Positions 1 through 64,000 of a DNA stretch of 64,000 nt are shown in pieces (within the stretch, counting starts at the first letter, position 1; the number at the start of each line of letters is the position of its first letter). Position numbers and translations under genes: made by a program. The stretch lies in contig NZ_CP099490.1 of NCBI RefSeq assembly GCF_023923205.1, positions 3,348,001-3,412,000 of the forward strand. Reading direction: 5' to 3'. Below the pieces are notes generated by a model that saw nothing but the letters and a program-made list of their open reading frames with translations, searched no databases and was not told the DNA's origin. The DNA is from Ornithinimicrobium cryptoxanthini (GTDB taxonomy: Bacteria > Actinomycetota > Actinomycetes > Actinomycetales > Dermatophilaceae).

Positions 1-90
1 GTCAACGCTCACGGAGGCGTCTCTCGTGGGGTGCGCCGACGGGGGCCATGACCACGTGCGCCGCGCTCCCCATGGCGGCAGGATACGGGG

Positions 91-729
91 CTACCGTCCG
101 GGCTGGTCCACCCACTCCGTCGCGCCGGGCCGGAACGCAGCGACCCCACCAGTCAAGCGGGCCACGTGGGCGCTCACCTGCGCCAGGTCCCCGACCGGCA
201 CGGCGAGATGGAGTATGACGGAGCTCGCGTAGTCGACGTCCCGCACCACCACGCCGTGCGCGCGCAGGTCGTGCTCGAGGCGCCCCGCGTCGGCGTGACC
301 CACCTCCACGCTGCCCAGCTGGAGCAGCTCGCGCCGCAGCGGCTCAGCCTCGGCGAGCGCGGCGCGCACGGCGTCACCGTAGGCCCGGACCAGCCCTCCC
401 GCGCCCAGGAGCGTCCCGCCGAACCACCGGGTGACGACGGCCACGACGTCGCTGAGGCCGCTGTGGGTGAGCACCTCCAGCATGGGTGCGCCCGCGGTGC
501 CAGATGGTTCGCCGTCGTCGTGGGACCTGGTCAGGTCGCCCTCCGGACCGAGCACCCACGCGGAGCAGTGGTGTCGCGCGTCCCAGTGCCTGGTGCGCGC
601 CTCCTCGACGACGGCGCGCGCGTCCTGCTCGGAGTCCGCGCGGCGCAGCCAGCACTCGAAGACCGAACGACGCTCCTCGATCGAGGCCGTCACGGGGCCG
701 CGGATCGTCTGATATCTCCTGCGGGCCAT
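91..729 (-). CDS. YigZ/IMPACT family protein
   Basis: This is a 212-residue protein of the YigZ/IMPACT family, whose bacterial members have no settled biochemical role; eukaryotic IMPACT modulates translation control. The N-terminal UPF0029 domain shows the family segments HHCSAWVLG (about residues 53-61), DDGEPSGTAGAPML and VVTRWFGGTLLGAGGLVRAY (about 98-117). A C-terminal ferredoxin-like DUF1949-type domain follows. The length is normal for the family. The ATG overlaps a local palindrome (gcgggccatggcccgc). It diverges from the CopC-like gene at 773 with only 43 bases between them, so the two probably share a control region. Family assignment is firm; function is not known. Confidence 0.9.
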   Translation of the reverse strand: MARRRYQTIRGPVTASIEERRSVFECWLRRADSEQDARAVVEEARTRHWDARHHCSAWVLGPEGDLTRSHDDGEPSGTAGAPMLEVLTHSGLSDVVAVVTRWFGGTLLGAGGLVRAYGDAVRAALAEAEPLRRELLQLGSVEVGHADAGRLEHDLRAHGVVVRDVDYASSVILHLAVPVGDLAQVSAHVARLTGGVAAFRPGATEWVDQPGR

Positions 730-772
730 GGCCCGCAGGATACGGCGCGGCAGGGAGGGTTAGGCTGGAGGC

Positions 773-1459
773 GTGTTCACCCTCTCCACGCGGGGGCGAC
801 GGCCAGGGGGTCGCACCGCCCTCGGCGCACTGCTGCTCACCCTCTGGCTGACTCTGCTCGCCGCGCCCGCCAGCGCCCATGACTCGCTGGTCGACAGCGA
901 TCCGGCGCAGGATGCCGTCCTGACCGAGGTCCCTTCCCAGCTCGAGCTCACCTTCAGCGGAGAGATCTCCGACCTGGGCGTGCAGTTCGTCGTGATCGGA
1001 CCGGAGGAGCGTGACGTCGTGCAGGGCACGCCCACGGTGTCCGGGACCGTCGTGACACAAACCCTGACCGAGGAGCTGGTGGACGGCGACTACGAGGCCA
1101 CCTGGCGGGTGACCTCGTCAGACGGACACCCGATCTCCGGCACCATCGGCTTCAGCATCGCCGACGCGACCACGTCGCGCTCCGGCGACCGTGGTGAGGC
1201 CACCGCCACCGATGGCGGCACGGCCGCACCCACGAGCGGGGCCGTGACCGAGGACGCCGAGACCACCGCCCCGACCGCTACCCCCTCCCCGACAGAGGCA
1301 GCGACACCAGCACCTGCTGACGACGCCGTCGTCACCGCCGAGGCCGCACCGGACCCGACAACTGAATCGAGCGGCATACCCACCTGGGGTTGGCTGGTCG
1401 CCGCCCTGGCCGCCGTCGGCCTCGTGGCGTGCGGCTTCCTGGCCTTCCGTCGCAACTGA
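773..1459 (+). CDS. CopC-domain copper-binding protein with C-terminal membrane anchor
   Basis: This 228-residue exported protein resembles CopC/YcnJ copper-handling proteins. A signal peptide covers about residues 1-35 and should be cleaved after PASA, leaving His36 as the mature N-terminus, which fits the copper-brace arrangement of CopC. The CopC beta-sandwich spans about 36-130 and contains a second conserved His in SSDGHPISGTIGFS. A Thr/Ala/Pro-rich linker (about 130-200) leads to a C-terminal transmembrane helix ending in FRRN, so the domain should face outward, tethered to the membrane. The start is GTG. No CopD-like partner is adjacent. Copper binding is inferred from the fold and the His residues. 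Confidence 0.85.
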   Translation: MFTLSTRGRRPGGRTALGALLLTLWLTLLAAPASAHDSLVDSDPAQDAVLTEVPSQLELTFSGEISDLGVQFVVIGPEERDVVQGTPTVSGTVVTQTLTEELVDGDYEATWRVTSSDGHPISGTIGFSIADATTSRSGDRGEATATDGGTAAPTSGAVTEDAETTAPTATPSPTEAATPAPADDAVVTAEAAPDPTTESSGIPTWGWLVAALAAVGLVACGFLAFRRN

Positions 1460-1672
1460 GCCGGCGGACCGCTCGCCCCCGCTGCTTCCCCCCGTCCCGC
1501 CGTGGCCCGCTGCGGGCTGAAGCCGCCCGCGCGATGCGGCTTCCGGGTCAGAAATCATGTACCGTTAGCAGCACGACAGATACATTCCCCGGGCCGACTG
1601 CGCGGTCTGGTGGCACCATGGTGTCACCTGACATGCGATGCCGACCCGCACAACGCACAAGGGGGTCTCGCC
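1460..1672. promoter_or_regulatory. Upstream region of the DUF3073 gene with a CCATGG-centred palindrome
   Basis: This gap has no convincing gene. Positions 1609-1628 form a near-palindrome, ggtggcaccatggtgtcacc, with ten-base arms and one mismatched pair about a CCATGG centre. It lies about 45 bases upstream of the DUF3073 start and could be an operator. No clear sigma-70 boxes were recognised. Confidence 0.35.
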
Positions 1673-1876
1673 ATGGGGCGCGGCCGGGCCAAAGCAAAGC
1701 AGACCAAGGTCGCCCGGAGACTGAAGTACTACTCTCCGGACACTGACCTCACCGCACTCGCGCGTGAGCTGGGAGCAGGCGGCGAAGCCGCCCCACCTCC
1801 CGACGCTGCCGAGGAAGCGGTCGAAGAGCCGGACGAGGACGACGCCTACGAGCGTTGGGCCTCCTCCGACAACTGA
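1673..1876 (+). CDS. DUF3073 domain protein
   Basis: This small 67-residue protein begins MGRGRAKAKQTKVARRLKY, the hallmark of DUF3073, a family that is widespread and nearly confined to Actinobacteria and has no known function. The N-terminal half is strongly basic and the C-terminal half strongly acidic (AEEAVEEPDEDDAYERW). The ATG at 1673 follows an AAGGGGG ribosome site. In many actinobacteria this gene sits beside purM and purF; here one unknown membrane protein lies between them. The charge split suggests nucleic-acid or protein binding, but that is inference. Confidence 0.9.
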   Translation: MGRGRAKAKQTKVARRLKYYSPDTDLTALARELGAGGEAAPPPDAAEEAVEEPDEDDAYERWASSDN

Positions 1877-1978
1877 CGTCTCCGCCGCCTGGCCCGGGGC
1901 TGGTCCCCGTGGCCAAGGCGGCGTTGTCGTGCCTCGTGGCGCGTGGTGACCGCGTCGCTAGAGCGTGAAGGAGCAGTC

Positions 1979-2506
1979 GTGAAGGCATGGCATGAGGCGA
2001 CGTGGGTCGGCCCGGAGGGTGAGACGCCGCGACGCAGGTTCCGGTGGGGTTGGCTCTGGCTGCTGATCATCCCCGCAGCCCTGGTGGCTTTCTCGATCGC
2101 CCGGTTCAACGGCTTCTGGCAGTACACCGAGATGTCGGTGACCACGCTCCAGTGCGAGCAGGCTCTGCCCGAGACCGAGCCGACATGGGCTCAGATGGAG
2201 GCGGCCGGCTGCAGCCCGACGTCGCTGGGCGCCGACGTGGTCATCCTCGACGGCGGGCAACCGGCGGACAGCGAGCCTGAGACCGACGGCACCACGTGGA
2301 CCTTCGAGCGGGTGCCCAGCGCGTTCTCCACCCTGGGGATCAACGTCACGCTGCCCGAGTCCGCCGGCCGCGTCCACACCGTCAACGCCGAGGCGGAGCC
2401 TCCCGAGGTCCTCAACGAGATGAACGGTGACGCCCAGCGCCGGACCTTCTCGGAGCGCCTCCTGCAGGGCGACAGCACCACGTTCTATGTCGTGGTGAGT
2501 CCCTAA
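1979..2506 (+). CDS. Single-pass membrane protein of unknown function
   Basis: This protein of about 175 residues is not a family I recognise. It has a cytoplasmic N-terminus of about 25 residues, one transmembrane helix (WGWLWLLIIPAALVAFSIARF) and an outward domain of about 125 residues. The outward domain has two Cys (in LQCEQ and AGCSP) that could pair, and a beta-rich look. The GTG at 1979 was chosen because GAAGGAG lies 5 bases upstream; an in-frame GTG at 1943 has no such site. It ends next to a copy of the 32-bp repeat family and converges on purM. Confidence 0.7.
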   Translation: MKAWHEATWVGPEGETPRRRFRWGWLWLLIIPAALVAFSIARFNGFWQYTEMSVTTLQCEQALPETEPTWAQMEAAGCSPTSLGADVVILDGGQPADSEPETDGTTWTFERVPSAFSTLGINVTLPESAGRVHTVNAEAEPPEVLNEMNGDAQRRTFSERLLQGDSTTFYVVVSP

Positions 2507-2508
2507 CC

Positions 2509-2590
2509 CATTTTTGTAGTGGTTTTGTTGGCCCTCCACGGCTTTTTGTAGTGGTTTTGTTGGCGCCCACGGCTTTTTGCGGGGTGGGCC
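2509..2590. repeat. 32-bp tandem repeat family, locus A (about 2.3 units)
   Basis: Units begin at about 2509, 2542 and 2573 (spacing 33 and 31). The first two carry the core TTTTTGTAGTGGTTTTGTTG; the third is a truncated form, ctttttgcgggg. The same family is found at 22849 and 59436. The locus lies between the convergent ends of the membrane-protein gene and purM. No internal strong hairpin or T-run suited to a terminator was seen on the purM side. Confidence 0.8.
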
Positions 2591-2600
2591 AGCCCCGCGG

Positions 2601-3704
2601 TCAGGCGCGATAGTTGCCGGTGACCCGCACGGCCCCGCCGTCGACACCCTTGGCGCCGCGCACGATCTCCTCGCCTGTCTCGCCGGTGTCCGCGAGCACC
2701 TCACCGACCACCCACGCGGGCACGCCGAGCTCGACCGAGGCGGCCACGGCACGGTCGGCCTGCTCGCCCGGCACCGTCGCGACGAACCCGACGCCCATGT
2801 TGAGCGTCCGCTCCAGGTCGGCCAGCGGCACCGAGCCGAGCTCCTGCACCAGCGAGAACACTGCGGGCGGGGTCCAGGTGGCACGGTCGATCGTAGCCAT
2901 CGCCCCGGTCGGCAGCACCCGTCCCAGGTTGGCCGCCAAACCACCGCCGGTGACGTGGGACAACGCGTGCACGTCGACGCCGTCGGTGGCGATCAGGTCG
3001 AGCAGCATCCGGCTGTAGATCCGGGTCGGCTCCAGCGCCTCCTCCCCGATCGTGCGCCCCAGCTCCTCGACGTGGCGGTCCCACTCCCAACCCGCGGCAG
3101 CGATCACCCGCCGCACCAGCGAGTAGCCGTTGGAGTGCAACCCGGACGACGCCAGCGCGATCACGGCGTCGCCCTCGCGCACGCGTTGCGGACCCAGCAC
3201 ATCGTCATACTCGACGACACCGGTGGCGGCGCCGGCGACGTCATACTCCTCCGGACCGAGCAGCCCCGGATGCTCAGCCGTCTCGCCCCCGACCAGCGCC
3301 ACCCCGGCCAGCTCGCACCCGCGCGCGATGCCGCTGACGATCGCCGCGATCCGCTCCGGGACCACCTTGCCGCAGGCGATGTAGTCAGTCATGAACAGCG
3401 GCTCCGCCCCGGACACCACGATGTCGTCCACGACCATGCCGACGAGGTCGATGCCGATCGTGTCGTGCACGTCCATCGCCTGCGCGATCGCGACCTTGGT
3501 GCCGACACCGTCCGTGCTCGTGGCCAGCACCGGCCGGCTCATGGAGCGCAGGGCGCTGGCGTCGAACAGGCCGGCGAACCCGCCGAGCCCACCGACAACC
3601 TCGGGACGCTGCGCCCGGGCGACCGAGGCTTTCATCAGCTCGACCGCGCGGTCGCCGGCCTTGACGTCGACGCCGGCGCTGGCATAGGTGATCGGCTCGC
3701 TCAA
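2601..3704 (-). CDS. purM: Phosphoribosylformylglycinamidine cyclo-ligase
   Basis: AIR synthetase, step five of de novo purine synthesis: it closes the imidazole ring of FGAM with ATP in the cytoplasm. The 367-residue product has the usual N-terminal TYASAGVDVKAGDRAVELMK, the segment ATSTDGVGTKVAIAQ, DDIVVSGAEPLFMTDYIACG and GGETAEHPGLLG, all typical of PurM. The length is normal. It lies 41 bases downstream of purF on the same strand, so the two are very likely cotranscribed. Assignment is firm. Confidence 0.97.
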   Translation of the reverse strand: MSEPITYASAGVDVKAGDRAVELMKASVARAQRPEVVGGLGGFAGLFDASALRSMSRPVLATSTDGVGTKVAIAQAMDVHDTIGIDLVGMVVDDIVVSGAEPLFMTDYIACGKVVPERIAAIVSGIARGCELAGVALVGGETAEHPGLLGPEEYDVAGAATGVVEYDDVLGPQRVREGDAVIALASSGLHSNGYSLVRRVIAAAGWEWDRHVEELGRTIGEEALEPTRIYSRMLLDLIATDGVDVHALSHVTGGGLAANLGRVLPTGAMATIDRATWTPPAVFSLVQELGSVPLADLERTLNMGVGFVATVPGEQADRAVAASVELGVPAWVVGEVLADTGETGEEIVRGAKGVDGGAVRVTGNYRA

Positions 3705-3745
3705 CGGGCTCTCCTAGTGCTCTCTGGTGGGCTGGGTGCTGCTGC

Positions 3746-5347
3746 TCAGGGCCGCGAGACGGCGTCGGCCGCGCCGCCGTGGCTGCCCAACCGCACTCCG
3801 TCGACGTCGACCGCACCACGCTCCCGCAGGGGGGTATGCCGTTCGGGCGGGGAGGTGGGCACCTCACCTCCGCTGAACTCCAGCTCGAGGACGTCCTTGC
3901 CGAGCTGCTCAGCGACCGGCAGCTCGATCGGGTAGTCGCCCGAGAAGCAGGCCGTGCACAACTGGTCGCGTGGCTGCAGGGTCGCCGCCACCATGCCCTC
4001 GTGGCTGATGTAGCCCAGGCTGTCGGCCCCGATCGACTGGCGGATGTCCTCCACGCCCAGCCCCGTGGCGATCAGCTCGGCCCGGGTGGCGAAGTCGATG
4101 CCATAGAAGCACGGCCAGCGCACCGGCGGCGAGGAGATGCGCACGTGCACCTCGGCGGCGCCGGCCTCGCGCAGCATCCGCACCAGCGCGCGCTGGGTGT
4201 TGCCCCGCACGATCGAGTCGTCGACCACGATCAGCCGCTTGCCGCGGATCACCTCACGCAGCGGGTTGAGCTTGAGCCGGATGCCGAGCTGGCGGATCGT
4301 CTGGCTCGGGGCGATGAAGGTGCGTCCGACGTAGGCGTTCTTGACCAGGCCGTTGCCGTAGGGGATGCCCGACGCCTCGGCGTAGCCGATCGCGGCCGGG
4401 GTCCCCGACTCCGGCGTCGGCATCACCATGTCGGCGTCGACCGGGTGCTCGCGCGCCAGCGTGCGCCCCATCTCGACGCGGGACTCATAGACACCGCGAC
4501 CGTTCAGCGTGGTGTCGGGGCGGGCGAGATAGACATACTCAAAGACGCAGCCCTTGCGGTCGGTCTCGGCGAAACGCTGGCTGCGCAGACCGTTCTGGTC
4601 GATCGCGATGAGCTCCCCCGGCTCGACCTCGCGCACGAACGAGGCACCCACGATGTCCAGGCCGGATGTCTCGGACGAGACCACCCAGCCTCGCTCGAGG
4701 CGACCCAGGACCAGGGGACGGACCCCCTGGGGGTCGCGCGCGGCATACAACGTCTGCTCGTCGCAGAAGACGAGGGAGAACGCTCCCCTCAGCGTGGGCA
4801 GCACCTCCATCGCAGCGGCCTCCAGCGACAGGTCCGGGTCGGCGGTGAGCAGTCCGGTGACCAGGGCGGTGTCGGTGGTGTTGCCGCGGCGCACCTCGCC
4901 GGGAGCGTTGCGCAGGTCACCGCCGTGTATCTCGACGAGCCGGTCGCGCAGCTGCGAGGTGTTGACCAGGTTGCCGTTGTGCGCCAGGGCCACGGTCTGG
5001 TCCTCGGTGCCACCGAGGGTGGGCTGGGCGTTCTCCCAGGAGTTGCGCCCGGTGGTGGAGTAGCGGCAGTGACCGACCGCCAGGTGACCGCGCAGCGAGG
5101 CCAGGCTCGACTCGTCGAAGACCTGGGAGACCAAGCCGACGTCCTTGTAGACCAGCAGCGAGCGGCCGTCGCTGGTGGCGATGCCGGCCGCCTCCTGGCC
5201 ACGGTGCTGCAGCGCATAGAGGCCGTAGTAGGTGAGCTTGGCCACCTCTTCACCGGGTGCCCAGACGCCGAAGACGCCACATTCGTCCTGCGGGGCCTTC
5301 TCGTCGGGCATCAGGTCGTGAGAGAGCCGTCCGTCTGCGCGTGCCAC
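3746..5347 (-). CDS. purF: Amidophosphoribosyltransferase
   Basis: This enzyme catalyses the first committed step of purine synthesis: glutamine plus PRPP gives phosphoribosylamine. The 533-residue protein has an Ntn glutaminase domain whose nucleophile is Cys in DECGVFGVW, the sequence LYALQHRGQEAAGIA, a phosphoribosyltransferase domain with the PRPP loop RLIVVDDSIVRGNTQRA, and cysteines in RWPCFYG and LCTACFSGDYP that fit the Fe-S-bearing class. The GTG at 5347 was chosen because MARADGRLSHDL matches the conserved actinobacterial N-terminus; the open frame continues 75 codons upstream through repeat DNA. It is probably the first gene of a purF-purM unit. Confidence 0.96.
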   Translation of the reverse strand: MARADGRLSHDLMPDEKAPQDECGVFGVWAPGEEVAKLTYYGLYALQHRGQEAAGIATSDGRSLLVYKDVGLVSQVFDESSLASLRGHLAVGHCRYSTTGRNSWENAQPTLGGTEDQTVALAHNGNLVNTSQLRDRLVEIHGGDLRNAPGEVRRGNTTDTALVTGLLTADPDLSLEAAAMEVLPTLRGAFSLVFCDEQTLYAARDPQGVRPLVLGRLERGWVVSSETSGLDIVGASFVREVEPGELIAIDQNGLRSQRFAETDRKGCVFEYVYLARPDTTLNGRGVYESRVEMGRTLAREHPVDADMVMPTPESGTPAAIGYAEASGIPYGNGLVKNAYVGRTFIAPSQTIRQLGIRLKLNPLREVIRGKRLIVVDDSIVRGNTQRALVRMLREAGAAEVHVRISSPPVRWPCFYGIDFATRAELIATGLGVEDIRQSIGADSLGYISHEGMVAATLQPRDQLCTACFSGDYPIELPVAEQLGKDVLELEFSGGEVPTSPPERHTPLRERGAVDVDGVRLGSHGGAADAVSRP

Positions 5348-5400
5348 TGGCCTATCGTCGCACAGCCGCCCGACACTGCTCGCTGCGCGCCGGCGCGAGG

Positions 5401-5522
5401 GAATCTGCGTCGCTGTGGGGAAATCTGCGTCGGTGTGAGCGAGTCCCGCGATCGGTGCGAGCGGATCCGCGTCGGTGTGACGGCTCCGCGCTCGCACCGA
5501 CGGCAGACTGCTCGCACCGACG
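5401..5522. repeat. Repeat cluster upstream of purF (GTCGGTGTGA / CGCACCGACG family)
   Basis: The stretch between purF and the helicase gene (5348-5690) carries no gene. It contains direct copies of tctgcgtcg and gcgtcggtgtga (at about 5427 and 5470) and two inverted copies, ctcgcaccgacg, at about 5491 and 5511. Direct and inverted copies could fold into alternative hairpins in the purF leader. Origin and role are unknown. Confidence 0.6.
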
Positions 5523-5607
5523 TAGCGCAGGATCGTCGACGGGCTCCCCCTGCCCCCATTGACCTGTCCCATGGCCTGCCTGCCAAGGCCATTTTATCGC
5601 GCGGGAG

Positions 5608-5626
5608 GGGGCTTGCGGCAAGGCCC
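5608..5626 (+). promoter_or_regulatory. Rifamycin-associated element (RAE) upstream of helR
   Basis: The 19 bases GGGGCTTGCGGCAAGGCCC form an imperfect inverted repeat, extended to 22 bases by flanking G and C (5607-5628). This is the RAE consensus as I remember it from actinobacterial rifamycin-resistance genes. A possible promoter overlaps it: TTGCGG at 5614-5619, 18 bases, then GACAAT at 5638-5643. The helicase start is about 65-75 bases downstream. Induction by rifamycins is therefore predicted, not shown. Confidence 0.75.
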
Positions 5627-5690
5627 CCGTCAGGACCGACAATCGACGGATTACGCGGGAGGGGACAAGCTTTTGGAACGGAGCCAGGAC

Positions 5691-7886
5691 GTGGACGCGA
5701 TGACCCGAGCTGCCCAGATCTTCGAGCTGCCCGAGCGGCTGGCGACCAAGGACGACTCTGCGCTGATCGGCGCCGACCAGGAGCACCTGGCCGCCGTCGG
5801 GCAAGCGCTTGAGGAGACCATCGACGAGCTGTCGGCTCGCCTGGACGACACACGCCGGCGCCCGGCGGGCGGAGGGCAGGACGCGCTCGAGCGCGACCAG
5901 GAGGTCCACCGCCTGACTGCGCGGCTGCGGACGCTGCGCCGCTTCGGCCTGGACCTGTGCCTGGGGCGGATGGTCCTCGACGAGGGCGCCGGCGGTGCCG
6001 CCGGAGACCGGACCGTGTATGTCGGAAGGCTGGGGCTGACGGACAGCACCGGTCGGCGGCTGCTCGTGGACTGGCGCTCCCCGGCTGCGGAGCCGTTCTT
6101 CGGCGCGACGCACGCCAACCCCATGGGGCTGGCCAGTCGTCGCCGCTATCGCTGGACCCGGGAGCGCATCACCGACTACTGGGACGAGGTGTTTACCCCC
6201 GACGGGCTCCAGGGGCACGCCGCGCTCGACGACCAGTCGGCGTTCATCGCCAGCCTCGGGAGCAACCGGTCGCCGCGGATGCGCGACGTGCTCGGCACGA
6301 TCCAGTCCGACCAGGACGCCATCATCCGTGCCGGATCCCGCGGTGCCCTCGTCGTCGACGGTGGGCCCGGCACGGGCAAGACGGTCGTAGCCCTGCACCG
6401 GTCGGCATACCTGCTGTATGCCGATCCGCGCCTGGGTCATCACCGCGGCGGTGTGCTCTTCGTCGGACCGCACCAGCCCTATCTCGCCTATGTCGCGGAC
6501 GTGCTGCCCAGCCTCGGCGAGGAGGGCGTGCAGACCTGCACCCTGCGCGACCTGGTGCCCGAGGGAGCCGACGCCGCCCCCGAGCTGGACCCGCAGGTGG
6601 CTGCGCTGAAGTCGAGCGCCCAGATGGTGGACGCGATCGAGACGGGCATCCGGTTCTCTGAGGAGCCGCCAGGCCGCGGGATGACGGTGTCGAACGACTG
6701 GGCAGAGATCCCGGTGACCGCCTCGGACTGGAGCGAGGCGTTCGACGCCGCGCCGCCGGGAGTCCCGCACAACGAGGCCCGCGAGAGCGTCCTGGACGCG
6801 CTCCTCGACATCCTGGTCGACAAGGTCGACGCTGCCACCACGGAGGAGGACGAGCAGGTGCAGCCGGAGGCTCTGCGGCGCTCTCTGCGGGCGGACGAGG
6901 ACCTGACCTCGGCCCTCAACGCGGCGTGGCCCATGCTCGACGCGGGTGACGTCGTCGGGGACCTGTGGACGGTGCCGGCCTATCTGCGTCTGTGCGCGCC
7001 CTGGCTGACGCCGGAGGAGGTCAGGGCGTTGCAGCGGCGCGACGCCTACGCCTGGACGGAGTCGGATCTGCCGCTGCTCGACGCCGCCCGACACCGGCTC
7101 GGCGACGCGGGCCTGGCACGCGACCGGCACCGCAGGGAGGCCCAGCTGGCGGCGCAGCGTGAGGAGATGGATCGCGTGGTCGAGCACCTGGTCGCCGCCG
7201 ACGACTCCGAGATGCAGGTGATGTCGATGCTGCGCGTGGAGGACCTGCAGGGTGCGCTGGTCGACGAGGCTGGCGTGTCCACGAAGGACCCGGACCGGCT
7301 GGCCGGCCCGTTTGCACACGTTGTCGTCGACGAGGCCCAGGAGCTGACCGACGCCGAGTGGCAGATGCTGCGGCTGAGGTGCCCCTCGCGCAGCTTCACC
7401 GTCGTCGGGGACCGCGCGCAGGCCCGGCACGGCTTCACCGAGTCCTGGCAGGAGCGACTGGAACGGGTCGGGCTCGAGCGCATCACTGTCTCGACGCTGA
7501 GCATCAACTACCGCACGCCTGAGGAGGTGATGACCGAAGCCGAGCCGGTGATCCGTGCGGCCCTGCCGGACGCCAACGTGCCGGTCTCGGTGCGCAGCAC
7601 CGGCATCCCGGTCAGCTATGGCGTGGTGTCCGACCTGGGCCAGGTAGTCGGCGACTGGCTCGCCGCCCACGAGGAAGGCGTCGCGTGCGTCATCGGTGAC
7701 CCCACCTTCAGCGCCACCGCACGGGTGCAGTCACTCACCCCGCAGCTGGCCAAGGGGTTGGAGTTCGACCTCGTGGTGCTGGTCGACCGGGGCGGGTTCG
7801 GGGCCGGAATCGAGGGCGCGGTCGACCGCTATGTGAGCATGACGCGCGCGACCCAGCAGCTCGTCATACTCGGGGATCATGGCTAG
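5691..7886 (+). CDS. helR: HelR-type RNA polymerase recycling/rescue ATPase
   Basis: An SF1 (UvrD/HelD-like) ATPase of about 731 residues. HelD proteins bind RNA polymerase and release it from DNA; the HelR branch can displace rifamycins. An N-terminal coiled region (LPERLATKDDSALIGADQEH to RLRTLRRFGLDLCLGRMV) enters the polymerase channels in HelD proteins. Walker A GGPGTGKT lies at about 224-231, Walker B VVVDEAQELTD near 545, VVGDRAQ follows, and SLTPQLAKGLEFDLVVL is near the C-terminus. GTG 5691 has GGAG 7 bases upstream; ATG 5700 is an alternative. It diverges from purF. The HelR rather than generic HelD call rests on the RAE. Confidence 0.85.
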   Translation: MDAMTRAAQIFELPERLATKDDSALIGADQEHLAAVGQALEETIDELSARLDDTRRRPAGGGQDALERDQEVHRLTARLRTLRRFGLDLCLGRMVLDEGAGGAAGDRTVYVGRLGLTDSTGRRLLVDWRSPAAEPFFGATHANPMGLASRRRYRWTRERITDYWDEVFTPDGLQGHAALDDQSAFIASLGSNRSPRMRDVLGTIQSDQDAIIRAGSRGALVVDGGPGTGKTVVALHRSAYLLYADPRLGHHRGGVLFVGPHQPYLAYVADVLPSLGEEGVQTCTLRDLVPEGADAAPELDPQVAALKSSAQMVDAIETGIRFSEEPPGRGMTVSNDWAEIPVTASDWSEAFDAAPPGVPHNEARESVLDALLDILVDKVDAATTEEDEQVQPEALRRSLRADEDLTSALNAAWPMLDAGDVVGDLWTVPAYLRLCAPWLTPEEVRALQRRDAYAWTESDLPLLDAARHRLGDAGLARDRHRREAQLAAQREEMDRVVEHLVAADDSEMQVMSMLRVEDLQGALVDEAGVSTKDPDRLAGPFAHVVVDEAQELTDAEWQMLRLRCPSRSFTVVGDRAQARHGFTESWQERLERVGLERITVSTLSINYRTPEEVMTEAEPVIRAALPDANVPVSVRSTGIPVSYGVVSDLGQVVGDWLAAHEEGVACVIGDPTFSATARVQSLTPQLAKGLEFDLVVLVDRGGFGAGIEGAVDRYVSMTRATQQLVILGDHG

Positions 7887-7929
7887 CGCCGGGCGGGTTC
7901 ACGCCGGGCGCCCGCGGGCGGTCCCGTGT

Positions 7930-8169
7930 TCAGGAACGGTCCGAGAAGCGCTCCACGAGCAGATAGACGATCCCGCCGAGCAGCCCGCCGAAGAGACCCA
8001 GCGGGCCGGCCACCGCGATGAACTCCTGGCCGGCGCTCGCCCGAGGGGCGTCTGGTCCGAGGTAGGCGACCACCGCGCCGATGACAAACCCCAAGAGCGC
8101 CCCCGTCACCAGGAACGGCACCAACTGGGGACGACGGGACACCTTGCGGCGAGATGGCTGGTCAGTCAC
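7930..8169 (-). CDS. Small two-helix membrane protein
   Basis: A 79-residue protein with a basic N-terminus (RRKVSRRPQ), a first transmembrane helix (LVPFLVTGALLGFVIGAVVAYLG), a short acidic loop and a second Gly-rich helix (VAGPLGLFGGLLGGIVYLLVE). I do not recognise a named family, although similar small proteins occur near purine genes in actinobacteria. It converges on helR, with its stop 43 bases away. Function is unknown. Confidence 0.65.
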   Translation of the reverse strand: MTDQPSRRKVSRRPQLVPFLVTGALLGFVIGAVVAYLGPDAPRASAGQEFIAVAGPLGLFGGLLGGIVYLLVERFSDRS

Positions 8170-8205
8170 ACGTCCAAGGATGCCACGGCCCGCACCGCCG
8201 GTCGT

Positions 8206-8239
8206 GCCCCGTGGTCCGGTCGGCCCCGTGGTCCGGTCG
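8206..8239. repeat. 17-bp tandem duplication
   Basis: Two exact adjacent copies of gccccgtggtccggtcg lie between the small membrane protein and the DUF4037 gene, followed by the start of a third. This is probably a simple replication-slippage product. Confidence 0.8.
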
Positions 8240-8287
8240 TGCCCCGGACGTCCGCGGTGGCACGTCGAGTGCCGGGGGGGAGGTGAG

Positions 8288-9327
8288 ATGCCGGTGTTCG
8301 TTCCGGGAGCCGAGCTGAGTCGGCGGTTGTATGACGATGTCGTGCACCCTGTTCTCCGGGCGAGGTTTCCTGGCCTGCCGCACTCCGCGGCACTGCTCGG
8401 CCGGGGGTCGGAGGTGCTCGGCTTCGACGATGAGATGTCGACCGACCACGACTGGACGCCACGGGTCCTGATCTTCCTCGCCGAGGAGGACGAGCGCCAG
8501 CATGGCGACGCGGTGCGGGAGGCACTGGCGCAGGACCTGCCGTCCGCCTTCGCCGGCCACCCGACCGGCTTCGAGGTCTGGTCCGTCCGCAGCTATGTCC
8601 GGCGACAGCTGGGGCGGACCTCGACCGCGACATCGAGCCGCGCGACTGGCTGACCTTGTGGGAGCCCGGGTTGCGCATGTTTGTCTCGGGGCCGGTCTTC
8701 CACGACGAGGTCGGCCTGCAGGGGGCCCGCGACCGGTTGGCCTACTACCCCCACGACGTCTGGCTCTACCTGCTGGTCACCGGGTGGTGGCGCGTCCACC
8801 CGGAGATGAACCTGGTCGGCAGAGCGGGATTCGCGGGCGACGAGCTCGGCTCCGGGCTGATCGGGGCGCGTCTGGTGGGCGACCTCATGCGCCTCGCGTT
8901 CCTAATGGAGCGGCACTACGCGCCCTACTCAAAGTGGTTCGGCACGGCCTTCTCACGCCTGGCCTGCGGCGCGGAGCTGACACCCGTGCTGCGGGAGGTC
9001 GGCCGTGCGCAGACCTGGCAGGAGCGCGAAGCAGCACTGGTGGGTGCTTACGAGAAGCTGGTCGCGATGCACAACGCGCTCGGCCCGACCGCCGAGGCGA
9101 CGACGCAGGTCGTGCGGATGTGGGACCGACCGTTCCAGGTCGCCTGGGCCGACATCCCGGACCTCCTCCTCCCCCTCATCCAGGACCCGGCGGTCGTCAG
9201 CATCGCCCGGCGATGGCCGGTCGGGCCCGTCGACCAGTTCCGCGAGCTGCTCTGGCCACCGACGAACCGGGCACTGCTGCTGCGTCTCTTTGACGAGGAG
9301 CCCCCTCAGCTGAGCGTGCGCAGGTAG
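8288..9327 (+). pseudogene. DUF4037 protein, interrupted by a -1 frameshift
   Basis: DUF4037 is a nucleotidyltransferase-like family of unknown role. The first part (8288 onward, MPVFVPGAELSRRLYDDVVH) carries the family's GRGSEVLGFDDEMSTDHDWTPR region. The reading frame is then lost near 8611-8614, a run of four G. One extra G would join it to ADLDRDIEPRDWLTLWEPG and on into the second part, which contains RLAYYPHDVWLYLL and HYAPYSKWFGTAFSRL and ends at 9327. The start ATG has a GGGAGGTGA site. The event is either a real frameshift or a homopolymer sequencing error. The 3' end overlaps the convergent LLM gene by 22 bases. Confidence 0.8.
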
Positions 9328-10208
9328 CCCTCGAGGACCGCGATGTCGGACTGGTAGGGCGGCTCCGCACGGGGCCAGTGCACGATGACGTCGGTGAAGC
9401 CCAGCTCCTCGGCCCGCCCGACCTGGTCGGTGAGGAACTCCACGGAGCTGAGCGCCGCAGGGCCGGAGGCGTCCAGGGTGAGATAGCGCGCCATCGGCGA
9501 GCGCGGCCCCACGACCGCGGCACCGCTGTCAGTCCCGTCCGCGCACTCCCCGGCAGCCTGCTCCGCGTCGGTGAACCGTTCGGCGACCTCGGCGACGCCG
9601 GTCCACCACTGATCGACCGCGTCCCGCTCAGCCCAGTCCCCAGCGGCGGGTCCGGTGGTGACCCAGCCCGCGGCATACCTCACGGCCAGGTCCATGGCCC
9701 GCGGACCGTTCGCGGCGACGAGCAGCGGGGTCGGCTCGCTGATCCGGTTGCGGGCGTCGACCGCACGATAGAACTCGCCGTCGTGCTCGACGTGGTCCTC
9801 ACGCAGACTGCGCTCAAGCAGAGGCACGAACTCGCGGAACCGGCGCGACCGCTCACCCCTGGTCAGGTCATCACCCAGCACGCGAGAGTCGAGATCGCCG
9901 CCGGCGCCGACCCCCAGCAGGACGCGGCCACCGCTGATGTCCTGCAGGGTCAGGGCGTCGCGGGCCAGGGCGACGGGGTGCCGAAAGTTGGGCGAGCTGA
10001 CCAGCGTGCCCAGGCCGATGCGCTCGGTGACCATCGCCGCGGCGGTGAGGGTGGCGACCGTCGAGTGCCACGGCGAGTCCGGCAGCCCGCCCCAGACCAG
10101 GTGGTCATAGGTCCAGGCGTGGTCGAACCCCATCTCCTCGGCCCTTCGCCAGATCGGCTCGGCCTCGCGCCAGGGATATTCGGGAAGGATGCAGATGCCG
10201 TGACGCAT
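9306..10208 (-). CDS. LLM-class (luciferase-like, probably F420-dependent) oxidoreductase
   Basis: A 300-residue TIM-barrel protein of the bacterial luciferase superfamily; actinobacterial members usually use coenzyme F420 or FMN. Recognisable parts are the N-terminal GICILPEYPWREAEPIWRRA, DHAWTYDHLVWGG (about 29-41), IGLGTLVSSPNFRHPVALA, LTLQDISGGRVLLGVGAGG (near 100) and a conserved C-terminal helix GFTDVIVHWPR. The ATG at 10208 gives the standard beta-strand start; further upstream the frame runs into repeat DNA. The substrate cannot be told from sequence. Confidence 0.88.
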   Translation of the reverse strand: MRHGICILPEYPWREAEPIWRRAEEMGFDHAWTYDHLVWGGLPDSPWHSTVATLTAAAMVTERIGLGTLVSSPNFRHPVALARDALTLQDISGGRVLLGVGAGGDLDSRVLGDDLTRGERSRRFREFVPLLERSLREDHVEHDGEFYRAVDARNRISEPTPLLVAANGPRAMDLAVRYAAGWVTTGPAAGDWAERDAVDQWWTGVAEVAERFTDAEQAAGECADGTDSGAAVVGPRSPMARYLTLDASGPAALSSVEFLTDQVGRAEELGFTDVIVHWPRAEPPYQSDIAVLEGYLRTLS

Positions 10209-10332
10209 GCGATCAGCGTAGGCGCCTTGGGTGGTCGCCTCCGCGCCGGTGGGGTGATCCCCCGTCGGTGCACTGCGGCGCCCCCGTCGGTGATGCGGCG
10301 GCGCCCCCCGTCGGCGAGGTCGCTGCGCGGGA

Positions 10333-10497
10333 CTGGCGAATCGACCTCCCGTATGCGTGCCATGGCCGACAAACCAACGGTCCAACGCGACGGTGGCGCG
10401 CGCTCACCTGGCGGGTCGACCTCCCGCATGCGGGCCATGGCCGACAAACCAACGGTCCAACGCGACGGTGGCACGCTCATCTGGCGGGTCAATCACG
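10333..10497. repeat. Palindromic repeat array, 3' side of the AbiEi/DUF559-type gene
   Basis: Two units of about 75 bases start at 10333 and 10408, and a third partial unit starts at 10481. Each complete unit has ctggcg, then TCGACCTCCC, GCCATGGCC, gacaaaccaacggtcca and a tail of acgcgacggtggc. GACC and GGTC near the unit ends form inverted arms around the CCATGG centre. The partial unit runs into the stop codon of the adjacent nuclease-like gene at 10493. Related single copies lie at 11501 and 11670 on the other side of that gene. Confidence 0.85.
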
Positions 10498-11442
10498 ACG
10501 AGGCGAGCAGTTGCTCGATCTGCTCAAAGAACTTGTCGGGGCACGTCCTCAGCCCCAGCACCGGAACCTGCAGGCTCCGCAATCCTGGATCGCGCAGACC
10601 CAGATCGTTGAAGCGCAGGGCGTCGTCGATGCCTGCGGTTCCCTCGAAGTGCTGGGCTCCTTGAATCTCAACGTGCACGCCCTGCGCCTCCCAGAAGACA
10701 TCGAGGTAGACCCGTCCGTTCTTGCCTGTGCGCACGGCCTGCCGGGTGGGCTCTGGGAGTCCGCGCCGACGGCACTCCTGCGCAAAATCCAGTTCGTTGA
10801 GAGAGTGTGCACCGTTGCAGACGTCCTGGTCACGCTCTCGAGGAACGCCCGCCGCGGTGAATAGCGAATCCCTTCCCAGCGCGCAAGCAACCTCTTTGGC
10901 AACACCAGCCGCTGCTGGACCGCCATCGCAACGATCGTGGCCGCCTGTCGATCGCTGGAGGCTCCCTGTGCCGCTCGGATGGCAGCGACCTCAGGCTTGG
11001 TGCGGCGCAGGCCCACCGGCACGGTGTCTCCCAGGTCCCGCAGCAGGTGGTGGGTGACGCCCTCGATCCGTCGCGGGCGCGCCCCGTTCGGCACCGAGAT
11101 GTGCACCGTGTGCTCGCGCCACCCGGTCAGTCCCGCCGCCAGGAGCGCACTCGTGCCGTCGAGCACGGAGCGCGATCCGGACTCCCACAAAGCACGCCAC
11201 CATAGGCCGCGACCGGTGGGGGCTGCCGTGGTGATGCACAGTGTGTGGCACCCCGCCGGCACCCAGACCCCGCGGTCGACCTCGCCCTGCACCTGGCCCC
11301 GGGTCAGACCAGCCTCTCGCAGCAACACTCGGTTCGACACTCCGTCGTGCTGGTCAGCGATCTCTCGTGCCAGCGCATGACGTCGCGCGCGTTCCCGTGT
11401 CGTCGCAGCAGCCCTCTCTTGGCGCGTCGATCGTCCGTTCAC
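10493..11442 (-). pseudogene. AbiEi-type winged-helix plus DUF559-like endonuclease-fold protein, frameshifted
   Basis: The upstream part (GTG at 11442) has the winged-helix N-terminus seen in AbiEi-like actinobacterial proteins (GVSNRVLLREAGLTRGQVQGEV) and a middle section SVLDGTSALLAAGLTGWREH. Near 10795-10805 the frame breaks after HTLSTN; adding one base would continue as ELDFAQECRRRGLPEPTRQA into the C-terminal endonuclease-like fold (GRVYLDVFWEAQGVHVEIQG, then QHFEG). The intact protein would have about 315 residues. Palindromic repeats of one family flank both ends. It is either decayed or mis-sequenced. The molecular role of this large family is not established. Confidence 0.75.
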
Positions 11443-11500
11443 GCGGTGATGATGCCCCGACAACCGCGTCCGTCGCCGAAGTTGTCCACAACCCCGCAGC

Positions 11501-11546
11501 TTCGACCTCCCAGGTGCATGCCATGGCAAACAATCGGGCGGTCGAA
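11501..11546. repeat. Palindromic element, 5' side of the AbiEi/DUF559-type gene (copy 1)
   Basis: The element starts TTCGACCTCC, has the central tgcatgccatggca, and ends gcGGTCGAA, so TTCGACC and GGTCGAA are exact inverted ends. It shares the core with the units at 10333-10497 and the copy at 11670. Confidence 0.8.
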
Positions 11547-11669
11547 TCGTCAGCATCATCTCGCAGCGTCCACGCGGACCCAGTCGCAGCCACCACCCGT
11601 CGTCGATACCAACGGGGTCAACCTCATCCCGCGCAGTGTGGCGGTGGGGCGTGAGGGGGTGAGCGCAGC

Positions 11670-11713
11670 TTCGACCTCCTACATGCATGCCATGGCAAGC
11701 AATCGGGAGGTCA
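11670..11713. repeat. Palindromic element (copy 2)
   Basis: It starts ttcGACCTCC, has the centre atgcatgccatggcaag, and ends GGGAGGTC. The arms GACCTCC and GGAGGTC are exact inverted repeats. It is closely similar to the copy at 11501. Confidence 0.8.
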
Positions 11714-11837
11714 GACGGGTGCTGACGAGGAACCAGACGCGCGCTGTCGACGAGGAACCAGACGGGCGCCGACGAAGATCCAGGCGAAACGCCGCGGAGG
11801 GTGGCGCCAGCACGCGCGGGACCCGTCGACCCGCGCC

Positions 11838-12200
11838 TCAGTCGAGCGGCAGATAGTCCACCAGGTCGGCGCGCTGCCCGCTGGCGCGCACGGTGCCCGC
11901 GTCGCGCTCCGCCGCCCACGTGCTCGCGCCGGTCACGAGTCGCAGCCAGGTCTGGCCGTCGGTCTCGATCACGTTGGTCGGAGTGCCGCGCGTGTGCCGG
12001 GGGCCCTCGATGCACTGGACCGCGCCGAAGGGCGGCACCCGGACCTCGACCGAGCGCCCCGGGGCACGGGCACCCAGTTCCTCCAGCATGTAGCGCACCG
12101 CCATCGCGACGACCTGGCGAGGAGCCTGCTCAGGGGCGCTACGCCATACGGCCAGAGCCGACTCGCCCTGATCGGGTGCGATGCGACGACGTGGAGGCAA
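11838..12200 (-). CDS. Sterol-carrier-fold family protein
   Basis: A 120-residue protein of the bacterial sterol-carrier (SCP-2-like) family common in actinobacteria. Family features are the N-terminal basic [27 protein letters not shown] (about 30-49), the strand [18 protein letters not shown], and [16 protein letters not shown]. It starts 3 bases after the arginine deiminase stop and is almost certainly cotranscribed with it. Ligand and role are unknown; a lipid or hydrophobic ligand is likely from the fold. Confidence 0.8.
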
Positions 12201-12203
12201 CGC

Positions 12204-13442
12204 TCAGCCCAGCGGGTCCCGCTCGATCGGGCAGGACATGCACCGGGGGCCGCCGCGACCGCGACCGAGCTCCTGACCGGCGATCTCCAGGACCTCCACA
12301 CCCAGCCCTCGGAGGAAGTCGTTGGTGACCGTGTTGCGCTGGTACGCGACCACGACACCGGGCTCGAGGGCCAGGACGTTGCAGCCGTCGTCCCACTGCT
12401 CGCGCGCGGCCGCCCGGGGGTCCTGCTCCGCGGCGACGACGCGGGGGGAGCCGATGCCCATCGCGTCCCCGATGACCTGCATCATCTCGCCCGGGTCGTT
12501 GGACCGGATGTTGAGATTGGGCAGCTGGGAGTCGCCGGGGCCGGTGGAGGTGATCGTGTATGACGTGAGGTCCGGCAGGCCGAGATATCTGGTGAACGTC
12601 TGCTCGTCGAGCATCGTCATCACGGTGTCCAGGTGCATCACGGCCCGCGCCTTGGGCATGTCCAGCGCGATGATCGTGTCGATCTGGTCCGAGGCGAGCG
12701 TGCGCTGCGCGAGCCGCTCCACACCCTGAGTCGTGGTCCGCTCGCTGATCCCCACGAGCAGCACCTTGTTGCCGAGCACCAGGATGTCGCCGCCCTCGGC
12801 GGTGGCCGGCCCGGCTTCGACGCCCTCGGACCACCAGTCCATGCCCGCGTCCCGGAACATCGGGTGCCACTGATAGATCGCCTCGTAGTGGACCGTCTCG
12901 CGACGCCGGGCTTTCTTGTGCATCGAGTTGACCGCGACGCCGCCATAGAGCCAGGCCGAGGTGTCCCGGGTGAACAGGTGGTTGGGCAGCGGCGCGAGCA
13001 GCGCGTCGTGCGGGTCCAGCTGGGCGATGACGACAGAGCGGGGGGCGTCCATGCGCTCCAGGACCTCGGCCTTGGTGATGCCACCGATCAGGAACTGGAC
13101 CAGGTCATGGTCGTCCATCTGGTCGAACAGCTCGTGCATCTCCTGCGCGGCGAACGGTCCGAGGTGCCGCTGGTCCAGCGACTGGGACAGGATCTGGGTG
13201 CGGGCCTGCGGGATGCCGACCGTCTGCTCGAGCAGCTCGTCGAAGTGGTGCACGAGGATGCCGCGCTCCTCCATGACCCGCACGAACTCCGCGTGCTCCT
13301 CCTGGGCCCGCTCGACCCAGAGGATCTCGTCGAAGAGGTAGCGCTCCTTGTTGTCAGGCGTCAGGCGGCGCATCTCCAGCCCAGGTCGGTGCACGATGAC
13401 CTGGCGAAGTCTGCCCACCTCGGATCCGATATGAAGTGGCAT
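12204..13442 (-). CDS. arcA: Arginine deiminase
   Basis: It hydrolyses arginine to citrulline and ammonia. The 412-residue protein has the guanidino-group-modifying fold: [16 protein letters not shown] at the N-terminus, [18 protein letters not shown] (about 160-177), the catalytic His region [27 protein letters not shown], and the C-terminal nucleophile Cys in [15 protein letters not shown]. The ATG at 13442 has AAAGGA 7-8 bases upstream. No arcB, arcC or arcD lies nearby, so it may supply ammonia or citrulline rather than complete ATP-forming fermentation. It heads a two-gene unit with the sterol-carrier-fold gene and diverges from the alcohol dehydrogenase. Confidence 0.95.
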
Positions 13443-13571
13443 CAGCAGGTCCTTTCGTGGCGGCAGGGACACTCTGCCACACGCGGAGCGGGCCCTCAGG
13501 GGCTCATCGGGCAGGCGGGTCCGGGGTATGACGACACGCCGGCACCGCGGTCCGTCCCGCAGAATGGGCTC

Positions 13572-14618
13572 ATGGACGCAACAGTGCTGCACGCCCCAGG
13601 TGACATCCGCCTCGACCAGGTGCCCGATCCGCAGATCATCCGCCCCACCGACGCCGTGGTCCGGGTCGCGGCGGCCTGCGTGTGCGGGTCGGACCTGTGG
13701 CCCTATCGCGGGATCTCGAAGGTGAGCGGGCCGCGCCGCATCGGGCACGAGTGCATCGGCGTCGTCGAGGAGACCGGCAGCGAGGTGAGCACCGTGCGCG
13801 CCGGCGACTTCGTGATCACGCCGTTCCTCTGGTCGGACAACACGTGCGCGCACTGCGCGGTGGGGATGCAGGCCGCGTGCGCCAACGGCGGTGGCTTCGG
13901 CGGCCCGGACCGCGACGGTGACCTCGTCGACGGCTGTCAGGGTGAGTTCGTGCGCGTGCCGCTGGCCGACGGCACGCTGGTGGCCACCCCCGAGCAGCCG
14001 GACGAGGCGATGCTGCCCTCGCTGCTGGCCCTCACCGACGTGTTCGTCACCGGGTGGCACGCGGCCGTCTCGGCCCGCGTGCAGCCTGGTCAGACCGTGG
14101 TCGTGGTCGGCGACGGCGCAGTCGGCCTCAGTGGGGTCCTGTCGGCGGCGATGCAGGGTGCCGAGCGGATCATCGCCATGTCCCGGCACGCCGACCGCCA
14201 GGAGGTCGCCACCGAGTTCGGCGCGACCGACCTCGTGGCCGAGCGGGGCGAGGAGGGCGTGGCCCGCGTCATGGAGCTCACGGGCGGGATCGGCGCCGAC
14301 GCGGTGCTCGAGTGCGTCGGCACCAAGGAGTCGATGGAGCAGGCCTTCGCCAGCGCTCGTCCGGGCGCCACGGTCGGCTTCGTCGGGGTGCCGTATGGCG
14401 CGGAGGCACCCATCACGCAGATGTTCCGGCGCAACGTGGGCCTGGCTGGCGGGATGGCGCCGGTGCGCGGCTATCTGGACGAGCTGCTCCCCCGCGTCTG
14501 GGGCGGCGAGGTCAACCCGGGGCGGGTCTTCGACAAGACCCTGCCGCTCGCCGAGGTGGCCGAGGGCTACCGCGCGATGGACGAGCGCCGCGCGATCAAG
14601 GTGATGCTGCGCCCCTGA
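13572..14618 (+). CDS. Zinc-dependent alcohol dehydrogenase family protein
   Basis: A 348-residue medium-chain dehydrogenase. The catalytic-zinc ligands are in [13 protein letters not shown] (Cys about 38) and [10 protein letters not shown] (His-Glu about 58); the structural-zinc loop is [16 protein letters not shown]. The Rossmann segment [17 protein letters not shown] carries the NAD(P) site. The C-terminal part ([17 protein letters not shown]) resembles the subfamily sometimes annotated as threonine or glutathione-independent formaldehyde dehydrogenase-like. The substrate is unknown. It diverges from arcA across 129 bases. Confidence 0.88.
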
Positions 14619-14722
14619 GCGCCCTCCAACTCGCGGCCGCACCCCCACCGGTGTGCCGGCATACGCCCGCTGTGGCCTGCCGGATTTCCGAGGTCAGCAG
14701 CCTGTCGGGTAGCCTCTCCGAC

Positions 14723-14810
14723 GGAGGATTCGCATAGTGGCCTAGTGCGCACGATTGGAAATCGTGTTGGGATAAAACCCTCGGGGGTTCAAATCCCCCA
14801 TCCTCCGCCA
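14723..14810 (+). tRNA. tRNA-Ser(GGA)
   Basis: The acceptor arms GGAGGAT (14723-14729) and ATCCTCC (14800-14806) pair fully. The anticodon stem-loop acgattggaaatcgt carries GGA. A long class II variable arm follows, then the T-arm GGGGGTTCAAATCCCC, discriminator G and an encoded CCA (14808-14810). Confidence 0.95.
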
Positions 14811-14830
14811 CTGTCCTGACACAGGACGAC

Positions 14831-14861
14831 AGACCCTCGGCCCCCAGCGGGCCGGGGGTCT
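14831..14861 (+). terminator. Hairpin terminator after tRNA-Ser
   Basis: The arms agaccctcggccc and gggccgggggtct pair around a short loop (ccagc), followed by ttgtg. The run of T is short, as is usual in high-GC actinobacteria. Confidence 0.65.
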
Positions 14862-14916
14862 TGTGCGTCGCCAGCGGGTTTCGTCCCAGCGCGCCCGGGC
14901 ACGTATCATGGCAACC

Positions 14917-15004
14917 GGTCCCCCGTGCGGTGGTACCTCACTGAACTCCCCCAGGGCAGGAATGCAGCAAGGGCAGGTGAGCTCTTCCAGGTGCGCGGGG
15001 GGCC
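14917..15004 (+). ncRNA. ffs: Signal recognition particle RNA (small bacterial type)
   Basis: The sequence from ggtcccccgtgcggtgg to gtgcgcggggggcc folds as one long hairpin; the ends GGTCCCCC and GGGGGGCC pair. The apical part has the conserved SRP54/Ffh-binding signature ccagggcaggaatgcagcaa. It matches the roughly 90-nt actinobacterial SRP RNA and, as in relatives, lies just after a tRNA-Ser gene. Confidence 0.9.
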
Positions 15005-15121
15005 TTCTTCGTCCCCGGCTCCACCACGGCGACCGCCCGCGTCGGGTGTGGGGCTGACGCCGTGACGTGATCGTGACCAGACCCGCGGAACCGTTCCGTT
15101 GCTCCCCGCCGTCGCACCGGC

Positions 15122-16759
15122 ATGAAGAAGACGTTGCTCGCAACGCTGCTGGTGGCGGGGCTCGGCGCCACAGCATGCTCAGGGGACCCCGAGCCGCACG
15201 ACCCCACCGAGGGCACGCCGGCAGGCGATCACGAGGAGGCGCGTCGCTTCGTCGAGGACTACGCCGAGGACCGGGACGAAGGCGCAGCAGGTCCCGCGAC
15301 CATGGCTCATGAGGGCGCTGCCGACGCCGCGAGCGAGGGCGGGGACATCGCCCACCCCGAGCCGATGCCGATGCCGCCACCGCCGGGTCCGGGTGAGGAC
15401 AACACCTTCACCGACGTCGGCGACACGGCGTGGGTGGCGGCCCAGGAGAGCCCGATGTCCACCTTCGCGCTCGACGTCGACACCGGGTCCTACCGGGTGG
15501 CCCACGCCATGGCGGCCAACGGGACCTCACCGCAGCCGGACTCGATCCGCGTCGAGGAGTGGGCCAACTCCTTCGAGTATGCCGACAGCGCGCCCGAGGG
15601 GACCGCGCTCGGCCTGCAGGTGGAGACCGGGGCGGCGCCCCGTGCCGGGGACGGGACCGCGCTGGTCCGCGTGGGGATCAGCTCGGACGAGGTGGCCGCG
15701 CAGGACCGTCCGCAGACCAACATCACCTTCGTCATCGACACCTCCGGCTCGATGGACATCCGGGAGCGGCTCGGCCTGGTGAAGTCCTCACTGGCGCTGC
15801 TGGCCGAGAGCCTCAACCCCGACGACACCATCGCGATCGTGACCTATGGCAGCGAGGCCGCGCCGGTGCTGGAGCCGACGAGGGTCTCCGACCGCGACAC
15901 GATCATTGACGCGATCGAGGAGCTGCAGGCCGGCGGCAGCACCAACATGGAGGCCGGCCTGGCGATGGGCTACCGCCAGGCGCGGGTGGCGCAGGTCGAG
16001 GACGGCATCAACGTCGTGGTGCTCGCCTCCGACGGTGTGGCCAACGTCGGCACGACCGACGGCGGCACCCTCGCCGACGAGATCGCCGGCGCCGGTGAGG
16101 AGGGCATCCACCTGGTCACGGTCGGCTACGGCATGGGCAACTACAACGACACGCTCATGGAGCAGCTGGCCAACCAGGGCGACGGCTTCTACGCCTACCT
16201 CGACACCTTCGAGGAGGCCGAGCAGCTGTTCGTCGAGGACCTGACGCAGACGCTGACCGTCGTCGCGCGGGATGCCAAGAGCCAGGTCGAGTTCGACCCA
16301 GAGCTTGTGGAGTCCTACCGGCTGATCGGCTACCAGAACCGCGCGCTGGAGGACGAGGAGTTCCGCGACGACACCGTGGACGCCGGCGAGCTCGGCGCGG
16401 GTCACCGAGTCTCAGCACTCTACGAGCTGGTCCCGACCGACGCCGTCACCGACGGCGCAGTGGTCGGTGAGGCCCGCCTGCGCTGGGCCGACCCGGACAG
16501 CGGCGAGACCACCGAGGTGAACGCGCCGATCACCTGGTCCCAGGACGAGGCGTCCGAGACGCTGCGCCTGGCGGCGCTGGTAGCCGACTCCGCCGAGCTG
16601 CTCAAGGGCAACAGCATCGTCAGCAAGCGAGGGTTCACGCTCGCCGACCTGAGGTCCGAGGCACAGGCCCTTGCCAGCCAGGACGTGGCAGGCGTCGCGG
16701 AGCTGCTGCACCTGCTCGACGAGGACCTGCACCGGCAGGGCGCCCCGATCGAGGACTGA
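15122..16759 (+). CDS. VWA-domain lipoprotein (YfbK-like)
   Basis: A 545-residue exported protein. The N-terminal MKKTLLATLLVAGLGATAC is a lipoprotein-type signal with the modified Cys at about residue 19. An Asp/Glu-rich linker with Pro-Met repeats (PEPMPMPPPPGPG) leads into a YfbK-type N-terminal domain (STFALDVDTGSYRVA). The VWA domain (about 200-390) has the MIDAS motif DTSGSMD near 204, the Thr in GGSTNMEAGL and DGVANVGTTDGG. A C-terminal DUF3520-type region follows. Members are proposed metal-dependent surface adhesion or scaffold proteins; the role here is unknown. Confidence 0.88.
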   Translation: MKKTLLATLLVAGLGATACSGDPEPHDPTEGTPAGDHEEARRFVEDYAEDRDEGAAGPATMAHEGAADAASEGGDIAHPEPMPMPPPPGPGEDNTFTDVGDTAWVAAQESPMSTFALDVDTGSYRVAHAMAANGTSPQPDSIRVEEWANSFEYADSAPEGTALGLQVETGAAPRAGDGTALVRVGISSDEVAAQDRPQTNITFVIDTSGSMDIRERLGLVKSSLALLAESLNPDDTIAIVTYGSEAAPVLEPTRVSDRDTIIDAIEELQAGGSTNMEAGLAMGYRQARVAQVEDGINVVVLASDGVANVGTTDGGTLADEIAGAGEEGIHLVTVGYGMGNYNDTLMEQLANQGDGFYAYLDTFEEAEQLFVEDLTQTLTVVARDAKSQVEFDPELVESYRLIGYQNRALEDEEFRDDTVDAGELGAGHRVSALYELVPTDAVTDGAVVGEARLRWADPDSGETTEVNAPITWSQDEASETLRLAALVADSAELLKGNSIVSKRGFTLADLRSEAQALASQDVAGVAELLHLLDEDLHRQGAPIED

Positions 16760-16810
16760 GACGTGTCCTGGCTCATCCGCCCATGGTGGCAACCCTGGAA
16801 CAGCTGACCG

Positions 16811-18373
16811 TCAGCGACGCCGACCGGTGCCGAAGATGCTTCGGGAGATCTCCCGACCGATCACGGTGCCGGCCGAGCGCAGCATCGACTTGAACGCGCC
16901 GGACCCGACGACCTGCTCCACGAGCGACTCGTCCTCCTTGGTCCGCGACTTCGGCGCCGTGGCAGCGGCCTTCTCGGCCTCCTGCGCGGCCTCCGCCTCA
17001 GCGGCGGCAGCGGCGCCGGCCTCCATGCGCGCCGCCAGCTTCTCGTAGGCCGACTCCCGGTCCAGGGACTCGGAGTACTTGCTGGTCAGCGCCGAGGCCG
17101 CGACCACTCCGTCGACCGTCGCCTCCGGCGAGGGACCCATCGTGGCTTGCGGGGCCCGCAGCAGGGTCTGCGCCACGGGCGTCGGCGCGCCGCGGTCGGA
17201 CAGGACGGTGATGATCGCCTCGCCGGTGCCGAGCTGGGTGAGCACCTCCTCCAGGTCGTAGTCACTGATCGGGAAGGTCGTCGCCGCCGCCTTCAGCGCC
17301 TTGGCATCCTTCGGCGTGAAGGCGCGCAGCGCGTGCTGCACGCGGTTGCCGAGCTGGGCGAGCACGGACTCCGGCACGTCGTCGGGGACCTGCGTGACGA
17401 AGAAGACGCCGACGCCCTTGGAGCGGATCAGCCGCACCGCCTGCTCGATGGACTCCAGGAACGCCTTGGACGCGTCCTTGAAGAGCAGGTGCGCCTCGTC
17501 GAAGAAGAAGACCAGCTTGGGCTTCTCGGGGTTGCCGACCTCGGGCAGGTCCTGGAACAGATCGGCCAGCAGCCACATCAGGAAGGTGGAGAACAGCGCC
17601 GGCTGGCTCTGCACGCCGGGCAGCTCCAGGCAGCTGATGATGCCGCGACCGTCGTCAGTGGTGCGCATCAGGTCGGAGGTGTCGAACTCGGGCTCACCGA
17701 AGAACTCGTCGGCTCCGGCGCCCTCGAAGGCGATCAGCTCGCGCAGGATGACTCCGGCCGTCGCGGTCGACAGACCACCCAGCGCCTTCAGCTCGGCCTT
17801 GCCCTCGTCCGAGAGCAGGTGCTGCACGACCGAGCGCAGGTCCTTGAGGTCCAGCAGCGCCAGGCCGTTCTTGTCGGCGTAGTGGAAGATCAGGCCGAGG
17901 CTGGACTCCTGGGTGTTGTTGAGCCCCAGCACCTTGGAGAGCAGGATCGGGCCGAAGGAACTGATCGTGGCCCGGATCGGCGCGCCCTTGCCCCGTCCGC
18001 CGAGGGAGAAGAACTCCACGGGGTATGCCGTGCCGGCCCAGTCCTGGCCGAGGCTGCTCATCCGCTCGGTCACCTTGGGATGGTCTCCGGCGGGGGTGGC
18101 CAGGCCGGTCAGGTCGCCCTTGATGTCGGCCAGGAAGACCGGCACGCCAGCGGTGGAGAGCTGCTCGGCCATCACCTGCAGGGTCACCGTCTTGCCGGTG
18201 CCCGTCGCGCCCGCGACGAGACCGTGCCGGTTCATTGAGCCCAGGGGCAGCCGGACCGGGGCGTCCGGCACCGCGGCGCCCTCGTGCAGGGCCGCACCGA
18301 GCGTGATGGAGGGCCCCTCGAAGGTGTAGCCGCTGCGGATCTGGTCGATCTGGTTCTCGCTCACGGGAAGCAC
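16811..18373 (-). CDS. HerA-like ATPase, DUF853 (YjgR) family
   Basis: A 520-residue P-loop ATPase of the HerA/FtsK-like DUF853 family, sometimes proposed to act as a DNA translocase, although no specific function is settled. Walker A GATGTGKT lies at about 55-62, FLADIKGDLTGLA follows, and Walker B FFFDEAHLLF is near 290. An arginine-finger-like segment is in RFTPKDAKAL. The C-terminal 90 residues are Ala/Glu-rich, probably coiled, and end in IFGTGRRR. The start is uncertain: GTG 18373 is used, and a GTG three codons later (18364, MSENQID) is equally possible. Confidence 0.85.
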   Translation of the reverse strand: MLPVSENQIDQIRSGYTFEGPSITLGAALHEGAAVPDAPVRLPLGSMNRHGLVAGATGTGKTVTLQVMAEQLSTAGVPVFLADIKGDLTGLATPAGDHPKVTERMSSLGQDWAGTAYPVEFFSLGGRGKGAPIRATISSFGPILLSKVLGLNNTQESSLGLIFHYADKNGLALLDLKDLRSVVQHLLSDEGKAELKALGGLSTATAGVILRELIAFEGAGADEFFGEPEFDTSDLMRTTDDGRGIISCLELPGVQSQPALFSTFLMWLLADLFQDLPEVGNPEKPKLVFFFDEAHLLFKDASKAFLESIEQAVRLIRSKGVGVFFVTQVPDDVPESVLAQLGNRVQHALRAFTPKDAKALKAAATTFPISDYDLEEVLTQLGTGEAIITVLSDRGAPTPVAQTLLRAPQATMGPSPEATVDGVVAASALTSKYSESLDRESAYEKLAARMEAGAAAAAEAEAAQEAEKAAATAPKSRTKEDESLVEQVVGSGAFKSMLRSAGTVIGREISRSIFGTGRRR

Positions 18374-18406
18374 TCTATAAGTCAGGGCGACTCATACACT
18401 GGCGCC

Positions 18407-18709
18407 ATGATCTTCAAGGGCGTGGGTGACGGGCAGCCCTATCCGCCCCATCACCTTGAGGACTGGTCGCACCTGCCACCGCGTCTGATCCGGCTGGATG
18501 AGCTGATCACCACCAAGTCGGTGCTGGACCTGCAACACCTGCTGGCGGCCGACTCCACCTTCTATGGCGACATCTTCTGTCACGTGGTGCAGTTTGACGG
18601 CCAGCTCTATCTCGAGGACGGTCTGCACCGGGCGCTGCGTGCTGCCCTGGCCGGACGCCCGTTCGTCCACGGGCGTGTCCTCGTGCTTCCCGACCGCCGC
18701 ACTCGGTAG
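18407..18709 (+). CDS. Small ParB-like-fold protein, often labelled VapB-family antitoxin
   Basis: This conserved actinobacterial protein of 100 residues begins MIFKGVGDGQPYPPHHLEDW. Databases often call such proteins VapB-family antitoxins, but no toxin gene is adjacent. The pattern RLDELITTKSVLDLQHLLA, then HVVQFDGQLYLEDGLHRALRAAL resembles the ParB/Srx N-terminal domain, where a DGxHR motif binds nucleotide; here it is DGLHR. That comparison is my inference. It lies between divergent DUF853 and codirectional LytR_C genes, 33 bases before the latter. Confidence 0.75.
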   Translation: MIFKGVGDGQPYPPHHLEDWSHLPPRLIRLDELITTKSVLDLQHLLAADSTFYGDIFCHVVQFDGQLYLEDGLHRALRAALAGRPFVHGRVLVLPDRRTR

Positions 18710-18742
18710 CGTTCGGGTCAACGTTTTCGCAAGGAGTCCCGC

Positions 18743-19261
18743 GTGGGTTATGTCCGAACTGCTGGCATGTCGACTGCCGCCCGGCGCCGTCGCCGACGCA
18801 CCGCCCTGGTGCTGACCGCGCTGATCGGCATCGTCGCCGCCGTCGGTCTCTACGCCACGGCCTACTACATGGGGTGGCTCGGCGACAGCGACACCACGAC
18901 CGCCGACGAGACCGCCATCACCACGGCGGCGCCCACGCTGGCTCCGGAAGAGGTCACCGTCAACGTCTACAACGCCTCGGGCGCCCCCGGCATTGCCGGC
19001 CGCACCTCGCAGGCCCTGTCCTCGCACGGCTTCAAGATCGACGCCGTCGACGACGCCCCACCGGGGACGGAGGTGCCAGCAGTGGCCGAGATCCGACACG
19101 GTGCCGCCAACCTGGAGGCGGCGCAGCTGCTGCAGACGCTGGTCCCGGACGCCACCCTGGTCGCCGACACCCGGCAGATCGATGTGCTCGACCTCTACAT
19201 CGGGACGGACTTCGTCGAGGTCACGTCCGCCGACAACGACTCGGCCACCGCGACCGGCTGA
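18743..19261 (+). CDS. LytR C-terminal domain protein, membrane-anchored
   Basis: A 172-residue protein with a basic cytoplasmic N-terminus (ARRRRRRTALV), one transmembrane helix (about 22-44), a Thr-rich linker and a LytR_C domain (VTVNVYNASGAPGIAGRTSQ to LDLYIGTDFVEV). LytR_C domains accompany cell-wall LCP ligases; standalone membrane copies are common in actinobacteria and probably act at the envelope. The GTG start has AAGGAG 6 bases upstream. Confidence 0.88.
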   Translation: MGYVRTAGMSTAARRRRRRTALVLTALIGIVAAVGLYATAYYMGWLGDSDTTTADETAITTAAPTLAPEEVTVNVYNASGAPGIAGRTSQALSSHGFKIDAVDDAPPGTEVPAVAEIRHGAANLEAAQLLQTLVPDATLVADTRQIDVLDLYIGTDFVEVTSADNDSATATG

Positions 19262-19296
19262 CCCACGACGAGCACGTCGACACCGTCTGGCGCGGG

Positions 19297-19755
19297 TCAG
19301 GCCTCGGCGGCTGCGGCAATGTCGACCAGATCCTGCTCCAAGGCCTTGCGGGTCGCCCGCGCCGCCACCCCGCCCAGGACCTTCATCCCCACCTTCTGCA
19401 GCCCTGACGGCGCGGTCATCTCGGCATCGAAGCGGACGCTGAGCTCGGTCCGCGCCCCCTCGTCCAACGGGGTCAACGTGAACTCGGTGACATAGTTCGC
19501 CCCACCGGACTCGGCCCGCACCTGCGTGCGTCGCTGCGGGTCGCTCGTCGCCACCCACATCTCCTCGGTGGCCTCCCTGCCAAACATCTTGCGCGTCTCA
19601 CGCCAACGGGTGCCCACGGCATACGGCCCATCGGTCATCCGCTGCACCGAGACGACCCCCGACAGGGTCTCGTGCGCGTGGTCGAGATCGGTCACGACCT
19701 CCCACACCCGCTCCGGTGACGCCTCGATGATCCGGCTGACGACGATCTCGCTCAT
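19297..19755 (-). CDS. SRPBCC (START-like) family protein
   Basis: A 152-residue protein with the SRPBCC pattern: N-terminal strand IVVSRIIEASPERVWEVVTD, central WRETRKMFGREATEEMWV, and long C-terminal helix KVGMKVLGGVAARATRKALE. Such proteins bind hydrophobic ligands in a deep cavity. The ligand is unknown. The ATG at 19755 sits at the start of the first beta strand. It converges on the LytR_C gene and diverges from the aldehyde dehydrogenase. Confidence 0.82.
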   Translation of the reverse strand: MSEIVVSRIIEASPERVWEVVTDLDHAHETLSGVVSVQRMTDGPYAVGTRWRETRKMFGREATEEMWVATSDPQRRTQVRAESGGANYVTEFTLTPLDEGARTELSVRFDAEMTAPSGLQKVGMKVLGGVAARATRKALEQDLVDIAAAAEA

Positions 19756-19835
19756 AGACCCATCGTGCAGCACGCGGCGCACTGTGCCTGACGCCACCCT
19801 TGGTGATGGACACCCAACCGGCGAAGATGGGCCCT

Positions 19836-21332
19836 ATGAGCACCGAGTATGCCGTGGCGCCGGCAGAGCAGTCCGTGGACCCGTCTGCGCTGGTCACCGA
19901 GGCGGTCGACCTCGCGCGTGAGACGCAGACGTGGTGGGACTCGATCGGCTTCTCCGGGCGCCGGCATCTGCTCGACCGGTGGCGGCAGGACATCACGGAA
20001 CACCTCGACGAGCTGGCCGCCGTCGTGCACGACGAGATGGGCAAGCCGCACGGAGACGCCGTGCTGGAGATCGGCATGGCCCTCGAGCACCTCGCCTGGG
20101 CCGCGAAACACGCCCGCCGGGTGCTGGACCGCAAGCGGGTGGGCTCGACGCTGCTGGCAGCACACCTGGCAGCCACCGTGGAATACCTGCCGCTCGGCGT
20201 GATCGGGGTGATCGGCCCGTGGAACTACCCGGTCTACACCCCGATGGGCGCCATCGCCTATGCCCTGGCGGGTGGCAACACGGTGGTCTTCAAGCCCTCG
20301 GAGCTGACGCCGTTGACGGGCCAGTGGCTCGCGGACAGCTTTGAGCGCGCCGTCGGGCGGCCCGCCCTGCTGGCGGTCCACGGGCGTGGCGAGATCGGGG
20401 ACGCCCTGTGCCGCTCCAGCGTCGGCATGATCAGCTTCACCGGCTCCCCCGGCACCGCCAGGTTGGTGATGGCGACCTGCGCGCAGAGCCTCAAGCCGGT
20501 CCTGATCGAGGGCGGTGGCAAAGACGTCCTGATCGTGGCCGAGGACGCCGACGTCCCGGCAGCAGCGGCGGCCGCGGTGTGGGGCGGGATGAGCAACGCG
20601 GGCCAGACCTGCGTCGGCGTCGAGCGGGTGCTCGCCCACGAGGCGGTCTATGACGAGCTCGTCGCGGCCATCGCGCGCGAGGCCGCCCGCGCCCGGGCCG
20701 GGCTGGACGACGGGGCCGACCTAGGGCCGATCTCACTGCCCAAGCAGGTCGGGATCATCCGCGAGCAGGTGGCCGATGCGCTCAGCCGGGGCGCCCGCGC
20801 GGTGCTCGGCGGGGAGCAGTTCAACGGACCGGCCGGAGAGGTTGCTGATGGCAGCCCGCTCGAGGACCCCGCGCGGGTGATCCAGCCGACCGTGCTGGTC
20901 GACACTCCCCCCGACGCGCGGATCCAGCGGGAGGAGACCTTTGGCCCGGTGATCACCGTCGACCGGGTGGCCAGCATGGACGAGGCCATCGAGCGCGCCA
21001 ACTCCGGCTCCTACGGGTTGGGCGGTGCCGTGTTCTCGCGCAAGCACGGGCCAGAGATCGCGCGACGCATCCGCAGCGGGATGACGTCGGTCAACAACGT
21101 CATCGGCTTCACGGGACTGCCCCAGCTGCCGTTCGGCGGCGTCGGCGACTCCGGCTTCGGGCGGACGCACGGGGCCGAGGGCCTCAGGTGCTTCTGCTAT
21201 GCCAAGTCCGTTGCGCGGCAGCGTTTCACGCCGCCCGTAGCCGTCACCAACTTCGACCGGCGAGCGCGGGTGGACGGCATCTTCAAGACCGCTGTCAGTG
21301 TGTTGCACGGCTCGCGCCCCTGGCAGCAGTGA
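19836..21332 (+). CDS. NAD(P)-dependent aldehyde dehydrogenase
   Basis: A 498-residue ALDH-superfamily enzyme oxidising an aldehyde to the acid. Key parts are IGVIGPWNYPVYTP (about 125), the nucleotide site FKPSELTPLTG, ISFTGSPGTARLV, the general base Glu in LIEGGGKD (more usually LELGGK), and the catalytic Cys in SNAGQTCVGVERVL. The C-terminal part contains REETFGPVITV and LPFGGVGDSGFGRTHG. The start has two nearby ATGs (19827 and 19836). The next gene begins one base after the stop, so the two form an operon. The substrate is unknown. Confidence 0.93.
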   Translation: MSTEYAVAPAEQSVDPSALVTEAVDLARETQTWWDSIGFSGRRHLLDRWRQDITEHLDELAAVVHDEMGKPHGDAVLEIGMALEHLAWAAKHARRVLDRKRVGSTLLAAHLAATVEYLPLGVIGVIGPWNYPVYTPMGAIAYALAGGNTVVFKPSELTPLTGQWLADSFERAVGRPALLAVHGRGEIGDALCRSSVGMISFTGSPGTARLVMATCAQSLKPVLIEGGGKDVLIVAEDADVPAAAAAAVWGGMSNAGQTCVGVERVLAHEAVYDELVAAIAREAARARAGLDDGADLGPISLPKQVGIIREQVADALSRGARAVLGGEQFNGPAGEVADGSPLEDPARVIQPTVLVDTPPDARIQREETFGPVITVDRVASMDEAIERANSGSYGLGGAVFSRKHGPEIARRIRSGMTSVNNVIGFTGLPQLPFGGVGDSGFGRTHGAEGLRCFCYAKSVARQRFTPPVAVTNFDRRARVDGIFKTAVSVLHGSRPWQQ

Positions 21333-21333
21333 G

Positions 21334-21798
21334 ATGGGCTCCCGTCGGCTGCTGGTCGTCCACCACACCCCGTCGCCGGGGATGCAGGCGATGCTCGAGG
21401 CCTGCCTGGCCGGCGCCCGGGACCCTGACATCACGGGGGTCGAGGTCGTGCTGCGCCCGGCACTGGTCGCGAGCCCGGTCGACGTCCTGGAGGCCGACGC
21501 CTATCTGCTCGGCACCCCCGCCAACATCGGCTACATGTCGGGTGCGCTGAAGCACTTCTTCGACCAGATCTACTATCCCTGCCTGGACGCGACGCAGGGG
21601 CGGCCGTTCGCGGCATACGTCCACGGCAACGAGGGTCTTGAGGGGGCCGTCCGCGCGATCGGCAGCATCTCCTCCGCCCTCGGTTGGGAGGCCGTGGCAC
21701 CCACGCTCGAAGTGATGGGAGCGCCGGACCAGGAAGCGCTGGAATCGTGCCGCGAGCTCGGCGCGGTCCTGGCCGCGTCGATCATGCCGGACGCCTGA
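21334..21798 (+). CDS. Flavodoxin-like / NADPH-dependent FMN reductase-type protein
   Basis: A 154-residue flavodoxin-fold protein: RRLLVVHHTPSPGMQAMLEA is the phosphate-binding loop region, DAYLLGTPANIGYMSGALKHF is the flavin-cradle motif, and AYVHGNEGLEGAVRAIGSI follows. Its ATG lies directly after the aldehyde dehydrogenase TGA, so the two are translationally coupled; it may recycle electrons or reduce a flavin for it. That link is inference. Confidence 0.85.
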   Translation: MGSRRLLVVHHTPSPGMQAMLEACLAGARDPDITGVEVVLRPALVASPVDVLEADAYLLGTPANIGYMSGALKHFFDQIYYPCLDATQGRPFAAYVHGNEGLEGAVRAIGSISSALGWEAVAPTLEVMGAPDQEALESCRELGAVLAASIMPDA

Positions 21799-21848
21799 TT
21801 TCGACCGCTGCTTTGCTCGCCCGTGTCTGCAGAGCAGCGGTCGAAATC
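21797..21848. terminator. Perfect 16-bp inverted repeat, likely bidirectional terminator or REP-like element
   Basis: GATTTCGACCGCTGCT (21797-21812) and AGCAGCGGTCGAAATC (21833-21848) are exact inverse complements with a 20-base loop. It overlaps the flavodoxin stop and sits between convergent genes. There is no T-run. Confidence 0.7.
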
Positions 21849-21861
21849 GTGCGGTGCCTGG

Positions 21862-23661
21862 TCAGACCGGAGTGATCGGCAGCCGCAGGGCTCCGGGCGC
21901 GGGGCCGGGCACCGCCGGGGAGCGGGGCGAGACCGGGTGAGTCACGGCATACGCCTCACCAGGCTGTGGCCGAGGATCCGCCTCACCCTTGTTGGGCCAC
22001 AGGGCCATCGCCCGCTCGGCCTGCGCCGTGATCGTCAGCGACGGGTTGACGCCGAGGTTGGCCGAGACCGTCGAACCGTCCACGATGTGCAGGCCGGGAT
22101 AGTTGTGGACGCGGTGATAAGGGTCGACGACACCGGTCTCGGCACTCTCCCCGATCACGCAACCACCGAGGAAGTGCGCCGTCAGCGGCCGGTTGAACGG
22201 CTCCCCGATGTTGCCGCCAGGCATGCCACCGACGATCCTGGCCATCCGCCGGACCGCCTCGTTGGCGACCGGGATCCAGTTCGGGTTGGGGGCACCGTGG
22301 CCCTGTCGGCTGCCGAGGATGCGCCGTCCGGTCAGCCGGCTGCGGCGTCGGTGGGTCGTGATCGAGTTGTCCAAGGACTGCATGACCAGCGCGATCACGG
22401 TGCGCTCGGACCAGTGCCTGAGGTCATAGATCTTGGGTAGCACCGCGCGCTGGCGCCACAGCTCGCTGGCCCACGTGCGCCACCGAGGAACTCCTGGGAC
22501 CTCGTCAGTCAGCACGGTCTGCAGAGCGTTCATCGCGTTGCTGCCGTGGCCATAACGGACCGGCTCGATGTGCGTGTGCGGCTCCGGGTGGATGGAGGAG
22601 GTGATCGCCACGCCCTGGCTCATGTCGGGGCCGTCTGCCATGCGAATCGCCCCCAGCAACGCCTCCGAGTTGGTGCGGGACAGGTGGCCGAGTCGCTCCG
22701 ACAGGTGGGGCAGATGGCCCTCGTCGCGCAGCCGGTGCAGCAGGCGCTGGGTCCCCAGGGCAGAGGCAGCGAGTATGACGTGGTCCGCGGTGAGCTCGTA
22801 ACTGCCCCTGCGCAGCGGTCTGGTGTCGCGCACGGTCACGGTCCACCCAATTTTTGTAGTGGTTTCGCTGCCCTCCCCCGCATTTTGCGGGCGGTTTTGC
22901 ACTTCGCCGGCGGGCTGCACCCGCGTGACCGTGCTCATCGGCCGGATCTGGGCGCCGAGACGCTCGGCGAGGTGCAGGTAGTTCTTGACCAGCGTGTTCT
23001 TGGCGTTGTGGCGGCACCCGGTCATGCACTCGCCGCACTCGGTGCAGCCCTTGCGCTCAGGCCCAGCACCGCCGAAGTAGGGGTCGGGCGTTAAGGCTCC
23101 CGCGACCTGCCCAAAGTGCACCCCGACGGGGGCATAGCGGAACGTGTCCCCGACCCCCATCTCGTCGGCGACTTGGCGCATCACCTCGTCGGCCGGGGTG
23201 TGCGTCGGGTTGGTCACCACGCCGAGCATCCGTTTGGCCTGGTCATAGTAGGGCGCGAGCTCGGCCCGCCAGTCCGTGATGTGCGCCCACTGCGGGTCCG
23301 CATAGAACTCGTCGAGCGGCTCATAGAGCGTGTTGGCATAGACCAGGGACCCGCCCCCGACACCCGCGCCCGACAGGATCATCGCGTTGTCGAGCGTGTC
23401 AATGCGTTGTATGCCGTAGCACCCGATCCCGGGCCGGAACAGATAGCGCCGCAGGTGGAAGGAGGTGGGGGCAAAGTCCGCGTCCTCGAACCGGGCACCG
23501 GCCTCGAGCACGAGAACCCGGTAGCCCTTCTCGCTGAGTCGCAGCGTCGCGACCGATCCACCAAAGCCGGACCCGACGATGACCACGTCCCAGTGCTCAG
23601 GCGTCGCGGGACGCGGGGTCGCGTGGGGCCAGCTGCTGCGGCGTCGCATGCGCGTGATCAT
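21862..23661 (-). CDS. Cholesterol-oxidase-like GMC family FAD oxidoreductase
   Basis: A FAD enzyme of about 599 residues from the glucose-methanol-choline class, closest in look to cholesterol oxidases. The dinucleotide fold is DVVIVGSGFGGSVATLRLSE, and the GMC signature is LSGAGVGGGSLVYANTLYEP. The Cys-rich stretch CTECGECMTGCRHNAKN is typical of this branch, and the C-terminal FAD part is GLHIVDGSTVSANLGVNPSLT. No secretion signal was seen. About residues 250-272 are encoded by two units of the dispersed 32-bp repeat (see 22849). ATG 23661 is used; ATG 23649 is possible. The sterol substrate is inferred. Confidence 0.88.
   Translation of the reverse strand: MITRMRRRSSWPHATPRPATPEHWDVVIVGSGFGGSVATLRLSEKGYRVLVLEAGARFEDADFAPTSFHLRRYLFRPGIGCYGIQRIDTLDNAMILSGAGVGGGSLVYANTLYEPLDEFYADPQWAHITDWRAELAPYYDQAKRMLGVVTNPTHTPADEVMRQVADEMGVGDTFRYAPVGVHFGQVAGALTPDPYFGGAGPERKGCTECGECMTGCRHNAKNTLVKNYLHLAERLGAQIRPMSTVTRVQPAGEVQNRPQNAGEGSETTTKIGWTVTVRDTRPLRRGSYELTADHVILAASALGTQRLLHRLRDEGHLPHLSERLGHLSRTNSEALLGAIRMADGPDMSQGVAITSSIHPEPHTHIEPVRYGHGSNAMNALQTVLTDEVPGVPRWRTWASELWRQRAVLPKIYDLRHWSERTVIALVMQSLDNSITTHRRRSRLTGRRILGSRQGHGAPNPNWIPVANEAVRRMARIVGGMPGGNIGEPFNRPLTAHFLGGCVIGESAETGVVDPYHRVHNYPGLHIVDGSTVSANLGVNPSLTITAQAERAMALWPNKGEADPRPQPGEAYAVTHPVSPRSPAVPGPAPGALRLPITPV
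22849..22908. repeat. 32-bp repeat family, locus B, inside the GMC oxidoreductase gene
   Basis: Unit 1 (from 22849) has ATTTTTGTAGTGGTTTCGCT and ccctcccccg; unit 2 (from 22881) has cattttgcgggcggttttgc. The period is 32 bases. Read on the minus strand it keeps the oxidoreductase frame open and encodes a Gln/Asn/Thr-rich insert (VQNRPQNAGEGSETTTKIG). Confidence 0.8.
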
Positions 23662-23694
23662 CTCACCAGGGCGCCGAGGCCTGACAATAGGTGG

Positions 23695-24078
23695 ATGCAG
23701 CCGAAGACCCTCCCCCTCGTCATCGTGCCGTTCGCCGTCTCGGGGGTGATCCACCTGGTGAAGCCAGAGACGTTCGAGCCGATCATCCCGACCCCGCTGC
23801 GGCCCTGGGCCCGGGACCTGGTGCTGGTCTCCGGTGTCGCCGAGCTCGCCTGTGCCGCCGGTCTGCTGCACCCCCGGACCCGGCCCGCTGCGGGGCTCGC
23901 GAGCGCCGCGCTGCTGCTCGCCGTGTGGCCCGCGAACGCCCAGATGAGCGTTGACCTGGGACGTCGTGCCCAGCGCAGGCGCGACCCGAGGTCGTGGGCA
24001 TCCTTCGCTCTCAGCCTCGGGCGCCTCCCGCTCCAGGTGCCGATGATCCGTGCCGCGTGGCGGGCTTGGCAGGGCTGA
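23695..24078 (+). CDS. DoxX-like small membrane protein
   Basis: A 127-residue protein with four hydrophobic segments in the DoxX arrangement: LPLVIVPFAVSGVIHLVKPE, then a loop FEPIIPTPLRPWARDLV, VLVSGVAELACAAGLL and a third helix AGLASAALLLAVWPANAQM. DoxX relatives are linked to quinone or redox membrane functions, but the role here is unknown. It diverges from the GMC oxidoreductase with 33 bases between them. Confidence 0.78.
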   Translation: MQPKTLPLVIVPFAVSGVIHLVKPETFEPIIPTPLRPWARDLVLVSGVAELACAAGLLHPRTRPAAGLASAALLLAVWPANAQMSVDLGRRAQRRRDPRSWASFALSLGRLPLQVPMIRAAWRAWQG

Positions 24079-24133
24079 CCGGTGGGGCCTGGCGAGCACT
24101 CGCTGGACCGTGTGGGCCTGGAAGGATCGGCAT

Positions 24134-24505
24134 ATGCCGCAAGACCGCCCCGACGCCTCGTCCAGTGATGACGAGCTCCAGACCTTGCTCCTCCACGAGG
24201 TGTCCTGCTTCCCCGACGTGGAGGTCCACCTGACACCCGAGCAACTTCGCGAGGCGATCAACGTGCTGGCTCGGGACGGCCAGGAAGCTCTCGGCATCGA
24301 TGACCCGATCGCGGCAGGATGGGCCCTGTTCATCATCCACCTCGAGGAGCTGGCCGAGACACTGCGCCCCGACGAGCATCACATCGTGTGGCACGACGGC
24401 GCCCTGCACCGGTCAGTGCGTGCGGACGGGCCGCCGACACGGGGGGCGCTCCCTGACCCTCCAAAGGGCGGCCCCGAGTTTCAGTGGACTGCCGCGCGCC
24501 GCTGA
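24134..24505 (+). CDS. Hypothetical acidic cytoplasmic protein
   Basis: A 123-residue protein with no family I recognise. The N-terminal half is acidic and helical (LQTLLLHEVSCFPDVEVHLT, PEQLREAINVLARDGQEAL), followed by DDPIAAGWALFIIHLEELAE; the C-terminus is Pro/Gly-rich. GGAAGGA lies about 8 bases before the ATG, supporting translation. Function is unknown. Confidence 0.65.
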   Translation: MPQDRPDASSSDDELQTLLLHEVSCFPDVEVHLTPEQLREAINVLARDGQEALGIDDPIAAGWALFIIHLEELAETLRPDEHHIVWHDGALHRSVRADGPPTRGALPDPPKGGPEFQWTAARR

Positions 24506-24512
24506 CCAGGCC

Positions 24513-25019
24513 TCAAGAGCGACGGGGCAGCCCCACCATCTGACGGGTGCGGTCGCGCGCCTGGGCGCTGGAGGCGAGCTGGTCGGCCGGTGCGCCCGCC
24601 TGCACCCGCTGGGCGTAGGCGACCTCGAACTGTTCCAGGGCCTCCTGAGGTCGGTCTGCAGCCAGGAGCGTCTTGCCGTAGTGCTGGCGCAGGACCGGCT
24701 CCCACGGTGAGCCGGTGCACTCGGCCAGCAGGTCGGCATACGCCCACAGTGCGTCCTCGAACTCACCCAGGTCGCGGGCACAGTCGGCGAGCAGTGCTCG
24801 CACCCGCACGCTGGGATCTGCCGTATGCAGCAGCTCACGTGCGTGTGTCGGGTCACCCGACCAGAGGGTCTCGACCGCCTCCCCGAGGGCGTCAGTGGAC
24901 ATGCCTTCGCGGAAGGCCCTCAGATCGGTGATCCGTGGCCGCAGCGTGGCGCCGTCGATCACCCAGCCGGGCCCGCCCTCGACGTCTGGTGGCGGCTCGG
25001 CTCCGAGGTCTGCACGCAT
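24513..25019 (-). CDS. TPR-like hypothetical protein
   Basis: A 168-residue protein whose residues 45-150 form three helix-turn-helix pairs of TPR character (GDPTHARELLHTADPSVRVR, LGEFEDALWAYADLLAECTG, ADRPQEALEQFEVAYAQRVQ). It probably mediates protein contacts. No partner is evident. It converges on the hypothetical gene at 24134. Confidence 0.7.
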   Translation of the reverse strand: MRADLGAEPPPDVEGGPGWVIDGATLRPRITDLRAFREGMSTDALGEAVETLWSGDPTHARELLHTADPSVRVRALLADCARDLGEFEDALWAYADLLAECTGSPWEPVLRQHYGKTLLAADRPQEALEQFEVAYAQRVQAGAPADQLASSAQARDRTRQMVGLPRRS

Positions 25020-25116
25020 CCGGTCACTGTGCCACGTGCGCGGTCGCCTGTGGACAACCGTGCGGCTCTGTCAGTCGGACCTGGCAAGGTCGCTCGTATG
25101 ACGGAAAGGGGGCACC

Positions 25117-25680
25117 ATGGGGATTGTGACTGTCATCCCGCAGTCGGGTCCGTTGACCCGGGACGACCTGGAGTTGCTGCGCAGCGCCGAGGGTGGGTCC
25201 GGGGTGCGCTACGAACTGCTCGACGGGAGCGTCATCATGACGCCGTCGCCGGGTAGGTGGCACCAGACTGCGGCGTTCGAGTTGGCCAGATTGCTTCGCA
25301 ACTCGAAGCCAGACGACCTCGTCGTGCTGATGGCTCCGTTTGATGTCGCGCTGGCAAAGGACACGGTGCTGCAACCCGACATCCTCGTGGCCCGACGCGG
25401 CGAACTGACCGACGCCGACCTCCCAGCTCCGCCCGTCCTCGCGGTCGAGGTGCTTTCACCGAGCACTCGGCGCATCGACCTGACGCTGAAGTGGGACCGG
25501 TTCCGCGAGGCCGGTTGCCAGTCCTACTGGGCTATCGACCCTTTCGAACCCACAGTCACGGTGTGGGAGTTGCGCGACGGTGATTATCACGAGGTGTTGG
25601 TCGCTCATGGTGCGGAGAGAGTCAGCGTGACCGCTCCGTTCCCTCTGGAGTTCACTCCGGCCGACCTGCTGCAGGACTGA
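25117..25680 (+). CDS. Uma2-family (PD-(D/E)xK fold) protein
   Basis: A 187-residue protein of the Uma2/DUF820 family, which has a restriction-endonuclease-like fold and is often proposed as a nuclease of unknown target. Visible motifs are VRYELLDGSVIMTPSPGRWH, LQPDILVARRGEL (active-site Asp) and VLAVEVLSPSTRRIDLTLKW, where E and K complete a PD-(D/E)xK-like centre, then REAGCQSYWAIDP. Uma2 genes are often scattered and isolated, as here. The start ATG follows AAAGGGGG. Confidence 0.85.
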   Translation: MGIVTVIPQSGPLTRDDLELLRSAEGGSGVRYELLDGSVIMTPSPGRWHQTAAFELARLLRNSKPDDLVVLMAPFDVALAKDTVLQPDILVARRGELTDADLPAPPVLAVEVLSPSTRRIDLTLKWDRFREAGCQSYWAIDPFEPTVTVWELRDGDYHEVLVAHGAERVSVTAPFPLEFTPADLLQD

Positions 25681-25731
25681 GCACCAAAAAACGGGTGGCC
25701 GTGGGGCGACGCGACCCAGAGGATGGTGCAC

Positions 25732-26556
25732 ATGGACCTGACTTCACTGGACCACCTGCCGCAGGACACGTTGTGGGACGCCCGGGCTGCGGCGGCATAC
25801 GACACTCCCGGCACGGGCATGTTTGCGCCGCAGGTCATCGGCCCAACCGCCGACCGGTTGGCGGAGCTGGCCGCAGGTGGCGCGGCACTTGAGTTCGCCG
25901 TCGGGACGGGGCGGGTGGCGATCCTGCTGGCCGAGCGCGGGGTGCCGGTCACCGGGATCGAGCTGTCTGCGCCGATGATCGAGCGGCTGCGGGAGAAGGT
26001 GGACGAGCAGACGCTCCCCGTCGTCCACGGCGACATGGCCACGACCCGCGTCGGCGGTGACTTCTCGCTGGTCTATCTGGTGTTCAACACGATCGGGAAC
26101 CTGCTGACGCAGGACGAACAGGTCGAGTGCTTCCGCAACGCGGCGGCCCACCTGCAGCCCGGCGGCCGGTTCGTGATCGAGCTGTGGGTGCCGGACCTGC
26201 GTGGGGCCTCACCGACGGCGCCGGCGCAGGTGTTCACCGCCGAGGACGGATATGTCGGCCTCGACGTCATCGACACCGTGGGGCAACGGATCGTGTCGCA
26301 CCACTTCCGCTTCGACCAGGGTCCCAGTGACCCGGACGCCAGTGACCAGGACGCCAGTGACCAGCACCCCAGCGGCCGGCGACGAGCCACTGTGGACCGG
26401 ACGCCGCACCGCTACATCTGGCCCGCTGAGTTGGACCTGATGGCGCGGCTGGCCGGCCTGGAGTTGGAGACCCGTCACGCCGACTGGGAGGGTTCGGCGT
26501 TCACGGCGGACTCGGGGTCGCACGTCTCGGTCTATCGCCTCGGGCCCGCTGACTGA
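25732..26556 (+). CDS. Class I SAM-dependent methyltransferase
   Basis: A 274-residue methyltransferase. The SAM loop is ALEFAVGTGRVAILLAERGV, followed by VTGIELSAPMIERLREK and the acidic DM in VVHGDMATTRVGGDFSLVY. A hydrophilic insert of about 15 residues near 200-215 comes from a three-copy 15-bp tandem repeat (26324-26368). ATG 25732 was preferred over ATG 25723 because AGAGGA is then properly spaced. The methyl acceptor is unknown. Confidence 0.85.
   Translation: MDLTSLDHLPQDTLWDARAAAAYDTPGTGMFAPQVIGPTADRLAELAAGGAALEFAVGTGRVAILLAERGVPVTGIELSAPMIERLREKVDEQTLPVVHGDMATTRVGGDFSLVYLVFNTIGNLLTQDEQVECFRNAAAHLQPGGRFVIELWVPDLRGASPTAPAQVFTAEDGYVGLDVIDTVGQRIVSHHFRFDQGPSDPDASDQDASDQHPSGRRRATVDRTPHRYIWPAELDLMARLAGLELETRHADWEGSAFTADSGSHVSVYRLGPAD
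26324..26368 (+). repeat. 15-bp tandem repeat inside the methyltransferase gene
   Basis: Three units, CCAGTGACCCGGACG, CCAGTGACCAGGACG and CCAGTGACCAGCACC, encode a Ser/Asp/Gln-rich loop. The period is a multiple of three, so copy-number change would keep the frame. Confidence 0.85.
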
Positions 26557-26588
26557 CCGGTGCCAGCCCCGACCGCCCGTGCGAGACA

Positions 26589-27878
26589 ATGGCGCTCGTG
26601 GCCACAGAAACCCCAGACGTCAGGACCCGGCGCCTGCTGACGTGGCTCGGCGCGGGCCTGCTCGCTGGAGGTATGCCGGTCCACGAGGTCGAGGAGGACG
26701 TCCGGGAGGTGGCCGCGACCCTGGGGCACGCCGGCATCCAGGTGGCCTGCTCCCCCAACGCGGTGACCCTCTCCCTGTCCTCGGGGCAACCGGCCTCGTT
26801 CGAGCGGGTCGAGGGCGGCATCCGCCTCGACCAGCTGGCGGAGGTCTCCGTGCTCCAGGCGGGGCTGCGCACCGGCGCGATCGAGGTCGAGGATGCCCTG
26901 GACCGGCTGGGCACGTTGCGGGCCCAGCCGCACCGCTATGCGCACGGCGGCCTGCTCGCCGGCGGCATCCTGGCGGCGGTCGGCATCGCGCTGGTCCTCG
27001 CGCCGAGCTGGCCCTCGGTCGGGTTCGCTGCGCTGATCGCTCCGGCGACGGTCGGGCTGATGGTGCTCGCGCGCCGCAGCCCGCTGGTGCAGACCCTGCT
27101 GCCATTCTTCGCGGCGTTCGCGGCGGGGATGATCGCGTTCTGGGCGGCGCGGCAGGACCTGCTCGACTCACCGCTGTGGACGCTGATCGCCGCGATCGCC
27201 GTGCTGCTGCCCGGCGCGGTGATCGTGACCGGACTGACCGAGCTGGCTGCCGGCTCGATGCTGGCCGGCACGGCGCGGCTGGGCCACGGGGCCACCCAGC
27301 TGCTGCTCTTTGCCCTCGGGCTCGGCAGCGCCGTCGTGCTGCTCCACGTCCCGATCGAGGACCTGGACCCGACGCGACCGGCCGGGCTGGGCTGGTGGGC
27401 CCCGCTGCTGGGCGTGGTCGTGGTGACGGTCGCGATCTCGCTGATGGAGTCGGTCTCCATCGCCATGGTGCCGTGGGTGCTGGCCACGATCCTGGCGACC
27501 TTCGTGGCGATGAGCGCTGGCAACGCGATGTCGGAAGCGCCGTGGGTGGGGGCGTTCCTCGGCGCTGCCGCGGCCAGCCTCGTGTCCTCGGTGGTGGAGT
27601 TCCTGCGCCCACAGGTGCCGCGGGTGATCGCCTTCCTGCCCAGCTTCTGGCTCCTGGTGCCCGGTTCGCTAGGCCTGGTGTCGCTGACTCGGATCCAGGT
27701 CGCCCCCGACGCGGCGATCGGGGCCGTCGGTGGGGTGACGGTGATTGTCGCCGCGATCGCGCTCGGCATCGTCGTCGGCGCCAGCCTCGCCCGGCCGCTG
27801 CGCTCGGTCGCCCGTCGCATCGGGTTGCTGCCGCTGCTGCAGCGCCTGCCGCGCAACCTGCGCGCCCCAGCTGGCTGA
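26589..27878 (+). CDS. Threonine/serine exporter family (ThrE-type) membrane protein
   Basis: A 429-residue integral membrane protein of the ThrE family, which exports threonine and serine using proton motive force. The N-terminal cytoplasmic DUF1212-type domain has LLAGGMPVHEVEEDVREVAA and CSPNAVTLSLS. About ten hydrophobic segments follow (roughly residues 118-415), including the conserved ALIAPATVGLM and LLPGAVIVTGLTELAAGSML. The exporter halves are fused, as in Corynebacterium ThrE. The substrate is inferred from the family. Confidence 0.87.
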   Translation: MALVATETPDVRTRRLLTWLGAGLLAGGMPVHEVEEDVREVAATLGHAGIQVACSPNAVTLSLSSGQPASFERVEGGIRLDQLAEVSVLQAGLRTGAIEVEDALDRLGTLRAQPHRYAHGGLLAGGILAAVGIALVLAPSWPSVGFAALIAPATVGLMVLARRSPLVQTLLPFFAAFAAGMIAFWAARQDLLDSPLWTLIAAIAVLLPGAVIVTGLTELAAGSMLAGTARLGHGATQLLLFALGLGSAVVLLHVPIEDLDPTRPAGLGWWAPLLGVVVVTVAISLMESVSIAMVPWVLATILATFVAMSAGNAMSEAPWVGAFLGAAAASLVSSVVEFLRPQVPRVIAFLPSFWLLVPGSLGLVSLTRIQVAPDAAIGAVGGVTVIVAAIALGIVVGASLARPLRSVARRIGLLPLLQRLPRNLRAPAG

Positions 27879-27950
27879 GACCGACGCTGCCGGAGGTCGT
27901 GCCGACCTGGGCCCTGTCACCGGAGCGTCAGAGGACGCGTGTCTCCGTCC

Positions 27951-28379
27951 TCATTCATCGCTCCGAGCACGCCAGGCGGACAGCGCCAACAAGGCAGCAG
28001 TCGGTGTCCACATGGCCCGCTCCGGCCAGGACGGCGAGATGCCGTTCACGACGGCGCCGACGCCCATGAGGGTGGCGACTCCGGTGAGAACGTGGCGGCG
28101 CACTCGCACCGGGGTGCGCGGACTCGCGACCGCCACAGCGAGCCCGGAGTAGAGCAGCGCAGCCCCGGCGCTGACGCGTCTGAGGCCGTGCGGCAAGACG
28201 CCGGAGTGAGCGCCACCGTAGCTCGCGCGACCCCAGGGGGCGCCCGCCGCGAGTGCAAGTTGGAAAGTGGCGAGACCACCAAGACCGACAGCGGTCACTC
28301 TGCGTTCAAGGGAGGGCAATTGGCCTGCAGCAACCGATCGATGCGATCGCGTCCCGTTCATCTGGTCATCATTCCGCAT
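27951..28379 (-). CDS. Hypothetical membrane protein
   Basis: A 142-residue protein with about four hydrophobic stretches (AVGLGGLATFQLALAAGAPWG, RVSAGAALLYSGLAVAVASP, LTGVATLMGVGAVVNGI, WTPTAALLALSAWRA). Small four-helix proteins of this sort are common in actinobacteria and unnamed. ATG 28379 is used; ATG 28358 is possible. It lies just downstream of the TetR gene on the same strand. Confidence 0.65.
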   Translation of the reverse strand: MRNDDQMNGTRSHRSVAAGQLPSLERRVTAVGLGGLATFQLALAAGAPWGRASYGGAHSGVLPHGLRRVSAGAALLYSGLAVAVASPRTPVRVRRHVLTGVATLMGVGAVVNGISPSWPERAMWTPTAALLALSAWRARSDE

Positions 28380-28424
28380 CCGGCGCCTACAGGCGGACAG
28401 AGTTTGCGGGGCAGTGGGCGGGCC

Positions 28425-29054
28425 CTAGGGCACTAAGCCGGTCAGATAGCTGCGCAGGACCGATGAGATCTCCGCCTTGGACTCCGGGGTTCCAGGCGGG
28501 GCCGCGGACAGAGACCCGACCCCCACGAGCCGATCGAACTGGAGCCCGTCGATGAGGGCAATCAGACCGTCGGCCTGCCGCGGCGGATCGACGGCACCGA
28601 GCCGGGTGAGCGCAGCCGCCGCCAGTTTCCGGAAGACGTCTCCGGCGTGCAAGATCTCGCGCAGGTCCGGGTCTGAGGCGACCTCGATCTCGCACGCCAT
28701 CCGTGCCAACGTGCGTTCCGACTCCTCGAGGATCTGACCGTCGACGAAGGCCGCGACCGCATCGGCCAGCTGGCTAGCCTCCGCAAGCCTGCCGGAACGC
28801 GACCGTGGCACCTCGACGGCTTCGGTCGCAGGGACCGACACCTGAGCCAGTCGCTCGTGGGTGATGTCCGCGAGGCGGAAGAGCACGCCACGCAGCAGTT
28901 CGCGGCGGCTCCTGAAGTGGTATGACGCGGTGCCCGAGGGCACGCCAGCGGCGGCGTCCACGGCGCGGTGGGTCAGCGCTCTCACCCCGCTGCTGGCGAT
29001 CACGCTGATCGCTGCGTCGGCAAGCAGCTGTGGTCGGTCGCTCGTGACAGGCAT
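28425..29054 (-). CDS. TetR/AcrR family transcriptional regulator
   Basis: A 209-residue repressor-type protein. The N-terminal helix-turn-helix (about 8-55) has LADAAISVIASSGVRALTHR, AVDAAAGVPSGTASYHFRS and RRELLRGVLFRL, the classic TetR pattern. The C-terminal ligand domain is helical (QLADAVAAFVDGQILEESER). ATG 29054 has AGAGG upstream. It diverges from the epimerase operon across 88 bases that contain the palindrome at 29099-29126, so it very likely controls both itself and that operon. Confidence 0.9.
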   Translation of the reverse strand: MPVTSDRPQLLADAAISVIASSGVRALTHRAVDAAAGVPSGTASYHFRSRRELLRGVLFRLADITHERLAQVSVPATEAVEVPRSRSGRLAEASQLADAVAAFVDGQILEESERTLARMACEIEVASDPDLREILHAGDVFRKLAAAALTRLGAVDPPRQADGLIALIDGLQFDRLVGVGSLSAAPPGTPESKAEISSVLRSYLTGLVP

Positions 29055-29098
29055 CCTCAAAACCTCTTCCGTTGTGGACCCTAGGGCTGTACTCTACC

Positions 29099-29126
29099 GC
29101 TACAGGTGTAGTGCTACATCTGTAGC
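29099..29126. promoter_or_regulatory. TetR operator: double CTACAnnTGTAG palindrome
   Basis: GCTACAGGTGTAG, tg, CTACATCTGTAGC: 13-base arms with one mismatch, each arm itself containing CTACAnnTGTAG. It ends 16 bases before the epimerase start, over the likely promoter or leader. AAGGAG at 29131 follows immediately. Confidence 0.75.
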
Positions 29127-29142
29127 GACTAAGGAGCCTGAA

Positions 29143-30066
29143 GTGTCTGAGAAACAGTTGCACGCGGTGGTCGGGGCAGCAGGCGCAACGGGCCAGCGCG
29201 TGGTCGCCCATCTCCTGGAGGCCGGGTGCCGCGTTCGCGCCCTCACCCGGGACGGTCGCCCGGTCGGGCATCCCAACGCGGAGCTGAGCACGGTCGACGC
29301 GCGGGATCCAGTGGCGCTGGTCGCGGCGACGGACGGTGCTGCGGTGATCCACCACTGCGCGATGCCGCCGATCGGACGGTGGCAGCAGGACTTTGCGCCG
29401 CTCACTGACGCGGTCATCGTTGCAGCGGGGGCCACGGGTGCCCGGGTTGTCTACGCCGACGACACGTGGATGTACGGGCGGGTCAGCGGGCCCATGACCC
29501 CGGACCTGCCTTACCGGCCGGTCGGCCCGCTAGGGGTGTTGCGCGCCTGGCTGGCCGAGCGTCTGGAGCATGCCGCGGCCACGGGACGGATCCGCCTGTC
29601 CATCGTGCGAGCCGGCGAGCTGTACGGCCCAGGAGTGCGGTCGATGATCGCTGGGAACGTGTTCGACGGCGTGGGACCCACCTCCCAGGCACTGTGGTTC
29701 GGCTCACCTGATCTGCCGATCACCCCGACATACATCGACGACTTTGCTCGAACCGTGGCAACGGTGGGCCGCCAGGACACGGCGGACTGCGCGGTCTGGC
29801 ACGTCCCGAGCCCGGAACCGACCACCGGCCGCCAGTTCGTGAGGCTCGTCGCTGAGCAAGCGGACCGGCGGGCCTCGGTGACCGCGGTGCGCACCTGGCA
29901 CCTTCGCGCTCTGGGCAGCGTCGTGCCGCTCGCCCGCAAGGGCGTTGAGCTGCTCTACCAGTTCGAACAGCCCTTCGTGATCGACGGAACAGCGACGATG
30001 AGAGCTTTCGATCTGTCGCCGACCCCGTACTCCGTCGGTGTGCAGGAGTCGTTGTCGTGTCCCTGA
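29143..30066 (+). CDS. NAD(P)-dependent epimerase/reductase (atypical SDR)
   Basis: A 307-residue Rossmann protein. The N-terminal AVVGAAGATGQRVVAHLLE binds NAD(P). Further features are VRALTRDGRP, VVYADDTWMYG (the Tyr-containing strand region, in place of a classic YxxxK) and LSIVRAGELYGPGVRS. It resembles NAD-dependent epimerase/dehydratase family proteins. GTG 29143 has AAGGAG at 29131-29136, giving 6-base spacing. It is the first gene of the TetR-controlled operon. Confidence 0.87.
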   Translation: MSEKQLHAVVGAAGATGQRVVAHLLEAGCRVRALTRDGRPVGHPNAELSTVDARDPVALVAATDGAAVIHHCAMPPIGRWQQDFAPLTDAVIVAAGATGARVVYADDTWMYGRVSGPMTPDLPYRPVGPLGVLRAWLAERLEHAAATGRIRLSIVRAGELYGPGVRSMIAGNVFDGVGPTSQALWFGSPDLPITPTYIDDFARTVATVGRQDTADCAVWHVPSPEPTTGRQFVRLVAEQADRRASVTAVRTWHLRALGSVVPLARKGVELLYQFEQPFVIDGTATMRAFDLSPTPYSVGVQESLSCP

Positions 30067-30098
30067 TCCAGAAGTCCCTGATCGAGGAGGGGCAGCAC

Positions 30099-31034
30099 GT
30101 GCCGGCTGAACCCGAGCGCACAGCTTCCTCGGCCGGACGGGTGGGCGGCGGGGCCGTCGTCCGATTCATCCGCCGACGACCCCTGGTGTCGTTCTTCCTG
30201 TGGGCCTACACGGTGGGACAGGTCCTGCCGTGGTCGGTGGCGCTGGCCGGGCTGTCGGAACGGGTATGGCTGATGACGGGAGCGGTGGTGGTCAGCACGT
30301 TAGTCGGCCTGCTCCTGCCCGCCCTGGTCATCACCCGCATCGTCGACGGGCCCGAAGGGCTTCACCGCCTGTGGCGGCGCGCGGTGAACGTGCGCGTCGG
30401 CGCGGTCTGGGCCGCGGCCGCATTCCTGCTGGTGCCCGCCGTGACCCTGGGCGTCGGGCTGCTGATCGGCGGCGCGCCTGCGGACCGGTCCGCAGGCTTC
30501 CTGCTCACCGCCGTCGGTCCCCACTTCCTGCTACCCCTGGTGATCACCTTCGGGCTCATCAACTGGTGGGAAGAGGTTGCCTGGATGGGCTTCGTCCAGG
30601 TTCGGCTGCAGGACTGGCGCGGCCCGCTGCTGGCCGCCGTGACCGTGGCGCCGCTGTTCGCGCTGCAGCACAGCGCCCTGATCGCTGGGCAGGGCGCCCT
30701 GGCCGCGGCGGTGCTGCTGGTCATGCTGTCGGTGCTGGCCGTGCCGTTCCGGATCGCCGTTGGCTGGGCCTACCACCGCACTGGCAGCCTCTTCCTGGTC
30801 GGGCTCATCCACGCGGTCGGCAACGCCGCAACCGGTGGCGACGGGATCAACGCGGGCTACCTGCGCCATCTGTATCCGGGCAACACCGACGTGACGATGG
30901 CGCACCTGCTCGCGATGTTCCTGCTCGGGTTGCTCGTGCTCATCGTCACCCGCGGCCGACTCCTTGAGGTCGACACCGCCACGTTGCCACCACGGGCCGC
31001 GGCGACCGCGCACAGGACGCAGGACGAGTCATGA
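30099..31034 (+). CDS. CPBP-family intramembrane protease-like protein
   Basis: A polytopic membrane protein of about 311 residues in the CPBP (Abi) family of glutamate-type intramembrane proteases. Motif 1 is WWEEVAWMGFVQVRL (the Glu pair present, but the Arg of EExxxR replaced by Met), motif 2 is LFALQHSAL, and a third conserved His is in GLIHAVGN. GTG 30099 was preferred because GAGGAGGGG lies 6 bases upstream; GTG 30057 would overlap the previous gene. Substrate and activity are unknown. Confidence 0.83.
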   Translation: MPAEPERTASSAGRVGGGAVVRFIRRRPLVSFFLWAYTVGQVLPWSVALAGLSERVWLMTGAVVVSTLVGLLLPALVITRIVDGPEGLHRLWRRAVNVRVGAVWAAAAFLLVPAVTLGVGLLIGGAPADRSAGFLLTAVGPHFLLPLVITFGLINWWEEVAWMGFVQVRLQDWRGPLLAAVTVAPLFALQHSALIAGQGALAAAVLLVMLSVLAVPFRIAVGWAYHRTGSLFLVGLIHAVGNAATGGDGINAGYLRHLYPGNTDVTMAHLLAMFLLGLLVLIVTRGRLLEVDTATLPPRAAATAHRTQDES

Positions 31035-31567
31035 TCGGGGACAGGTGGGGAGTGACCGACAGCGAAACGGCCCTGCCCTACGCGTGCGATGAGTTCATGA
31101 GCCCGCCCACGCTTCAGGTATGGCGAGGGGTGACGGTGCATGCGCCGCCGGAGGCCCTCTGGCCGTGGCTGACACAGGTCAGGGTCGCGCCCTACTCCTA
31201 CGACTGGATCGACAACGCCGGTCGCCGCTCGCCGCGCGAGCTCCTCGGCCTGCCTGAGCCCGTGGTCGGTGACAGGTACACCACGTCGGGGCGACGTGAG
31301 ATGGGTCGCATCGTCTCGATCGACCACGGACGCCAGTTCACCGGAACGATCCTCGGGGCGTTCATGTCCTATCTGCTCGTGCCAGACGAGCACGAGACCA
31401 CACGGTTGTTGCTCAAGGTCGTCATGAACCCCGGGCGCCTGCTCGCGCCAGCTGTCTCCGTCGGCGATCTAGTCATGGCCAGACGTCAGTTGTTGAATTT
31501 CAAGGCGCTCGCCGAGCAGGGGCCGCGCCCACCCGCGACCACCACCACCAAACAGCCGCCGTCCTGA
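31031..31567 (+). CDS. SRPBCC-like protein (first of two)
   Basis: A 178-residue protein overlapping the CPBP gene by four bases (ATGA), so the two are translationally coupled. It looks like a polyketide-cyclase/START-like domain: VWRGVTVHAPPEALWPWLTQ, VAPYSYDWIDNAGRRSPREL and MGRIVSIDHGRQFTGTIL. The C-terminal tail is Pro/Thr-rich. The ligand is unknown. Confidence 0.78.
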   Translation: MIGDRWGVTDSETALPYACDEFMSPPTLQVWRGVTVHAPPEALWPWLTQVRVAPYSYDWIDNAGRRSPRELLGLPEPVVGDRYTTSGRREMGRIVSIDHGRQFTGTILGAFMSYLLVPDEHETTRLLLKVVMNPGRLLAPAVSVGDLVMARRQLLNFKALAEQGPRPPATTTTKQPPS

Positions 31568-31595
31568 CGGCGTTGGCCTGACAAAGGAGAAGCAC

Positions 31596-32042
31596 ATGGA
31601 TGTGCGCACAGACGGACACTCCACCACGACCCCACACGTGGTGTGGTCCTTGTTGTCGGCCATCGAGGCCTGGCCGCAGTGGACGCCCACCGTCACCTCC
31701 GTGACGAGGGAGAAAACTGAAGCTGACAGCCCACGGGCTTCTGACGGCATCGGCGTGGGAAGCAGATTCTCGGTGACGCAACCGCGGCTGGGCAAAGCCA
31801 GCTGGGTGGTCACGGAGTGGCAGGAGGGACGGTCCTTCACCTGGGTGTCCCGGCGACCGGGCATCCGCACGACCGCCACCCATCAGCTGCACCCTCAGGA
31901 TGGGGGGACGCGCATCGAGTTGGCCATCACCTGGGACGGCCCGGGAACTTGGCTGGTCCGTGCGCTGTTTGGGCGAATGACCCAGCGCTACACGGACATC
32001 GAACTCAACTCGTTGGTGACAGCCGCGGAGGCCAGGGGGTAG
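31596..32042 (+). CDS. SRPBCC-family protein (second of two)
   Basis: A 148-residue START-like protein: HVVWSLLSAIEAWPQWTPTV, GVGSRFSVTQPRLGKASWVV and LVRALFGRMTQRYTDIELNS. It is the fourth gene of the unit that starts at 29143. A tandem pair of SRPBCC proteins beside an epimerase and a membrane protease-like protein suggests handling of a hydrophobic compound, which may also be the TetR ligand. That is inference. Confidence 0.8.
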   Translation: MDVRTDGHSTTTPHVVWSLLSAIEAWPQWTPTVTSVTREKTEADSPRASDGIGVGSRFSVTQPRLGKASWVVTEWQEGRSFTWVSRRPGIRTTATHQLHPQDGGTRIELAITWDGPGTWLVRALFGRMTQRYTDIELNSLVTAAEARG

Positions 32043-32086
32043 CGCGACGGCGGGCGGCCCCGCAGCGTGCGGGTGAGAATCGGGAC

Positions 32087-33064
32087 ATGCACGACGTCGC
32101 CACCCTCGCCCCGATGCTGCCGAGCCCGAGGGGCCCGCTGAGCGAACGTGTCGTGGCGGACCTGCGCACCGACCCCTCACGACTGGCGCAGCGGCCCACT
32201 GGCCTGGACGCGGCCGACGACACCGATGCCGCCCTCGCCCTGTGGATGCTGCACGAGCTGTCCTACCGCGGGTTCGACGATGTGAGCCCCGACGCGGAGT
32301 GGGAGCCAGCCGTCCTCACCGTCCGCCGGGAGCTGCAGCGTGACCTTGAGGGCCGGTTGCGAGACCGGTGGCCGGGACACGAAACACGAGGCGGCGACCT
32401 CGCCGACGAGCTGATGCGCTTCATCGAGGCCGACGACGGGCCGTCCGTCGCGTCCTACGTGCACACCCGCGCGACGCGGGAGCAGGTGCTCGAGCTCGTC
32501 CGCTGGCGCTCGATCTATCACCTCAGGGAGTCCGACCCCTCCACCTGGACCCTCCCCCGGCTGACCGTGGGCCCCAAGGCAGCGCTGGCCGAGCTGCAGT
32601 ATGACGAGTACGGCGCGGGCCGGCCCGACCGGTTGCACTCGCACCTGTTTGCCGAGGGCATGCGGGCCCTGGGCCTCAGCACCCACTACGGCGCCTATGT
32701 CGACGAGTGCCCGCTGGAGGTGCTGGAGATGAACAACGTGATGAGCCTGTTCGGCCTCCACGGGCGCCTCCGCGGAGCCTCGATGGGGCACCTGGCGGCG
32801 TTTGAGGTGACCAGCTCCGTCCCGAGCGGCCACCTTGCGCGCGGGCTCCAGCGGTTGGGGATGCCCGAGCTTGTCGACTACTACACGGAGCACGTCGTGG
32901 CCGACTCCGTCCACGACCAGATCGCCGTGCGGCTGATCTGCGCGGCCCTGGCGACGGACGAGCCCGAGCAGGCGCAGGACATCTTCTTCGGCGCCTTCAC
33001 CTGTCTGGATCAGGAGGCCCGCTTTGCCCGGGCGATCCTGGACCGTTGGGCGGTGGCCGCGTGA
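32087..33064 (+). CDS. Iron-containing redox enzyme family protein (haem-oxygenase-like diiron fold)
   Basis: A 325-residue protein of the haem-oxygenase-like diiron oxidase class. Candidate metal ligands lie in LHELSYRGF (His-Glu near 50-52), LAELQYDEYGAGRPDRLHSH and DYYTEHVVADSVHDQIAV, the spacing expected for a six-ligand centre. The reaction is unknown; relatives cleave or oxidise amino acids and fatty acids. It overlaps the CDGSH gene by four bases, a strong hint of a shared function. Confidence 0.8.
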   Translation: MHDVATLAPMLPSPRGPLSERVVADLRTDPSRLAQRPTGLDAADDTDAALALWMLHELSYRGFDDVSPDAEWEPAVLTVRRELQRDLEGRLRDRWPGHETRGGDLADELMRFIEADDGPSVASYVHTRATREQVLELVRWRSIYHLRESDPSTWTLPRLTVGPKAALAELQYDEYGAGRPDRLHSHLFAEGMRALGLSTHYGAYVDECPLEVLEMNNVMSLFGLHGRLRGASMGHLAAFEVTSSVPSGHLARGLQRLGMPELVDYYTEHVVADSVHDQIAVRLICAALATDEPEQAQDIFFGAFTCLDQEARFARAILDRWAVAA

Positions 33065-33267
33065 CCGACAGCCCGTCCGGCCAGGTCATCGTGTGCCCTG
33101 GCGGCCCGATGCTGCTGCGCGGGGCCCGCAGCTTCACCGACGACGACGGCACCGTGCACGACATCGACCGTCCGGTGGTGGCCGTCTGCCGCTGCACCTT
33201 CTCCAGCGTCCTGCCGTGGTGCGACAGCACCCACAAGCGGCTGCCGGATGAAAGGCGTCCGACCTAG
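33061..33267 (+). CDS. CDGSH iron-sulfur domain protein
   Basis: A 68-residue protein with the 2Fe-2S ligand motif CRCTFSSVLPWCDSTHK, matching C-x-C-x2-S-x3-P-x-C-D-x2-H. It starts with GTGA, overlapping the diiron gene's stop, so translation is coupled. It probably passes electrons or a cluster to the diiron protein; that is inference. Its stop overlaps the convergent methyltransferase by four bases. Confidence 0.9.
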   Translation: MTDSPSGQVIVCPGGPMLLRGARSFTDDDGTVHDIDRPVVAVCRCTFSSVLPWCDSTHKRLPDERRPT

Positions 33268-33899
33268 CGAGCGTCCGCAGCAGGCGGCCGGCGCAGACCC
33301 ACGAGGACACCGCTCTCACCGGTGCGCACCTCGGTCACCTGCAACCCGTATGACGAGGGGTCAAGTTCGGCACACTGGTCCGCGGTGCCCAGCTGGAGCA
33401 CGGCTGCCCCGTCCAGAGCCAGGTGGTCTCGGATGAGGCCGAGGCAGCGCCGCGCCACGGCGAGCCCGTCGGTCCCGCCGTCGATCGCCAGCAGCGGATC
33501 CTCGGGGAAGCGCCCCGTCTGGTGAGCCGGCACCCACGGCGGGTCGGCGATGATCACCGCAAAGACCTCATCGCTGCCCACGACCTCGGTCATGTCGCCA
33601 CCGCGCACCTCGACCCAGTCGTCCAGCCGCCCCGCGGCGGCGTTGCGCGCTGTCAGCTCGACAGCGGCCGGGTTGATGTCGACCGCCACCAGCTGCCGAC
33701 GTGAGTCGGCCGGGGTGAGCGTGGTCGCGAGCAGGCCGATGTGCCCCGCGCCGCAGCAGAGCTCGAGCACCGGCCCCGCGGGCGCCGCAGCCATCAGGTC
33801 CGCTGCCCACCGCGACTGGTCGGCGGTCCACCACCGCGGCTCCAGGACCCGGCTGTCATAAGCGATGGCCAGGCCACAGAAGTCCATCGTCGGAGTCAC
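33264..33899 (-). CDS. HemK/PrmC-like N5-glutamine or N6-adenine methyltransferase
   Basis: A 211-residue SAM methyltransferase. The SAM loop is VLELCCGAGHIGLLATTL, followed by LVAVDINPAAVELTARNAA. The catalytic motif is ADPPWVP, corresponding to the (N/D)PPY of PrmC-type enzymes but with Trp in the Tyr position. Lacking the PrmC N-terminal domain, it may modify a protein glutamine, rRNA or a small molecule. Confidence 0.82.
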   Translation of the reverse strand: MTPTMDFCGLAIAYDSRVLEPRWWTADQSRWAADLMAAAPAGPVLELCCGAGHIGLLATTLTPADSRRQLVAVDINPAAVELTARNAAAGRLDDWVEVRGGDMTEVVGSDEVFAVIIADPPWVPAHQTGRFPEDPLLAIDGGTDGLAVARRCLGLIRDHLALDGAAVLQLGTADQCAELDPSSYGLQVTEVRTGESGVLVGLRRPPAADAR

Positions 33900-34046
33900 C
33901 GCACCACGCTAACCAGTCACTGGCCTGGCTGGCGGGCGAGCCGATGGGGCCGCGGCGCAGCGCTCGCCGGGAGCACGGCATACTGACCCCCAATCGCGCC
34001 GCGCCCGCCCCGGGTGTGGTCGCCCGTCCCGACCTGGAGGTCCCGG

Positions 34047-34913
34047 TTGCCCAGCTGGCAGGCTCGCGCGGTCTCGCTCTATGTGCGGCTCACCCGCAAA
34101 CGCAGGCATCGCACCCTTGAGCAGGGTGAGCGCTCGCTCGCGCACGGGTTGCCCGAGACCGAACCGCCGACGTCGCTCGCAGGTCGGGTCAGTGCGGAGC
34201 GTATGACGGGGGTCCAGGTCTTCCGGGTCCTCCCCCCAGCCGAGGCAGATGCGGGTCGGGGTCCGTTGGTCTACTGGCACGGCGGGGCCTTCATCAACGG
34301 CATCGCCAGGCAGCACTGGCAGCTGGTCGAGCACCTGGCGACCGCGACGGGGCGCGAGGTGCTGGTCCCGCGATACGCGCTGGCACCGGCGCACGACGTG
34401 GACGACACCCTGCCCCTGCTCGAGGAGGTGCTGCAGGCGGTGCCCGGCGACCTGCCGGTCCACGTCCTCGGCGACTCTGCGGGCGGCACCCTGGCGTTGC
34501 TGCAGGCGCAGCGTCACCCCGACCGGGTCGCGGGCCTGACCCTGATCGCGCCGTGGCTGGACCTGTCGATGGCCAACCCGGCAGTGGACCTGATCGAGCC
34601 GCACGACCCTTGGCTCACCCGGGCAGGTCTTCGGCCGCCCGCCCGCGCGTGGGCCGCGGGCAGGGACCTGCGCCACCCGGACGTCAGTCCCCTCTTTGGC
34701 GACCTCGAGCGACTGCCACCGACCCTGGTGCTGGTGGGTGACCGCGACATCTGCCTGCCGGACTGCGAGCTCCTCGCTGCGCAGGCTCCCTCGGTCGTGA
34801 CGTTGCGGGTCGGCGCCGGCCTGCCCCACGTCTATCCGCTCCTGCCGATCCCGGAGGCACGCCCCGCCCGGGCTGAGATCGTGCAACACATCCAGGACAC
34901 GCTGCCACGGTGA
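34047..34913 (+). CDS. Alpha/beta hydrolase, HSL (family IV) esterase type
   Basis: A hydrolase of about 288 residues with the oxyanion motif VYWHGGAFINGI, the nucleophile elbow HVLGDSAGGTLALL, acid Asp in LVGDRDICLP and His in GLPHVYPLL. The gene probably uses TTG 34047, since GGAGGT lies 5 bases upstream; GTG 34014 lacks such a site. Probably an esterase on short esters; the substrate is unknown. Confidence 0.87.
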   Translation: MPSWQARAVSLYVRLTRKRRHRTLEQGERSLAHGLPETEPPTSLAGRVSAERMTGVQVFRVLPPAEADAGRGPLVYWHGGAFINGIARQHWQLVEHLATATGREVLVPRYALAPAHDVDDTLPLLEEVLQAVPGDLPVHVLGDSAGGTLALLQAQRHPDRVAGLTLIAPWLDLSMANPAVDLIEPHDPWLTRAGLRPPARAWAAGRDLRHPDVSPLFGDLERLPPTLVLVGDRDICLPDCELLAAQAPSVVTLRVGAGLPHVYPLLPIPEARPARAEIVQHIQDTLPR

Positions 34914-34965
34914 CCGACGCGCCGTGCTGGCGAGGAGGGAGGCCAGCCCCGCGTCATACGACGAC

Positions 34966-34996
34966 TGAGCCCCCGCCGGGGCGCGGCGAGGGCTCA
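34966..34996. terminator. Hairpin between convergent genes
   Basis: TGAGCCC and GGGCTCA pair around a GC-rich loop, between the esterase (+) and GlsB-like (-) genes. No T-run was seen. Confidence 0.55.
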
Positions 34997-35023
34997 GCAT
35001 TGCTTCTCGAGGCGGGGTGCTGA

Positions 35024-35290
35024 CTACTTGCGTCCGGTGACCAGCTTGACCAGCCACAGCAGGATCACCGCGCCGAGGAGCGCCGTGAGGAAGCTAAAGA
35101 AGTAGCCCGCCCCCTCGATGTCCACGCCGAGCGCCCCCAGCAGGAAGCCGCCGAGGAAGGCGCCGACCACGCCCACGATGATGTTGAGGAGGAGGCCCTG
35201 CTGCTCGTCCGTCCCCATGATCTTGCTGCCGATCCACCCGGCGAGCCCGCCGATGATGATCCAGGCGATCCAGCCAACTTCTGCACCCAT
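35024..35290 (-). CDS. GlsB/YeaQ/YmgE family stress-response membrane protein
   Basis: An 88-residue, three-helix Gly-rich membrane protein: IAWIIIGGLAGWIGSKIMG, LLLNIIVGVVGAFLGGFLLG and a third helix ending VKLVTGRK. It belongs to the transglycosylase-associated GlsB/YeaQ family, linked to general stress. ATG 35290 has AAAAGT upstream. Function is unknown. Confidence 0.9.
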   Translation of the reverse strand: MGAEVGWIAWIIIGGLAGWIGSKIMGTDEQQGLLLNIIVGVVGAFLGGFLLGALGVDIEGAGYFFSFLTALLGAVILLWLVKLVTGRK

Positions 35291-35484
35291 GTTGTCCACT
35301 TTTCTTCTCGTCGAAGCGACAGTGTCCTGCCGCAGTTCGGCCCCGACCTTACGGGCCTGACGCCCTGGACACACCTTGGGACGGCCCCCCGTTGTCGCGC
35401 TATCGCGCACGAGCACCTCCCAGACCGGACGCACGCCCAGCCGCTGCGTCTAGAGTTGCGGTCAGGCTCGGCGAGGAGGCAGGC

Positions 35485-36309
35485 ATGGCGGGACTGAGCA
35501 CCGTCCTGAAGTTGGGTCCGCTCCTGGACCTGTTCACCCTGGAGCGTCACACGTGGGGCGTCAGCGAGGTGGCCGAGGCCCTGTCGATGCCGCGCTCCAG
35601 CGCGCACGCGCTGCTCATCAGCCTGGTCGAGATCGGCCTCCTGCAGACCCGCGGGCGCGGCCGTTACAGCATCGGCTGGCGGGTCCTTGAGCTGGGCGAG
35701 GTGCTGCGCAGCCGCACTGACCTGCGGACCCTGTCCGCGCAGGTGCTGGAGGACCTGGTCCGCGAGCACGGCGAGACGACCCACCTGGCGGTCATGGACC
35801 GCAAGACCGTGCTCTATGTCGACAAGGTGCGCGGCACGCACAACATCGTGGTCCAGGGAGCCCGGATCGGTTCGCGCCTGGAGCCCCACTGCACAGCGGT
35901 CGGCAAGGTCCTGATGGCCAACATTGACCGGTCCCGAGTGGTGGAGCACTACGCAAACCGCGAGCTGCAGCGCTACACCAGCACGACCATCACCGATCTG
36001 CCCTCGCTGCTGGCGGAGTTGGACGAGGTCAAGAAGTCAGGGGTCGCGTTCGACCGGGGAGAACAGCTCGAGGAGATCCACTGCGTCGCCGTCCCGGTCC
36101 GGGACGAGATGGGGGCGGTCGTCGCCGCGCTCAGCATCAGCGTGCCGGTCAACCGGTTCGCAGTCCGGCAGGCCGATCTGATCCAGGCTGCCCGCGGCGC
36201 GGCGACGGAGATCCAACGGCGCATCACGCACGCTCTCGACCAACCGGCCGACGCGGTGTCCGGCACCCCCGACGTGCGAGAGCTCCGCCCTATCCAGCCC
36301 CGGAGCTAG
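35485..36309 (+). CDS. IclR-family transcriptional regulator
   Basis: A 274-residue regulator. The N-terminal winged helix (about 22-70) is WGVSEVAEALSMPRSSAHAL then SLVEIGLLQTRGRGRYSIG. The C-terminal effector domain has RIGSRLEPHCTAVGKVLMAN and QLEEIHCVAVPVRDEMGAV. IclR proteins of this type often control aromatic-acid or catechol pathways. It lies at the 3' end of the meta-cleavage operon, converging on it, and is the best candidate regulator. GAGGAGG precedes the ATG. Confidence 0.9.
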   Translation: MAGLSTVLKLGPLLDLFTLERHTWGVSEVAEALSMPRSSAHALLISLVEIGLLQTRGRGRYSIGWRVLELGEVLRSRTDLRTLSAQVLEDLVREHGETTHLAVMDRKTVLYVDKVRGTHNIVVQGARIGSRLEPHCTAVGKVLMANIDRSRVVEHYANRELQRYTSTTITDLPSLLAELDEVKKSGVAFDRGEQLEEIHCVAVPVRDEMGAVVAALSISVPVNRFAVRQADLIQAARGAATEIQRRITHALDQPADAVSGTPDVRELRPIQPRS

Positions 36310-36363
36310 GTGGCACCCACCGCAGGGTGGGGTGGGCCGGCGGGACGCCGAGCTGCAGTCCCG

Positions 36364-36798
36364 TCAGCTGGTTGGACCTGACGGCTCGTTGTCGGCGCGC
36401 GCCGCGATCTCGGCAGACCGCGCCTGCGAGGCGGGTCGGCCGCCGATGCCCCAGTCCTCGGGGTCGATCTGGATGATCTGCCCGCGCACGAGCGAGCGCT
36501 CACACCCGAGCTCCTCCACCACGACGTCCGTCAGGGCGGACAGCAGCTCGTGCCGCTGGTGCTCCGGTCGGCCGCGCAGCACCAGGGCGGTGAAGTATGG
36601 CGCGGGCGCACCGCCGTCGGGCACCCGGACTCCCGCGGTGGCCACGTCGGAGGGGCGGTAGCGCACCACGAACGTGCGGACCCGCTCGATCGGGGACTCC
36701 AGAACGGTCGAGTAGGTCTGGCTGGCGCGCTCCAGGAGGTTGGCGATCTGCTCGTCGCTCCAGACGCCGTCGACGAGGTGGAAGTGGGCGATCGGCAT
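36364..36798 (-). CDS. Two-domain tautomerase-superfamily protein
   Basis: A 144-residue protein with Pro2 (MPIAHFHLVDG), the likely catalytic base after Met removal, and a second beta-alpha-beta unit starting near APYFTALVLRGRPEHQR, so it looks like two fused 4-oxalocrotonate-tautomerase-type repeats. It is the last gene of the meta-cleavage operon, 11 bases after the SDR stop. It may isomerise a ring-cleavage intermediate or dehalogenate; the role is unknown. Confidence 0.8.
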   Translation of the reverse strand: MPIAHFHLVDGVWSDEQIANLLERASQTYSTVLESPIERVRTFVVRYRPSDVATAGVRVPDGGAPAPYFTALVLRGRPEHQRHELLSALTDVVVEELGCERSLVRGQIIQIDPEDWGIGGRPASQARSAEIAARADNEPSGPTS

Positions 36799-36809
36799 GG
36801 GGGCCTCCG

Positions 36810-37643
36810 TCAGCCGACCGCGTGGCGGACGCCACCGTCGGGATAGAGCACGCTGCCGTGCAGGGCTGCGGCGTGCGGGTCAAGGAGTATCTCGACGAGC
36901 CAGGCCACGTCCTCGACAGTGGGCAGCCGCCCGAGGGACGTCTTGGCGACGTAGTCGGCATAGACCTCGTCCGGCTCCCGGCCGGCCTCGGCCGCGCGGC
37001 GCTCGGCGAAGGCCCGCAGCCGTGGGGTGTCCAACGGCCCGGGGGCGATCGTGTGCGTCACCAGCCCGCGGGGGCCGTAGAGCTGGCTGGCCTGGCGCAT
37101 CACGTTGGCCAGGGCGGCGTTGGCCGCCCCGGGGGCCGCGTCCATCGGTCCGGGCTCGAAGCCGAGCGACCCACCCACGGCCACGAGTGTGGCCGGGTCG
37201 GCCAGCTGGTCGCGCACCGCGTGCAGGAGCCTGATCGTGCCGCCGACCTTGAGGTCGACCGCGCGGGCGAGGCCGCTGGGGTCGATCGCGTCGATCGAGC
37301 CGGCCACCGACAGCCCGGCGGCAAACAGCGCCAGTCGCACCGGCCGGTCCACCGCAGCCCGCACCGTCTCGACGAACGAGTCGGCGCCGGCGTCAGCCGC
37401 GCACACGGCGATCCCCGGCACCTGCCCCTGCAGGCGCTCCAGCGCCTCCTGACTCCGCGCGACGGCCAGCACCGGCCGGCCCGGAGCAAGACGTCGCACG
37501 ACAGCCTCACCGAGGGCACCGGTGGCCCCCACCACGACGCAGAGACCGCTCTCGTCGCGGCGCGGGGTCGGCGTGGCGGCGTTGTCCCCGTGGGTCCCGG
37601 CCACGCCCGTCGCTGTCGTGGCACCCTGGTCCGGCGTGGTCAC
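36810..37643 (-). CDS. SDR-fold protein lacking the YxxxK catalytic pair
   Basis: A 277-residue protein with an unusual Ala/Thr-rich leader of about 30 residues, then a Rossmann start CVVVGATGALGEAVVRRLAP, LALFAAGLSVAGS (NNAG replaced by FAAG) and VAVGGSLGFEPGPM. Where SDRs have YxxxK, this one has APGAANAALANV: Tyr is Pro and Lys is Asn. APGPLDTPRLRAF and VAWLVEILLDP follow. It overlaps the 4-OT gene by four bases. It may be a non-catalytic or differently catalytic member of the pathway. Confidence 0.85.
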   Translation of the reverse strand: MTTPDQGATTATGVAGTHGDNAATPTPRRDESGLCVVVGATGALGEAVVRRLAPGRPVLAVARSQEALERLQGQVPGIAVCAADAGADSFVETVRAAVDRPVRLALFAAGLSVAGSIDAIDPSGLARAVDLKVGGTIRLLHAVRDQLADPATLVAVGGSLGFEPGPMDAAPGAANAALANVMRQASQLYGPRGLVTHTIAPGPLDTPRLRAFAERRAAEAGREPDEVYADYVAKTSLGRLPTVEDVAWLVEILLDPHAAALHGSVLYPDGGVRHAVG

Positions 37644-37840
37644 TGTGCTGCCTTGCGGCGCTCCTCGATCGTCACGTCCCCGGCCGCGAAGTGGGTCGGC
37701 TCCACCTCGTGGAGGATGACCCGCACGCTCTCGATCGGCGCGTCCACGGCACGGTGAGCCCCGAGCGTCAGCTCGTGGACGAGGGAGCGCAGCTGCTCCG
37801 GGGTGCGTCCCCTGGTCAGGGTCACGTTGATGATCGGCAT
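37640..37840 (-). CDS. 4-oxalocrotonate tautomerase
   Basis: A 66-residue protein with catalytic Pro after the initiator Met (MPIINVTLTRGRTPEQLRSL), an Arg near residue 10 and another near 40 (ESVRVILHEVE). It converts 2-hydroxymuconate to 2-oxo-3-hexenedioate as a hexamer of small subunits. Length is typical (62-70). It lies one base after the decarboxylase gene. Confidence 0.92.
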   Translation of the reverse strand: MPIINVTLTRGRTPEQLRSLVHELTLGAHRAVDAPIESVRVILHEVEPTHFAAGDVTIEERRKAAQ

Positions 37841-37841
37841 G

Positions 37842-38690
37842 TCAGCCTCCTGAGACGGTGATGGATCCGAGGTTGGTGAAGTGCGCCGCGATGCGCATCC
37901 CCGGTTGCACCGGCACGGCATCGGTCATGCCACCGGTGATCACGACCCAGCCCGGCTCGATGGCCAGCCCCCGTTCGGCCAGGGTGTTGGCCGCGAACGC
38001 GAGGGCCTCCGCGGGATGTCCATAGACGGCCGCGCCGGTCGCGGAGTCGACGATCTCGCCGTCGATCTCGAGCAGGCACGCCTCGAGACCGAGGTCGAGA
38101 CCCTCGGGGGACACCGAGACCGGACCGGTGACGTAGTAGCCGCTCGACGCGTTGTCCGCGACGACATCGGTCATCGTGAACTTGTAGCCCGCGAAGCGGC
38201 TGTCGATCACCTCGATGGCACCGAGCACGTGCTTGACCGCCGCGAGCGCGGTGGCTGCCGAGACACCGGGCCCCTCCAGCCGCTCCCCCATCACGAAAGC
38301 GATCTCGGGCTCGACGCGGGGGTGGATCATCTTGTCCCGCGGGACCGGCTCGCCCGGCGGCAGGATCATGGCATCGGTCAGCCACGAGGTCGAGGGCGTG
38401 TCCACGCCGACCTGGCGCTGCTTGGCCCTGGAGGTCACCCCGAGCTTGACGCCGGTGATCACCTCGCCGCGCTCCTGGCGGATGCGCAGCGCGATGTCCT
38501 GCGCCTCATAGGCGGTGTCCAGGTCCAGCCCGTCCCACTCGGCGACGATCGAGGTCTGCGCCGTGACGGAGGCCTCGGCGTCGAGCAGCTGCCGCGCGAC
38601 CCGCTCGGCACTCCACTCCTGGTTGCTCTGGCCCCCGCCGGTCTGGTTCGGGCCGGTCTGGTTCGGGTTCGTCTGGTTCGTGTCGCTCAT
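37842..38690 (-). CDS. 2-oxo-3-hexenedioate (4-oxalocrotonate) decarboxylase
   Basis: A 282-residue protein of the fumarylacetoacetase-like hydratase/decarboxylase family. MIHPRVEPEIAFVMGERLEG (about 122-141) carries the metal-binding Glu residues, and IEVIDSRFAGYKFTMTDVVA follows. The N-terminus has an odd Asn/Gln/Thr repeat (NQTNPNQTGPNQTGGG). Placed next to the tautomerase, as dmpH-dmpI, it is the better decarboxylase candidate of the two paralogues. It overlaps the hydratase gene by four bases and probably acts in complex with it. Confidence 0.85.
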   Translation of the reverse strand: MSDTNQTNPNQTGPNQTGGGQSNQEWSAERVARQLLDAEASVTAQTSIVAEWDGLDLDTAYEAQDIALRIRQERGEVITGVKLGVTSRAKQRQVGVDTPSTSWLTDAMILPPGEPVPRDKMIHPRVEPEIAFVMGERLEGPGVSAATALAAVKHVLGAIEVIDSRFAGYKFTMTDVVADNASSGYYVTGPVSVSPEGLDLGLEACLLEIDGEIVDSATGAAVYGHPAEALAFAANTLAERGLAIEPGWVVITGGMTDAVPVQPGMRIAAHFTNLGSITVSGG

Positions 38691-39508
38691 GGCGTCCCTT
38701 CCTCTGCTGCGTCGGACTCGGGTTCGGCCGCGCCCATCACGGCCGTGACGCTGCCCAACCCGCCGAGGGTCGAGGCGACGCTGTCTCCCGGCGCGAGCGG
38801 GAAGGCCTTGGTGAACGACCCGGGCAGGACGACGTGTCCTGCCTCGAGCCGCACCCCGAGCGGGCCGATCGTGTTGGCCAGCCAGACCAGCGAGTTGATC
38901 GGCGACCCGAGCACGGCACCGCCGGCGCCGGTGGCGACGAGCTCGCCGTTGATGTGCAGGTTGCAGCCGAACATCCTCAGGTCCACGTCGGTCACGCCGA
39001 CCGGGTGGCTGCCCAGCACGACACCACCGGAGGACGCGTTGTCCGAGATCGTGTCGAAGATCCCGATCTTCCAGTCCTTGACCCGCGAGTCGATGATCTC
39101 CAGCGCGGGCAGCACGAAGTCCACGGCGCGCACCGCGTCGGCGACCGTGACGCCCGGACCCTCCAACGGCTTGCCCAGGACGAACGCGATCTCCGGCTCG
39201 ACCCGCGGCTGGATGTAGGTCCCGTGCGGGATCGGGGCGTGCTCGAGGTGGAACATGCTCTGCGTCAGGTGACCGAAGTCCGGCTGGTTGACGCCCGCCA
39301 TACGCTGCATGGCCTTTGACGACAGACCGACCTTGTGGCCCCGCACGACGTCACCCCCAGCCACCCAGGCGTCGACCTGGGCCTGCTGGATGCGGTAGGC
39401 CGCCTCGAGCGGCGCGTCGGCGAACTCCGGCGTCAGCGGGTCGATCGGCTGGCCGGTGCGGTAGGCCTCCAGCAGGCGATCGGCAGCACCTTGTATGTCG
39501 TGGCTCAT
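38687..39508 (-). CDS. 2-oxopent-4-enoate (2-keto-4-pentenoate) hydratase
   Basis: A 273-residue paralogue of the adjacent decarboxylase: YIQPRVEPEIAFVLGKPLEG has the metal ligands, with LEIIDSRVKDWKIGIFDTIS and LGSPINSLVWLANT downstream. It adds water to 2-oxopent-4-enoate to give 4-hydroxy-2-oxovalerate. The assignment between hydratase and decarboxylase rests on gene order and could be reversed. It starts 61 bases after the aldehyde dehydrogenase stop. Confidence 0.85.
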   Translation of the reverse strand: MSHDIQGAADRLLEAYRTGQPIDPLTPEFADAPLEAAYRIQQAQVDAWVAGGDVVRGHKVGLSSKAMQRMAGVNQPDFGHLTQSMFHLEHAPIPHGTYIQPRVEPEIAFVLGKPLEGPGVTVADAVRAVDFVLPALEIIDSRVKDWKIGIFDTISDNASSGGVVLGSHPVGVTDVDLRMFGCNLHINGELVATGAGGAVLGSPINSLVWLANTIGPLGVRLEAGHVVLPGSFTKAFPLAPGDSVASTLGGLGSVTAVMGAAEPESDAAEEGTP

Positions 39509-39569
39509 GCCGTCCTTTCGGTCCCCGTGGTCGGGGTCACTGTCTCAGATGGGGGTGACAGGGGGTGGG

Positions 39570-41069
39570 TCAGGAACCCGGGTTGAGCCGGATGGTGACG
39601 GCGCGGGGCTCGGTGAAGAAGTCGCGGGAGTACTGCCCGCCCTCACGGCCGAGCCCGCTGCTGCCTTCGCCGCCGAACGGCAGGCGCAGGTCACGCTCGA
39701 AGAAGGTGTTGATCCAGACGGTGCCGGCCTTCCAGCGCGAGGCCATCCGGTGCGCCCGGTCCAGGTTGCTGGTGAACAGCATCCCGGCCAGCCCGTAGTC
39801 CGAGTCGTTGGTGATGGCCATGGCCTCCTCCTCGGTGTCGAAGCCGAGGACGGTCTCGACCGGGCCGAAGATCTCCTCGCGGGCCACCCGGTCCTGGTTG
39901 GTCAGGCCGGTGATCACGGTCGGCGGGTAGTAGAAGCCGTCGTCGAGTCCCTCACCGCTGAGTCGCTGCCCGCCGGTGACGATCTCGCCACCCTCCTCAC
40001 GGGCCAGCTCAACGTAGCCGTGCACCTTGTCCAGGTGGTCCTGCTCGATGAGCGGGCCGAGGAAGGTGGCCGGGTCCTTCGGGTCACCGATAGTCAGCTT
40101 CTGCGTCTCCTCGACGAACCGCGCCAGGAACTCCTCACGGATGCTGTTCTGGACGAGCAGGCGGGTGCCGGACAGGCAGACCTGCCCGTTGCCGCCGAAG
40201 ATGCCGCGGATCGCCTTGGGCACCGCGATGTCCAGGTCGGCGTCGGCAAAGACGATCTGGGCGCTCTTGCCGCCCATCTCGGCCGACACGGGGATGTGGT
40301 TGACCGCCGCCGCCTGCAGGATCTTGACGCCGGTGGCGCTGGAGCCGGTGAAGGTGATGCGGTCGACCTTGCGCGAGCCGGTGAGGGGACCAGCCACCTC
40401 GTCGCCGCCGAACCCGTGCACGACGTTGAGCACGCCCTCGGGCATGCCGGCCTCGAGCGCGAGCTGGGCGAAGCGGTGGGCCGTGAGCGGGGTCTGCGGA
40501 GCAGGCTTGAGCACCACGGTGTTGCCGAAGGCCAGGGCCGGGGCGATCTTCCAGGTCGCCAGCATCAACGGCGCGTTCCACGGGCTGATCGCCGAGACCA
40601 CACCGGCCGGCGGATAGAGGGTGTAGGAGAACAGGTCACCGTCGGGGTAGGCCTCGTTGCCGGCCATCGCGACATAGTCGGCGAAGAACCGCAGGTTGTG
40701 CGCGACGCGAGGGATCTCGGCGTGCAGCGACTGCGTGATCGTCTTGCCACCGTCGCGGGTCTCGAGCATCGCGAGCTCCTCGCGGTGGTCGTCGACCGCA
40801 TCGGCGACGGCGTGCAGGATCTTGCCCCGCTCCTTGGGCGACATCCACGCCCACGGACCGTCGTCGAAGGCCGCGCGAGCGGCGTCGACCGCGGCCTGGC
40901 CGTCCTGCGCGGACCCCCGCGGCACGACACCCAGCAGGCTGCCGTCGTGCGGGTCACGCGTCTCGAAGGTCTCCCCGTCCGAGGCGTCGAGCCACTGCCC
41001 GCCGATGAGGTTCTGGACCTGCACCGGCTCGGTGCTCGCGTGCGTCTGGGGGTTCAGTGTCTGAGTCAT
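39570..41069 (-). CDS. 2-hydroxymuconic semialdehyde dehydrogenase
   Basis: A 499-residue ALDH. Key motifs are AISPWNAPLMLATWKIAPAL, LKPAPQTPLTA, ITFTGSSATGVKIL, base Glu in SAEMGGKSAQIV, nucleophile Cys in GGNGQVCLSGTRLLV and EEIFGPVETVLGF. By context it oxidises the ring-cleavage semialdehyde to 2-hydroxymuconate with NAD. It overlaps the aldolase gene by four bases (ATGA). Confidence 0.92.
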   Translation of the reverse strand: MTQTLNPQTHASTEPVQVQNLIGGQWLDASDGETFETRDPHDGSLLGVVPRGSAQDGQAAVDAARAAFDDGPWAWMSPKERGKILHAVADAVDDHREELAMLETRDGGKTITQSLHAEIPRVAHNLRFFADYVAMAGNEAYPDGDLFSYTLYPPAGVVSAISPWNAPLMLATWKIAPALAFGNTVVLKPAPQTPLTAHRFAQLALEAGMPEGVLNVVHGFGGDEVAGPLTGSRKVDRITFTGSSATGVKILQAAAVNHIPVSAEMGGKSAQIVFADADLDIAVPKAIRGIFGGNGQVCLSGTRLLVQNSIREEFLARFVEETQKLTIGDPKDPATFLGPLIEQDHLDKVHGYVELAREEGGEIVTGGQRLSGEGLDDGFYYPPTVITGLTNQDRVAREEIFGPVETVLGFDTEEEAMAITNDSDYGLAGMLFTSNLDRAHRMASRWKAGTVWINTFFERDLRLPFGGEGSSGLGREGGQYSRDFFTEPRAVTIRLNPGS

Positions 41070-42130
41070 CGCTTGGCTCCAGGGGTCTCGTAGGTGCGGC
41101 CTGCCAGCTCGGTCGCGACGTCGATGATCATGTCCTCCTGGCCACCGATGACGCCGCGGCGCCCCAGCTCCATGAGGATGTCCCGGGTGGACACGCCATA
41201 CTTCTGGGCGGCCCGCTTGGTGGGGTGGAAGAAGGTCGAGTAGACGCCGGCGTAGCCGAGGACCAGGGCGGTCTCGTCCACGATCTGCGGCTCCTTCATC
41301 AGGGGCGCGACGATGTTCTCGGCGGTGTCGATCAGCGGAAACAGGTCGACCCCGGTGTCCCAGCCGGCCCGCTCGAACGCGGCGGCCAGGACCTCGGTCT
41401 GCGCATTGCCGGCGCTCGCACCGAGCCCGCGCAGGGAGCCGTCGATGTAGCGCGCACCCTGCTCGGCAGCCGTCAGGGCGTTGGCGATCCCGACGCCGAG
41501 GTTGTTGTGCGCGTGGAAGCCGATGTCGGCCGAGATCGCCGACCGGACCGCAGCAACCCGCTCCCCTGCCATGCGGGGCACCATGGCACCTGCCGAGTCC
41601 ACGACATACACCACATCGGCTCCGTAGGAGTCGAGCAGTGCGGCCTGCTCGGCCAGCGGCTCCGGGTCCAGCTTGTGGCTCATCATCAGGAAGCACATAA
41701 CGTTCATGCCCTGGTCCTTGGCCCACTTCACGGGCTGCTCGGCGCAGTCGGCCTCGGTGCAGTGGACCGCGACCCGCACCGTCTTGGCGCCGGCGTCCAT
41801 GGCCCCCTGCAGGTTGGCGATGGTCGCGATGCCCGGCACATAGAGCACGGCGATGTCGGCCTCGGTCACGGCCTCGACGGCGGCCCGGACATAGTCGGGG
41901 TCGGTCTCGGCGGCAAAACCGTACTGCAGCGACGAGGCGCCCAGACCGATGCCGTGCGCGACCTCGATCGTGCGCACCCCACCCTTGTCCAGACCAGCCG
42001 CGATGTCCGCGACGTTCTGCGCGGTGAACTGGTGCGAGACGCTGCTCATGCCGTCGCGCAGCGTCGTGTCGACGATCGTGACGCGACGCTCGCTGTCGTT
42101 GTTGTCGGTGGCGGTCTTGATGTCAGTCAC
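41066..42130 (-). CDS. 4-hydroxy-2-oxovalerate aldolase
   Basis: A 354-residue DRE-TIM metallolyase (DmpG/MhpE type): [20 protein letters not shown] holds the Arg-Asp motif, and [17 protein letters not shown] holds the metal-binding HxH. It splits 4-hydroxy-2-oxovalerate to pyruvate and acetaldehyde; the aldehyde is channelled to the partner dehydrogenase. Four-base overlap with that partner's gene fits the known complex. Confidence 0.95.
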
Positions 42131-43017
42131 TTCACCAGCTCCTTCGCGCTGCGCTGCACGGCCAGCACGTCCGCCACCTGGGCGGCCGCAGCCGTGATGA
42201 TGTCGAGGTTGCCGGCATACGTCGGCAGGTAGTCACCGGCGCCGACGACCTCGACCATGACGGTGACCAGGTCACCGTCGACGTCGATCATCCGCAGCGA
42301 GTAGCCCGGCACATAGGCCTGGACCTTGGCCACGATGTCCTGCACCGCGGTCTCGATGGCGCTCGTGTCGGGGTTGCGGACCTTGGCATAGATCGTGTCG
42401 CGCATGTTCATCGGCGGCTCGGCCGGGTTGATGATGGAGATCGCCTTGGCCGAGTCCGCGCCGGCCACCTGGGCCAGGGCGCGACTGGTCTTCTCGCTGA
42501 ACTCAGACAGGTTCTGGCGCGTGCCCGGTCCGGCGGACTTGGAGGAGATCGCGGCGACGATCTCTCCGTATGACGCGTCGGCGGCCTGGTCGATCGCCCA
42601 CAGGATGGGGATGGTCGCCTGGCCGGCACAGCTGACCATGTTGAGGTTCGGCTTGCCGAGGTGCTCGTCCAGGTTGACGGCTGGCACGACATACGGGCCG
42701 ATGGACGCCGGGGTGAGGTCGATGGCGGTCATGCCGGCGGCCTCGTAGCGGGGGGCGACGGCGGCGTGCACCTTGGCGGAGGTCGCCTCGAAGACCAGGT
42801 CGGGCAGCTCGTCGAGACCCAGGAGCCAGTCGGCGCCGAGGTGGGAGGTCTCCAGTCCCTCGGCCCTGGCGCGGGCCAGGCCTTCGCTCTTCTCGTCGAC
42901 GCCGATCATGTAGCGCGGCTCGACGTGCTCGGAGCGCAGCAGCTTGTACATGAGGTCGGTGCCGATGTTGCCCGGCCCGACGATTGCTGCGGTCAGGCGT
43001 TGGCGTGGCTCATTCAT
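42127..43017 (-). CDS. Acetaldehyde dehydrogenase (acetylating)
   Basis: A 296-residue DmpF/MhpF-type enzyme: NAD site [18 protein letters not shown], catalytic Cys in [13 protein letters not shown] and [16 protein letters not shown]. It turns acetaldehyde and CoA into acetyl-CoA. It is the first gene of the minus-strand operon; the promoter should lie in 43018-43273. ATG 43017 is used; GAGAGGACCG lies just upstream. Confidence 0.95.
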
Positions 43018-43273
43018 GAAGCGGTCCTCTCGGGGGGTGCGTCCGCGTGGTTCGGGCGGGGTCGAGAAGGCCAACCTCGCCACGTCGCGATGATGCTGAC
43101 CATACGGAGATGGGCGGGGCACGGGGGCGGCGTTCCCGCCTAGCGGAATATCGATCGCCGTGGAGCCACCTCTGTTCGGCTATGCCGAATACCATCTCCG
43201 CCGCCTCGGGGGACGGGGCAGTCTGGACCCACTCCGGACCACCCCGGTTTCCCCGTCACTCGAGGAGTCAATG
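43018..43273. promoter_or_regulatory. Divergent control region of the meta-cleavage cluster
   Basis: No gene lies in this 256-base region. CGGAGATGG (43105-43113) recurs inverted as CCATCTCCG (43192-43200), one near each divergent gene. AGCGGAATA (43142-43150) recurs inverted as TATTCCGCT at 45912-45920, in front of the haloperoxidase. TCGATCGCCG lies between. These are candidate binding sites for the IclR or LuxR regulators. Confidence 0.5.
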
Positions 43274-44374
43274 ATGACCACCGATATGAGCCCTCCCCAC
43301 GAGATCTCCCACCTAGCACGGGTGGAGCTGCTCAGCCCGAAGCCGCAGGAGACCCTCGACTTCTTCACCAAGTTCCTGGGCATGTATGTCTCCCACCGGG
43401 AGGGCCAGTCGGTCTTCCTGCGTGGCTACGAGGACCCCTACCAGTGGAGCCTCAAGATCACCGAGTCCGCGAACGCCGGCATGGGCCACGCGGCCCTGCG
43501 GACCAGCTCGGCCGACGCGCTGGAGCGTCGCGTGCAGTCCCTGAGCAACGACACCAGCACCGAGGGCGCCTGGCACGAGGACGAGTTCGGCTTCGGCAAG
43601 AACTACCGCTACAAGTCCCCTGACGGCCACACCCTGGACATCGTCTGGGAGGCCGAGCACTACAAGGCCCCGCCGGAGCTGCAGAGCAAGATCCTGACCC
43701 GCGCCTCCAAGAAGCCGCTGCAGGGGATCCCGGTCAAGCGCATCGACCACCTCAACCTGATGTCCTCCGACGTCACCGCGGTCAAGCAGTCCTTCGAGCG
43801 TCACCTGGGCTTCCGCACCACCGAGCGCGTGGTCGACGGCGAGATCGAGATCGGTGCGTGGATGAGCTCCAACATCCTCGGCCACGAGGTCGCCACCATG
43901 CGTGACATGACCGGTGGCCACGGCAAGATGCACCACGTCGCCTTCTTCTATGGCAACGCGCAGCACAACATCGACGCCGCCGAGATGTTCCGCGACCACG
44001 ACATCGTGATCGAGGCCGGACCGGACACCCACGGCATCACCCAGGGCCAGTTCCTCTATGTCTTCGAGCCCGGGGGCAACCGCATCGAGCTCTTCGGCGA
44101 GCCGGGCTACCTGCACCTGCAGCCGGACCTGGAGACCAAGACCTGGCTGATGAGCGACATCGACACCGGCCTGGCCGTCGGTGGCGCCAAGCTGCCCTGG
44201 GAGACCTACTTCACCTATGGCACGCCCAGCCCGCTGTCGGTGGCGGAGCACCAGAAGGAGTTCTCCAACGCCGGCCCGGCCGCGGAGGCTGCCGAGGAGC
44301 GGGTCCCCGACGAGATCGACACCTCCCGCGCCGTCGCGGACTCGCCGATCGACGTGTTCAGCGACGCCCGCTGA
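43274..44374 (+). CDS. Extradiol ring-cleavage dioxygenase (catechol 2,3-dioxygenase type)
   Basis: A 366-residue two-domain vicinal-oxygen-chelate enzyme that opens catechol next to the hydroxyl pair. The N-terminal repeat begins LARVELLSPKPQETLDFFTK. The C-terminal catalytic repeat has His in RIDHLNLMSSD, His in GKMHHVAFFYG and Glu in GGNRIELFGEPGY, together the Fe(II) triad. The C-terminal 40 residues are an acidic tail. ATG 43274 has GAGGAG 6 bases upstream; ATG 43271 is directly before it. The exact catechol is unknown. Confidence 0.92.
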   Translation: MTTDMSPPHEISHLARVELLSPKPQETLDFFTKFLGMYVSHREGQSVFLRGYEDPYQWSLKITESANAGMGHAALRTSSADALERRVQSLSNDTSTEGAWHEDEFGFGKNYRYKSPDGHTLDIVWEAEHYKAPPELQSKILTRASKKPLQGIPVKRIDHLNLMSSDVTAVKQSFERHLGFRTTERVVDGEIEIGAWMSSNILGHEVATMRDMTGGHGKMHHVAFFYGNAQHNIDAAEMFRDHDIVIEAGPDTHGITQGQFLYVFEPGGNRIELFGEPGYLHLQPDLETKTWLMSDIDTGLAVGGAKLPWETYFTYGTPSPLSVAEHQKEFSNAGPAAEAAEERVPDEIDTSRAVADSPIDVFSDAR

Positions 44375-44423
44375 CCAGTCACCTCACCAGGTAGACGTCA
44401 TCGCTGGCTGCCTCGAGCAGCAC

Positions 44424-44463
44424 GACGAGACCCCCGGCCCACACAGGGTCGGGGGTCTTGTCG
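44424..44463. terminator. Bidirectional hairpin terminator
   Basis: GACGAGACCCCCGG and tcGGGGGTCTTGTC pair with a short loop. It lies between the dioxygenase (+) and a LuxR gene (-). The T-run is weak. Confidence 0.65.
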
Positions 44464-44472
44464 TATCTCGGT

Positions 44473-45240
44473 TCAGTCGGTGCTCGAGTCCTGGGACACG
44501 GCGGCCACGGCACCGGTCCGACTGAGCACACCAAGCTTTGGGTAGGTGTGCTCCAGGTGCTTGCGCACGGTGCCTTCGCTGATGCCTAGAGCGCGCCCGA
44601 CCTGCCTGTTAGTCAGCCCTCGTGCGACGTGCCGCAGGATGTCTGTCTCACGCCTGGTGAGGCCGCTCAGGGGTTGTGAAGGTGTCACTGTTGCGACCGC
44701 GAGGCCTGCAAGGTGGGGCATGAGCATCTCCATCAGCGTGAGCTCCCGAAAGCCGAACACAGAAGGTTCCTCCCTGCGCAGCAGGAACCGCGCGCTCCGA
44801 CCCGGGACCGTGGGATAGCCCACGAGGATCTCATCGGTCCATGCTTTCCACTCGCGCAGCGGGTTCGCGCGCAGCTCGCGCTGGCTATACACAAAACTCT
44901 CCACGACGACGACCGGCCCACCGATCCGCTCGGGAAGGCTGCACATGCCGCCCCACCACTGCCGCCAGAACTCCTCCGCCCAGGGGTCCTCGACCGCGGG
45001 GGCTGAATCCTTGGGCGTCTCGATCCAGCGCTCTCCTTCGATGGTGGCCTGGCCGTAGGTCCGAGTCCGGTGGAGGGAATCCATCTCCTGCAGACATGCG
45101 ACGCAGCCGAGGAGTGCCTCGAGGTGCGCAAGGGTCTGGAAGGTCCGCTCCTGCGGCGTCTCTGGGTGGTCGCTCCGTGCGAGCTCAAGGATGTCGCGTA
45201 GGACCGCATGGTCGCGCGACGTCAGTGATTTGTCAGACAT
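44473..45240 (-). CDS. LuxR-type transcriptional regulator (second of a tandem pair)
   Basis: A 255-residue regulator. The C-terminal LuxR helix-turn-helix is LTRRETDILRHVARGLTNRQ, then VGRALGISEGTVRKHLEHTY. The N-terminal 185 residues are not a receiver or obvious PAS domain (LARSDHPETPQERTFQTLAH, GCVACLQEMDSL, EEFWRQWWGGM) and may sense a ligand. Its start overlaps the stop of the upstream paralogue by eight bases, so both come from one message. Confidence 0.87.
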   Translation of the reverse strand: MSDKSLTSRDHAVLRDILELARSDHPETPQERTFQTLAHLEALLGCVACLQEMDSLHRTRTYGQATIEGERWIETPKDSAPAVEDPWAEEFWRQWWGGMCSLPERIGGPVVVVESFVYSQRELRANPLREWKAWTDEILVGYPTVPGRSARFLLRREEPSVFGFRELTLMEMLMPHLAGLAVATVTPSQPLSGLTRRETDILRHVARGLTNRQVGRALGISEGTVRKHLEHTYPKLGVLSRTGAVAAVSQDSSTD

Positions 45241-45820
45241 GCCACCCCTCGGTCTCGGCGTTGCGACTGAAGGCTGCAGAGACCGCCGCGGTGCGACTCG
45301 CCGTCCCGAGCCGCTCGAAGGCGTTCTGCAGGTGTTTACGAACGGTGGCCGGGGACAGACCCAGGGCACGCGCGATCTCCTTGTTCGACATCCCACAGCG
45401 GACGAGCCCGAGGATCTCCAACTGCCGCTCCGTGATGGCCGAAGACCACAACGTCCCCGGGGGCGCACCCAGCCGCGTCAGCCAGCTCGTCACGTGCGGT
45501 CGCAACAGATCAACCAGCACCCGTTCGCGATCACCAAAGGGGCGCGCCGGCTCCCGCCGGAGTTCCACCTCCCCACGGAACACCCCGTCCACTTCGCTGC
45601 GGATGAGCAGCACGGTGGTCGCCCCGGCCACGTCCGCCTGCGGTCGCCCCGAGCGCACGTCCTCGTCCGCAAGCGTCAGGGCCGACTCGCAGACCAGGAG
45701 GCGCTCCACCAACAGGAGGAGGGTCAGCTCGGGACCGGCTTGATCGGCCTCCTGGTGGGCCAGCTCCCCGATGGCGCGCAGCAGGTCGACATCGTTCCTG
45801 GGTGTGAGCACATCAGGCAT
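45233..45820 (-). CDS. LuxR-type transcriptional regulator (first of a tandem pair)
   Basis: A 195-residue paralogue: SSAITERQLEILGLVRCGMS, then NKEIARALGLSPATVRKHLQ is the LuxR domain. The N-terminal domain is shorter than in its neighbour. ATG 45820 has AAGGAG 7 bases upstream. It diverges from the haloperoxidase across 186 bases, so the pair are candidate regulators of that gene and perhaps of the catechol genes. Confidence 0.87.
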   Translation of the reverse strand: MPDVLTPRNDVDLLRAIGELAHQEADQAGPELTLLLLVERLLVCESALTLADEDVRSGRPQADVAGATTVLLIRSEVDGVFRGEVELRREPARPFGDRERVLVDLLRPHVTSWLTRLGAPPGTLWSSAITERQLEILGLVRCGMSNKEIARALGLSPATVRKHLQNAFERLGTASRTAAVSAAFSRNAETEGWHV

Positions 45821-46006
45821 GAGACCGCTCCTTGCCCTGCTGCCAGAGGTCGCCGCCGTTCCACGGTACTCCTGGGCGATGCCCGATGGTCCCGGCATAC
45901 GCCGTAACGCGTATTCCGCTGAACGCCCAGGGAAGAGCATCGTGGAAGAGCCACCCCACGGGCCCGGGCACTCAGTCCGAGCGAGGTGCTCTCGAGGGAG
46001 ACGATC
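45821..46006. promoter_or_regulatory. Divergent region between LuxR pair and haloperoxidase
   Basis: It contains CGGCATACGCCGTAACGCG and TATTCCGCT (45912-45920), the latter an exact inverted copy of a 9-mer in the catechol control region. No hairpin terminator or gene was seen. Confidence 0.4.
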
Positions 46007-47440
46007 ATGCGACAGGGGACACACCGAGCTGAGGCCGGGATCGGTCCACGGCGTCCGCTGGAAGCGACAAAAAGCGGCCCCCCATCACGACGGTCCGCTC
46101 CCTCTGAGGCTCGACTCCGGCGAGGAATCGCGGCAGGCGCCGTCCTCCTCATGGCCCCCGCACTGTTTGCCGTATCCGGGGCTTCCGCGTCGAATGGTCC
46201 GAACCTGGTCGCCACGGCTGGGGCCGTGAACGACATCGACGTGCTCCTGGAGTGGAACGCCATCGCCCAGGGCCAGACGATCGCGCTCCGGCCCACGGCG
46301 CATGGTCAGGGCCGCGGGATCGCGATGGTGCAGGGTGCCGTGTATGACGCGGTGAACGCAATCGATCGCGGTCACCAGCCGTACCTCCTCGACGTCGACG
46401 CCCTCGACATCAACCCAGCGGCTTCCTACGACGCCGCCATCGCCACCGCGGCGCACCATGTGCTCATCGACCAGGTTTCCGCGTCTCAGGTCCCCGTGCT
46501 TAACGCCGCCTACGCCCAGACGCTGCTGACGGTCCCCGACGGGGAGCCAAAGGCCGAAGGCGTCGCCGCGGGGGAGGCCGCCGCGGCTGCCATGCTCGCA
46601 GCGCGCGCCAACGACGGGTTCCTCGACCCGTTCACCTTCACGTTCGGCACCGAGCCTGGCGACTGGAGGCCGGTGACCCCGACTGCGCTCGACCCTGATG
46701 CGTGGGTCGGCGGGCTCGAACCCTTCCTCATCGAGAGCACGTCGCAGTTCCGTTCCAGGGGGCCCAACCGTCTGTCCAGCGGGATCTACGCGAAGGACTT
46801 CAACGAGGTGAAGGAGATCGGATCGCTGACGAGCACGACCCGCACCGCGGACCAGACGCAAGCCGCGATCTTCTGGCAGTTCCCTCCGACGGCGCTGTGG
46901 AACAGGATGTTCCGAGACCTCTCGCAGGCGGAGCAGCTGGACGTGGTTGACGGGTCGAGACTCTTTGCTGCGGTGAACCTGGCCGCCTCCGACGGTCTGA
47001 CCGCCTGCTGGGACGACAAGTACTACTGGAACTTCTGGCGCCCGATGGCGGCCATCCGCGAGGCCGACACCGACGGCAACCGAAAGACGACTGCAGACCC
47101 CGACTGGAAACCGCTCTTCGACCCGGCGGCACCCACGACCCCACCGCTGACCACACCGCCGTTCCCCGACCACCCATCGGGTCACGGGTGCGTCAGCGGT
47201 GCCGTCCTGCACACGGCGAAGCACTTCTTCGGGCGGGACAAGATGGAGTTCGACGTGCACTCGGGCCGGTTCCCTGGCCAACCCCGGCACTTCACGAGAT
47301 TCTCAGACGCCCTCGAGGAGGTCGTCGACGCCCGGGTCTGGGGTGGCATCCACTTCCGCACCGCAGACGTCCAGGGAGGACTGATCGGCAAGCAGACTGC
47401 CAACTGGATCCACGCGCACCACTTCAAGCCCGTCAAGTAG
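46007..47440 (+). CDS. Vanadium-dependent haloperoxidase-like / PAP2-fold secreted protein
   Basis: A 477-residue protein. A long basic leader and hydrophobic stretch (IAAGAVLLMAPALFAVSGAS) suggest export with cleavage near ASA. The active-site pattern of vanadium haloperoxidases and acid phosphatases is present: KYYWNFWRP (K-x6-R-P, about 345), FPDHPSGHGCVSGA (with the catalytic His) and ARVWGGIHF (R-x5-H). It may oxidise halide with peroxide or act as a phosphatase. ATG 46007 has GAGGGAG 6 bases upstream. Confidence 0.87.
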   Translation: MRQGTHRAEAGIGPRRPLEATKSGPPSRRSAPSEARLRRGIAAGAVLLMAPALFAVSGASASNGPNLVATAGAVNDIDVLLEWNAIAQGQTIALRPTAHGQGRGIAMVQGAVYDAVNAIDRGHQPYLLDVDALDINPAASYDAAIATAAHHVLIDQVSASQVPVLNAAYAQTLLTVPDGEPKAEGVAAGEAAAAAMLAARANDGFLDPFTFTFGTEPGDWRPVTPTALDPDAWVGGLEPFLIESTSQFRSRGPNRLSSGIYAKDFNEVKEIGSLTSTTRTADQTQAAIFWQFPPTALWNRMFRDLSQAEQLDVVDGSRLFAAVNLAASDGLTACWDDKYYWNFWRPMAAIREADTDGNRKTTADPDWKPLFDPAAPTTPPLTTPPFPDHPSGHGCVSGAVLHTAKHFFGRDKMEFDVHSGRFPGQPRHFTRFSDALEEVVDARVWGGIHFRTADVQGGLIGKQTANWIHAHHFKPVK

Positions 47441-47448
47441 CCAGCAGC

Positions 47449-47560
47449 GAGCCACCTGAGGCACTCTCCCGCGCGGGAGCCACCTGAAGCACTCTCGCGC
47501 GGGAGTCTGGTCTGGGTCTGGCGCGTCTGGCGTCTGGGTCTGGCGTCTGGGTCTGGCGAT
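47449..47560. repeat. 28-bp direct repeat followed by TCTGGG-type short repeats
   Basis: Two units, 47449-47476 and from 47477, share gagccacctga(g/a)gcactctc and end in gcgcggg; gcgcgggag arms could form hairpins. From 47506 to 47557 the motif gtctgg(g/c) recurs about seven times. The stretch separates the haloperoxidase and MFS genes and holds no gene. Confidence 0.8.
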
Positions 47561-47586
47561 AGGCTGCCTGGGGTGCAGGCTGCACC

Positions 47587-49194
47587 ATGAGTTTCCTCGG
47601 CACCGCCATCCGGAACCGGAATCTCGCCCGCCTCGAGACGGTCTGGGCCGCGGCAACGCTCGTGCGGTGGGCGCTGAGCATCCTGGTCGCGCTCTATGCC
47701 TATGACGTGGGCGGAGCCGCCGCCGTGGGCCTGGCCGCCCTGGCTCGGATGGTGCCCGCTGCGCTCCTCGCCCCGCGGCTGGCCATGTCTGCCGACCGCC
47801 ACTCCCGGCGCGCGGTGTTGTTGGCCAGTCTCGTGGCCCGCCTGGTCCTGGCGGCCGGGCTCTGGGCTCTCGTGGCGGCCGAGAGCGCCCTGGGGCTTGT
47901 CCTGGTGGCCGCCGCCGCCTATGGCGTGGCCCATTCGCTCCAGAAGCCGACCCAAGCAGCGCTGTTGACCGTGCATGCCCGCAACCCGGCCGAGCTCGCG
48001 GCCGCGAACACCTTGTGGAGCATGCTCGACAATGCGGCCTTCCTGGCGGGGTCGCTGCTGGTGGGTGCCCTGGTGATGCTGTCCGGCGTCGCGGCAGGCT
48101 TTGCTGCCTGCCTCGTCCCGCTGTCGCTGGCCATCGTCGTCCTGGTTGGCCTGCCCCCTGACCGTGCTCCGGCACCGTTCGAGCCCACCTCGCCGTGGGA
48201 CGAGGCAGTCGCCGGGGTGCGGGTGGTCTGGGGCAGCGCCGAGCTCCGTCTGCTCACCGGTGTCCTGATGGCTGACATCTTCGTCCAGGGGATGGTCGAT
48301 GTGTTGATCGTCATCACCGCGATCGACCTGCTCGACATGGGCGAGCAGGGCGCCGGTTGGCTCAGCGCAGCCTGGGGCGCTGGCGGCATTGTCGGCGGTG
48401 TCATTGCGGCCGTCCTGATCGCGCGCAAACGAGTCGCTGCGGTGGTGGCCGGTGGTCTGCTCCTGGGGGGACTTCCGCTCATCACCGTCGCTGTCTGGCC
48501 TGAGGACGGGCTTGCGCTGTGGCTGTTGGCGTGCTTCGGCGTCGGTCTCGGACTCCTGGAGGTGACCCTGCTGACCCTGACCCAGCGGCTCATCCCTGCA
48601 GATGTCATGGCTCGTGTGTATGGGCTCCAGGAGACCCTCACGATCTCGGCGATGGCCGTGGGGTCGGCTGTGGCCTCCGGCCTCGTGCTCGCTCTCGGAC
48701 AACGCGGTGCCCTCATCGGTGCTGGTCTGCTGCTGCCTGTGACGGCGGTGCTCATCGTCGCGCACCGCAAGCTCCTCGCCGCGGGTCCGACCGCCTCCAA
48801 TGCCGACTTCGAGCTGTTGCGGGCGGTGGGTCCGTTTGCCACCTTGCCCGTCGCGACAGTGGAGAACCTCGCGGCGCGAGCCGACCACCAGTCCGTGGAC
48901 CCGGAGGACGACGTCGTCCGGCAGGGGGAGCAGGGCGACTGCTTCTATGTCATCAAGGTGGGTGCGGTCGACATCCTCAAGAACGGCCGGCTCGATGCCC
49001 AGCTGGGAGCGGGCGACTTCTTTGGCGGGATCGCACTGCTGCGCGACACCGTGCGCAACGCCACCGTGCGAGCCACGACCCCCCTGGATCTGCTGGTGCT
49101 CCACCGCGAGGAGTTCATGGCCGCAGTCTGCCACCCGCGCACGCGCCACGGCCTCGACACCGTGGCCGCACAGCGGCAGCAGCAGCGTGACTAA
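47587..49194 (+). CDS. MFS transporter fused to a cyclic-nucleotide-binding-like domain
   Basis: A 535-residue protein. Residues 1-400 are a 12-helix MFS carrier with RLAMSADRHSRRAVLLASL as the loop 2-3 motif. Residues about 410-525 form a CRP-type domain: ATLPVATVENLAARADHQSV, VVRQGEQGDCFYVIKVGAVD, LGAGDFFGGIALLRDTVRNA. In the phosphate-binding cassette the usual Glu (GE.ALL) is Gly. It may act as a ligand-independent regulatory domain. The substrate is unknown. Confidence 0.87.
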   Translation: MSFLGTAIRNRNLARLETVWAAATLVRWALSILVALYAYDVGGAAAVGLAALARMVPAALLAPRLAMSADRHSRRAVLLASLVARLVLAAGLWALVAAESALGLVLVAAAAYGVAHSLQKPTQAALLTVHARNPAELAAANTLWSMLDNAAFLAGSLLVGALVMLSGVAAGFAACLVPLSLAIVVLVGLPPDRAPAPFEPTSPWDEAVAGVRVVWGSAELRLLTGVLMADIFVQGMVDVLIVITAIDLLDMGEQGAGWLSAAWGAGGIVGGVIAAVLIARKRVAAVVAGGLLLGGLPLITVAVWPEDGLALWLLACFGVGLGLLEVTLLTLTQRLIPADVMARVYGLQETLTISAMAVGSAVASGLVLALGQRGALIGAGLLLPVTAVLIVAHRKLLAAGPTASNADFELLRAVGPFATLPVATVENLAARADHQSVDPEDDVVRQGEQGDCFYVIKVGAVDILKNGRLDAQLGAGDFFGGIALLRDTVRNATVRATTPLDLLVLHREEFMAAVCHPRTRHGLDTVAAQRQQQRD

Positions 49195-49203
49195 CCTGGA
49201 GGG

Positions 49204-49740
49204 ATGACGACGGCTTTTGACGGACAGGTCCAGCAGATCGGTGACCGGCTCATCGTCCGGGTGCCAGAAGACGTGAGCAGTGCGCTGCCGTCCCGCGGGC
49301 AGGTTGCGGTCGAGGCTCAGGTGAACGGCCGGGCCTGGGCGACGGTGGTCGAACCGGACGGGCGCAAGGGGCACTGGCTGGCAGTGGACGAGCAGCTGCA
49401 GACAGCGCTGTCCCTGTCCGACGGTGACACGGTGGACGTCGAGCTTGAGCCGACCAGGGCGTGGCCCGAGCCGGACCTCCCGGAGGACTTCGAGGCGGCG
49501 CTCACGGACGCGTCCGACCTCGCCGAGCCGTGGGACAGCATCACGCCGATGGCTCGCTGGGAGTGGGTGCGGTGGGTCAGCGCGACCAGGAACCCACAGA
49601 CCCGCGAGCGCCGGATCGAGGTCAGCGTCGACAAGCTGCGCAACGGCAGCCGTCGCCCGTGCTGCTTCGATCTGTCGTCCTGCACCGACCCCGAGCTCTC
49701 CAAGAGCGGCAAGCTCGTCGACACCGTGGACCAACCCTGA
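49204..49740 (+). CDS. YdeI/OmpD-associated, DUF1905-type protein
   Basis: A 178-residue protein. The N-terminal DUF1905 beta-barrel-like domain is FDGQVQQIGDRLIVRVPEDV to LSDGDTVDVELEPTR. The C-terminal helical YdeI-type segment is LPEDFEAALTDASDLAEPWD, then WEWVRWVSATRNPQTRERRI. Function is unknown in the family. It starts nine bases after the MFS stop and is probably cotranscribed. Confidence 0.85.
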   Translation: MTTAFDGQVQQIGDRLIVRVPEDVSSALPSRGQVAVEAQVNGRAWATVVEPDGRKGHWLAVDEQLQTALSLSDGDTVDVELEPTRAWPEPDLPEDFEAALTDASDLAEPWDSITPMARWEWVRWVSATRNPQTRERRIEVSVDKLRNGSRRPCCFDLSSCTDPELSKSGKLVDTVDQP

Positions 49741-49791
49741 GCCCGGACCTGCCCGACCCCGGCGAACCCGCAAAAAGAGTGGCGAACCCGC

Positions 49792-49843
49792 AAAAAAAAG
49801 TCCTGAGCCGCGACACCGTGTCAACGATGTCGCGCCTCAGGAC
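49792..49843 (-). terminator. Intrinsic terminator for tRNA-Ser(CGA)
   Basis: On the minus strand GTCCTGAGGCGCGACA and TGTCGCGGCTCAGGAC pair (16 bases, one mismatch), followed by TTTTTTTT. It begins two bases after the tRNA CCA end. Upstream on the plus strand are two copies of ggcgaacccgcaaaaa. Confidence 0.9.
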
Positions 49844-49845
49844 CA

Positions 49846-49935
49846 TGGCGGTGGCGGTGGGATTTGAACCCACGGTGGACTTGCGCCCACACGCGCTTTC
49901 GAGGCGCGCTCCTTAGGCCGCTCGGACACGCCACC
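49846..49935 (-). tRNA. tRNA-Ser(CGA)
   Basis: Acceptor GGTGGCG and CGCCACC pair fully. The anticodon stem-loop gcgcgcctcgaaagcgcg carries CGA. A class II variable arm is present, and the T-arm is GTGGGTTCAAATCCCAC. CCA is encoded (49846-49848 on the plus strand as tgg). Confidence 0.95.
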
Positions 49936-50021
49936 GCCAGGCAGATTACCCGACGGCGAACCGGCAACCGAAATCGCGGGTCCACCAGGAACCGGTCCTG
50001 CTCCACTAGCGTCCATTCCTT

Positions 50022-50828
50022 ATGGGACACCTTCGGCCGCGCCTCGTGGCGGCTCTCAGCGCTCTCGTCGTGGTCGTCGGTTGTGCCGTGGAGGACTCTG
50101 GCGCCGGGTCAACCGCCGCAGTCCTGCCGGCGCAGGTCGGCGACACCGCGACGTGGGAGCTGCTCGACCCCGGCGCAGTCAGCCCGGCGAGTCAGTGGTT
50201 GGAGGTCGGCGTGACCCGACTGGACTGCTCGGGAGGCGAGACCGGCGCGGTGCTCGAGCCCCACGTGTCCGTCGAGGATGAGCGCATCGTCATCCGCATC
50301 GATGTGGAGAAGCTCCCGGACGGCGCCTACGACTGCTCCGGCAACGACGCCGTCCCCGTGGAGGTGCACCTGGGCCAGCCCGTGGGCAGCGGCGACCTCG
50401 TGGATGCGGCCTGCCTCGACGGTGACGCGGTCGACACGGCCGCCTGCGTCGAGTCGGTCCGCTGGGCCTCGCCCACTCGCCCCGCATCCTCAGCGATCCC
50501 GGACTGGGTCGCGCCGCCCGACTACTCGTTCACCGCGCAGAGCTCGTGCGGAGAGCGTGGCTTCATCGGCAGCTTCGCCGTGACCGTCGAGGGCGGGGAG
50601 GTCACGCACGTCGAGCCGCTCGGCGACAGCTGGGAGGGCGTCACCCCCGCCATGACCCCGACCATCACCGCGATGCTCGACGAGGCGCGCGAGGCCCTGG
50701 CGCAGGGTGGTGTCGTCGAGGTGGCGGTCGATGACGCTGGCGTGCCCAGCTGGATCTCCCTGGACCCGATGCCCAACGCCATCGACGACGAGGCCTGCTA
50801 CGCGATCTCGGACTACCGCTCCGCCTGA
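50022..50828 (+). CDS. DUF6174 domain lipoprotein
   Basis: A 268-residue lipoprotein with lipobox VVVVGC (Cys about residue 21). The first half is a beta-rich unknown domain with Cys pairs; the C-terminal part (PDYSFTAQSSCGERGFIGSF to [12 protein letters not shown]) matches DUF6174, common in actinobacterial lipoproteins. Function is unknown. Its end overlaps the convergent tadA by 16 bases. Confidence 0.8.
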   Translation: MGHLRPRLVAALSALVVVVGCAVEDSGAGSTAAVLPAQVGDTATWELLDPGAVSPASQWLEVGVTRLDCSGGETGAVLEPHVSVEDERIVIRIDVEKLPDGAYDCSGNDAVPVEVHLGQPVGSGDLVDAACLDGDAVDTAACVESVRWASPTRPASSAIPDWVAPPDYSFTAQSSCGERGFIGSFAVTVEGGEVTHVEPLGDSWEGVTPAMTPTITAMLDEAREALAQGGVVEVAVDDAGVPSWISLDPMPNAIDDEACYAISDYRSA

Positions 50829-51322
50829 TCCCGCTCCGCCACATCCCGCTGGGGAGCGAAGAAGTCGACCAGTGCCGTGGCGCACTCCGCCTCGAGCACC
50901 CCGCCCACGACCTCGGGCCGGTGCAGTGACCGCCGGTCCCGTGGCAGGTCCCACACCGACCCGCACGCCCCCGCCTTCGGGTCCCACGCGCCGAACACGA
51001 TCCGCGCCACGCGCGCGAGCACGGCCGCGCCAGCGCACATCGCGCACGGCTCCAGCGTCACCACCAGCGTGCAGTCCTCCAGGCGCCAGGCCTGCAGGGT
51101 CGCTCCGGCCTCCCGCAGCGCGACGACCTCCGCGTGCCCCGTCGGGTCGTGCAGCACCTCCCGCACGTTGAAGCCGCGCCCGACGACCTGACCCTCAGGT
51201 GAGATCACCACCGCGCCGATCGGCACATCGCCGTCCAGCTGCGCGGCCGAGGCGAGGTCGAGGGCCTGACGCATCCAGTCGGCATACTCCCCCTGGCCCC
51301 AGCGGGCCATCGGTCCGGTCAT
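50813..51322 (-). CDS. tadA: tRNA adenosine(34) deaminase
   Basis: A 169-residue zinc deaminase converting adenosine to inosine at the wobble position of tRNA-Arg. Zinc ligands and proton shuttle are in [13 protein letters not shown] (HAE) and [13 protein letters not shown] (PCxxC). Length is typical. ATG 51322 has GAGGAG 7 bases upstream. It diverges from upp, a pairing common in actinobacteria. Confidence 0.93.
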
Positions 51323-51423
51323 CGCGCGCTCCTCAGGTCGGGTCCAGCCTGCCACGTGCGCGTGTGCCAGCTGACGCGGTCGGGGGTCGTGCCGGTCCAG
51401 CCGCACCGGGTAGGTTGCCCAGT

Positions 51424-52062
51424 ATGCGCGTCCACGTAGCCGACCATCCGCTGATCGACCACAAGCTCACCTATCTGCGGGACAAGCGGACCGACACCCC
51501 GACGTTCCGCCGCCTGGCTGACGAGCTGGTGACGCTGCTGGCGTACGAGGCGACGCGTGAGGTGCGGGTGACACCCTTCGACATCGAGACCCCCGTGGGA
51601 CCGACGACCGGCATCCACCTCGCGACCCCCAAGCCACTCGTCGTGCCGATCCTGCGTGCGGGGCTGGGCATGCTCGACGGCATGATGCGGATGCTGCCGA
51701 CGGCCGAGGTCGGCTTCCTCGGCATGGTCCGCAACGAGGAGACCCTCGAGGCGCACACCTACACCAACCGGTTGCCCGACGACCTGTCCAACCGGCAGTG
51801 CTACGTCCTGGACCCGATGCTCGCGACCGGCGGCACCCTCGCGGCGGCAGTCCACTTCCTCGCCGAGCGCGGCGCCCACGACATCACGGCGATCACCCTG
51901 CTCAGCGCACCCGAGGGCATCGAGCGGCTGGAGCAGGAGCTGGCCCAGGTCGCCGCGCCCGTCACCCTCGTCACCGGCTCGATCGACGAGCGGCTCAACG
52001 AGCACGGTTACATCGTCCCGGGTCTCGGCGATGCCGGCGACCGTCTGTATGGCGTGATCTGA
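51424..52062 (+). CDS. upp: Uracil phosphoribosyltransferase
   Basis: A 212-residue salvage enzyme making UMP from uracil and PRPP. The PRPP loop is [19 protein letters not shown]; other typical parts are [16 protein letters not shown] and [11 protein letters not shown] at the C-terminus. Length is normal. Assignment is firm. Confidence 0.96.
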
Positions 52063-52168
52063 CCCGTATGCCGACGGGCCGGGTCAGCCGATCGTGTGAA
52101 GCTCGGGCATCCGGGCCAGCAAGTGCCCACCCCGACCGGACTGCGTGGGCTTCACAGGTGCAGACGAC

Positions 52169-52414
52169 TCAGGCGGTGTCGAGGTAGTTCGACAGTGCTT
52201 CGCGAACGACGGCATCGGGAGACTGCCCATCTTTGGCTGCTCGCTCGTCGATGGCTTCCAGCAGATCTTCCGGCACCAACTGGACACGCTGAAAGTGCGG
52301 ATTGGCCACAACCGGGCACGCCGACAGGTCATAGCCGACTTCCGCTTCCTTGACCAGGCCGGCGACCTGCGCCTCCGTCAGGCCGGGCACGTGGTCGGTA
52401 ATCTCGTAACTCAT
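52169..52414 (-). CDS. Ribbon-helix-helix-type antitoxin-like protein
   Basis: An 81-residue protein whose C-terminal part RVQLVPEDLLEAIDERAAKD, then GQSPDAVVREALSNYLD fits a CopG/RHH DNA-binding fold. The N-terminus (ITDHVPGLTEAQVAGLVKEA) may contact the toxin. AAAGGAGGG precedes the ATG. It overlaps by one base the stop of a broken upstream toxin-like gene, so it looks like the surviving half of a toxin-antitoxin pair. Confidence 0.72.
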   Translation of the reverse strand: MSYEITDHVPGLTEAQVAGLVKEAEVGYDLSACPVVANPHFQRVQLVPEDLLEAIDERAAKDGQSPDAVVREALSNYLDTA

Positions 52415-52640
52415 CAGTGCCCTCCTTTCGGGTGGTATCTCTTGCGCAGCTTCATGGCGTGGATGACGACCTCCTTCCCATCATCCCCTGTCACCGTGAC
52501 GATCTCCAGTGGTCTGGCGGATCCGTCCATACCGACATAGAGCCACCTATCTGGGTCTTCGCCACCCGGGTGCGTTGCCAGGCGCTTGCAACGGCGTGCG
52601 CGATGTCCGCTGGACTACATCCATGCTTGAGGCGCCTGGA
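52414..52640 (-). pseudogene. Remnant of a small toxin-like gene
   Basis: The 3' part encodes PDRWLYVGMDGSARPLEIV, then HAMKLRKRYHPKGGH, the usual end of a small RelE/BrnT-like toxin. Upstream, in another frame, RLKHGCSPADIAHAVASAW gives the expected preceding part. A one-base change near 52576-52585 separates them, and a TAG with no start codon lies further upstream. The product is probably non-functional. It lies directly upstream of the RHH antitoxin. Confidence 0.65.
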
Positions 52641-52766
52641 CGTCGCATGGGCGCATTTTTGCTTGCACCGTCCGGGTCGAGGGCTGCCCTACCGTGAACG
52701 ACGCGATGAGAAACGCGATCTCCTGGCGCGAGTGGGCACAGCACCTCGCCGGGTAGGTTGCCAACC

Positions 52767-53927
52767 ATGCTGACCCCGTCTGCGCGGAGCAACGTCGAGC
52801 CGTTCTATGTCATGGAGGTGCTCGCGGCCGCCGCCGAGCGCCAGCGCACCCACGGTGACGCGATCTCGTTGTGCGCGGGCCAGCCGTCGACGCCGGCGCC
52901 CCAGGCGGTGCGCGAGGCCGCCGCGCGTGCCCTCGACGGTGAGCTGCTCGGCTACACCCAGGCGACCGGCATACTCCCCCTGCGCGAGGCCATCGCCGCC
53001 CACCACCGCGACTGGTATGACATCGACGTCACCCCCGACGACGTGATCGTGATGACCGGCAGCTCCGGGGTCTTCACCACCCTCTTCCTGGCGGCGTTCG
53101 AGCCCGGCGACACGGTGGCGATGACGCGCCCCGGCTACCCCGCCTACCGCAACACCCTCCAGGCGCTCGGCTGCCAGGTGCTCGAGCTCGACTGCGGCCC
53201 GGAGACGCGCTACCAGCCGACCGTCGCGATGCTTGAGGCCCTGCCGGAGCCGCCGCGCGGGCTGATCGTGGCGAGCCCGGCCAACCCGACCGGCACCGTC
53301 ATCGACCCAGAGGAGCTGGCCGCGATCGCGCGCTGGTGCGAGGAGGTGGGGTGCCTGCTGATCAGCGACGAGATCTATCACGGTGTGACCTATGGGCGGC
53401 CGGTCGCGAGCGCCTGGCAGACCAGCCGTCAGGGCGTCGTGGTGGGGTCGGTCAGCAAGTACTTCTCGATGACCGGGTGGCGCCTCGGGTGGGCGGTGGT
53501 GCCGCAGGAGCTGCGCCGCCCACTCGACGTGCTGACCCAGAACCTCACCATCTGCCCGCCGGCGATCACGCAGTATGCCGCGGTGGCGGCGTTCTCCGCG
53601 CAGGCCCGGGTGGAGCTCGAGGGCCACGTCCAGCGGTATGCCGTGAACCGGGATCTCCTGCTGCGTCGCCTCCCAGCGCTGGGACTTGGCTCGTTCGCTC
53701 CACCGGACGGGGCGTTCTATGCGTGGTGCGACATCGCGCACCTGACCGACAACTCGATCCGCTGGTGCCAGGACGTGCTGGCGGCCACCGGTGTCGCGCT
53801 CACCCCCGGCTTGGACTTTGACACGGCCCGCGGCCACCAGTGGGTGCGGCTCAGCTTTGCCGGCGCTACGGAGGAGATCGACGAGGCGCTGGACCGCCTG
53901 GACGCCTCCGGCCTGCTGCGCCCCTGA
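52767..53927 (+). CDS. PLP-dependent aminotransferase, class I/II
   Basis: A 386-residue aspartate-aminotransferase-fold enzyme: ISLCAGQPSTPAP near the N-terminus, the cofactor contact VASPANPTGTVIDP, LLISDEIYHGVTYG, and the PLP lysine in VGSVSKYFSMTGWRLGW. Arg in WVRLSFAG binds substrate carboxylate. ATG 52767 is used; TTG 52758 is less likely. The amino-acid substrate is unknown. Confidence 0.93.
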   Translation: MLTPSARSNVEPFYVMEVLAAAAERQRTHGDAISLCAGQPSTPAPQAVREAAARALDGELLGYTQATGILPLREAIAAHHRDWYDIDVTPDDVIVMTGSSGVFTTLFLAAFEPGDTVAMTRPGYPAYRNTLQALGCQVLELDCGPETRYQPTVAMLEALPEPPRGLIVASPANPTGTVIDPEELAAIARWCEEVGCLLISDEIYHGVTYGRPVASAWQTSRQGVVVGSVSKYFSMTGWRLGWAVVPQELRRPLDVLTQNLTICPPAITQYAAVAAFSAQARVELEGHVQRYAVNRDLLLRRLPALGLGSFAPPDGAFYAWCDIAHLTDNSIRWCQDVLAATGVALTPGLDFDTARGHQWVRLSFAGATEEIDEALDRLDASGLLRP

Positions 53928-54138
53928 CCCTGAGAAGCCCTCTGCCGTGACGGCTGGGGCAGGTGCGCAGCGCCCGCCCGCGGATCGTCCCCGCGAGGGC
54001 ACCTGAGCCGATCGCGTGGTGACAGTGGTCAATTCGCACTACGGTGAGTCGGAAGACGCATGCGGCGAAGGTCGTGTGTCCCGGCCCGAGCGGCGGCACC
54101 AGTCGTCGCAGGCCGAGAACGACGAGGAGGGTGTGACC

Positions 54139-55485
54139 ATGGAATGGAAATGGGTTTGGCTGGTGCTCCTGCTGCTGGTGATCGCTGCGGCCGTGTGGCT
54201 GCTGCTACGTCGCCCGGGCGGCACCGAGGTTTCCGGATCAAATGACCCCGCCCTGGGACGGGACACCGACGCAGACGCAGTGCCCCCCTCGCAAGCGGGT
54301 CACCAGGGCTACGACGCTGGTGACACGGGAGGGGCCTACGACGCTGGCGCCGGCAACCAGCCCTACGCGGCAGGCGGTCAGGCTCCCGCAGACGCGCCGT
54401 TCGACCAGTCCGCGACCGACTCTGCGGGGTTTGCGCAGCCGACCGGCTATGAGCAGGACCCAGCCCACACCGAGCAGGACCCGACCTACACCGAGCCCGA
54501 GGTGACCTACCGGGACACCGCCACCGGTGACGAGGCCGCTGCCGACACCTCCTATGACGCCGCGCCCGACGAGGGGGGCTACCCCCAGGACACGACGTTC
54601 ACCGAGCCGGAGGTGACCTACGAGGACACCCCGAGCGGTGGCACTGGCGCAGTTGACTCCGGCTACGCCGAGGGCACCGCCACCGAGGCGGGCTATCAGG
54701 AGGGGGCGAGCGACGGTCAGCCCGAGGTGACCTACGAGGACACCACCTATGAGGACACCACCTATGACGACGCTGGCGTCGCGGACACGACTGCCGCCGA
54801 CAGCAGCGACTGGACTGCCGGCCCGGCCGCTGAGGCACCCGACGTCGAGCGCGGCAGTGACCAGTGGACCGAGCCTGCTCCTGCGGCAGACGACAGCGCC
54901 CGCCAGGACAGCACCGACGACTCAGGTGTGTCCGGCAGCACCGCGGCGACGATCGGTGCCGGAGCGGCCGCAGCCGGAGCAGCTGGCGCCACGGCCCGGG
55001 ACACCGGGGACAGCCGGTCGGAGGACGCCTGGGACAGCCGGTCCGAGGGCGCCGGGGACAGCCAGTCGGAGGACGCCGCGAGCGACTGGCCAGAGGGTGA
55101 GCCGGTCCAGACCGCAGCAGAGTTCGACACCGACGAGCCGGTCCAGACCACGACCTATGAGCGTGAAGAGACCACGACCTACGCACCGGCGCCCGACGCG
55201 TCGACCGGCGGAGGCGACGCTGGTGACTACGGCTACGACGAGGCCCGTGCGGGTGCCGCCGCAGCCGGCAGTGCCGCCGAGGCTCCGTTCGGCGCCGGGT
55301 CCGCGGCTCCGGCCGAGGACGGGTCCGGTCCGGCCGGCTGGGAGATCAAGGGCAACGCCGGCTCGATGCTCTTCCACACCACCGAGTCCCCGTCCTATGA
55401 GGGCACCCGCGCCGAGGTCTGGTTCGAGTCCGAGGAGGCCGCCAGGGCCGCAGGCTTCGCCCACTGGGACCGCAAGCGCCGCTGA
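54139..55485 (+). CDS. Membrane-anchored acidic repeat protein with C-terminal sunset domain
   Basis: A 448-residue protein. An N-terminal helix (WVWLVLLLLVIAAAVWLLL) anchors it. Residues about 35-390 are acidic, low-complexity and Tyr/Thr/Asp/Gly-rich, with repeated EVTYEDT and TTYED and a DSRSED-type run (about 295-315). The last 50 residues, WEIKGNAGSMLFHTTESPSY, then EVWFESEEAARAAGFAHWDR, match the small sunset domain also seen on actinobacterial L17 and ArfC-like proteins. GAGGAGG lies 8 bases before the ATG. Function is unknown. Confidence 0.85.
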   Translation: MEWKWVWLVLLLLVIAAAVWLLLRRPGGTEVSGSNDPALGRDTDADAVPPSQAGHQGYDAGDTGGAYDAGAGNQPYAAGGQAPADAPFDQSATDSAGFAQPTGYEQDPAHTEQDPTYTEPEVTYRDTATGDEAAADTSYDAAPDEGGYPQDTTFTEPEVTYEDTPSGGTGAVDSGYAEGTATEAGYQEGASDGQPEVTYEDTTYEDTTYDDAGVADTTAADSSDWTAGPAAEAPDVERGSDQWTEPAPAADDSARQDSTDDSGVSGSTAATIGAGAAAAGAAGATARDTGDSRSEDAWDSRSEGAGDSQSEDAASDWPEGEPVQTAAEFDTDEPVQTTTYEREETTTYAPAPDASTGGGDAGDYGYDEARAGAAAAGSAAEAPFGAGSAAPAEDGSGPAGWEIKGNAGSMLFHTTESPSYEGTRAEVWFESEEAARAAGFAHWDRKRR

Positions 55486-55506
55486 CCGACCACCACACCC
55501 GCCGCA

Positions 55507-55545
55507 CAATATGCTCTGCCCCCTCAGCGGGGGCAGAGCATATTG
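55507..55545. terminator. Perfect 39-bp palindromic hairpin between convergent genes
   Basis: CAATATGCTCTGCCCCC, loop tcagc, GGGGGCAGAGCATATTG: 17 exact pairs. No T-run follows. It is placed to stop both the sunset-domain gene and pyrE. Confidence 0.75.
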
Positions 55546-55585
55546 TCGTCGTGGTGCCTGGTCGTCGTGCCTCGAAGGCCCGCCG

Positions 55586-56131
55586 CTACTCCAGACCCAG
55601 GTCGCCCAGGGAGTAGGCCGCGCGATAGTCCAGGCCCGCCTCGCGCACCCTCTCCTCCGCCCTGCTGCCCCGGTCCGCGATCACGGCCACCGCCACCACC
55701 TCGGCGCCGGCCTCCCGACAGGCCTCGACTGCAGCGAGCGGTGACCCGCCGGTGGTCGAGGTGTCCTCCACGACCAGCACGCGACGGCCCACGATCGACG
55801 GTCCTTCGATCCGCTGCTGCAACCCGTGTGCCTTCTCGGCCTTGCGCACCACGAAGGCGTCCAGCCGTCCACCAGCGGCCGCCCGCGCGTGCACCATGGC
55901 GGTCGCCACCGGGTCCGCCCCCATCGTGAGCCCGCCGACCGCGTCGAACTCCAGGTCCGCGACGAGCGCGTTCATCACCTGGCCCACCAGGGGCGCGGCC
56001 TCCCCGTCGAGCGTGATGCGCCGCAGGTCGACGTAGTAGTCCGCCTCCTGCCCCGAGCTCAACGTCACCCGCCCGTGCACGACGGCCTTGGTGCGGATCA
56101 GGTCCAGAAGCTTCTCGCGTGCGTCAGTCAC
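55586..56131 (-). CDS. pyrE: Orotate phosphoribosyltransferase
   Basis: A 181-residue pyrimidine-synthesis enzyme making OMP from orotate and PRPP. The PRPP loop is VLVVEDTSTTGGSPLAAVEA. Other features are VTLSSGQEADYYVDLRRITL and GGLTMGADPVATAM. Length is normal. It is not near the other pyr genes, as is usual in actinobacteria. It diverges from the SDR at 56186. Confidence 0.95.
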   Translation of the reverse strand: MTDAREKLLDLIRTKAVVHGRVTLSSGQEADYYVDLRRITLDGEAAPLVGQVMNALVADLEFDAVGGLTMGADPVATAMVHARAAAGGRLDAFVVRKAEKAHGLQQRIEGPSIVGRRVLVVEDTSTTGGSPLAAVEACREAGAEVVAVAVIADRGSRAEERVREAGLDYRAAYSLGDLGLE

Positions 56132-56185
56132 GAGATCGCAGCCTACCGACCCGACCTGTCGGGGGGCACGCCTACAGTGGCCACC

Positions 56186-56965
56186 ATGGGAACTGCACTC
56201 GTCACCGGCGCCTCAGCAGGGCTCGGCCGCGCCTTCGCCACCGAGCTCGCCAGCCGCGGGCATGACCTCGTCCTGGTGGCCAGGAACCGCTCCCGGCTCG
56301 AGGAGCTCTCCACCGAGCTGCAGCGGGAGTATGCCGTGACGACCGAGATCCTGACAGCTGACCTGGCCGACCGGGACCAGACCGAACGGGTCGCCGAGCG
56401 GTTGCGGGACCTCGAGCGCCCCGTGGACCTCCTGGTCAACAACGCGGGTTTCGGACTCAGGCGCAGCTTCTCCAAGGGCGACCTCGCCGATGAGGAGCAT
56501 GCCCTCGCCGTCATGGTGCGGGCCGTCCTCGTGCTCAGCCACGCGGCCTCCGGGACGATGCGCGCCCGCGGGCGCGGCGCCATACTCAATGTTTCCTCGA
56601 TGGCCTCCTTCGCCGTGATGGGGACCTACTCCGCCATCAAGTCGTGGGTGACCGTCTTCAGCGAGGCGCTGTCGGTCGAGCTGGCCGGGACCGGCGTCAC
56701 GGTCACGGCGGTGTGTCCGGGCTTCGTGCGCACCGAGTTCCACGACCGGGCAAAGATGAACATGTCTGCCCTGCCCGACCAACTGTGGCTGGAGACCGAC
56801 CAGGTCGTCCTCGAGGCGCTGCGCGCGGTCGACGCCGGGGCCGCGGTGTCGGTGCCCTCGGCGACCTACAAGGCGGTGGCCGCCGCCCTGCGCGTGGTGC
56901 CGCGTGGCCTCACCCGCCGCGTGTCGACCCAGCTGGCCCAGCGACGACGGACCACCGCGCCCTGA
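56186..56965 (+). CDS. Short-chain dehydrogenase/reductase
   Basis: A 259-residue classical SDR with cofactor loop VTGASAGLGRAFATELA, NNAGFGLR, catalytic Ser in NVSSMASFA and YSAIKSW giving the Tyr and Lys of YxxxK. CPGFVRTEFHDR follows. It resembles DltE/YqjQ-type actinobacterial SDRs. The substrate is unknown. Confidence 0.9.
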   Translation: MGTALVTGASAGLGRAFATELASRGHDLVLVARNRSRLEELSTELQREYAVTTEILTADLADRDQTERVAERLRDLERPVDLLVNNAGFGLRRSFSKGDLADEEHALAVMVRAVLVLSHAASGTMRARGRGAILNVSSMASFAVMGTYSAIKSWVTVFSEALSVELAGTGVTVTAVCPGFVRTEFHDRAKMNMSALPDQLWLETDQVVLEALRAVDAGAAVSVPSATYKAVAAALRVVPRGLTRRVSTQLAQRRRTTAP

Positions 56966-57024
56966 CCCGCAGGCTCCGACCGTGCGCCCGCCGCGGGTCC
57001 ACGACCGGCGCCTAGGGTGGCCCC

Positions 57025-57816
57025 GTGCGCATCGCAACGTGGAACGTCAACAGCATCCGGGCCCGCCTCGACCGGGTGATCGCCTTCCTCGAGCGGCACG
57101 ATGTCGACGTCCTGGCGATCCAGGAGACCAAGTGCCGTGACGACCAGTTCCCACACCTGCCGTTTGAGGCGGCCGGTTATGACGTCGCGCACGTCGGGCT
57201 GAACCAGTGGAACGGCGTCGCCGTCGTCTCCAGGGTGGGCCTGGAAGACGTGCAGGTCGGCTTCGACGGGATGCCCGGTTGGGGCGACCCGCTCGACGCC
57301 GAGGCCCGGGTGATCTCCGCGCGGTGTCGTGAGGTGCGGATCGTCTCGCTCTATGTGCCCAACGGGCGCTCGGTGGACGACCCGCACATGCTCTACAAGC
57401 TCGACTGGCTGGCCCGGCTCAGCGAGAGCGTGCGGGAGCGCCTGGCCGCAGACCCCCACGAGCAGGCGGTGCTGATGGGCGACTGGAATGTCGCACCGCT
57501 GGACGAGGACGTCTGGTCGCCAGAGTTCTTCATCGGCCACACCCACGTCTCACCGCCGGAGCGCGCCGCCTTCCAGGCCGTGCTGGATGCCGGGCTGAGC
57601 GACCTGACCCGGGAGCACACGCCTGGGCCCGGCGTCTACACCTACTGGGACTACACCCGGCTGCGCTTCCCCAAGCGGCAGGGCATGCGCATCGACTTCG
57701 CGCTGGGCTCCCCCGCCGTCGCGGCCCGGGTCACCGGTGCCTTCATCGACCGCGAGGAGCGCAAGGGCAAGGGCGCCTCCGACCACGCCCCCGTCGTGCT
57801 GGACCTCACCGACTGA
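57025..57816 (+). CDS. xth: Exodeoxyribonuclease III
   Basis: A 263-residue AP endonuclease/3'-exonuclease of base-excision repair: TWNVNSIRARLDRV, VLAIQETKCRDDQFP (metal Glu), GDWNVAPLDEDVW and the C-terminal SDHAPVVLDL catalytic Asp-His. GTG start. It overlaps the convergent phosphotransferase gene by 11 bases. Confidence 0.94.
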   Translation: MRIATWNVNSIRARLDRVIAFLERHDVDVLAIQETKCRDDQFPHLPFEAAGYDVAHVGLNQWNGVAVVSRVGLEDVQVGFDGMPGWGDPLDAEARVISARCREVRIVSLYVPNGRSVDDPHMLYKLDWLARLSESVRERLAADPHEQAVLMGDWNVAPLDEDVWSPEFFIGHTHVSPPERAAFQAVLDAGLSDLTREHTPGPGVYTYWDYTRLRFPKRQGMRIDFALGSPAVAARVTGAFIDREERKGKGASDHAPVVLDLTD

Positions 57817-58828
57817 ACCGGTCCAGGGCCACGTCCAGGCGGGCCAGCAGGGTGTCGGCGCGACCGGCATACTCCGCGCCCGCCCCACGCTGGACCTGCC
57901 GCCGGAAGTGCAGGGCGACAAAGAAGACCTCGTGGACCAGCCACGCCCTCGCGCGGGTCGCCAACGACGCCGGATCGCCGACCCCGGCCGCTTCCACATA
58001 GGCGCCCAGATAGCGCTCGAGACGGTCGCGGCCCAGCTCGAGATACCACGGCTCCAGCCAGACGTCACCGCCGATGAAGGCGAGGTCGCGCGCGGGGTCG
58101 CCGATCATCGCCCACTCCCAGTCGACATAGCGCGGCACCCCGCCGGAGACCAGGATGTTGGGCACCGCAGCGTCGCCATGGGTCAGCGCAAACCGGGCGA
58201 GCCGCTCAAACTCCGGCTCGGTGTCCTCGAAGAGCCGGCGCACCCGCGGCCAGAGCCGCGCCACATCTGCCGCGGCGGTCAGCTCCGGGTAGTTCTCGCC
58301 CCACCACGCCAGCCCCGACTCACCCTGCTCGACCATGCTGATCCTGGGCTCCAGTTGCGCGGCGGTGAGGGCGCCGTGGCCCTCATAAGACCGCTCGTGC
58401 AGCCGCGCCAGCTGCCGAGCATGGGCCGCGAGCAGCTCGTCGGTCCACCCGGTCGCCGGGCGCACCTGGCCGGGGACGAACTCCTGCACCTGGTATCCCG
58501 TGCCCCGGGTCCCGTCGCCCGGATCGAGGTGGATCGGGCGTGGGCCCAGCCCCTCGGGCGCGGCCGCCAGCGCCGCGAACTCCTCGGCCATCGGGCGGGG
58601 CAGCTCGTCGAGCCGGTGCGGCACCCGGACCACGATCCTGCGCGGTCCGGCCGGGTCACGGACGTCGGCGAGCGCGCGGGAGATGACCAGCCACGCGGCA
58701 TACGACTCGCCTCTGCCGATCAGGGCCGCTTCGGGCGACGGGTCGCTCGGCACGCCCCGGCCGTCGTCGAACCACTGCGGGTGCGCGGCGGCCAACGCCG
58801 CGACGTCCTGGCGGGTGGTCAGCGTCAT
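57806..58828 (-). CDS. APH-like phosphotransferase family protein
   Basis: A 340-residue protein of the aminoglycoside-phosphotransferase/choline-kinase fold. The catalytic loop is ALTHGDAAVPNILV (HGDxxxxN) and the metal Asp is in YVDWEWAMIGDPARDLAF. The natural substrate is unknown; resistance should not be assumed. It overlaps the upstream HhH-GPD gene by four bases. Confidence 0.88.
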   Translation of the reverse strand: MTLTTRQDVAALAAAHPQWFDDGRGVPSDPSPEAALIGRGESYAAWLVISRALADVRDPAGPRRIVVRVPHRLDELPRPMAEEFAALAAAPEGLGPRPIHLDPGDGTRGTGYQVQEFVPGQVRPATGWTDELLAAHARQLARLHERSYEGHGALTAAQLEPRISMVEQGESGLAWWGENYPELTAAADVARLWPRVRRLFEDTEPEFERLARFALTHGDAAVPNILVSGGVPRYVDWEWAMIGDPARDLAFIGGDVWLEPWYLELGRDRLERYLGAYVEAAGVGDPASLATRARAWLVHEVFFVALHFRRQVQRGAGAEYAGRADTLLARLDVALDRFSR

Positions 58829-59412
58829 GACGAGGCTTTGGCAGCCTTCGCCGCGGCCTTCTGCTCCTTCTTGTAGGCCCGCACCTGCGCCAGGCTCTGG
58901 TCGTCGACCACGTCGGCGATCGACATCCTGGCGTCGGGGTCGCCGTAGTCCCCCGCCGCCTCGCGCCAGTCCTTGGCGGCCAGGCCGCGCTGCTTGCCGA
59001 GCAGGGCCAGGAAGATGCGGGCCTTCTGGTCACCGAAGCCGGGTAGCGCCTTGAGCCGTTTCAGCACCGTCGCGCCGTCAGGGTGTCCGATGGCCCAGAT
59101 CGACCCGGTGTCCCCGCCATAGTCGGTCACGATCGTGGTGGCCAGGTCGTGGATGCGCTGCCCCATCGACTTGGGGAAGCGGTGCACGGCGGGTGGCGTC
59201 GCGCAGACGGCGATGAACTGGTCGGGGTCCATCGCGGCGATCTGCGCGGCGTCGCAGTCACCGAGGCGGTCGACGAGCTTCTTGGGCCCGGCAAACGCGA
59301 CCTCCATCGGGATCTGCTGGTCCAGCAGCATGCCGACCAGGAGCGCGAACGGGTTCTGGGCGAGCACGGCATCCGCCTCGGGATCGCCGGCCAGGTGCAG
59401 TTCACGTCTCAT
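58825..59412 (-). CDS. HhH-GPD-type base-excision DNA repair protein
   Basis: A 195-residue protein of the actinobacterial HhH-GPD-type glycosylase-like family: NPFALLVGMLLDQQIPMEVA, then the helix-hairpin-helix region LKRLKALPGFGDQKARIFLA. The Lys/Ala-rich C-terminus (YKKEQKAAAKAAKASS) is basic. Specificity is unknown. It forms a two-gene unit with the phosphotransferase. The tandem repeat array begins 24 bases upstream of its start. Confidence 0.85.
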   Translation of the reverse strand: MRRELHLAGDPEADAVLAQNPFALLVGMLLDQQIPMEVAFAGPKKLVDRLGDCDAAQIAAMDPDQFIAVCATPPAVHRFPKSMGQRIHDLATTIVTDYGGDTGSIWAIGHPDGATVLKRLKALPGFGDQKARIFLALLGKQRGLAAKDWREAAGDYGDPDARMSIADVVDDQSLAQVRAYKKEQKAAAKAAKASS

Positions 59413-59435
59413 GCCCCGATCATCCCTCACCCCCA

Positions 59436-59595
59436 CATTTTTGTAGTGACTTCGCTGGTCCCCCCCGCATTTTTGTAGTGACTTCGCTGGTCCCACCCGC
59501 ATTTTTGTAGTGACTTCGCTGATCCCACCCGCATTTTTGTAGTGACTTCGCTGATTCCACCCGCATTTTCATAGCGACTTCGCTAGTCGGGTGGG
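59436..59595. repeat. 32-bp tandem repeat family, locus C (five contiguous units)
   Basis: Units begin at 59436, 59468, 59500, 59532 and 59564, an exact 32-base period with no spacers. The core is CATTTTTGTAGTGACTTCGC, followed by tgg/tga and tcccacccg. In the last unit the core reads catagcgacttcgct, restoring a perfect AGCGA-ct-TCGCT palindrome. The array sits in the leader of the HhH-GPD gene. It is not coding, since 32 is not a multiple of three. Confidence 0.9.
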
Positions 59596-59639
59596 ATCCG
59601 CGACAGCCCAGGGCCGTCCAGGGGAGGTGCCATGCTGAC

Positions 59640-60329
59640 GTGGTGCCACGCCGCAACCGAGTTGATCCGTGGGGAGACCTGGTCGCACACCCGGCTCGCG
59701 GGATGTTCACCGGCAACCGTGGCTGCGTGGTCGATGACCGCGGGCGGGTCGTGCGCCACCACGGGAACAACCTGCTGTGGATCACCTGTCGGCTCGAGTT
59801 CCGCGGCCGGCGCGTGGAGCTGGCGAGGCCGAACCGGTGGACCCCACTGTTCTTCCTCGACGACGCGGTGGCGCTGGCGGCGGGTCATCGGCCCTGTGGC
59901 GAGTGCCGCCACACGGACTACCTCGCCTATCGCGACGGCGTGACCGCTGCGACCTGAAGCGGTCCCCCGTTGAGGGCCGCGGAGCTGAACCGTCTGCTGG
60001 CCGACGAGCGACTCCGTCATGGCCGCGGGCTCAGCAGGGCGGCCGACCGGATCCTGTGGCGTGCACCGATCGACCGGCTCCCGGATGCGACGGTGGTCCT
60101 GGACGCGGCTGGCCGGCCGAGTCTGCTGGTCGGCGAGACGCTGCGGCCGTTCTCCCTGGATGGTTGGGGCGCCGCCGTGCCAGTGCCTGACGGTCCCGTC
60201 ATCGTGCTGACCACACCGACCTCAGTCGGGACTCTGGCCCACGGCTTCGTGCCGGTGCTGCATCCCAGCGCTCACGCGCTCGGGCGCACCCCGGCGGGAG
60301 TCGCCTCGCGTCAGGACGGGGTCATGTGA
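59640..60329 (+). pseudogene. Conserved hypothetical protein split by an in-frame TGA
   Basis: The first part (59640-59957, MVPRRNRVDPWGDL, ARGMFTGNRGCVVDDRGRVV, RWTPLFFLDDAVALAAGHRP, CGECRHTDYLAYRD) runs into TGA at 59955-59957. The same frame then continues PPLRAAELNRLLADERLRHG to PTSVGTLAHGFVPVLHPSA and ends at 60329. Both halves look like one actinobacterial protein of about 230 residues. It is a nonsense mutation or base error; reinitiation at TTG 59970 is possible. CxxC hints at a metal site. Confidence 0.7.
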
Positions 60330-62107
60330 CGCACGCGGTGCCAGCCCAACCAGATCGCGATCACCGCGGCGGCGAGCGCCGCCAGGGCCGCGCCGGCAAA
60401 CACGGTCTGCACCTGGACTACTGCCGCATCGAGCATGGCCTCGGAGTCCGTGGGGTCGGCCAGTTTCGCGACCTCCTCCTGGAACCGGCGCAGCCCCACC
60501 GCCGTGAGCAGCGCCAGGCCGACCACCATGCCGACCATGCGGGCGACGACCACGAGTGAGGAGACCGTGCCGTGCGTGCTGTGTGTCGAGTCGGCGAGCG
60601 CGGCGTCATTGACCGGCGCGATCGCCAGCCCGATGCCGAAGCCGGCCAGGACAAGGAGCACGCTGCTCAGGCCCGGCTCGTCCAGGGCGCCCCGCGTCCA
60701 TCCCGACATCCCCCACAGCGCCGCGGCAGTCACCGCGAGGCCCGGCGCAGCGACCACGCCGGGCCCGAGTCGCTTGAGGAGCAAGCCACCGAGGACGGCC
60801 CCGACCGGGACGGCCACCAGGAACTGGACCAGGACGATCGCTGCCGCGGTCTCGCTGGTGCCCTCGGTGAGGCGGGCCAGGAGCGGCACGTCCACGACGA
60901 TCGCCACGATGGCGGCACCGACGAGCAGGCTCACGACGAGGGCAGGCACGACCCTGCCGCGCACCACCCCGCGCTGGATCAGCGGGTTGACGGCCGTGCG
61001 CTGCCGGACCAGGAAGGCGATCAGCGCCAGGGCGCCGAGCGGGAGCAGCCACAGCCCCCAGGGGCCGAGCACCTCCTTGGCCGGGTCGGCCGAGGAGAAG
61101 GTCAGCACGAGGCTGCCGAGCATGATGGCCACGAAGATGGCGCCGAGCACGTCGGCCAGCAGCAGGGTGGGCAGCCACCGGCGCACGGTCAGCGCGACCA
61201 GCAGCACGAGCGCCACGATCGCGACCAACCCAACCGGCGTCCACACCCGCGAGGACGACTCACCAAAGGGGACGAACGGCTCGCCATACGCGACGGAGCT
61301 GGTCAGAGACTCTGGGGCGATCAGCGCGAGCGACCCCGCGACCGCCGCGACCAGGGCCGAGAGCCAGGCCATGGCCGTCAACACCTGGCTGCGGGCCGAG
61401 GTGACCGGCCGCACGCCAACGTCGCCCGCGCCCGCGGGAGCATCGGGTCGGATCACCCACACGCCGAGGGCAAAGACCATCCCCAGGATCGCGTTGACCC
61501 AGAAGATCCCCCGCCAGTCGCTGACCAGCAGGATCCCCGCTCCCAGCATTGGCCCGAGCACCGAGCCGAGCTCCTGCACAGCACCCACGATGCCGAGCGG
61601 CATGCCACGGCGTCCCGGCGGCCACAGGTCGGCCACGATGGCCAGCGTCGCCGGGACCAGCCCGCCGCCGCCCAACCCCTGCAGGAAGCGACCGCCGATC
61701 ATCACCGGGAGCTCGACGGCGATGCCGGTGATGAGAGAGCCGACGACAAAGACCATCAGGCAGGCCAGCAGGATCTTGCGGCGCGAGACCAGGTCCGCCA
61801 ACCGGCCGATCAGCGGCAGCACGGCGATATAGCCGAGCAGGAAGCCCGAGATGATCGGCGTCCCTTTCTGCAGGGACTCGATGCCCAGCCCCGCGCCGGC
61901 CATCATGTCGGTCAGGGCCAGCACCACGACATACGTGTCAGCGGCGGCGAGCGCGACTGCGAGGGAGGCGACGGTCAGCAGTGGCCGGGCCCCGCGCGGT
62001 TGGCCTGCGCCGTCGGGCGGCGGGAGCCCCCCCGCACCGCCGCGCCCAGTGGTCACCTCGGACGTCGCCCCCACGTCAGGGGGCGGTGATGGTGACCGGC
62101 TCGCCAT
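60311..62107 (-). CDS. MFS efflux transporter, P55-like partner of the LprG-type lipoprotein
   Basis: A 598-residue, about 14-helix drug:H+ antiporter-2-type MFS protein. The helix-1 to loop region is VASLAVALAAADTYVVVLAL; the loop 2-3 motif is GRLADLVSRRKILLA; motif C-like GAVQELGSVLGPMLGAGIL lies in helix 5. In mycobacteria the equivalent, P55, works with LprG to move triacylglycerides and lipoglycans. It overlaps the lipoprotein gene by 32 bases, so they are coupled. The exact start is uncertain. Confidence 0.87.
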   Translation of the reverse strand: MASRSPSPPPDVGATSEVTTGRGGAGGLPPPDGAGQPRGARPLLTVASLAVALAAADTYVVVLALTDMMAGAGLGIESLQKGTPIISGFLLGYIAVLPLIGRLADLVSRRKILLACLMVFVVGSLITGIAVELPVMIGGRFLQGLGGGGLVPATLAIVADLWPPGRRGMPLGIVGAVQELGSVLGPMLGAGILLVSDWRGIFWVNAILGMVFALGVWVIRPDAPAGAGDVGVRPVTSARSQVLTAMAWLSALVAAVAGSLALIAPESLTSSVAYGEPFVPFGESSSRVWTPVGLVAIVALVLLVALTVRRWLPTLLLADVLGAIFVAIMLGSLVLTFSSADPAKEVLGPWGLWLLPLGALALIAFLVRQRTAVNPLIQRGVVRGRVVPALVVSLLVGAAIVAIVVDVPLLARLTEGTSETAAAIVLVQFLVAVPVGAVLGGLLLKRLGPGVVAAPGLAVTAAALWGMSGWTRGALDEPGLSSVLLVLAGFGIGLAIAPVNDAALADSTHSTHGTVSSLVVVARMVGMVVGLALLTAVGLRRFQEEVAKLADPTDSEAMLDAAVVQVQTVFAGAALAALAAAVIAIWLGWHRVRHMTPS

Positions 62108-62810
62108 ACTTGTCGAGGGTGACCTTGTAGGTCGCGGTGTCCGGCGGATAGAACGGACCCGTGATCGTCACCGTGCGCACCTGCCAGCTCTCTTCCAGCA
62201 GACCGTACTCGACGGTGAAGTCCTGCGTCCGGTCGCCGACGAAGAGCAGGTCGGCGACGTCGTCGCCGGGCAGCGTGCCGGTGATCTGCTGGGTGATCTC
62301 CGACCCGACGCGCGTCTGCTCACCAAAGGCGGGCGACTCGGTCTTGGTCAGCAGCGCAGCCAGTCCGTCCTCGATGGCGAAGAGCTTGGCGGGGTCGGGG
62401 ACGCCGAGGTCCTCGGGCGCGGTGTTGATGAAGCCGGGAGCGAACGGCAGCTTCACATAGAGCGTGTCGTCCACCGCGACCGTCGGGACGTCGGCCTGCA
62501 CGCCCCCGACCTTGGCCGTGATGGTCCCCTCAAAGGCAGGCGGCTCCATCGTCCCGGAGCCCTCGGCCTTGAGGATGATGGCGCTGTCGGGCAGGTCGAC
62601 GCCCTCAAGCACGAGATGGACGCTGCCCGCGCCGGCGAGCGCCTCGTGCGCCTGCGCCAACCGGTCCTGCGGGGTCGGCGCCGTCGTCGTCACCTCGTCG
62701 TCGACGCTCTCACCGTCGCCGTCGCCGCTGCAGGCAGTCAGGGCCAGAGCACCCACCGCCAGCAGCGCGACCGGGAGGTGCGCCCGCCTGGCTCGTCCGT
62801 TGGTCCTCAT
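62076..62810 (-). CDS. LppX/LprAFG-family lipoprotein
   Basis: A 244-residue lipoprotein: signal AHLPVALLAVGALALTAC (Cys about residue 28), acidic linker, then the LppX/LprG lipid-carrier fold (SVHLVLEGVDLPDSAIILKA, EGTITAKVGGVQADVPTVAV, WQVRTVTITGPFYPPDTATY). It is expected to carry acylated lipids across the periplasm-like space for the downstream MFS partner. GGAGGGG lies 4 bases before the ATG. Confidence 0.88.
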   Translation of the reverse strand: MRTNGRARRAHLPVALLAVGALALTACSGDGDGESVDDEVTTTAPTPQDRLAQAHEALAGAGSVHLVLEGVDLPDSAIILKAEGSGTMEPPAFEGTITAKVGGVQADVPTVAVDDTLYVKLPFAPGFINTAPEDLGVPDPAKLFAIEDGLAALLTKTESPAFGEQTRVGSEITQQITGTLPGDDVADLLFVGDRTQDFTVEYGLLEESWQVRTVTITGPFYPPDTATYKVTLDKYGEPVTITAP

Positions 62811-62911
62811 CGGTCCCCTCCCGTGGCTGACGTCATGCAGGCCAGTATGCCGCCAGCCGGGCCAAGCGCGTCGGCGAACCGCGCGCACCGCGCACGTCTT
62901 GGAGCACGTGC

Positions 62912-62949
62912 GGTGTCTTGGAGCCTGCTGCAACCGGCTCGAAGACACC
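62912..62949. repeat. Inverted repeat between clpB and the LprG-like gene
   Basis: GGTGTCTTGGAGCC and GGCTCGAAGACACC pair with one mismatch and a ten-base loop. Further partial copies of gtcttggagc (62896) and ccaagactcc (62969) flank it. It could terminate clpB transcription (minus strand), although no T-run follows. Confidence 0.65.
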
Positions 62950-62981
62950 GAACGGGCTGTAAGACGGACCAAGACTCCTGC

Positions 62982-64000
<1,019 letters not shown>

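Follow-up and report, generated by a model that had tools for sequence, protein, structure and literature searches.

The rifamycin-associated element (RAE) in front of helR in the stretch of Ornithinimicrobium cryptoxanthini DNA analysed here (64,000 nucleotides, hereafter the window) lies between two predicted promoters set back to back, an arrangement found at more than 200 related sites in our overall sample. We propose, with a probability of roughly 45%, that the RAE would serve as a -35 core common to two divergent promoters, each excluding the other: a reverse one (R), a decoy that drug-bound polymerase would jam, and a forward one (F) that the jam would license. The window's gene is itself a typical representative of the RAE/HelR kind already published; what is new here is the divergent two-promoter anatomy and a branch of the element in Lysobacteraceae.

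The palindrome and the genes beside it

3746..5311, minus strand: purF, divergent neighbour (TIGR01134; start taken as the ATG before the family match)
5608..5626, no strand assigned: RAE, 19-bp palindrome, exact (exact match, window shuffles, genome scan)
5691..7886, plus strand: helR, RNA polymerase recycling motor ATPase HelR (NF041254; UvrD-like domains; best solved-structure match M. smegmatis HelD)

The initial annotation had recognised an exact RAE at 5608-5626, and this is confirmed: the positions carry the 19-mer GGGGCTTGCGGCAAGGCCC, the sole exact copy in the 3.77 Mb of genome scanned and far above chance, shuffles of the window giving a mean of 0.11 matches at three mismatches or fewer. 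Three other sites of the genome, each with three mismatches, are without the full flanking signature described below, and none has a match to the five resistance families within 1.5 kb on either side. We equate the 19-mer with the published RAE because of the gene association found here, because reviews, in the passages available, describe a 19-bp palindrome upstream of rifamycin-resistance genes, and because TGGGGCTTGCGGCAAGGCC is contained in a table of guide RNAs published for the M. smegmatis arr promoter. The distance to a HelD/HelR-like ATPase, earlier given as about 65-75 bases, measures 64 bases to a GTG start at 5691, which has GGAG 7 bases before it (5680-5683), or 73 to an ATG at 5700.

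The downstream gene does encode a HelR-type helicase, as had been claimed. Its product matches NF041254 (NCBIfam motor_HelR) over nearly its whole length with 1224.7 bits against a cut-off of 750, whereas the sister families remain under their own cut-offs (HelR_2, 412.5 bits; M. smegmatis-type HelD, 356.7). It carries DWRSP at residue 127 (the DWR motif of the N-terminal domain) and the Walker A sequence GGPGTGKT at 224; near the aligned place of the acidic Glu-Asp tip of the primary-channel loop, where the alignment to M. smegmatis HelD has a gap, it has DDSE, and positions 506-507 vary among 91 aligned sequences. The protein likely shields RNA polymerase from rifamycins, and helR is predicted to be rifamycin-inducible. 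A 27-residue stretch of the organism's own RpoB is what we take to be the unmutated rifampicin region, and a genome-wide look found no Arr gene.

The association with resistance genes extends well beyond the window. Among 186 genomes of its family, 53 have a HelR over the cut-off, and three fragments bring the loci to 56. The best RAE match within 400 bases upstream has no mismatch at 11 of these, one at 27, two at 16, three at 1 and four at 1, that is, two or fewer at 54 of 56, and a control scan inside the same genes never did better than five. The link of the RAE to rifamycin-resistance genes in relatives, one of the points on which the initial annotation could have failed, is supported. 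In two family genomes (G159 and G169) helR is split in two matches and the RAE is still recognisable upstream. Across GTDB species the exact 19-mer occurs at at least 118 loci; among the matches listed, the downstream proteins of 104 of the 118 fall into five clusters (47, 25, 17, 8 and 7 loci), which are HelR, Rox, Rgt, Arr and Rph, and the remaining loci comprise six without a usable reading frame and eight with single proteins. HelR is named through the window, and Rox and Arr through members over the curated cut-off (L034 and L083); Rgt is named through a member (L010), and Rph through a Lysobacteraceae relative of the cluster (L295), that are both cut by the locus end and below the cut-off.

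On its other side the RAE unit is about 270 bases from purF, at which R points. In tblastn searches of some 1-2 kb of upstream DNA, the window is alone among the 56 family loci in having purF there; since the other 55 have none in the DNA covered, R as a conserved purF promoter was rejected. At 5390-5522, within what is predicted to be the leader of purF and on the RAE-facing side of that gene, lies a cluster of units of about 20 nt in both orientations, which includes a 29-nt inverted repeat (5452-5480/5492-5520).

Two predicted promoters sharing one palindrome

5583..5584, minus strand: predicted R start, GG (GG present in 151 of 167 loci)
5591..5598, minus strand: predicted R -10 region, GATAAAAT (GATAAA at spacer 17, TAAAAT at spacer 19)
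5616..5621, minus strand: predicted R -35, TTGCCG, overlapping the F -35 by 3 bp (sequence; fixed geometry)
5613..5618, plus strand: predicted F -35, TTGCGG (sequence; fixed geometry in relatives)
5638..5643, plus strand: predicted F -10, GACAAT, at a spacer of 19 (first base not T, which holds for every one of the 167 loci scored)
5650, plus strand: predicted F start, approximate (placed from the -10 position)

When the flanks of the exact-RAE loci were aligned (80 of 118 after de-duplication, among the matches listed), two further conserved blocks appeared at fixed places on either side of the palindrome. The downstream block, the predicted F -10, lies 19 bases past TTGCGG and fills +30 to +35 with the hexamer xAnnnT, in most cases CAGAAT or CACAAT; CACAAT also occupies the F -10 place in the M. 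smegmatis arr promoter of the published guide-RNA table. In the upstream block, positions -17, -13 and -12 are nearly invariant; read on the reverse strand they spell TAnnnT, pointing away from the gene, so that R uses the other arm of the palindrome as its -35. We scored 167 loci, namely 111 listed 19-mer matches and 56 chosen by their HelR protein, 7 of 174 having been left out for flanks that were too short. R (TAnnnT exactly at -12) is present at 164 of them, F (xAnnnT at +30) at 158 and both at 156, counts that no other position approaches, and R is found at all 56 loci chosen by HelR protein. Eight of the nine F misses are off by one base; the ninth locus (L115) has neither F nor R, and no resistance gene adjoins it.

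The boxes TTGCGG and GACAAT had already been read as a promoter overlapping the RAE. The predicted forward promoter and the overlap stand, as TTGCGG-19-GACAAT, with a spacer of 19 rather than 18, and they agree with a review, in the passage available, according to which the palindrome overlaps the -35 of the proximal promoter in mycobacteria. What this reading had missed is that the second arm of the palindrome supplies the -35 for a conserved promoter-like element on the reverse strand, a finding that changes the likely working of the switch. The window matches the composite pattern (RAE plus both hexamers) with 0 mismatches; a strict sigma-70 scan found no promoter in this stretch of the window.

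The first position of F is C at 141 loci, G at 15, A at 11 and T at none of the 167; by eye, two actinobacterial loci outside this set (L252 and L279) do have T there, and one actinobacterial composite locus (L236) has an R without the T. Read as TATAnG at spacer 17, R matches TATAAT at a mean of 3.9 of 6 positions; at spacer 19 its mean is 3.4, below the 3.7 of F. R is therefore the more canonical of the two only at spacer 17 and through the T at position 1. The outer GGG/CCC arms of the palindrome are conserved beyond the -35 hexamers and look like a dimeric protein site. R is kept at 47 of 48 loci with a co-directional upstream neighbour and at 41 of 43 with a divergent one (crude gene calls, by which 91 of 126 loci could be assigned), and beside co-directional neighbours it therefore serves no divergent gene.

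Two forward readings of the upstream side were rejected. As a forward -10 (hexamer -18 to -13), the upstream element gives TAnnnT at 14 of 167 loci, and the near-invariant A at -12 fits the reverse reading only. A conserved upstream forward promoter, P1, sought as TTGnnn-N16..19-TAnnnT between -150 and -20, was absent from all the loci scanned (0 of 123 actinobacterial, 0 of 33 Lysobacteraceae). Two Mycobacteroides loci (L092 and L112) show, by eye, TATGAAT where others have a hairpin, and this is perhaps the published forward P1, with a start nearly coinciding with that of R. An extra outer inverted repeat around the RAE unit was seen by eye at six HelR loci of the window's genus (L184, L187, L191, L192, L193 and L200), with CCCCCTGCC or CCCCTTGCC upstream and GCAGGTC followed by AGGGGG or alike downstream.

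Beyond the R start, many loci could form a hairpin. Stems scoring 8 or more occur on the R side of 86 of 167 loci and on the F side of 11; 71 of the 86 begin exactly at the predicted R start, and 35% of R-side stems outscore all of 20 shuffles. The share of T is raised between -42 and -59, at 0.27-0.31 compared with 0.15-0.18 at more distant positions, and a strong stem followed by a T-rich tail is seen at 55 of 167 loci and at none of the 8 actinobacterial Arr loci. The arms covary within loci (z 11.6 by permutation over 126 de-duplicated loci, 9.5 without the GG, against -0.5 for the forward-side control). Base pairing in the RNA between a hairpin arm and the RAE arm was considered and set aside, as the hairpin arms differ from locus to locus and the RAE does not. 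Since the hairpin sequence varies by clade and its place is constant, it is improbable that the RNA as such is the relevant product; R is predicted often to yield just a tiny dead-end RNA. In the window, no stable hairpin follows the R start (z 0.27).

A signature that travels with resistance genes

To judge the predictive value of the full signature we read all 24 RAE-like sites of the family (two mismatches or fewer) that lie away from an over-cut-off HelR. The 13 that bear it adjoin Rox (9), Arr (2), Rgt (1) and a partial HelR at the end of a contig (1), whereas none of the 11 without it matches any of the five families; in this family sample the flanking signature separates real sites from chance ones. 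At two mismatches or fewer, the composite pattern occurs in 193 of 394 genomes of the class, and a reversed control pattern gave 0 among the matches listed. In this and the other composite searches (phylum, Lysobacteraceae, Pseudomonadota) the hexamers are part of the pattern, so their presence is not independent evidence; the identity of the adjoining genes and the hairpins are. Of 30 composite loci from the class, including the window and two family loci, 29 were read (L240 being the other) and all of these adjoin one of the five genes, HelR in the case of L243. Forty further composite loci have a resistance gene downstream in 36 cases (at L276 and L285 the match comes only at 775 and 1402 bases), on the other side in 2 and none in 2. 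In these last two (L288 and L290) the composite RAE stands directly upstream of an ABC transporter gene, which at L288 (RAE at about 2848) is DrrA-like with 325.7 bits against a cut-off of 312.45 and is accompanied by a DrrB-like permease below its cut-off. Such loci may possibly encode an RAE-controlled rifamycin exporter, beyond the five known gene kinds. At one mismatch or fewer, the composite was found in 41 genomes of a phylum-wide sample of 396, where sites were counted only.

The element also occurs in another phylum. One exact-RAE locus, among the matches listed, comes from Vulcaniibacterium, a genus that we take to belong to the Lysobacteraceae (Gammaproteobacteria), and 48 of 198 genomes of its family carry the composite, with 0 in the controls. 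All 51 Lysobacteraceae sites listed (L294-L344; strand set according to where the resistance gene lies) precede a resistance gene whose match starts within 500 bases: Arr at 36, Rox-like at 13, Rph at 1 and Rgt-like at 1. Of the representatives behind these names, Arr (L297) exceeds its curated cut-off and the Rox-like (L309), Rgt-like (L343) and Rph (L295) ones are below theirs; L309 and L295 are cut by the locus end, and L309 scores best with a general monooxygenase model. Across Pseudomonadota the composite was found in 10 of 398 genomes, and all ten sites adjoin a resistance gene.

At 39 of the 51 Lysobacteraceae sites TAnnnT occupies -12. Ten of the 12 without it belong to Rox or Rph genes and for the most part have, by eye, TAAGAT three bases off. 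On the F side xAnnnT at +30 is missing in 11 of 51, and TAnnnT serves as F in 9 of 51; one near-identical group (L335-L338 and L344) has T at position 1 (TAGACT), contrary to the actinobacterial rule. A strong hairpin with a T tract lies at or near the R start in 37 of 51 sites, including 35 of the 36 Arr loci, and on the F side in 0 of 51. From their sequence, the reverse hairpins at these 35 arr loci appear to be textbook terminators.

How the switch might work

In the working order that we propose, F would be a weak forward promoter driving helR, and R, the more canonical reverse promoter, would likely act as the drug sensor. R would fire often and unproductively, and F would thereby be kept off. 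Under sub-inhibitory amounts of rifamycin an occasional RNA polymerase carrying the drug would jam at R, and the jam would license F, so that HelR would be made; the licensing, unproven, is the least certain step. HelR would then strip rifamycin from the polymerase, as published for its relatives. Calculation narrows the choice of mechanism. With one polymerase pool and a drug that only arrests, pure exclusion between the promoters never raised F in a steady-state scan of 200,000 parameter sets, and promoter competition by itself was rejected as the means of induction; either F can still be used with an arrested polymerase sitting on R, or an additional factor takes part. With jam-licensing and one chosen parameter set, the model gave about 19-fold induction of F at 1% drug-bound polymerase; a review, in the passage available, reports a 25-fold rise for M. 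abscessus helD.

Two known systems resemble parts of this scheme. In the B. subtilis helD/pps alarm, a weak sense promoter and a stronger opposite one also precede a rifampicin-protection gene and the polymerase itself is the sensor, the stronger antisense promoter being jammed by rare drug-bound polymerase (PMC12802891). The asymmetry is shared as well, R having T at position 1 and F being without it. However, the B. subtilis promoters converge, with 39 bp between their starts (PMC12802891), whereas the RAE pair is predicted to diverge from overlapping -35s, so that no convergent pair of the B. subtilis type is formed by R and F. At the M. smegmatis rpoB-rpoC promoters I and II, as far as the source was available, rifampicin inhibits one promoter and raises the output of the other; these promoters, however, run in the same direction, the reporter effect is 1.6-fold, and the transcribed sequence between them is needed (PMC6181997). 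The divergent-promoter switch is favoured by the fixed two-sided geometry, the covarying hairpins, the retention of R where it has no divergent gene and the recurrence in Lysobacteraceae, all of which would be consistent with it. Against it would count, by analogy, the 17-bp deletion that made the B. subtilis promoters clash and abolished induction (PMC12802891), together with the outer arms of the palindrome and, in the window, the missing hairpin and an R that faces purF.

The main rival is that the RAE is the operator of a rifamycin-responsive transcription factor that controls both R and F, which we regard as possible, on the doubtful side. Such a factor would bind just this sort of site, a strict palindrome of 19 bp whose outer arms are conserved; competition alone gives no induction in our calculation, and a review and a 2026 paper favour a regulator in the passages available. 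Those same passages name none, though, and the spacing to both -10s is fixed; R is kept, often with a hairpin, where no divergent gene is there to be controlled, and the RAE unit marks resistance genes in another phylum, which would call for a shared or co-transferred regulator. We consider it unlikely that the RAE does no more than provide the -35 region of a single downstream promoter, with R and its hairpin insulating the gene against antisense transcription or read-through. F does fit P2, a published promoter with a -35 that overlaps the RAE in the source passages available, and hairpins are absent from many loci; yet R is better conserved than the hairpin it would serve (164 against 86 of 167) and is promoter-like, more than a hairpin, and the full palindrome would be left unexplained.

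Convergent interference as at B. subtilis helD, in which a forward P1 further upstream would collide with R, seems more improbable still: P1 is described in M. smegmatis, in the passages available, and the principle has been shown (PMC12802891), yet the upstream promoter pattern was found at none of the 123 actinobacterial and 33 Lysobacteraceae loci. That the 19-mer is a chance match in front of a HelR with no link to rifamycins is scarcely credible, given the shuffle mean of 0.11, the 54 of 56 family loci, the 104 of 118 exact loci (among the matches listed) and the 193 of 394 class genomes.

RAE-controlled HelR systems are known from Streptomyces venezuelae and Mycobacteroides abscessus and, as far as the reviews were available, place a HelR/HelD motor ATPase behind a 19-bp palindrome as in the window; the reverse arm, the hairpin and the two-sided geometry of the present loci are not part of those review descriptions. 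We found no description of the divergent anatomy or of the Lysobacteraceae branch in the titles, abstract openings and review passages covered. A January 2026 paper, in the passage available, still calls the way in which the RAE switches rifamycin-resistance genes unresolved.

The anatomy described here offers a concrete, testable design for that switch, and it constrains the mechanism, as something beyond simple exclusion between the promoters is needed. It also provides a sharper signature for recognising real RAE sites, as judged in the family sample, and extends the RAE beyond Actinomycetota. Tentatively, and at less than even odds, the RAE may be a sensor that needs no dedicated factor: a symmetric promoter pair sharing one -35 palindrome, in which a drug-stalled polymerase on the decoy would be the signal for the opposite promoter, and which would serve as one cassette for at least five unrelated resistance genes in two phyla, and probably for ABC exporters.
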